Shown: piece by piece, positions 1-25,812 of the stretch | Layout: each line of letters begins with the position of its first letter | Numbering within the stretch: the stretch's first letter is position 1 | Source: a virus | Reading direction: 5' to 3' (one strand) | Length of the DNA: 25,812 bases | Virus record (IMG/VR): IMGVR_UViG_3300028025_002710 | Span: 1 to 25,812 of that record | Position numbers and translations under genes: made by a program | The notes under the pieces: model-generated | Seen by the model: the letters and a program-made list of their open reading frames with translations, nothing else | Databases searched by the model: none | Told to the model about the DNA's origin: nothing

Positions 1-152
1 CCATAAGGTGAGTCGCTTCCGCCAGCACCACCGCCACCACCAATTAAATTGTATTCTACAGTACCAGACTTTACATTGGCTGGCACATAGAAATATCTGC
101 GAGTTCTGTCGCTAGTTATAATTGCTTGATTACCAGATACTTCAATTGGCAT
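1..152 (-). CDS. Glycine-rich tail fibre/tip protein, N-terminal fragment (partial)
   Basis: The ATG at 150-152 opens a frame that runs off the left edge, so only about 50 residues are visible. They begin MPIEVSGNQAII, continue through RRYFYVPANVKSGTVEYN, and reach a glycine-rich stretch LIGGGGGAGGSDSP. The pattern of aromatic beta strand, VPA, VEY and then a poly-glycine loop resembles the glycine-rich domains found in many phage fibre or adhesin proteins. That family resemblance is from memory and no function is proven. It follows the 513-aa gp10-like fibre after 16 bases with a weak ribosome site (TAGGT), as the next gene of the same transcript. The most likely role is part of the adsorption apparatus; the C-terminus is needed to say more. 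Confidence 0.6.
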   Translation of the reverse strand, partial: MPIEVSGNQAIITSDRTRRYFYVPANVKSGTVEYNLIGGGGGAGGSDSPY

Positions 153-168
153 TATATACCTAACTTAA

Positions 169-1710
169 TTAAGATTCAATCTGGAACCAGATATCTCCGT
201 CAACACCATCAGATGCTGATGGGACTGCAGTTGATACATATTTTCTAGATCCACCCCATTTAGGAACAGAAGCGTAACCAAATTCTCTTTGAATCCATTC
301 TGTGTTTGCTATTTTTGTAGTGTTGTCGTTCACTGGTGCAGTTGGAACAGTGGGCGATCCAGTAAATGCTGGACTTGCTAACTTAGAATAAGCAGACAGC
401 TTATCATTTAAGTAAGTATCATCATTAAATTTAGCATCAATTTTATTACCAACATATGCAGTTGTGGCAATTCTTGTATCGCTGACACTTACCTCTGGTG
501 TTGGTGCAGCTGGTGCTCCAGTGAATGTTGGAGAATTGATTGCTGCCTTAGTAGCCAGTGCAGTATTGACAGTTGTTGAATAGTTATTAATCGCTCTGGT
601 CACAAAGGCAGTAGTAGATAACTGCGTTGTATTTGTACCATCAACTGGTGTTGGAGCAGCTGGTGTTCCCGTGAATGTTGGGTTTGCGATTGGCGACTTA
701 AGGGCAACCGCTGTATTGATAATGTCTTCACGTGCACGAACGAATGCAGTGGTTGCAATTTGTGTGCTGTTGGTAGCATCTACTGCTGTTGGAGCAGTAG
801 GTGTGCCAGTAAAAGCTGGTGAAGCAATCGGAGACTTTAGATCAACTGCAGTGTAAATCTCCGATGCCACAGCACGAACATAAGTGCTGTTTGCAATTTG
901 TGTTGATGCACCAGTTGATGCACGAGTGCCAGTTGCCTGAGTAGTTGTGGTTGGTGTTCCAGTCAGTGCTGGGGAAACTAATGGTGCGTAATCAGAAACA
1001 ACATCTTTGACATACGCTGTCGTAGCGATTTGAGTAGTGTTAGTTGCTTTAACTGCTGTTGGAGCAGTAGGTGTACCAGTTAGTGCTGGGCTTGCTTCTG
1101 GAGCAAGAGACGACCATTCTGCATCGCTGGCAAAGTACATACGATTTGTATCTTCAGCAAATGCCAAACCACCTTCGTAAGTAGTTGCCGATGGGAATGC
1201 TGCTACGTTTGCATAGTAAAAACGCAATTTAGATCCAGCAGCACCAGAGGTAATCGCACCAGTTATAGAAGCTGGTCCAACAACCTGCAATTCTGTGGTA
1301 GCATTAAGAGTGGCAGTTGTTACTGACGTAGAAAAGTTACCAACAGTACCAGAGGTAGTTCCACCGATAGTAACTGAACCACCAAAAGTAGAGTTATTGG
1401 TAATTGCAGCAGTAGATGCCTGAACAGCACCAACTGCAACTAGATTAGTACTGGTTGTAATGGTTGAAAGAATGTTGATAGCACCATTACCAGTAATGAT
1501 GTAACCATTCATATCAAGATTACCACCTAACTGTGGTGCATCATCATTGACGATATGTAGGTTTGATGCTATATTTGATAGGTTCGTGCCGTCACCAAAG
1601 ACGTCATAAACCTCTTGGAACATAGCATTGATCTTCGTACCAGCTGTACGCAGGTTATCACCAGTACCATCGTTTAGGTTAATACCTACATCGATTAGAT
1701 TCTTAGCCAT
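169..1710 (-). CDS. Tail fibre/baseplate-type protein with gp10-like N-terminus and SPxFTGTP repeats
   Basis: The 513-residue product is a structural fibre. Residues 1-40 carry the signature ND-G-TGD-x-LR followed by K-IN and E-VY, which matches the N-terminus of T4 baseplate wedge protein gp10. The same module starts the 712-aa and 628-aa proteins in this window. Residues 50-205 are Thr/Ala-rich beta sequence. Residues 206-478 hold six repeats of 40-53 residues, each beginning SPxxTGTPxAPT and containing TQIATTAYV. The C-terminus (about 482-513) ends DGVDGDIWFQIES, a short ending common in phage fibres. The start has a clear AAGGATAATAAATG site. By analogy with gp10 the N-terminus would dock on the baseplate and the repeats would form a trimeric shaft; this is inference. 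It is unlikely to be gp10 itself because the rest of the protein is unlike T4 gp10. Confidence 0.85.
   Translation of the reverse strand: MAKNLIDVGINLNDGTGDNLRTAGTKINAMFQEVYDVFGDGTNLSNIASNLHIVNDDAPQLGGNLDMNGYIITGNGAINILSTITTSTNLVAVGAVQASTAAITNNSTFGGSVTIGGTTSGTVGNFSTSVTTATLNATTELQVVGPASITGAITSGAAGSKLRFYYANVAAFPSATTYEGGLAFAEDTNRMYFASDAEWSSLAPEASPALTGTPTAPTAVKATNTTQIATTAYVKDVVSDYAPLVSPALTGTPTTTTQATGTRASTGASTQIANSTYVRAVASEIYTAVDLKSPIASPAFTGTPTAPTAVDATNSTQIATTAFVRAREDIINTAVALKSPIANPTFTGTPAAPTPVDGTNTTQLSTTAFVTRAINNYSTTVNTALATKAAINSPTFTGAPAAPTPEVSVSDTRIATTAYVGNKIDAKFNDDTYLNDKLSAYSKLASPAFTGSPTVPTAPVNDNTTKIANTEWIQREFGYASVPKWGGSRKYVSTAVPSASDGVDGDIWFQIES
277..1095 (-). repeat. Six in-gene repeats, SPxFTGTPxAPT units
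   Basis: This stretch encodes residues 206-478 of the 513-aa fibre. It holds six units starting at residues 206, 246, 297, 343, 393 and 446. Each has a conserved SP-x-x-TG-x-P-xx-PT head and a TTA(Y/F)V core, with variable linkers of alpha-helical or KSPIA character. One further unit of the same kind is in the 113-aa protein encoded at 10886-11227. Units vary in length, so this is an old repeat array rather than a fresh tandem duplication. Confidence 0.85.
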
Positions 1711-1719
1711 TTATTATCC

Positions 1720-3858
1720 TTATACTACGACGATGTCGCCGACTTGGGTCGATTCTGCTCCGACCAAACGATACTTCCATTGAGCACCTGTTGCTGTTGA
1801 CATTAATGGACATAAAATAGTTGAACCAGTAGTTGCTGCAGCAGTTGCTGCAGTAAAGTCTCTTGAAGCTGTAACAAGTGGGTTATCAAGCACTGCAGTA
1901 CCAGCAGCATCACCAGAACTAAACGCAACAGTTGGCGCAACAGTGTACGCTCCAGGATTAGTAATTGTTACAGAAGAAACTGCATACAACACAGCAGCAG
2001 TAGCTGTAGCATTAGTAGCTGGTGTACCAGCCTGTCCTCCAGCAAAGTTTGGAGTTATCACAACTGTTGGAGTAGTGTAACCAGTACCACCAGCAGTTAC
2101 TGTAATGGAAGCTACTGAAAGATCTCGGTTAGCTGTAGCTGCAGCACCAGTTCCGCTACCACCAGTTAAAACAACTGCAACATCAGAACTATATCCAGTT
2201 CCACCAGCAGTTACAGCAATCTCAGTAACCTTTCCTGTTACAGAACTGTAATTATTTGTTGCTGTTGCACCAGTTCCACCACCACCAGTAAATGTCATTG
2301 GAACAGAGGTTCCGTCTAAGTAATAACCAGAACCACCATTGGTAAGTGTAATAGCAGTAACAGCGCCACCAGAAACAGTGGCAGTGGCAGTGGCACCAGT
2401 TCCGCTACCACCGAAAACTACTGTTGGTGCTGTTGTATATCCAGAACCACCATCAATAACGCTAACATCATTTACTGCATAGGTAAGTTTTGCTGTTGCC
2501 GTAGCACCAGTACCAGTTGTTGCAGTAAAGGAAACTGTTGGTGCGCTAATATAACTCGAGCCAACATTTGTAACAGTAATATTCTTAATTGCTCCAGTGG
2601 CACTCATTACTGCTGTGGCAGTTCCACCAGTGCCACCACCAGTAAAGGTAACCAAAGGTGGGATAGTATAACCAGAACCGCCAGCAGTTACAGTAATTGC
2701 ATTAATAAATCCAGAAGTATTAACAGTTCCAGTTGCACCAGAACCAGTGCCACCAGTAAAGGAAACAGTTGGAAATGATCCAGAAGCATAACTACCACCA
2801 TTGGTAATAGTTACTGACTCGACACCAATACTGGCATCTTTAAGAACAAATTCCAATACAGCGTTTGCAGTATTGTTGAATTGATATCTCATACCACGAT
2901 AAACATAGATCGTTGGATTTTCTTCGTTTCCGAGGAAACCATTTCCAGCAACATTTAACTTAGAACCAGTGGAACTAACATTCCATGAGGTTGTGCCTGA
3001 AACACTACCTATCGATATAACGCCAGTGGTAGAGTTATACCCAATGCCACCAGTTCCGCTGATAGAAGCACGAGCACGACCAATTGTGAAATATTGATTT
3101 GTTGTGCCTTCAGCAAGAGCATTGGTTGTCTTTTGCGAAAAATTAAAGTCAAAACGACCAGAGGTATAATATAGATTATTAGTACCTTCAGCAATAGTAT
3201 CCGTATTACCCTGAGTGTATGTCAATGCACCAGTGGTAGAGTTATAAGCCAATGAACCTGAGGCACTAATCGCTGCACGAGCACGAGCAGTGGTAAAGTA
3301 TAGATTTAAGGTGCTTGGTGTATATGTTAAACCAGTTGGAGTTCCTGCAGTTGTAACAATTGCAACGCCAGCATCTACCAGTGTAAACGATGTAGTACCA
3401 TTGGTTACTGAAATTGTATAAACTTTTCCAGTTGTGTAGCCAGTGATAGTTCCAGTTCCACCCAACGTACCAGTAATTGTAACTGTTTGCCCCACAGCCA
3501 ATGTTGCGGCAGTACAAGTAAACTGACCAGCAGTGCCTGCAATTGCAACACCAGTTAACACTGGATTATTTGCTGGTTCTGCTATATTTAGACTAGTAAG
3601 TGTCACTGCACCAGTCAATCCATTTACAGAACTAATTGCATCTGTGTTTACATCGTCTGCTGGAATGAATGCTGTACCATTGAACTTAAGAACCTGTCCG
3701 CTAGTTGCACCAGCGATATTAATACTTAAAGTGGATGTGTTACCCAGTGCAGCATAAATTTCGTTGATGTTAGAGTTTAGTTTACCACCAGCATCACGCA
3801 GCGTATCGCCAGTGCGATCGTTCGGTGAAGTTCCTAGATTAATAAGTGATTTTGCCAT
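1720..3858 (-). CDS. Fibre/decoration protein with gp10-like N-terminus and eight GYT beta repeats
   Basis: The 712-residue product begins with the gp10-like module (residues 1-40: PNDRTGDTLR, then KLN and EIYAALG). Next come phage-fibre units of the type LYYTxxRxxxxIS around residues 185-290. They are interrupted at residues 107-179 by a separate beta-rich module. Residues 346-655 are eight repeats of about 38-45 residues with the core ITVTAGGSGYT followed by P-x-V-x-FTGG and a GTGATATA tail. The C-terminal 50 residues end GAQWKYRLVGAESTQVGDIVVV-like sequence, which looks like a compact capping strand set. The ribosome site is TAAGGAACCGAAATG. The GYT repeats also occur in the gp14 homologue of this window. 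They are common in marine phage structural proteins but their ligand is unknown. The likely location is the tail or baseplate, inferred from the N-terminus. Confidence 0.82.
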   Translation of the reverse strand: MAKSLINLGTSPNDRTGDTLRDAGGKLNSNINEIYAALGNTSTLSINIAGATSGQVLKFNGTAFIPADDVNTDAISSVNGLTGAVTLTSLNIAEPANNPVLTGVAIAGTAGQFTCTAATLAVGQTVTITGTLGGTGTITGYTTGKVYTISVTNGTTSFTLVDAGVAIVTTAGTPTGLTYTPSTLNLYFTTARARAAISASGSLAYNSTTGALTYTQGNTDTIAEGTNNLYYTSGRFDFNFSQKTTNALAEGTTNQYFTIGRARASISGTGGIGYNSTTGVISIGSVSGTTSWNVSSTGSKLNVAGNGFLGNEENPTIYVYRGMRYQFNNTANAVLEFVLKDASIGVESVTITNGGSYASGSFPTVSFTGGTGSGATGTVNTSGFINAITVTAGGSGYTIPPLVTFTGGGTGGTATAVMSATGAIKNITVTNVGSSYISAPTVSFTATTGTGATATAKLTYAVNDVSVIDGGSGYTTAPTVVFGGSGTGATATATVSGGAVTAITLTNGGSGYYLDGTSVPMTFTGGGGTGATATNNYSSVTGKVTEIAVTAGGTGYSSDVAVVLTGGSGTGAAATANRDLSVASITVTAGGTGYTTPTVVITPNFAGGQAGTPATNATATAAVLYAVSSVTITNPGAYTVAPTVAFSSGDAAGTAVLDNPLVTASRDFTAATAAATTGSTILCPLMSTATGAQWKYRLVGAESTQVGDIVVV
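1894..2823 (-). repeat. Eight GYT-type beta repeats in the 712-aa fibre
   Basis: The repeats cover residues 346-655. Units start near residues 346, 384, 424, 462, 500, 544, 582 and 627. The consensus is hydrophobic-x-x-(I/V)TVTxGGSGY followed by xxAPTVxFTGGxGTGATATA. The last unit is degenerate (TITNPGAYTV). The same repeat family occurs four times in gp14 (9056-9586), so the module has been exchanged or copied between a fibre gene and a neck gene in one genome. Confidence 0.85.
3322..3540 (-). other. Inserted beta-rich protein module within the 712-aa fibre
   Basis: Residues 107-179 of the 712-aa protein form a self-contained unit starting AGTAGQFTCTAATLAVGQ, with GGTGTITGYT and VYTISVTNGTTSFTL in the middle and ending GTPTGLTYT. 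It separates two halves of a repeat that is intact further on: NIAE…(insert)…NLYFTTARARAAIS compared with IAEGTNNLYYTSGR. I recall similar units in other aquatic phage fibres, which suggests a mobile domain cassette; that is inference. Confidence 0.6.
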
Positions 3859-3867
3859 TTCGGTTCC

Positions 3868-4701
3868 TTAGAGAGATTCTGTCCAATTTTCGTTTACATT
3901 TACAGGGGTTTCTTCTGGTATAGCGCAGATCGGATTAACCGATGCAGCATAACTAGCAATTTGACTATCCGCCACCGCTGGTATATCTTCAGATGCGCAT
4001 GAAGGGTCTGTAGCAGTAAATTCCCCTGCAACTGCCTCAGTGTTATTCAGATTAGCAGTAACAGTTCTAATGTCAGCAGCATTATCGATACCATTGAATA
4101 TATTCAATTTCAGAGTAAAGGTTAGTGTATGTGTAACGAACCTGCGTGTCTGGAAATCCCCATCATAATCATCCTGTACGTTCACACTATTTAGTATAAT
4201 TGGCACATCCTGAACTATCTTCATATCTGGGACAGCGTTGGTAGATAGTGTATATTCTGGTGTAAAGAAAGGTAAGATCTGTTCCAAAATTTGTAGTGCA
4301 TCTTCCTGTGTCTTGGTCAGGATATAAAGCGAGATGTCTAAGTTGTAAGGAACAGGTGAGTACAACTGTTTCTGTTGAGGAACATTATTTACTACAGTTG
4401 AACTACGAATTTGATTCATACGAGCAACCTTGCGAGTTGAGTCGTAGGTATATCCAGTAATCTCAAAGGAGATTCTAGGTAGAGTTGTATAGGTATGATT
4501 ATCTAAGTTTGGATCAGAGTCCAAACGAACCAACCATTTTTCTTTTGGTGCGTATGCCAATGGAACCTGAATCTTTTGATGCAATTCACCAGTGACACTA
4601 CCACCCTTTCTACGCTCTATGTAGATGTTGCTGAACAGTGCACCAAAGGCAATGATTGCCTTGCGGATTGTTCCATGGTAAAATACTTTTCCATTTAACA
4701 T
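3868..4701 (-). CDS. 15: Tail sheath stabilizer and completion protein (T4 gp15 homologue)
   Basis: The 277-residue product is close to the 272 residues of T4 gp15. Recognisable parts are a start with HGTIRKAIIAFGALFSNIY (T4 has a matching RRYATLMGDLFSNIQI), VPLAYAPKEKW (T4: VPITYASKEHF), LPRISFEITGYTYD, a YSPVPYNLDISLYI stretch, and LQILEQILPFFTPEY (T4: FQIVEQILPYFQPHF). Near residue 180 a D-x-DGD-x-x-x-RR segment precedes the final beta strands. In T4, gp15 forms a hexameric ring on the top of the tail tube and sheath and joins the tail to the neck. The gene follows the S8 protease stop by one base, so it is probably translationally coupled. The last 70 residues are acidic and Ala/Thr-rich and poorly conserved. 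Identification is by remembered family sequence, and the many colinear matches make it firm. Confidence 0.92.
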   Translation of the reverse strand: MLNGKVFYHGTIRKAIIAFGALFSNIYIERRKGGSVTGELHQKIQVPLAYAPKEKWLVRLDSDPNLDNHTYTTLPRISFEITGYTYDSTRKVARMNQIRSSTVVNNVPQQKQLYSPVPYNLDISLYILTKTQEDALQILEQILPFFTPEYTLSTNAVPDMKIVQDVPIILNSVNVQDDYDGDFQTRRFVTHTLTFTLKLNIFNGIDNAADIRTVTANLNNTEAVAGEFTATDPSCASEDIPAVADSQIASYAASVNPICAIPEETPVNVNENWTESL

Positions 4702-4702
4702 A

Positions 4703-6976
4703 TTAAGTCGCCCTTGTTATCTGGATGTTGTCCAGAAGTAGTTCGCCACCGATGTATAAACCGCCAGTAGAATCATAAGAACCAGCGATAAACACGAAAG
4801 AATATGTTCCAGCCTCACCAGAATTAATCGTTCTGCTAACCTCAGACCATGAAGTGCCTGAAAATGAATCCGTGCCAGTTGAATCAAGCAATGGAATGTA
4901 TGTCCCTGTTTGGTCCTCTACCATGTATGCATATACGTTATATGCATCACCACCAGGAAGTGCTTTCCACCAGAATTTTAAAGTATCACCAACTCTGAAT
5001 GGAACCGAGAAATCACTATACACTGCTGGACCGTATACAAGTCCATATGCATCCGTAGGAGAGAATCCATTTAGTGTTAGGCGCATGCACTTGGTTTCAC
5101 CAGAAGGTGGTTTATCAACAGATTCAAATGTGTATGAAAAATAATTATTTGGCACATAAACTGTTTGACCAGGACTGCCGTATATACGTGGTGTTGGATC
5201 AACTGGGGTTTGAAAACCAGCAAGAACTGTTGGTGGTAAACTCAATGGATTGTTCTTAAAGTGAATCTGTTGCAATTTAACAACCCATGAAACGATGCCC
5301 TGTTCAAAACCATAGTTGATAAATTCATTTTGTAGTTTTGCTGGAACACGTTTAAAGTTAACTTTAGCATTACCATTGTCACCTTTCCATACCTTTACAC
5401 CAGCAGAAGAAGGTGCAGGGGTTGGAGTACCTCCACCACCGCCTCCACCTCCAGTAGAGGCTGGTTTGTTATTGCTATACGCAACATAAGTATCGCCACC
5501 ATATTGAGATTCTGTATTGGTGTAATCGTTAGTCGATGCAGTTTTATACAGCGTTGCTGTTGCGTTAGCTTTTAACCATGTCTTGAATTGAGCAGGTGTT
5601 GCTGTTAAATTCTTTTGTAGGAAAGTTGCACCGATACCACAAACCTGTGGTGATGCCATGGAAGTTCCTGGAAGGTTAAGTTGAGCAAATGCTGGATTTT
5701 TAAAATATGTCGCTGCAAGATATGTTGGTCCAGTGAACTCGTTGGTACCACTAGTGCAACTTAAAATTTGATCCCCAGCTGCAAAGATATCAACACCTGG
5801 ACCAGCATTTGAGAACGATGCCTTTTTATCAGTAGTCGCATTTTTTGGAGTTGCACTCATTGCACCAACCATTACAGCTTTAGTGCTATATGGGCTAGAT
5901 CCTCTATGGTAATAGATGTTACCACTGACAGAACTTGTCCAGTAATTATTATAATCTATACCACCAGATACATCGATCTTGTGAGTAGAATTTCCTGCAG
6001 CAATACAGACGATAACTCCTTCATCAATTAGTTCATCCAAGTCTGAATCAACAGAAGATACTCTAACTGGACATCGTGATGTTCCAATCATACCTTTATT
6101 AACGTCGTAATTTACACCAGTCCATGGAGTGCCACGGTAATTTCCACCAGTTATAAATCCATATCCTGCTGAATATCCCCAACTCATATTAACAATGGTT
6201 GGACGTTTGCGTCCTAGCGTTGGATCGATTGGTTTATTTCTATGCCAAAGTTTAATTACATCAAAACAATCGTAGATAGAGATACCAGTACCACTATCTC
6301 CACTTCCTTCTAATCCAGCAACCTTAACTGAATAGATCTTAGCATTTTTAGCCCAACCAAAAGTAATGCCAGCTGCGATACCTGCCACATGTGTTCCATG
6401 ACCATTCCAGTCACGATAGTGATTTGCTGACTGTGTTCCTGTTATACCAGATGCCGTGTACCAGTTAATTTGCTGAACACGAGAAACACCATTGGCATCT
6501 TGAAACTCTGGGTGTAATGTATACAATCCAGAGTCATGAATAACTACATCAACGCCAGTGCCATCTGCATCGTAATCATACGTTACTGCATTGGCTACGC
6601 CAGTGCCATATAAGTTAGTTGTGTTGCTATTACGAATCAATCCCCAGTTTACGAAACTACCTGAACTTGGAAAAAACGATTCGCTTTGCGCTGGCTTGTT
6701 AAAGTTTCCATTTTGACTCGCGAACAACTCGATTTGAACATCGTCACGTTGGTCAACTGGAATCTCAACACTTAAAATGCGAGGGTCTTGTTGAAGCGTA
6801 GTAGCTTCTTCTGAGGATAGTAGATAGTGACAGCTACGTAGTGAACCATCTCTGTTGTTTACAATTTCAACTCTGCGTGCTGGCACAAAACCATCAGTAG
6901 ATGATTCGCTTTCAATTTCATTCCAGAATTGATCATAGTCAACTCCTTTATTTAAGACAACAACGTACTCTCTCAT
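4703..6976 (-). CDS. Subtilisin-family serine protease (S8) with I9-like propeptide and C-terminal beta domain
   Basis: The 757-residue product has an intact S8 catalytic set: Asp148 in VVIHDSGL, His193 in NGHGTHVAGIAAG, oxyanion Asn329 in CIAAGNS, and Ser439 in LPGTSMASPQVCG. Residues 1-80 start EYVVVLNKGVDYDQFW and end with HYLLSSEEATTLQQDPRILS, VEIP, the fold pattern of an I9 propeptide/inhibitor. No signal peptide or membrane segment is visible, so it is not exported by itself. A polyglycine linker (about 509-516) and a TPTPAPSS segment lead to a C-terminal domain (about 550-757). This begins NYGFEQGIVSWV and ends LLLDNIQIT, like carbohydrate-binding jelly rolls. The gene sits between a gp10-like fibre and gp15. 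I infer a virion-associated protease that may digest host surface protein or process other structural proteins. It is unrelated in family to the T4 prohead protease gp21. Confidence 0.9.
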   Translation of the reverse strand: MREYVVVLNKGVDYDQFWNEIESESSTDGFVPARRVEIVNNRDGSLRSCHYLLSSEEATTLQQDPRILSVEIPVDQRDDVQIELFASQNGNFNKPAQSESFFPSSGSFVNWGLIRNSNTTNLYGTGVANAVTYDYDADGTGVDVVIHDSGLYTLHPEFQDANGVSRVQQINWYTASGITGTQSANHYRDWNGHGTHVAGIAAGITFGWAKNAKIYSVKVAGLEGSGDSGTGISIYDCFDVIKLWHRNKPIDPTLGRKRPTIVNMSWGYSAGYGFITGGNYRGTPWTGVNYDVNKGMIGTSRCPVRVSSVDSDLDELIDEGVIVCIAAGNSTHKIDVSGGIDYNNYWTSSVSGNIYYHRGSSPYSTKAVMVGAMSATPKNATTDKKASFSNAGPGVDIFAAGDQILSCTSGTNEFTGPTYLAATYFKNPAFAQLNLPGTSMASPQVCGIGATFLQKNLTATPAQFKTWLKANATATLYKTASTNDYTNTESQYGGDTYVAYSNNKPASTGGGGGGGGTPTPAPSSAGVKVWKGDNGNAKVNFKRVPAKLQNEFINYGFEQGIVSWVVKLQQIHFKNNPLSLPPTVLAGFQTPVDPTPRIYGSPGQTVYVPNNYFSYTFESVDKPPSGETKCMRLTLNGFSPTDAYGLVYGPAVYSDFSVPFRVGDTLKFWWKALPGGDAYNVYAYMVEDQTGTYIPLLDSTGTDSFSGTSWSEVSRTINSGEAGTYSFVFIAGSYDSTGGLYIGGELLLDNIQITRAT

Positions 6977-6985
6977 TATTAACCT

Positions 6986-8872
6986 TTAATGTAGGTCTAC
7001 CCATGCTCCGTTGGCATATCCCTGAAATTTATTTGTGGTAGTATTGTAAATCATATCACCATTTCCTGCGGTGATAGCATTTCTTTCTGTTGTAGTTAAT
7101 CTTGCCAGTCTAAATGTTGACTTACTAATAACTGAAACATTACCACCGATTGCTTCTAGATACAGATCCGTATCACTACTTACTGTAGGTGTACCAGATC
7201 CAGCGAGAACGAATTGATCTGCTGTGGTAGTATTAAATGTTACCTGATTGAATGTATTTAGATCTTGATCGAATGGGTTTCCTGCAACAATGGTTTCATT
7301 GATCCACTCTGCACCATTATATTTTAATGTGTTACCCTGTTGTGGTGTTACAATAGTTACATCACCAAGATCGTTTAATAAAGAACTGCCATTGATCCAC
7401 TGTGAGCCATTATACTTTAATGTATTACCACTTGCAGGATTGGCGATAGTCACATCAGTTAAGTCATTTAGCGTTTGAGCACCAGATATTGCTGTGCCAT
7501 TGACCCACTGAACTCCATCATACTTTAATACCTGATTTAGAACTGGTGTTGTTAAAGTTACATCAACCAGATCTCCAAGATTTAATGGAGGATAAACGAT
7601 ATCCTCGAAGTAGAAATTGCCACTTCCATCTGTTGTTAAGTATTGCCCAACATCGCCATCTGGAATACCCAAATCTGTTAAATCATTTGGAACATTCGCT
7701 CTAATCGTTCCATTGGTAATAGTGATTGTGGTTCCATCAATCTTTACACCACCCAATAAAGTAGTGGATGCAGTTGGTAACGAGTATGTACTATTAGCGC
7801 TGATAATGCCATTGTTAATAGTAACAGTACTTCCGTCAACTTTGACGCCACCAAGAACAGAAGTGCTTGCAGTTGGTAATGAATAACTGCTATTGCCACT
7901 AATTACGCCATTGGCAATAGTGATAGTTGTTCCATCAACCTTAACTCCGCCAAGCAAAGTTGTCGTAGCTGTTGGAAGAGAGTAGGTGCTGTTGGCACTA
8001 ATTACACCATTATTAATAGTAACAGTACTTCCATCAACTTTGACACCACCCAATACAGTTGTGGTGGCAGTTGGTAATGAGTAGCTAATGTTACCGCTAA
8101 TTACACCATTATTAATTGTGATAGTTGTACCATCAACTTTGACACCACCCAATAGGGTTGTGGTGGCAGTTGGGAGAGAGTAATTGTTATTACTGCTAAT
8201 GACACCACTATTGATAGTGATAGTTGTACCATCAACTTTGACACCACCAAGAACTGATGTTGTGGCAGTTGGTAGTGTATAGGCATTGGTAGCCACTGCA
8301 CTAATTACACCATTGTTATTAATGGTAATCGTGGTTCCATCAACTTTGACACCACCCAGAGTTATCGTGGTAGCATTTGGAAGAGAGTATGCAGCGGAAA
8401 CAATTCCAGCAGAATCAATTTGCAAGCCAGCACCAATTTTAATACCACCAAGTATGCTTGCGGATGCTGTTGGAAGAATATAAGCAGATCCACCATTACC
8501 ACCACCAGCTGTGTTTTGGTAAGTTCCGTCAGCAAAGTAGATACCAACAGTGGTTGCATCTCCATTTAAGCGTATGGCTTTAGAAGAAACCACCTGTCCA
8601 CCAGGATTGAGGTTAATGTTATTACTTGCAGCAGTTTTTAGTTCGATCGTTGTTGACGAATCTAAGGTAATCTTACCAATGCCACAGGTTTGGATTAGTA
8701 CATCGGAGCCACATGGTGGCGCAATGTTTAATGAGTAATCGCCACAACCATCAAGACCCAACGCAGTATATAACTCTGAAAAGTTAAAGTTAATTTTGTT
8801 TGCGGTTTCTCTTAGGGTGTCGCCTGTGCCATCGTTTGCTGTTGTTCCGATTCTAATTATTTTTCTTGACAT
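6986..8872 (-). CDS. Repeat tail fibre with gp10-like N-terminus
   Basis: The 628-residue product starts with the gp10-like module (residues 1-40: TANDGTGDTLR, KINFNFSELYTALG), the closest of the three in this window to T4 gp10. Residues 131-393 are eight LGGVKVDGTTITI repeats, five of which are spaced exactly 33 residues apart. Residues 432-529 are three LxDVTIxxPxxGNTLKYNG repeats with WING endings. The last 45 residues (RLTTTERNAITAGNGDMIYN, then FQGYANGAWVDLH) are a common ending of phage fibre proteins. The ribosome site is AAGGATCCAAGATG. It directly follows gp14 and precedes the S8 protease. A trimeric beta-rich shaft is likely; attachment to baseplate or neck is inferred only from the N-terminus and from gene order. 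Confidence 0.87.
   Translation of the reverse strand: MSRKIIRIGTTANDGTGDTLRETANKINFNFSELYTALGLDGCGDYSLNIAPPCGSDVLIQTCGIGKITLDSSTTIELKTAASNNINLNPGGQVVSSKAIRLNGDATTVGIYFADGTYQNTAGGGNGGSAYILPTASASILGGIKIGAGLQIDSAGIVSAAYSLPNATTITLGGVKVDGTTITINNNGVISAVATNAYTLPTATTSVLGGVKVDGTTITINSGVISSNNNYSLPTATTTLLGGVKVDGTTITINNGVISGNISYSLPTATTTVLGGVKVDGSTVTINNGVISANSTYSLPTATTTLLGGVKVDGTTITIANGVISGNSSYSLPTASTSVLGGVKVDGSTVTINNGIISANSTYSLPTASTTLLGGVKIDGTTITITNGTIRANVPNDLTDLGIPDGDVGQYLTTDGSGNFYFEDIVYPPLNLGDLVDVTLTTPVLNQVLKYDGVQWVNGTAISGAQTLNDLTDVTIANPASGNTLKYNGSQWINGSSLLNDLGDVTIVTPQQGNTLKYNGAEWINETIVAGNPFDQDLNTFNQVTFNTTTADQFVLAGSGTPTVSSDTDLYLEAIGGNVSVISKSTFRLARLTTTERNAITAGNGDMIYNTTTNKFQGYANGAWVDLH
7286..7579 (-). 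repeat. Three LKYNG repeats in the 628-aa fibre
   Basis: The repeats cover residues 432-529. Three units of about 33 residues read LGDLVDVTLTTP, LNDLTDVTIANP and LNDLGDVTIVTP. Each is followed by xxxxxLKY(D/N)G and (Q/E)W(V/I)N. The second and third are closest to one another, which suggests a late duplication. This type of unit is common in phage fibre shafts. Confidence 0.8.
7694..8482 (-). repeat. Eight-unit 99-bp repeat array with a two-unit (198-bp) higher-order pattern
   Basis: The array encodes residues 131-393. Units begin at residues 131, 162, 198, 231, 264, 297, 330 and 363; the last five starts are exactly 33 residues apart. Units at 231, 297 and 363 share LLGGVK(V/I)DGTTITI. Units at 264 and 330 share VLGGVKVDGSTVTINNG and ISANST. 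The DNA for the units at 264 (7985-8083) and 330 (7787-7885) is also very alike, with most differences synonymous. This indicates duplication of a two-unit block by unequal recombination. Confidence 0.85.
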
Positions 8873-8881
8873 CTTGGATCC

Positions 8882-10141
8882 TTAACCATTGGTCTTCGTA
8901 GTACTGTTAATACTAGTCGTTTCGCTATCGTACAAATCTGGGTAATCACCAGTTACGATATCCCCGAATGGATTGCTAGCATTAAATACTACTGTTGTAG
9001 ATTCATCTTTAAATTTATTATTATCACCATATGAGTCGACACGATCTATATTTATTTCAATGATCGCAGTTCCAGTGGCTCTAATACCCAGTGGAGCAGG
9101 AATACTTACTGCTGGAGCAACTGTGTATCCAGATCCTGCGTTTGTGATAGTGAGTGCAGTAATAGAACCATTAACAACTGTTGCAGTGGCTGTTGCACGA
9201 ACACCACTGGTTGGTGCAGCAATAGTAATGATCGGTGCAGTTCCGTAGAAATTACCAGCATCTTGTATTGTGAATCCTGTAACCTTGCCACCAACAATAG
9301 TGGAACCGATAGTTGCTTGTCCTGTTGCAAGATCTTGAGTTAGTGGTGCAGAGATTGTAACTGTTGGTGCGCTGGTATATCCATTGCCACCATTGTTGAT
9401 TACAATTTCCGTAACCTTACCGTAGTCAATTTCTGTATAGCAGTTGTCATTATCATCACCCTTGTAGATGACGGCAGTAGCTGCTGCACCAACACCAAAG
9501 TTAGTGCTAAAGGTAACTGTTGGAACTGTTAGATAACCCATACCCATATTTGTTAGATTCACTGATGTTACCTTTGCGGAACCAGTTCTAGGGATATCTG
9601 TATCAAAGGACTTGAGTGTTTCAAATACGTCAATATCCTTAACTCCAGTGTCAATATGCTCAGAAGAGTACTGAAATAACTCGACTTCTAGCGTATATAC
9701 GTACAATCTACCAAGTTGGTAGAAAGGGTCTTGGTGTTTGACGAACTTGATCTCAAACAAACCTTTGGATAATGGAAAGTAAAGCAGGTCGCCCTCGCAT
9801 GGACGATTGGGTAGAATGGTTTGACCGAAACGACCAATGAGTTGATCCCAACGACGACGAGCAACAGTAAGTGTTGCTGTTTGTTCCATCATTAAACCAA
9901 ACTTCTGGATAAACGCACCCTGACCTTCAAAGCCAGTTACGTTTTCCATATACATCTCGATTGGGTATGCGGATTTGAATTCGCTAAGTCTATCTTCGCC
10001 GAGGATCTCGTCTTTGCCAACAAGCGTTCTTGGAATGTAATAGAATTCTTGTCCGTAGATGGACAGAGACTCAACGATCAGATCTTCAATGAGAAACTGT
10101 TCGTTCTTTGTTCCATGGCTAAAGTAGACATTGCGAGCCAT
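8882..10141 (-). CDS. 14: Neck protein gp14 homologue with inserted GYT repeats
   Basis: Residues 1-180 match T4 gp14: LIVESLSIYGQEFYYIPRTL (T4: VAESIQMRGVECYYVPREY), EILGEDRLSEFK, GDLLYFPLSKGLFEIKFV (T4: GDLIYFPMDNSLFEINWV) and QDPFYQLGR (T4: YDPFYQLGQ). T4 gp14 works with gp13 at the neck, joining the DNA-filled head to the tail. At 419 residues this protein is far longer than the 256 of T4. The extra length is residues 186-362, which hold four GYT repeats (cores VNLTNMGMGY, IVINNGGNGY, TIQDAGNFY, TITNAGSGYT). After the repeats, residues 363-400 return to a gp14-like tail with FNASNPFG (T4 ends with FESNPFDN). The repeats thus sit inside a conserved protein and may decorate the neck surface. 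The gp13 stop lies one base before this gene's partner start, giving tight coupling. Confidence 0.92.
   Translation of the reverse strand: MARNVYFSHGTKNEQFLIEDLIVESLSIYGQEFYYIPRTLVGKDEILGEDRLSEFKSAYPIEMYMENVTGFEGQGAFIQKFGLMMEQTATLTVARRRWDQLIGRFGQTILPNRPCEGDLLYFPLSKGLFEIKFVKHQDPFYQLGRLYVYTLEVELFQYSSEHIDTGVKDIDVFETLKSFDTDIPRTGSAKVTSVNLTNMGMGYLTVPTVTFSTNFGVGAAATAVIYKGDDNDNCYTEIDYGKVTEIVINNGGNGYTSAPTVTISAPLTQDLATGQATIGSTIVGGKVTGFTIQDAGNFYGTAPIITIAAPTSGVRATATATVVNGSITALTITNAGSGYTVAPAVSIPAPLGIRATGTAIIEINIDRVDSYGDNNKFKDESTTVVFNASNPFGDIVTGDYPDLYDSETTSINSTTKTNG
9056..9586 (-). repeat. Four GYT-type beta repeats inserted in gp14
   Basis: The repeats cover residues 186-362 of the gp14 homologue. Unit cores fall at about residues 191, 243, 287 and 327, each followed by an xAPxVTIxAP strand and an Ala/Thr-rich turn. 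Compared with the eight units of the 712-aa fibre these are more divergent and carry longer loops, for example KGDDNDNCYTEIDYG between the first and second. They lie between the gp14 core and its C-terminal NPFG tail. Confidence 0.83.
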
Positions 10142-10142
10142 A

Positions 10143-10883
10143 TTATCCCATGAAGAATTCTAGTGGAGCAGACTTGGTCATTAACTCTTGTTCCAGTGAC
10201 TCAACTTCTTGTTTGCCTTCATCGTACAGCTTGTCGCCATCAATGGTTACACCACCAGGAAGTTGTAGACCCTGAAATTTCTTAAGGTTAGTGCCCCACT
10301 GCACTTTAAACAACGCAGTTGTGTAGTGCTTTAACCATGAATCATTATACATTCTTGGGAAGATCTCTGGATCCATGGCACGATAGCATTCTACCAAAAT
10401 GAAATCGCCGACTGCTACATCAGTTACCCAGTTAATGTCTAGGTGTAGTCTATTTTGAAAGCGATTGAATCTATACAACGTATGGCCATTCAACGTAAAG
10501 TCTAGTAGAGCCAAGTGGTTCATTACTGTTTGATAGTAAATGATTGATGTAGAAGTTAGATCGTACAGATCGTTTAAACGCAACTGGTACTGAAGATCAA
10601 AGATGTTTTTAGAACCGCCAGTACCAGTGGTAACTGGGTAAACTTTAGTTACACCATAGATTAAATCTGATAGTGGGATGTACTTGTTTGTTACATCGGT
10701 AGTAGTCATCTGATGTTTTAGGTATATCTTTTCGATACCATCAGAGTGATAAAGACGCCAGTACTCAATGGCTTCGTCTAGACGATCTTCTAGCTGGTCA
10801 TCATCTACGTTAATCTCGACCACAGGTGCGCCTAAACTGCGTAGACAGTATTCTTTTAGTGCTTCTCTTGTTAAGGTTGCCAT
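10143..10883 (-). CDS. 13: Neck protein gp13 homologue
   Basis: The 246-residue product begins TREALKEYCLRSLGAPVVEI, then NVDDDQLEDRLDEAIEYWRLYHSDG, the characteristic opening of T4 gp13-type neck proteins. Further conserved-looking parts are KQIYLKHQ-like beta strands, YIPLSDLIYGVTKVYPV, LDLNWVTDV-type sequence near residue 150, and YRAMDPEIFPRMYNDSWLKH, where the family ends its core. T4 gp13 has 309 residues, so this version is shorter. In T4, gp13 binds the portal with gp14 so that the tail can attach. It is followed after one base by gp14, the same order as in T4, which supports both calls. The ribosome site (GGGATAAATATG) is weak, so translation may be coupled to the 113-aa gene just before it. 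Confidence 0.92.
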   Translation of the reverse strand: MATLTREALKEYCLRSLGAPVVEINVDDDQLEDRLDEAIEYWRLYHSDGIEKIYLKHQMTTTDVTNKYIPLSDLIYGVTKVYPVTTGTGGSKNIFDLQYQLRLNDLYDLTSTSIIYYQTVMNHLALLDFTLNGHTLYRFNRFQNRLHLDINWVTDVAVGDFILVECYRAMDPEIFPRMYNDSWLKHYTTALFKVQWGTNLKKFQGLQLPGGVTIDGDKLYDEGKQEVESLEQELMTKSAPLEFFMG

Positions 10884-10885
10884 AT

Positions 10886-11227
10886 TTATCCCAGTGCGAT
10901 TGCCATTGCTACAGCTTTATTTAGGGCTACGTTGTCCGCAAAAGCAGTAGTTGCTACCTGTGTTGACACATCACCAGCTGTAGCTGTAGGTGCTACTGGA
11001 GTGCCAGTTAATGTTGGAGATGTAAGGGATTTGTTGGTTAGAGTTTGCGTGCCAGTAAGAGTTACAACAGATGTATCTTCTGTGAAACTTTTAATGGTAT
11101 TGCTTGCTGTTTTATAATACAGCTTGCCATCGGTGTAGTTAAGGGCTAACTCACCATAATCTAAGTCGGTCGTTAGCGGAACTTTTGCCGCAGTCGAGGA
11201 CTTCTTAAGAAGAACCTTATTTGCCAT
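10886..11227 (-). CDS. Small fibre-like structural protein, Mtd-type N-terminus and one SPxLTGTP repeat
   Basis: The 113-residue product starts ANKVLLKKSSTAAKVP, then LDYGELALNYTDGKLYYK. This is the KRS…L..GELA…LY pattern found at the N-terminus of several phage receptor-binding and fibre proteins, including the Mtd type. Residues 53-70 (VVTLTGTQTLTNKSL) are a short beta linker, and residues 70-102 are a single SPTLTGTPVAPT…STQVATTAFA repeat of the kind found six times in the 513-aa fibre. It ends AVAMAIALG. It is too short to be a complete fibre, so it may be a relic or a small shaft adaptor. It is the first gene after the 11257-11273 hairpin and has a clear AAGGTTAGAGCATG site. Confidence 0.78.
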   Translation of the reverse strand: MANKVLLKKSSTAAKVPLTTDLDYGELALNYTDGKLYYKTASNTIKSFTEDTSVVTLTGTQTLTNKSLTSPTLTGTPVAPTATAGDVSTQVATTAFADNVALNKAVAMAIALG

Positions 11228-11249
11228 GCTCTAACCTTAAAAAAGGAAA

Positions 11250-11273
11250 CAAAGAAAGGGAGTAAAAACTCCC
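11250..11273 (-). terminator. Rho-independent terminator after the 689-aa fibre gene
   Basis: On the minus strand the sequence reads GGGAGT, loop TTTT, ACTCCC (stem 11258-11273), followed by TTTCTTTGTTT. The six-pair GC-rich stem and T-rich tail fit an intrinsic terminator for transcripts from the right; the plus strand has no T tail. A second perfect hairpin, TACTAA-GTAA-TTAGTA on the minus strand (11278-11293), lies just before it and contains the TAA stop of the 689-aa gene. Confidence 0.7.
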
Positions 11274-11287
11274 CCGATACTAATTAC

Positions 11288-13357
11288 TTAGTATGTACCA
11301 CCATCGATATTAAATCCATCAAGGGTCGAAGTTGCAGCACCAGCACCAGTTACGTTACTGCTAAAGTTTGTAGTGTTACTGAAAGTCTTGTTACTGAAAG
11401 TCTCAGTTCCAGCCAAAGTAGCAAGAGTACCAGTGGTTGGAAGTGTTACGTTTGTAGTACCAGTTTGTGTCAGTGTTAAAGCGTATGCACCAGAGGTAAT
11501 AAAGTTGCCACCAAGAGTGATAGTCTTACCGCTGTTGTTTACACCAGTACCACCATATTGACCAGCAATAATAGTGCCCTGCCATGTACCAGTGGCAATA
11601 GTGCCAAGTGTGGTAATGGTAGACTGACCAACGTATGTACTAGCGATGTCAATAGAGTCAGCGTTAACAGTGATACGATCAGCAGTTCCAACAACATTTA
11701 GAACACCAGAAGTGTAAGTAAGACCTGCGCCAGCAACAGTAGAAGCCAACTGAACATTGTCAGAAGAAATTTCGATACCATTTGCTACGTTAACTTCTAA
11801 GGTATAACCATTCTTGGATAAACCAGCGCCAGCAATTAGAGTGCCAGAAGTAGAGAACAGTGTCCAGTTAATAGCATCTGTACCAATGGTCAATACGCTA
11901 TCAGAAGTAACAACGAAACCAGTGTCGCTGTTTACAGTACCTTGCTCAACGAATACGAAAGTGCCTGGATTGAGTTCAGCTGGTTGATCTGCATCTGTAG
12001 AACGAGCCCATGAGCCAGAAGCAACAACGTAAATACCGTTTTGTACTGCACTGCCTTGGTCTTTAACCAAAACACGATCGCCAACAGAAAGAGCAATACC
12101 GTCAATAGTTTGTGTATTGCTTAGGGTGATAGCGCCAGTTGTTGCTGCTTTAACAGAGTTCTTGATATCAAGACCAGAACGAGCAGCATCAACGTAGTAC
12201 TTTGTAGCTGCATCAGAGTCAGCAGTTGGTTCAGCAAGAGAAGTAATACGCTTGCTACCAACATCAACAGTACCAGTACCAGTTGGTCCCAAGTTAACAT
12301 TGTTGTTACCTGAAGCAGCATTGATAACAATGTTACCACTAGTAGCAGTAATGCTAGTTGCGGTTGCAGCGCCAAGAACTGGAGTTACCAGAGTTGGAGT
12401 ATTTGAGAATACTAGTGAGCCAGTACCTGTCTCGTCGGAGATTACACCAGCAAGTTCTGCAGAACTAGTTGCAGCGAATACGCTTAGTTTGTTTGCTACA
12501 TAAGCAACAGTACCACCTGCACTAAACGCTACCGAAGAAGCATCAGTGCCAGTGAATGTTAGAGTATTGCTTGCAGTAAGAGTTTTGCCATCAGCAATGG
12601 TCAATGTAGAACCAGTTGCTGGCGCAGTAAACGCTACCTTGTTAATACTTGTGGCAGTTGCAACACCAAGAACTGGGGTTACCAAAGTTGGTGTATTTGA
12701 GAATACTACAACACCAGTACCAGTTTCGTCTGTAAGAGCAGTTGCCAACTGAGCAGAAGTAGCAACCAATGTGTTGCTTGTTAAGTTGATTGTCTTGTTT
12801 GTAAGAGTTTGCGCAGTGTTTAAATCAACTGTTACCGCAGTATCAATGGAAATTGTAGTAGTGTTGGAACCATCGCTTGGAGTAACAGTAATACCATTAC
12901 CCTGAGTAACTGCACCACCCACTGTGTCATAGATGTACTCGGCAAGAGTATCTGTTGTGCCGTTAATGTAAGGGTTGTTAAGAACTAACTTACCAGTACC
13001 ATTCGGTGTAAGAACAATGTTACCATTGGTGTCGGTAGAACTAACAGTATTGGTACTGCCAGTAATAGTAATGTTACCAACATTAAGGTTATTAATTTTG
13101 CTGCTGGCGTCAACAATAATCGCAGATGACGCAGTAAGCGTACCTGGAGTGTGATCCAACATATCGGTAAAGTATTTACCACCGATAACAATATGGTTCG
13201 CTGCATTACCTGCAGTTTCTGTACCCATACCAATGTATAGTCTGTCACCACCATTGGATCCGTTGTCCGTTAAGGCTGAGTACGCTAATTCGCCAGTTCC
13301 CAGTGTTGCTGGGTTTCCTGATACCGAACTGCGCTTTATTCTTATTATGCTGGCCAT
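11288..13357 (-). CDS. Tail fibre-like structural protein with Mtd-type N-terminus
   Basis: The 689-residue product starts ASIIRIKRSSVSGNPATLG, then GELAYSALTDN and DRLYIGMG, the N-terminal pattern shared with Mtd-like and other phage fibre proteins. Residues 100-190 contain LTPNGTGKLVL and TLTNKTINLTSN units. A 40-residue block (ETGTGxxVFSNTPTLVTPVL) occurs at 199-238 and again at 296-336. Residues 367-392 (ITSLAEPTADSDAATKYYVD) are followed by a well-known fibre module at about 396-502 with LSNTQTIDGIALSVGDRVLV, then NGIYVV and DTGFVVTSD. The end (GTWQGTIIAGQYGGTGVNN, then ETFSNKTFSNTTNF) closes with LDGFNIDGGTY. The ribosome site is GGAG ten bases before ATG. It is last in the 13943-11288 unit before a terminator. 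The position on the virion is unknown. Confidence 0.83.
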   Translation of the reverse strand: MASIIRIKRSSVSGNPATLGTGELAYSALTDNGSNGGDRLYIGMGTETAGNAANHIVIGGKYFTDMLDHTPGTLTASSAIIVDASSKINNLNVGNITITGSTNTVSSTDTNGNIVLTPNGTGKLVLNNPYINGTTDTLAEYIYDTVGGAVTQGNGITVTPSDGSNTTTISIDTAVTVDLNTAQTLTNKTINLTSNTLVATSAQLATALTDETGTGVVVFSNTPTLVTPVLGVATATSINKVAFTAPATGSTLTIADGKTLTASNTLTFTGTDASSVAFSAGGTVAYVANKLSVFAATSSAELAGVISDETGTGSLVFSNTPTLVTPVLGAATATSITATSGNIVINAASGNNNVNLGPTGTGTVDVGSKRITSLAEPTADSDAATKYYVDAARSGLDIKNSVKAATTGAITLSNTQTIDGIALSVGDRVLVKDQGSAVQNGIYVVASGSWARSTDADQPAELNPGTFVFVEQGTVNSDTGFVVTSDSVLTIGTDAINWTLFSTSGTLIAGAGLSKNGYTLEVNVANGIEISSDNVQLASTVAGAGLTYTSGVLNVVGTADRITVNADSIDIASTYVGQSTITTLGTIATGTWQGTIIAGQYGGTGVNNSGKTITLGGNFITSGAYALTLTQTGTTNVTLPTTGTLATLAGTETFSNKTFSNTTNFSSNVTGAGAATSTLDGFNIDGGTY
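12350..12763 (-). repeat. Direct repeat pair within the 689-aa fibre gene
   Basis: Two copies of a unit of about 120 bases lie at 12644-12763 and 12350-12472. They encode residues 199-238 and 296-336. Both read DETGTGxxVFSNTPTLVTPV, then LGxATATSI. The DNA is also closely alike, for example GAGAATACTA in the plus sense in both copies. The segment between them (LTIADGKTLTASNTLTFTG) is a common fibre beta unit. Confidence 0.8.
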
Positions 13358-13371
13358 TTTTTATTTCTCCG

Positions 13372-13605
13372 TTAAAATTCTCCACCTTCCATATTCTGCG
13401 CATCTAGCGTAGTGGAGGCAGTCCATTTGCTTGTTCCCGTTTTGTATATCAGTAGAGATCCATTAACGAGAGTACTCGTATCCACGTCACCGATGGTATC
13501 AACTCTAGAATCTGGTCCCAATACGGCACTTGATCCCTGAATACCAACTGCAGATACAACAATATTATTGCTGGTTATGTCTACTGTTGCAATTATATCA
13601 CTCAT
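13372..13605 (-). CDS. Small structural protein ending in NMEGGEF
   Basis: The 77-residue product starts SDIIATVDITSNNIVVSAVG. It has a central GDVDTSTLVNGSLLIYKTG, then KWTASTTLDAQNMEGGEF at the C-terminus. The (D/N)GSLL(I/V)Y…KW…L pattern is a unit frequently found in phage fibre and structural proteins, where it usually occurs as a repeat; here it stands nearly alone. The start overlaps the stop of the preceding 113-aa gene as ATGA, so the two are likely made together. The end (LDAQNMEGGEF) resembles the end of the next protein in the unit (LDGFNIDGGTY). The exact role is unknown; a small virion component or a partner of the 689-aa fibre is likely. Confidence 0.7.
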   Translation of the reverse strand: MSDIIATVDITSNNIVVSAVGIQGSSAVLGPDSRVDTIGDVDTSTLVNGSLLIYKTGTSKWTASTTLDAQNMEGGEF

Positions 13606-13943
13606 GATTGTGTAATCTCAGGTGTAAGAATTATAATACCTTCCAGAACTCTAAACTTTTCGTTACTGATCGTATTTGTTATCTCGATATCATATAAGTA
13701 ACGACCAGCCTTGATTGCACTGGAAGCTGAAGCAGCAAGTTGTAATCTAACCTGACCATTGGTGGCCAAACCATATACGCTTGCTGTAAAATTATTGGCT
13801 ACAGAGGATTGATACGACTTGCGAAACTGTGACTTGACCGTATAGTTGGTCAGGTTCAGGGTTGTGCCGTCTTGATTTCTTAGGGTTACAACCGAGTTAA
13901 AGGTTGATCCCTGTTCAATATAAAGATTTGTAATTGTCGCCAT
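13602..13943 (-). CDS. Small beta-sandwich structural protein (BppU N-domain-like)
   Basis: The 113-residue product begins ATITNLYIEQGSTFNSVVTL, then DGTTLNLTNYTVKSQFRKSY. It continues with NGQVRLQLAASASSAIKAGR, YLYDIEIT and FRVLEGIIILTPEITQS. The order of polar opening, LTNYTVxxQxR, an LxL strand, AGRYxYDIE and a final GxxxLTPEIT is typical of small phage baseplate or fibre-accessory beta sandwiches, including BppU N-terminal domains. This is pattern recognition rather than a database match. It is the first gene after a terminator and a candidate late promoter, with a clean AGGAAATTGAATG start, and its TGA stop overlaps the next start (ATGA). It is the only gene here with an obvious TGA stop. 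Confidence 0.72.
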   Translation of the reverse strand: MATITNLYIEQGSTFNSVVTLRNQDGTTLNLTNYTVKSQFRKSYQSSVANNFTASVYGLATNGQVRLQLAASASSAIKAGRYLYDIEITNTISNEKFRVLEGIIILTPEITQS

Positions 13944-13966
13944 TCAATTTCCTCAGGATACCTTCT

Positions 13967-13974
13967 TATTTATT
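13967..13974 (-). promoter_or_regulatory. Candidate T4-type late promoter
   Basis: On the minus strand the sequence is AATAAATA inside CAATAAATAAGAAGG, differing from the T4 late consensus TATAAATA by one base. It lies in the only sizeable intergenic gap of the window (13944-14046), downstream of a terminator and about 24 bases before the ATG at 13943, which leaves room for a start site and the AGGA ribosome site. No matching -35 box is expected for T4 late promoters. Confidence 0.55.
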
Positions 13975-13999
13975 GTTTTTGTAACTGCGCTTTCCAAGG

Positions 14000-14035
14000 A
14001 AAAAATGCCTCCGAAGAGGCATTCTGCGGAGCAGA
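14000..14035 (-). terminator. Strong rho-independent terminator with UUCG loop, preceded by a second small hairpin
   Basis: On the minus strand AATGCCTC, loop TTCG, GAGGCATT (stem 14004-14023) is followed by TTTT. The C(UUCG)G tetraloop is the very stable form often used in T4-like terminators. Immediately before it TCTGC-TCC-GCAGA (14023-14035) can form a five-pair hairpin. It ends transcripts coming from the fibre block at 14047-25812. Confidence 0.88.
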
Positions 14036-14046
14036 GTCAACAACAA

Positions 14047-14364
14047 TTACTCTGGCAATACTGTCCATGCAGCTGGTAGACCAGAAGCAGACACAGGTTC
14101 TTTTTGCGATTCGATTTGTGCTGTTAAACTTTCTTCAACTGCAGTAACCTGCTCTGTACCAAGTTTGCTTTTGACCCAACCGATTACTACTTCTTTGGTA
14201 AGATCAGCGAAGGGGATCAGTGACTGACCAGCTGTTAGACCAACTGAACCATAGCTGGTTGCTGAGTAAGTATCTTCTGTGGCATTTGCACGCCAGTGAA
14301 CTGTAGTTACCAAACCATTAGAAGTTTGGCGATCCATTTGTTCAATATTCCATGTGATTGTCAT
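14047..14364 (-). CDS. Small conserved phage protein, DUF7936-like (copy 1)
   Basis: The 105-residue product starts TITWNIEQMDRQTSNGLVTT, then VHWRANATEDTYSATSYGSV. It continues with IPFADLTKEVVIGWVKSKLG, and ends GLPAAWTVLPE. The layout matches a small family widespread in phage genomes that I know as DUF7936 (name from memory): a beta start (W-I-xxx-R), VHW, a T/S-Y-x-x-x-YG loop, P-(F/Y)-xxLT, and a helix (V-I-GWV) with a trailing helix. A second member lies at 22867-23145. Both copies directly follow a fibre gene, so a role in fibre folding, assembly or attachment is a reasonable inference, not a demonstrated one. It is the last gene before the 14000 terminator. Confidence 0.8.
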   Translation of the reverse strand: MTITWNIEQMDRQTSNGLVTTVHWRANATEDTYSATSYGSVGLTAGQSLIPFADLTKEVVIGWVKSKLGTEQVTAVEESLTAQIESQKEPVSASGLPAAWTVLPE

Positions 14365-14379
14365 TTTGTTTTCCTTAAG

Positions 14380-16698
14380 TTATAGACCAGCAGCGTCTAG
14401 ACGTGCCTTTAGTGAATCGTTTTGTGCTTTGAGTTCTTTGATAGCGTTAATCATATACCATGTCAGGTTATCTGTATCAACAGACATAACTCCTGTACTT
14501 TCAGTCTTAACGCACTCAGGTAAAATTGCTTGAAGTTCTTGAGCAATAACACCCAACTGAACACCTTCTTTTTGAATCACACAATTTTTTGACAACTCAG
14601 TGACTTCATGTTCTGCACGATATTCGAAGTTACGAACACGAACCGAATTGATTACGCTTAAACCAACATTGTTATCAATGATATTTTTCTTTAAGCGTTG
14701 GTCAGATGTTGTCGACCAAGTTGATGAATTATTGCCTTGATAGACTCCACCACCACCAGTTCCTGCAGTACCACCTGGAGCAATAAAACCAGTGCCAGAG
14801 CCTCGACCAACAATAGTTCCGTTACCACCAATGACTACTTCATTTCCGCTAGTGCCACTAGCAGGAGATACACCAAATCCAATTAAGATATTTCCACTAC
14901 CTGTTGTCAGGCTGACTGCTCCCCATCCTGATTCATCACCAATACAAGTATTTGCAGTTCCAGTTGTTACTTGTCTGCCAGCACCATAACCTAAAAATGT
15001 GTTATTTGCACCAGTAGAAGCTGCACCTGCCAAATATCCAACTGCAGTAGAGTATTGTGATGTAGTGTTATTTAATAAAGCTGCAGCACCGATTGCCACA
15101 TTGTAAGAGCCAGTTGTGTTGTTTCGACCTGCATATCCACCAATGAATGTGTTATCAATACCTGTAGTAGTAGATCTGCCAACATAGAAACCAACCATAG
15201 CAGAGCCGTAATTCTCTCCTGTAGAGTGCGAGTACATAGCCTCAAATCCAACTGCAACAGCGTATCCGCTTGACCCTTCTGAACGAAGAGCGCCAGAACC
15301 AATGGCAACCATTGAGCCAACACTCGTTGCGCTGTACAGAGCCTGATAACCTAAAGCAGTATTATTAGATGCTGTGGTGTTTGAAAACATGGCTTGAGTA
15401 CCAACTGCTGTATTGGTTGCGCCTGTTGTGTTGTTGCGCAGTGCTTGATAGCCGACAGCGACGCTGTTAGAAGCAGTCGTATTAAGCGCAAGAGAACCCA
15501 TACCAATAGCAGTGTTTTGACTTCCAGTGGTGTTGCTGGAAATTGCACTTCGTCCAAGTCCTGTGTTGTATGTACCTGATGTATTGGTTGACATATTGTC
15601 ATGACCAATAGCAGTGTTTTCTACTCCAGTAGTGTTGCTATACAAAGCACCATTGCCCATGGCTACGTTGCGATTACCAGTGGTGTTTGAATATAGTGCT
15701 TGATAACCAAAAGCGTTATTTAAATCACCAGTAGTGTTGCTATAACCAGCCTGATAACCAACAGCAGTATTATTAGATGCATTACCAGTTGCAGTTCCTG
15801 TACCAGTACCTGCGTTGGTTGCAGTGAATACTACACCAACAGTATTTGAAGCTGCTCCATGGGCAACAAAGTTTGTTGTACCCAATGAAACGATTGTATA
15901 AGAAGCACCAGTGACGAATGCACCAGCTGTAACAGTACCACCAAAAAGTGCACCAAAGCCGACAGAAGTATTGTTAGATCCTGCAGTACTATTGTATCCT
16001 GCATTTCCACCTAAACCAGTGTTATTAGAACCAGTGACATTTAATCTTAAAGCGGAACGACCAATACCAGTATTAGTTTCACCAGTCGTATTAGCAAACA
16101 TGGCACGATCGCCAATTGCTGTGTTGCTTGCACCAGTGGTATTTACACCTAAAGTTGCTACACCCATGGCTACGTTATTAGTTCCAGTGGTGTTTGCGTA
16201 TAAAGCAGATTGTCCGACTGCAGTTATTGCTGAGCCAGTCGTATTGCTATATGCAGCTTGAAAACCAACAGCTGTATTTCCAGATGCTGTGGTGTTTGAG
16301 TAAAGAGTTTGATGGCCAACTGCTACGTTATCATAACCAGTTGTATTGGAAAATAAACCAAACTCACCAAACACATTGTTGCGATATCCAGAGGTGTTTG
16401 CCACCAAAGACTGTTTACCGAATGCATTGTTGCGATATCCATCAGTATTAACTAATAGCGCATTCCAACCAAATGCGGAATTGCTATAGCCAGTAGTATT
16501 AGCGTTTAAAGCACTAGCACCCACCGCAGTGTTAGTAGATACAGCACCCGCACCACGACCAACACCTACACCATAAAAACTAAAATCCGCAGTGGTAATT
16601 AAATCTGCAGGTACTAATGTGCCGTCAGTAACATTGCTCCCAGTAATAGGAACAGATATTGCTGGCATTGCAGCGACTTGAATTCTAGTTAATGGCAT
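14380..16698 (-). CDS. Repeat tail fibre with C-terminal S74 intramolecular chaperone
   Basis: The 772-residue product has a short N-terminus (MPLTRIQVAAMPAISVPITG), then about 30 copies of a 17-residue unit NTAxGxxALxxNTTGxx from residue 56 to about 610. These resemble the head repeats of trimeric YadA-like adhesins and likely form a left-handed trimeric beta prism. Residues 255-304 are an unrelated insert. After a glycine-rich hinge (GGTAGTGGGGVYQ) the final part (about 655-772) is an S74 chaperone domain: WSTTSDQRLKKNI with Ser665 and Lys670 as the probable self-cleavage pair, GVIAQELQAILPECV, and a terminal coiled coil (INAIKELKAQNDSLKARLDA). In this family the chaperone drives trimer folding and is then released. 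It sits between the 174-aa and 105-aa small proteins. The ribosome site is AGAAGAG, more distant than usual. Confidence 0.93.
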   Translation of the reverse strand: MPLTRIQVAAMPAISVPITGSNVTDGTLVPADLITTADFSFYGVGVGRGAGAVSTNTAVGASALNANTTGYSNSAFGWNALLVNTDGYRNNAFGKQSLVANTSGYRNNVFGEFGLFSNTTGYDNVAVGHQTLYSNTTASGNTAVGFQAAYSNTTGSAITAVGQSALYANTTGTNNVAMGVATLGVNTTGASNTAIGDRAMFANTTGETNTGIGRSALRLNVTGSNNTGLGGNAGYNSTAGSNNTSVGFGALFGGTVTAGAFVTGASYTIVSLGTTNFVAHGAASNTVGVVFTATNAGTGTGTATGNASNNTAVGYQAGYSNTTGDLNNAFGYQALYSNTTGNRNVAMGNGALYSNTTGVENTAIGHDNMSTNTSGTYNTGLGRSAISSNTTGSQNTAIGMGSLALNTTASNSVAVGYQALRNNTTGATNTAVGTQAMFSNTTASNNTALGYQALYSATSVGSMVAIGSGALRSEGSSGYAVAVGFEAMYSHSTGENYGSAMVGFYVGRSTTTGIDNTFIGGYAGRNNTTGSYNVAIGAAALLNNTTSQYSTAVGYLAGAASTGANNTFLGYGAGRQVTTGTANTCIGDESGWGAVSLTTGSGNILIGFGVSPASGTSGNEVVIGGNGTIVGRGSGTGFIAPGGTAGTGGGGVYQGNNSSTWSTTSDQRLKKNIIDNNVGLSVINSVRVRNFEYRAEHEVTELSKNCVIQKEGVQLGVIAQELQAILPECVKTESTGVMSVDTDNLTWYMINAIKELKAQNDSLKARLDAAGL
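14824..16533 (-). repeat. About 30 in-gene 51-bp repeats (17-residue YadA-head-like units)
   Basis: The array covers residues 56 to about 625 of the 772-aa fibre. From residue 56 to 243 the units keep an exact 17-residue spacing (56, 73, 90, 107, 124, 141, 158, 175, 192, 209, 226, 243). After an insert the spacing resumes exactly from residue 310 to 463. The last units (about 497-610) drift by one to four residues. The consensus is N(T/V/N)A(V/I/F)G, then A(L/M)(Y/F)xNTTG. Asn and Thr occupy the turn positions in nearly every unit. Confidence 0.9.
15787..15936 (-). other. Inserted 50-residue module interrupting the 17-residue repeat array
   Basis: Residues 255-304 read VTAGAFVTGASYTIVSLGTT, then NFVAHGAASNTVGVVFTATN and AGTGTGTAT. 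The insert enters in the middle of a repeat unit after ALFGG and the array resumes with NTAVGYQAGYSNTTG at residue 310. Its YTIVSLGTT-NFxxxGAxxxTVGxxFTATxAGxGTGTA pattern is one I recall from many phage structural proteins, so it looks like an acquired beta domain protruding from the shaft. Confidence 0.65.
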
Positions 16699-16726
16699 CT
16701 GTTTTCTCTTCTAGTGATCTTTGTAT

Positions 16727-16734
16727 TATTTAGG
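16727..16734 (-). promoter_or_regulatory. Weak candidate late promoter before the 772-aa fibre
   Basis: On the minus strand CCTAAATA followed by ATAC overlaps the TAA stop of the 174-aa gene, about 29 bases before the ATG at 16698. It matches TATAAATA at six of eight positions and the spacing to the start is suitable. The part that matches is largely fixed by the stop codon, so it could be chance. Confidence 0.22.
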
Positions 16735-17254
16735 CAGCGTCTTTAACTTCTTGTGGAGTCGCATCAATAATAGCCTGAGCAGCTGCACGTTGTGATTCGT
16801 CTTGTACAATAGCTGGATTTGGCACTGTTACCTGTACTGCTTCAGGAAATCCTTGCCAGATTTGAACTGTAGCTGGTAGTGGATCGATTGCAGTTTGTAT
16901 AACCATTTCTACGAGAACGTCTTCATACTGCATAGTTTCTTCATTAAATGTTTGTTCTCTGCTCGGGCGCATCTCTTTGACTTCTGGGCGACCTACAGAA
17001 ACAAGGTACTGAGCCAGACGAGCAACTGCTCTTTGATATGCAGAAAGTTGTATTGCAAACTTCTTTTCTGCAGCAGCAGTTACAATAGATTCTGGTAGAT
17101 CACCCTCGACGATTGATGCGCCATGCTCATTGATGTCATCCAAAAAGCGTTGATAGTCTGAGTTGGCTGGATCTAATGGGATGTATGTGCCATCAGACAG
17201 TCTTTGAACAACAGATGGTTCAAGTCCAGGCATGTTTACGGTTAATTTATACAT
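16730..17254 (-). CDS. Fibre-accessory protein of unknown function
   Basis: The 174-residue product starts MYKLTVNMPGLEPSVVQRLS, then DGTYIPLDPANSDYQRFLDD. The phrase YIPxDPANxDYQxFLxxI is very common near the start of phage fibre-associated small proteins and fibre-assembly-like proteins. The middle is a long predicted helix (AAAEKKFAIQLSAYQRAVAR). A Pro-rich stretch follows (MRPSREQ… and PLPATVQIWQGFPEAVQV), and the protein ends in a helix (SQRAAAQAIIDATPQEVKDA). It is acidic, with no signal or membrane segment. Its start overlaps the stop of the 361-aa fibre by one base (TAATG), so translation is probably coupled. It lies directly before the 772-aa repeat fibre. A chaperone or connector role is plausible but unproven. 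Confidence 0.75.
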   Translation of the reverse strand: MYKLTVNMPGLEPSVVQRLSDGTYIPLDPANSDYQRFLDDINEHGASIVEGDLPESIVTAAAEKKFAIQLSAYQRAVARLAQYLVSVGRPEVKEMRPSREQTFNEETMQYEDVLVEMVIQTAIDPLPATVQIWQGFPEAVQVTVPNPAIVQDESQRAAAQAIIDATPQEVKDAA

Positions 17255-18339
17255 TATAACTCCGATGTAAGAATAATATAACTAGAGTTGCTGGTGAAGT
17301 AAGCTGCTCCAGGTGCTCTTGCTGTCATACCACCACCACCAGTCGCTTGAAGTGTGGCAAAGGTTGTAGAAGAAGCATTCAACACTGGAGTTCCAAGCGT
17401 AAATCCAGAGATTTGATCATTATATGATATAGCAGATGCGCTGACCAAAGAAGGAGAAGATCTCATTACTACTGGAAAGTTAAAAGAAATATTAGCTGAT
17501 GTGGATGAATATGCCCAACCCTGTCCAACTCTGAATCCAGAGTCTCCCGATATAACATAACAGTACCTCTGACAAAGAGCTAACTCAGTTCCGATTGGAC
17601 GAAACTCGAATGGAGTGGCAACTGCACCTTTTTCAAACTGAATACCAGTTAAATATGTGTCCTGCGGCAGATCATCTGATCCCTGAAGCAAACGAACGTA
17701 TAAACATCTTACATTAGATAAAGATCCACTATCCGCAACCCATGATGGTAAGGTAAAGTTAAAAACATATTTTTGCCATTGATTTGTCACAAACTGTGTT
17801 CCTTGCATCGAAGCAACACCCTGACTTTGGTGAGAACCACCAACTGATGTTTCTGCCAAACCCAATGTTACGTTAACTGTTCTGCTTGCATAAGCACTTT
17901 TCATCCAGAATGAAACAGTCCATTGAGTTCCTGGCTGAAACTCACCATATACACCACTAGAAGGAAGTTCTACATATGTTCTAATATGAAAACCATCATC
18001 AGTTGCTCCAGTGGCATATGTTCTCATGGAGTAGGTAAAACCTTGTCCCACTGGAACATCGGTAGAACGATCAGTATAAATGGTAGTACTATTTCTTGGC
18101 TCACACCTAAACATATCAACACCAAACCCAGACCCAGGAGTAGTGGTTACCCCACGTTGCCAAATTCTAAAATCGCCATTAATGATACGATTGCGAAACA
18201 TCGTTGAGTTAAGTGATGTATAAACATCATCCACGGTATTGGCACGTAGCAGTTCTTCACCTTTAATACCAGTTGGCTTCTTAAGAGCAGATAGTTCTTC
18301 TCTTAAGTTTAGGGCTGGTTTAGATACAGTTACTGTCAT
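17254..18339 (-). CDS. Tail fibre protein with jelly-roll-like domain
   Basis: The 361-residue product starts with a helical segment (residues 10-45: NLREELSALKKPTGIKGEEL) and then FRNRIINGDFRIWQRG (48-63). This phrase opens a beta-sandwich domain in many phage fibre tips. The domain runs to about residue 237 and has WTVSFWMKSAYASRTVNV and GIQFEKGAVATPFEFRPIG (232-250), then TELALCQRYCYV, the phrase that typically closes it. The remaining 100 residues are a beta-rich end with a glycine patch (GGGGMTARAPGAAYF). Such proteins are usually virion fibre components that bind cell-surface carbohydrate; this is family knowledge, and the receptor is not predictable. The ribosome site is AAGGATAAGAAATG. 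Confidence 0.85.
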   Translation of the reverse strand: MTVTVSKPALNLREELSALKKPTGIKGEELLRANTVDDVYTSLNSTMFRNRIINGDFRIWQRGVTTTPGSGFGVDMFRCEPRNSTTIYTDRSTDVPVGQGFTYSMRTYATGATDDGFHIRTYVELPSSGVYGEFQPGTQWTVSFWMKSAYASRTVNVTLGLAETSVGGSHQSQGVASMQGTQFVTNQWQKYVFNFTLPSWVADSGSLSNVRCLYVRLLQGSDDLPQDTYLTGIQFEKGAVATPFEFRPIGTELALCQRYCYVISGDSGFRVGQGWAYSSTSANISFNFPVVMRSSPSLVSASAISYNDQISGFTLGTPVLNASSTTFATLQATGGGGMTARAPGAAYFTSNSSYIILTSEL

Positions 18340-18348
18340 TTCTTATCC

Positions 18349-20757
18349 TTATTGTTCTGCAACTAGACCATTTGATGCGCTAATTGATGCAGAAACAGCT
18401 GTTGTTGTATTTTCTACACGACGCAATCCATCAAACACTGAACGACCAGAAGATGTTCCTACATGAAGCAGATCTGTGCTATTATCATATGCAAGATCAT
18501 TCACTTGATCCGAAGAACCATATAAACATCCCTTGGCACCAGCATCAAATAATAGTTTTTCATCGTTATATATTCTGGCGATTAGCGCTGCGCTTGGAGC
18601 AGTTGCTGATATTTTAAACAAAGCCACAGATCCTGGAATTGCTTTAGCCGATGAAGAATCAGTTCCAACATTTAACATACCTTTTGCAGCAGTTGGTGCT
18701 GATACATTATTTGTTGATTGTGTACCAGAAGCTACCAAAACTCCATCTATGTAGATGTAAAGAGTACTATTTCTTCTAACGCAACAAATGTGACGCCATG
18801 TTTGAGTCATTATACTTGAAACAGCGGATCCTGAAGTTTGATATTGAGTAGTTTCTGCTGCATTACGAGTAATAAATTCAATATTGTTATAACTCGAACC
18901 AAGATATACTTCGATCATGGCATAACTATTTGTGGTAGTTTGGCCACGCCAAAATAGTGGTTGATTTGCAGCAGTAGCTGTGTTACTCTTAAACCAAATC
19001 ATTGCCGAGAAATCACCAGTACCAAAATCTAATTGATCATTGTATGGTGCTTGTAGATAGTTGCTTGTACTAAAACCACTGTAAGCCATAAGGTCATTAC
19101 CAGTGTTTACTGCAGATTTTGTTATAGAACCAAAAACTTGCAGCCCTTTATTATTAACCGAACGATCTTCTTCAACTTCATAGATGTATAAAGAAGTAAT
19201 AGCGATCGGTCCACCAGCAGTTCTAAGTAAACGAATTCTTGATGATGCAGTTTTAGTGAAGTAGAAGTATACAAGTCCAGTACCACTTGCAGTTCCAAGT
19301 GTTGTCCCAGATGCAAGTCCAAAGCCAGGACCATCATCATCAATGATAAATGTTCCAGAGTTTGCATTAGATGTTACGTTTAACACACCAAGATATCTTC
19401 TACCAGTTACACCATTCCATGTCGATAGTGTTGCTCTAGAAGATGTTACGTTAGCAAGAGTTAATACTCCGCCAGAAATTGTTGGTCCATCAGTAAGCCC
19501 CCAATTACCAGTAGCATTAAAGTCGTCAGCTAAAATTCCTGTTGTAGATGCTGCTGTAGTTGATGAATCACTTAAGAACGCACCTCTGATATCTCCAGGC
19601 ATCCAACCACTGTTATAGGATTTTGTGATAGCATTTGCTGCTCCGTCCATACCACGTAAAACATGGGGTGTTGGTCTAATAATATTCATTAAACCACTAC
19701 CAGAACCTATGCTCATGGTACGGTTTTTAGTTGTAACTAAACCATATATGCCTGAGGTAATTTCATTCTTAGGCTTTGTTGGATATGGAGTTGAAATGCC
19801 ACTACCAGAACCCGCACTACTATCTCCAGCATAATTATAGTGTTCTGACATTATGGTTGTTGTTGGATTTGAATATCCATGCATTGCGCCAGCTGTGTAT
19901 GAAACAGCAGGTATTTCACCTACCCAAACAAACCCATATAAATTGTTTGAAGTATCAGAATAAGAAAACGCTAATCTGTTGTCATCAGTAAAGGTAACTT
20001 TAAAAACGGCATCATTATTCTCACCAGAAGAAAGATTTGCAACAGTTCCATTGTTATTGATAACACTTACACCAACATTTGTGGCGATAGCAATAGTTGG
20101 CGTTGGTAATCCTGTAGCTGCATCAATTGGTGCATTTGGTAACACTGTCATGGCTACATCATTCATAATCCATGTTGCAATAGCATAAGTGTTAATTGCT
20201 CCGCCATTACTGGTAAAGGCTGTTACACCATTTCTGTTCGCTATACTGCGATCAGAAGTTATGTTGTATGTTAAATTGCTGTAAATGATATGTGTAGTAT
20301 CATCAATAAATCTAAACCACACACCACCATCTTCACTTACTGTAACAATTCCACCATTCAAAGCTGTAACTGCTTGTTTTGTATGATTGCTAGTTGGCCA
20401 ATCGATAATACCATTTGCAGAGAATACCATCCACATTGGTAGGTCTGGACTATCACCATCATAAATGGTCATTGTTGTTGTGGTACATACGATAACTGCC
20501 ACTGCAGGAAATTCACGTCGTGAACCACGAGTTGCAGTGTTTAAAGTTTCGTTGTACCAGCTAGTGTGCGAAGTGCGCTTACGCCATGCACCGCCATCAG
20601 AGTCTTTACGAGTATCGTAAACAAACACATCAACAGCAGTGGCTGCAATGCTGGCGCTGATAGCATTAACAGAAAGATTACTTACTGTTCCAGTCGTGTC
20701 AACTGGAGCAACTGTTCCATCTAAGATGCTACGGGAAATTACTTTTCTGATTGCCAT
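18349..20757 (-). CDS. Multi-domain tail fibre: propeller-like start, jelly roll, LamG-like domain
   Basis: The 802-residue product opens MAIRKVISRSILDGTVAPVD, then a phrase (AISASIAATAVDVFVYDTRK, GGAWRKRTSHTSWYNE, SRREFPAVAVIV) that recurs at the head of large aquatic phage fibres. From about residue 85 to 380 there are repeated short blocks with SEDGGVWFRF, TNVGVSVINNNGT and FTDDNRLAFSYSD, compatible with a beta propeller. Residues 408-530 (DDFNATGNWGL … TLSTWNG) look like a jelly roll. Residues 560-720 contain NYLQAPYNDQLDFGTGDFSA, MIWFKS, TWRHICCVRRN, and YIYIDGVLVASG, the classic LamG/concanavalin-like pattern, which binds sugars. The end (RVENTTTAVSASISASNGL) is low in complexity. No chaperone domain is present. 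Confidence 0.87.
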   Translation of the reverse strand: MAIRKVISRSILDGTVAPVDTTGTVSNLSVNAISASIAATAVDVFVYDTRKDSDGGAWRKRTSHTSWYNETLNTATRGSRREFPAVAVIVCTTTTMTIYDGDSPDLPMWMVFSANGIIDWPTSNHTKQAVTALNGGIVTVSEDGGVWFRFIDDTTHIIYSNLTYNITSDRSIANRNGVTAFTSNGGAINTYAIATWIMNDVAMTVLPNAPIDAATGLPTPTIAIATNVGVSVINNNGTVANLSSGENNDAVFKVTFTDDNRLAFSYSDTSNNLYGFVWVGEIPAVSYTAGAMHGYSNPTTTIMSEHYNYAGDSSAGSGSGISTPYPTKPKNEITSGIYGLVTTKNRTMSIGSGSGLMNIIRPTPHVLRGMDGAANAITKSYNSGWMPGDIRGAFLSDSSTTAASTTGILADDFNATGNWGLTDGPTISGGVLTLANVTSSRATLSTWNGVTGRRYLGVLNVTSNANSGTFIIDDDGPGFGLASGTTLGTASGTGLVYFYFTKTASSRIRLLRTAGGPIAITSLYIYEVEEDRSVNNKGLQVFGSITKSAVNTGNDLMAYSGFSTSNYLQAPYNDQLDFGTGDFSAMIWFKSNTATAANQPLFWRGQTTTNSYAMIEVYLGSSYNNIEFITRNAAETTQYQTSGSAVSSIMTQTWRHICCVRRNSTLYIYIDGVLVASGTQSTNNVSAPTAAKGMLNVGTDSSSAKAIPGSVALFKISATAPSAALIARIYNDEKLLFDAGAKGCLYGSSDQVNDLAYDNSTDLLHVGTSSGRSVFDGLRRVENTTTAVSASISASNGLVAEQ

Positions 20758-20766
20758 ATGTTCTCT

Positions 20767-22863
20767 TTACTTTGCTTTGAGTGCAGCGATTTCCACTGCC
20801 TGTGCGTCAACAATTGCTTTGAGTTCTTGGATTGCAGCAGTTAAAGTAGCCACTAAGAATGACGTGTCAACACCTTGATAGACTGGATCACCTTTTGAGT
20901 CTACTGCATCTTTTTCACCCGTCACACACTCAGGAACTATTGTTTGCAACTCGTGGGCAATGAAACCTTCACCATTAGAGTTATTAGAGTTCCATTTGTA
21001 AGTTACTGGTTTAAGTTGGGCTACTTTAGCCAATGCGTCTGTCATAGGAACAATAGTATTTTTCAAACGATAGTCTGAAGATGTGTTATATGCAACAGTT
21101 GTGCCGTTATGTGTAATTGAACCACGATTGCCTGAGCCATTGCCCATGAAAGCAACTAATGTTCCGCTAACAGCTTCGTTTGCTACTGCCAATGGTGTAC
21201 CGCTGTCTGCTCTTGTAGTAATTCTTCCCAATGAACCAGAACCAGCACCACCAGCTATTAAATTACCATCTTTATCAAATCTTCCCGCCTCATACGCACT
21301 TCCTGATGTATTGGTTACGTAAAAAGCTAGTTGAGAAGCATTGCTAGACAAATAAGAATTTAAGGCTCTAATACCTGCATAGATATTAGGGTCGTTTGGT
21401 CCAATTAAGTATCCACCACTCACAACAGGAGTCCCTGACGTGCCATTTGCGGTTTGATTCTGATACGTAATACCGTTGACAACCAGCTTGCCACCGCTAC
21501 CTGCGTTTGTATATCCGATTAGTACTTCACCTGCTGCCGTAATACGCATCTTCTCTGTAGGATTCGTTGCTGGAGCACCAGCACCTTTTGTCAAGAATGT
21601 TAATGCTGTTGAGTAGTCTGTAGCACTGTTTGTGCGGTATGCCTGAATTGCTGCAGTACCTATATCTGAACCGATCTGGAATTGAATACCTGCATAACGA
21701 GTATTGTCACCACCAGTATCAGTAGTGTTTCTAATATACAAGTTAACACCTGAAGATGCAACAGAACCAGTTTGAGCAATATTACCAGTTGTTGGATCAA
21801 TCGATAACTTAGTTGACCCATTGTACATAAAGAACAATTCGTCATTGGCATTGGAGAATGTGCTTTGAATATCCCAGTAGTTGGTATCAGCCTGCATACG
21901 GATGTATGGGTTGTTACCTGCACCACTTGTTTTAATTTGTAGGTAAGGGTTGCCAGAGGTATTGACGTAGATGTTACCAGCAACTTCTAACTTTTGAGAA
22001 GGAGCAGTGGTGCCAATACCAAAGTTGCCAGTATTAGTGATTCTAATAGCTTCGCTACCAGATGGAGCGAATGCAATTGCTGGATCAGTTCCAACTGCTC
22101 CAGTTGCAAGAGTATAAACAGGAGTACTGTCTAATACAGATGCTTGGAAGTACATTCTCTTAACCTGACCAGCAGTATTTCTTGCGGTAAGGGCTAATGG
22201 ATTAGAAGCAGAAGATGATGCACCTGTATCGATTTCCGTACGGTATGCATTTAGTATCGTAGAAGAGGGAAGACCGATACCAAAGTTACCCTGCGCATCC
22301 CAGTAAGGGAATGTCGAAGCCATTTTGGCACGAGTAATCGAACCATCAGCAACAGTATCAATGCTTACTTTTTCTTTGACCAACGTGTATACGTCGATCT
22401 CAGCACCGCTATCTGGTGCACCATTAAAGTTAATTGTTGAACCACCAGATACGTAGTTATTACCCGATCCTTCACGTTGTAGGATACCGTCTACGAATAC
22501 CATGATACCTGCAGGAACTACAGGTGGATCTGTTAAGGTAAACAGCGTAGTAGTGCCGTCACCTGTTAGTGTTTGTTTGGTTGTTTCTTGACCAGCTGCA
22601 CGTGGAGTGGTTAACTGTTTGCCAAGATAGATGATATAAGTTGTAGTGCCAGTAACTGGTGCTTCAGAGAACACGATCGATTGACCACCACCAGACACGC
22701 TATAAGCTACTCCAGGCTCCTGCAAGACTCCACCATACACTACCATCAAGGAATTGGCAGAGCCAACTGCGAATGTAAGTGTAAAGGTGGTTGTGCTTGA
22801 GTCAGCAGTTAGTACCTGCTTCTCAAACATTCCTATGTCAACTGATCTACCGATATAAGCCAT
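20767..22863 (-). CDS. Tail fibre with duplicated N-terminal domain and C-terminal S74 chaperone
   Basis: The 698-residue product begins MAYIGRSVDIGMFEKQVLTA. Residues 15-80 and 96-160 are two copies of one beta domain (KQVLTADSSTTTFTLTFA … GVLQEPGVAYSVSGGG, and KQTLTGDGTTTLFTLTDPP … DGILQREGSGNNYVSGG). A bridge VDTVADGSITRAKMAS-like segment follows. The shaft has the unit GNFGIGTTAPSQKLEVAGNI, common in S74 fibres. The end (about 590-698) is the chaperone: NTSSDYRLKNTIVPM with Ser596 and Lys601 five residues apart as in active members, GFIAHELQTIVPECV, and a terminal coiled coil (LTAAIQELKAIVDAQAVEI). Self-cleavage after trimer assembly is expected from the family. It directly follows the 92-aa protein with a 3-base gap. 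Confidence 0.93.
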   Translation of the reverse strand: MAYIGRSVDIGMFEKQVLTADSSTTTFTLTFAVGSANSLMVVYGGVLQEPGVAYSVSGGGQSIVFSEAPVTGTTTYIIYLGKQLTTPRAAGQETTKQTLTGDGTTTLFTLTDPPVVPAGIMVFVDGILQREGSGNNYVSGGSTINFNGAPDSGAEIDVYTLVKEKVSIDTVADGSITRAKMASTFPYWDAQGNFGIGLPSSTILNAYRTEIDTGASSSASNPLALTARNTAGQVKRMYFQASVLDSTPVYTLATGAVGTDPAIAFAPSGSEAIRITNTGNFGIGTTAPSQKLEVAGNIYVNTSGNPYLQIKTSGAGNNPYIRMQADTNYWDIQSTFSNANDELFFMYNGSTKLSIDPTTGNIAQTGSVASSGVNLYIRNTTDTGGDNTRYAGIQFQIGSDIGTAAIQAYRTNSATDYSTALTFLTKGAGAPATNPTEKMRITAAGEVLIGYTNAGSGGKLVVNGITYQNQTANGTSGTPVVSGGYLIGPNDPNIYAGIRALNSYLSSNASQLAFYVTNTSGSAYEAGRFDKDGNLIAGGAGSGSLGRITTRADSGTPLAVANEAVSGTLVAFMGNGSGNRGSITHNGTTVAYNTSSDYRLKNTIVPMTDALAKVAQLKPVTYKWNSNNSNGEGFIAHELQTIVPECVTGEKDAVDSKGDPVYQGVDTSFLVATLTAAIQELKAIVDAQAVEIAALKAK

Positions 22864-22866
22864 TTG

Positions 22867-23145
22867 TTAGCCCTGAAGTTCTTGAAGTTTATTAGTTAGC
22901 GTGTTACGTATAACAGCTGTATCTAGTTTCGCATGTAACCAGCCAACGATGTCCAACTTGGTTAAGTTTCCAAACTCAATAAAGCGATCTGGATCTGGTG
23001 CTTCCAGTGTTAACTCACCGACTTCATGTACGACATAGACGCCATCGGTTGCTTCGGCATACCAATGCACTGTATCAATGACATCGTCCATGCCGTCTGT
23101 GGTGATCTTGTCAACCTTGTTAATTTCCCATGAGTATGTAATCAT
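22867..23145 (-). CDS. Small conserved phage protein, DUF7936-like (copy 2)
   Basis: The 92-residue product begins ITYSWEINKVDKITTDGMDD, then VIDTVHWYAEATDGVYVVHE. It continues with RFIEFGNLTKLDIVGWLHAK and ends NTLTNKLQELQG. It is the same family as the 105-aa protein at 14047-14364: a W-(E/N)-I start, TVHW, a T/D-x-(Y/V) loop, FxxLTK, and a helix with (I/V)-GW. It is 13 residues shorter and lacks the Pro/Ala-rich ending. It lies between the 627-aa fibre and the 698-aa fibre. As for the other copy, the position after an MPI-type fibre suggests a fibre partner. The start is close to the fibre's TAA, and its GGAG lies within the end of the fibre gene, which implies coupled translation. Confidence 0.8.
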   Translation of the reverse strand: MITYSWEINKVDKITTDGMDDVIDTVHWYAEATDGVYVVHEVGELTLEAPDPDRFIEFGNLTKLDIVGWLHAKLDTAVIRNTLTNKLQELQG

Positions 23146-23153
23146 AATGTTAT

Positions 23154-25037
23154 TTATTCTCCATCTGTAGATGTAGATTCAGAATCTAGATTGAATTCTT
23201 CTGGCTCTGGAATTATCGCTGACATTGGAGCATTCTCAGCTGGTTTCAAAGGTTCAACGATAACTTTACCATTTTCGTCAGTCCAGCCAGTATCAAGCAT
23301 ATGTTTGTCTTGACGTTCACCAATAACCATCCATGAGATTTCATCAGTGCATGTATTATCTTGTGCTTCGATTGCCAACATATTGCCAGTAACTTTACCA
23401 CGAACTGCAGTCCAACCAGTTTCATTAGTTGTAAAGCACTGAACTTCTCTACACAGAACAACGAATGTTCCGTCTGTCATACCAGAAGCAGTGTCGACAT
23501 TAACATCTGCCCTGCCATTTACTAGAACAACTTTACCACGATAGATCAGATCTGCCTGTGGACCTTCGATAAAGGAGTGAACGAGGTGGTGGGTGTTTTC
23601 TTTTTCTGGTAGTGGGTGATCAATTTTAAACGAACCAGAACCTTTGGATAGAGAACCAATTACCTGACAACTACCTCTATTAACTCTTAAAGATAAAGTA
23701 GTATTTGCCGAGCCTGCGCCATCTGAAACATAGAAGTAATAACCACTGTTTGCTCCATTGCTGGAAACAGAAGTAGAAATAATGTTCTTTTCGGTATAGT
23801 TACTTGTGTAACCAGCAGTCAATGCTGGTAGTGGTGAACCATCTACACCACTATGACGGCAGGCAATAGCACCATTGACATAAAGTCTTGCGCCATATTG
23901 AAGCGAAGTATCACCCCCAATTACGACGCCACCACCACTTGGATTTAATATTAGAGGATATCCAGCATTAAACGGAGGATTATAACCATCTACTAGATAA
24001 CCTGATTGAATCCAGCTACCGAAAGGTGCTGCTTGGAATGAACCCATAGCAATACCATCACCACCTCCCGATTGTAATTTAAAATTAGAACTTGAAGCAG
24101 TAAGGCTATCACTAACTATGCCACTTACATGAAGAGGTGCAGTTGGGTTAGAAGTGCCGATACCAACTTTGCCAGCAGTAGTGATACGCATTCTCTCTTG
24201 TCTAGTATCAAGAGCATCAACAATGAAAGTCAGGGCATTTGAGTTCCTTGCCTGAGAACCCATCTCAATTCCCCATGAATTACCATAGCTGTTTAAAACA
24301 TATGAACAGGCTGATGAACTTCCTGCATTATTATTTCGGATCAGCATACTTTGAACAGGAGAATTTACATCGTCTTGTCGAATAATTTTTCCGCCATATT
24401 GTTGTGCGTTTACGCCAAGAAGTAAGTTACCATTAGCGTCAATGCGCATGCGTTCTGTTCGAACTGCACTGTGATAGCTTGCAAATACCAGAGGTGATGC
24501 TGTGCCTGGTGTTGTATCAGTATCACCATAAAGTATTTGGCTATAAGAACCACCATTACCAGAAGATAATAACTCTAGTGTTGCACTTCTATCATTACCA
24601 CCATCAACAGCTTGAATAGATAAAGTTGCATGGCTGGTGTTGTAAATTGTTAAACATTTGCCGCCAACTGCTGAACCTGGAGATGTTGTACCAATACCTA
24701 AGTTGCCATTAGAATCAAATCGTGCAGCTTCTACAGCATTTACGCCAAAGATCATAGCATTGGCTTGGTGATTATAAGCAATAGTTCCTACGTATCTTCC
24801 TGGCGCATTATCAGATGAAGCGAAACAGAAAGTTCCTGTACCAGCAGCCGACGATCCCAATGCCATAACAGCACTAGTGCTATAATCGCCAATCTGTAAT
24901 TGACGATATGGAGAAGTAGTACCGACACCAACTCTGTTATTAGCAACGTCCAAGAACAGCGTGTTGGCATCAATGTTTAAGTTGATACTCGCAGCATCTG
25001 CTGTAATGGAACTGGTCTTAATTTTTGAAATTGGCAT
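23154..25037 (-). CDS. Tail fibre with FKIDHPL-type C-terminal domain
   Basis: The 627-residue product starts MPISKIKTSSITADAASINL, then FLDVANNRVGVGTTSP. Residues 33-450 are shaft units of the GNLGIGTTSPGS and ERMRIDANGNLLLG type, which occur in many S74 fibres. The usual S74 motif (SDxRLK) is absent. Instead residues 464-577 carry KGSGSFKIDHPLPEKENTHH, LVHSFIEGPQADLIYRGKVV, then GTFVVLCREVQCFTTNETGW and ISWMVIGERQD. I recall this domain in other phage and bacterial surface proteins. It may replace the S74 part as the C-terminal cap or folding unit; that is inference. A Pro/Glu-rich acidic tail (PAENAPMSAIIPEPEEFNLD) ends the protein. The next gene is the 92-aa DUF7936-like protein, 8 bases on. 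Confidence 0.86.
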   Translation of the reverse strand: MPISKIKTSSITADAASINLNIDANTLFLDVANNRVGVGTTSPYRQLQIGDYSTSAVMALGSSAAGTGTFCFASSDNAPGRYVGTIAYNHQANAMIFGVNAVEAARFDSNGNLGIGTTSPGSAVGGKCLTIYNTSHATLSIQAVDGGNDRSATLELLSSGNGGSYSQILYGDTDTTPGTASPLVFASYHSAVRTERMRIDANGNLLLGVNAQQYGGKIIRQDDVNSPVQSMLIRNNNAGSSSACSYVLNSYGNSWGIEMGSQARNSNALTFIVDALDTRQERMRITTAGKVGIGTSNPTAPLHVSGIVSDSLTASSSNFKLQSGGGDGIAMGSFQAAPFGSWIQSGYLVDGYNPPFNAGYPLILNPSGGGVVIGGDTSLQYGARLYVNGAIACRHSGVDGSPLPALTAGYTSNYTEKNIISTSVSSNGANSGYYFYVSDGAGSANTTLSLRVNRGSCQVIGSLSKGSGSFKIDHPLPEKENTHHLVHSFIEGPQADLIYRGKVVLVNGRADVNVDTASGMTDGTFVVLCREVQCFTTNETGWTAVRGKVTGNMLAIEAQDNTCTDEISWMVIGERQDKHMLDTGWTDENGKVIVEPLKPAENAPMSAIIPEPEEFNLDSESTSTDGE

Positions 25038-25058
25038 CTGATTTTCTCTTAGATAAAA

Positions 25059-25319
25059 TTACTGTGCAAGTCTTTCAGCAGCTGCAGCCTGTGCTGCTTC
25101 ATACGCAGCAACGACTGCTGGAGTCCATGCTGCAGTTGCAATTGCTTGAACATTCGCTGGTTGGTCAGTAACGTCTTGGTTCGGTACGAGTGACCATCTG
25201 TGATAAGAGGAACTTAGTACGTTCCCATCTTCTAGGATTCGAGTGACTTGGCGTACTTGGATAATTCCATTCTCTACGACCTCAATCTTATCGATTACTT
25301 GTTGTTTTTCTAATGACAT
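25059..25319 (-). CDS. Small phage protein of unknown function
   Basis: The 86-residue product starts SLEKQQVIDKIEVVENGIIQ, then VRQVTRILEDGNVLSSSYHR and WSLVPNQDV. It ends in an Ala-rich helix (TPAVVAAYEAAQAAAAERLA). The pattern DKIEV(V/L)ENGxIQVRxxTRI-(L/I)-EDG followed by YHRxxLxPG occurs in many aquatic phage genomes next to fibre genes. I know of no assigned function. The size and make-up (a beta half, then an Ala helix) suit a small virion or assembly protein. It precedes the 627-aa fibre by 21 bases. The ribosome site is AAGGAAATAATATG. Confidence 0.75.
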   Translation of the reverse strand: MSLEKQQVIDKIEVVENGIIQVRQVTRILEDGNVLSSSYHRWSLVPNQDVTDQPANVQAIATAAWTPAVVAAYEAAQAAAAERLAQ

Positions 25320-25331
25320 ATTATTTCCTTT

Positions 25332-25812
25332 TTATTGTCCATTGACAGAATCCACTGTCAACATTTTGCAGTTATCAAAATGGTGTCTTTTCATTACTGG
25401 TCCAACACCTTCTTTAGAACAGTGAGGGCAAATACTTTTTATAGAATTAAGTTTCTTTGCCATCTCACTACTTAGTCGCTTTGCATCCTCTGACTGAAAA
25501 TTATGATTTCCAGTTCTAGTCAACTCAGCAAATACTTTGGCTCTTGCCGTATTATTATTCTTTCTAACATCAGCACTGAAGAATTGATGGGTTTTGTTCT
25601 CAACTCTATCTATGTTAGACTTTCGTGCAGCTTCTTTAAATTTCGTGACGTAACTTTCATTACTCCACTGTTGCTGCAACCTATCTTCTTGTTTCTTTCT
25701 ATACTCTGGATCTTTCCAAAGTTTTACCATTAACTCAGAATTCAACTTCGATGTTTCTTTAACAGAGAGTTTCATTCGTTTCAAAATCTTATTACATGCA
25801 CCATAATCTTTT
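25332..25812 (-). CDS. Homing-endonuclease-like protein, C-terminal part (partial)
   Basis: The frame is open to the right edge, so the gene is cut. Codons upstream of the internal ATG (25774-25776 region) read KDYGACNKILKR without a stop, and the true start lies outside the window. Visible features are a helix-turn-helix-like YGACNKILKRMKLS, a charged segment LWKDPEYRKKQEDRLQQQW, two units of the (T/N)H(Q/N)F type (KTHQFFSADVRKN and GNHNFQSEDAKR), and a C-terminal zinc-binding pattern CPHCSKEG … RHHFDNCK. These are the DNA-binding parts of phage homing endonucleases of the GIY-YIG or HNH kind; the nuclease core itself is not seen. The gene is likely a selfish insert next to the fibre block. 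The final residues are LTVDSVNGQ. Confidence 0.75.
   Translation of the reverse strand, partial: KDYGACNKILKRMKLSVKETSKLNSELMVKLWKDPEYRKKQEDRLQQQWSNESYVTKFKEAARKSNIDRVENKTHQFFSADVRKNNNTARAKVFAELTRTGNHNFQSEDAKRLSSEMAKKLNSIKSICPHCSKEGVGPVMKRHHFDNCKMLTVDSVNGQ

Follow-up and report, generated by a model that had tools for sequence, protein, structure and literature searches.

The window analysed here, the whole 25,812-nt stretch of DNA from an uncultured T4-like virus in IMG/VR record IMGVR_UViG_3300028025_002710 (positions 1 to 25,812), carries on its minus strand a gene for what is, by its sequence, an intact subtilisin-type protease with predicted catalysis. The gene lies directly behind a fibre gene, and the 44-aa C-terminal tag of that fibre predicts, in comparisons of sequence, the presence of the protease. 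We give about an even chance to the view that the protease is a fibre-linked virion zymogen that cuts host-surface protein. The protease family itself is already known but little studied (phrog_9158). Our search of the open-access literature (most subscription journals lay outside this scope) yielded no paper on the protease-fibre pairing and no description of the combination of a Gly8 linker with a C-terminal sandwich, of the location between gp14 and gp15 or, most notably, of the fibre-tag linkage.

The minus strand of 4703-6976 is occupied by one ORF of 757 aa (ATG at 6976, stop at 4703), and 38 stops are present on the plus strand of the same interval. Pfam Peptidase_S8 matched protease residues 139-479 (5540..6562) with an E value of 2.7e-31 and 109.4 bits against a cut-off of 21.8. 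The active site reported in the earlier note was verified codon by codon and in alignments: Asp148 (6533..6535), His193 (6398..6400), the oxyanion Asn329 (5990..5992) and Ser439 (5660..5662), all on the minus strand. An AlphaFold2 model built from 46 window and locus sequences reached a mean pLDDT of 76; a single-sequence model (pLDDT 35) was of no use. The catalytic domain in the former is proteinase K-like, and Foldseek searches with the model returned proteinase K and aqualysin (E about 1e-18 to 1e-16, TM by target about 0.8) as well as 3afg, the pro-form of a Thermococcus subtilase. The Asp-His-Ser order, the oxyanion Asn and the S8 fold place the protein in peptidase family S8, and serine peptidase activity is predicted. 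Secreted S8 subtilases of the proteinase K/aqualysin type with an I9 propeptide have the fold, catalytic residues and propeptide topology in common with the window protease; unlike them it is phage-encoded beside fibre genes, and the identity in structure alignment is about 21-26%. It also differs from them in having no signal peptide, as the earlier note had read it: the maximum 15-residue Kyte-Doolittle mean is 0.11 and there is no hydrophobic N-terminal stretch.

A degraded active site in close relatives had been named in the earlier note as an observation that would refute its reading. No such decay was found, since the four residues were invariant in both sets of relatives. Among covering sequences of the first set D148 was identical in 85/85, H193 in 85/85, N329 in 82/82 and S439 in 79/79; in the second set, examined by profile alignment, all four were kept in 94 of 94 complete ORFs, with 3 truncated or partly aligned ORFs left out. 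The two sets overlap in part and together comprise about 170 ORFs. The idea of a pseudo-enzyme, raised by a strict motif search that seemingly missed residues in 30 relatives, was rejected; profile alignment traced these cases to motif misses or truncations. In some relatives (L188, L226, L190, L234, and L241) the stretch between the catalytic Asp and His is enlarged by roughly 80 to 300 aa, inserted near window residues 158-161 and adjoining the active site. Some have further inserts, two of them cupredoxin-like in look. At one locus (L075:3964-5464) the protease gene is broken into three ORFs behind a tagged fibre, by frameshift, assembly error, or decay.

Upstream of the catalytic domain lies a putative I9-like propeptide domain (residues 1-75, 6752..6976). 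The I9-like character proposed in the earlier note held at the level of fold: residues 2-71 of the AlphaFold2 model follow the beta-alpha-beta-beta-alpha-beta topology of I9 propeptides (pLDDT 67-92 by ten-residue block). The sequence match is weak and below the Pfam cut-off: at E 1 the window protein itself did not hit I9, and 3 of 48 family members did (best 0.027). The best PDB profile match of the domain was 8c4z_A, a protease propeptide chain, at E 0.74, and 11 columns of the domain are invariant among 17 relatives. We weakly assign the domain to I9 by its modelled fold and these slight sequence matches. Autocleavage would fall in the junction at residues 76-105 (6662..6751), a low-confidence linker in the model with a conserved QRDD.

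Behind the catalytic domain the polyglycine linker noticed earlier is present as Gly8 at residues 509-516 (5429..5452), within a low-confidence Gly-rich linker that spans residues 507-604 of the model. It is followed at residues 605-757 (4706..5164) by a beta-sandwich predicted with moderate confidence. BFVD structure searches matched phage tail proteins over about 150-185 columns (E about 1e-6 to 1e-5); from their length, these matches would fall on the C-terminal sandwich, whose modelled fold resembles that of phage tail and receptor-binding domains. Pfam and PHROG gave no match for residues 513-757 and PDB sequence searches none for 603-757; the sandwich fits no CBM sequence family, and its likeness to tail proteins is at the fold level. 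The jelly-roll-like C-terminus of the earlier note thus stands as a predicted beta-sandwich in the window protein but is not a common feature of the family, as most relatives come to an end at about 510-530 aa; a C-terminal extension is present in the two closest relatives, L002 and L003, too.

The neighbouring genes, all on the minus strand, were identified by Pfam and PHROG, and they bear out the reported position between a gp10-like fibre and gp15 in a neck/tail gene set. The order is gp13-gp14-fibre-protease-gp15: the gp13 neck protein (head-tail adaptor; 10143..10883, phrog_211, E 3e-42), the gp14 neck protein (head closure), extended by a repeat region (8882..10141; PF11649, E 1.8e-32; phrog_460), a 628-aa fibre with a gp9/10-like N-terminus (6986..8872; PF07880, T4_gp9_10_N, E 1.3e-6), the protease, and the gp15 tail sheath stabiliser (3868..4701; PF16724, E 1.9e-69). 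Gaps of 9 nt and 1 nt separate the protease gene from the fibre stop and from the gp15 start, respectively. Active site, model and gene context together support the earlier description of a propeptide subtilase that has an intact active site and is likely made with virion parts. The upstream fibre contains repeated YSLPTATTxLLGGVKVDGTTITINNGVIS units that are matched by the Pfam Head fiber protein family, and the C-terminal repeats of gp14 are common to the fibre at 1720-3858 and to other virion proteins (phrog_701, phrog_708). Two further fibre-like genes, at 14380-16698 and 20767-22863, have ends of the endosialidase-chaperone type (the first matched by Pfam Peptidase_S74, the second judged by eye), and for this reason an S8 protease and self-cleaving fibres may coexist in this phage.

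Protease residues 2-506 align to positions 6-551 of the phrog_9158 profile (E 6.9e-81). tblastn found homologues in 52 phage records, chiefly of T4-like cyanophages; identities were about 35% or lower, and several homologues are annotated 'subtilisin-like serine protease'; the S8 peptidase of P-HM1/P-HM2 is merely named by Sullivan 2010 (PMC3037559). IMG/VR yielded at least 80 relatives, which reach at most about 60% identity along the whole protein; the close ones come from uncultured T4-like phages only. In some relatives the protease is fused to LamG, Ig-like or cupredoxin-like domains, the last of these matched weakly. The top match among bacterial genomes (L089) was a phage-like contig assigned to a Rickettsiales MAG; it carries the fibre-protease pair plus phage-like genes and is probably a mis-binned phage. 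Apart from it, the one bacterial-genome scan gave weak ordinary-subtilase matches (about 23-43%, over short stretches), and a host-gene origin was set aside with no source found. A search for psbA, as a sign of a cyanobacterial host, found nothing in 24 long contigs from relatives; this says little because all 24 may be fragments.

Next, we examined the pairing with the fibre gene. In 49 distinct loci the gene directly upstream of the protease is on the same strand at a gap of -38 to +24 nt. This gene is fibre-like in almost all relatives, with parts that vary (gp9/10-like, Mtd_N, collagen, glycine-rich). Many of the upstream genes have in common a tag of about 44 aa, xPFRLASFTTTxRNALTAxNGDMIYNTTTNKFQGYANGAWVDLH, which in the window occupies the C-terminus of the fibre (6989..7120, minus strand). 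It was found in 18/49 upstream genes versus 1/516 other genes of the same loci (Fisher p 5e-20). When loci were collected by the tag only, blind to the protease, 78 of 80 held the protease; a scan that started from a divergent tag found it in 62 of 80 loci, and directly after 58 of the 74 C-terminal tag matches with room for it. Tag-less upstream genes are common, many pairs keep the protease without the tag, and the tag is also found in other phage genes without the protease. Among 50,697 deposited phage records it is almost absent (1 match by BLAST with the low-complexity filter on). Tag status is strongly clustered on the protease tree (8-10 changes, in a sample much of which was gathered through the tag), and the linkage is therefore partly a matter of shared descent. 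The sample contained no ORF in which tag and protease are fused, and no conserved linker or break point is seen before the tag, the fibre sequence running straight into it. We concluded that the tag linkage is real; its mechanism is unproven.

Evidence on the virion came from the Synechococcus phage S-SCSM1, whose protein SSCSM1_228 (QFG06492.1, 'baseplate wedge subunit (virion protein)') was the best viral structure match to the window protease. The two have the same N-terminal plus S8 layout, and the SSCSM1_228 gene overlaps the preceding SSCSM1_227, also marked 'virion protein' in the record, by one base. Forty-five virion proteins of S-SCSM1 were identified by MS (PMC9602691). About 48 virion marks were counted in the record against these 45, so the mark is an imperfect copy of the MS list. 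It is unlikely to be a homology guess, because several predicted structural proteins in the record carry none, and it probably reflects detection. Carriage on the particle, one of the possibilities raised in the earlier note, thus gains indirect support from this homologue. Its identity is however only 30%, and at 1411 aa it is much longer, its extended C-terminus bearing LamG-type domains. The proteases of the T4-like cyanophages S-H38, S-CREM1, Sf-FR1, and P-SSM2 (PSSM2_297) align with the N-terminal and S8 parts from residue 1-4 to about 500, and their genes come straight after a gene for a fibre, a tail-pin or a hypothetical protein, with hardly any gap or none. They differ in identity (30-35%) and in not lying between gp14 and gp15; those of S-H38, S-CREM1, and P-SSM2 (551-611 aa) also have shorter C-termini than the window protease. 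P-HM1 PHM1_104 and S-TIM54 UYE97265 place an S8 domain in proteins that adjoin gp13 or sit near the portal gene, but these are giant multidomain proteins with Ig-like domains and an internal S8 domain.

Fibre attachment, activation in the particle and a host-surface substrate are what we infer from these data. The protease, its gene forming one run with that of the upstream fibre, would be synthesised in the cytoplasm as an inactive zymogen whose folding is brought about by the I9-like propeptide. It would be assembled onto the tail, neck, or baseplate region next to that fibre, possibly via the C-terminal tag; upon removal of the propeptide it would cut host-surface protein at adsorption, with the C-terminal sandwich perhaps binding surface sugar or protein. 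We favor this fibre-linked virion reading because of the intact and conserved active site, the gene pairing, the tag linkage, the S-SCSM1 virion mark and the propeptide-like domain in the model, and also because of the fusions to LamG, Ig-like and cupredoxin-like domains and the S8 domains in the giant proteins of P-HM1 and S-TIM54. Counted against it were the distance and larger size of the S-SCSM1 homologue, the inexact count of marks, the shared ancestry of the tag, the tag-less pairs and the lack of a fusion. More tentatively, fibre and protease may form a two-gene module of uncultured T4-like phages in which the small C-terminal fibre tag is the dock or the substrate for a dedicated subtilase.

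The tight pairing with one fibre and the linkage to its C-terminal tag would also fit a maturation protease. During assembly it would cleave the fibre encoded next to it, or a different virion protein, and the tag would be a recognition site or a removable folding piece, much like a self-cleaving fibre chaperone split over two genes. Such an enzyme would be made where fibres assemble, in keeping with the missing signal peptide, and detection in particles fits leftover protease as well, the S-SCSM1 prohead protease bearing the same virion mark. We consider this role less likely than cleavage of host-surface protein, but it is the main competitor: no conserved break point or linker is visible before the tag, many tag-less pairs still keep the protease, and a maturation enzyme does not need added binding domains. 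Subtilases are often broad proteases, and an intracellular enzyme that degrades host proteins or aids lysis, placed by the fibre gene merely through late expression, would require no secretion signal either; the conserved pairing is with fibre genes, not lysis or early genes, and together with the S-SCSM1 mark this makes such a function improbable. The occurrence of S8 domains within large virion proteins of S-SCSM1, P-HM1, and S-TIM54 could point to a mainly structural protein that keeps the subtilase fold without enzymatic use. All complete relatives, even those of about 32% identity, retain the four catalytic residues, which makes that highly improbable.

Known phage tail enzymes mostly cut sugars or peptidoglycan. 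If the fibre-linked virion reading is true, a fibre-paired and always-intact subtilase in many aquatic T4-like phages would point to protein layers of aquatic bacteria as an obstacle to infection; if fibre maturation is true instead, the pair would represent a step in fibre processing that is not known from T4. Through the tag linkage the protease has a concrete, testable partner. Should the two-gene module be real, these phages would bear a protein-cutting enzyme on particular fibres, in parallel to the polysaccharide depolymerases of tail spikes.
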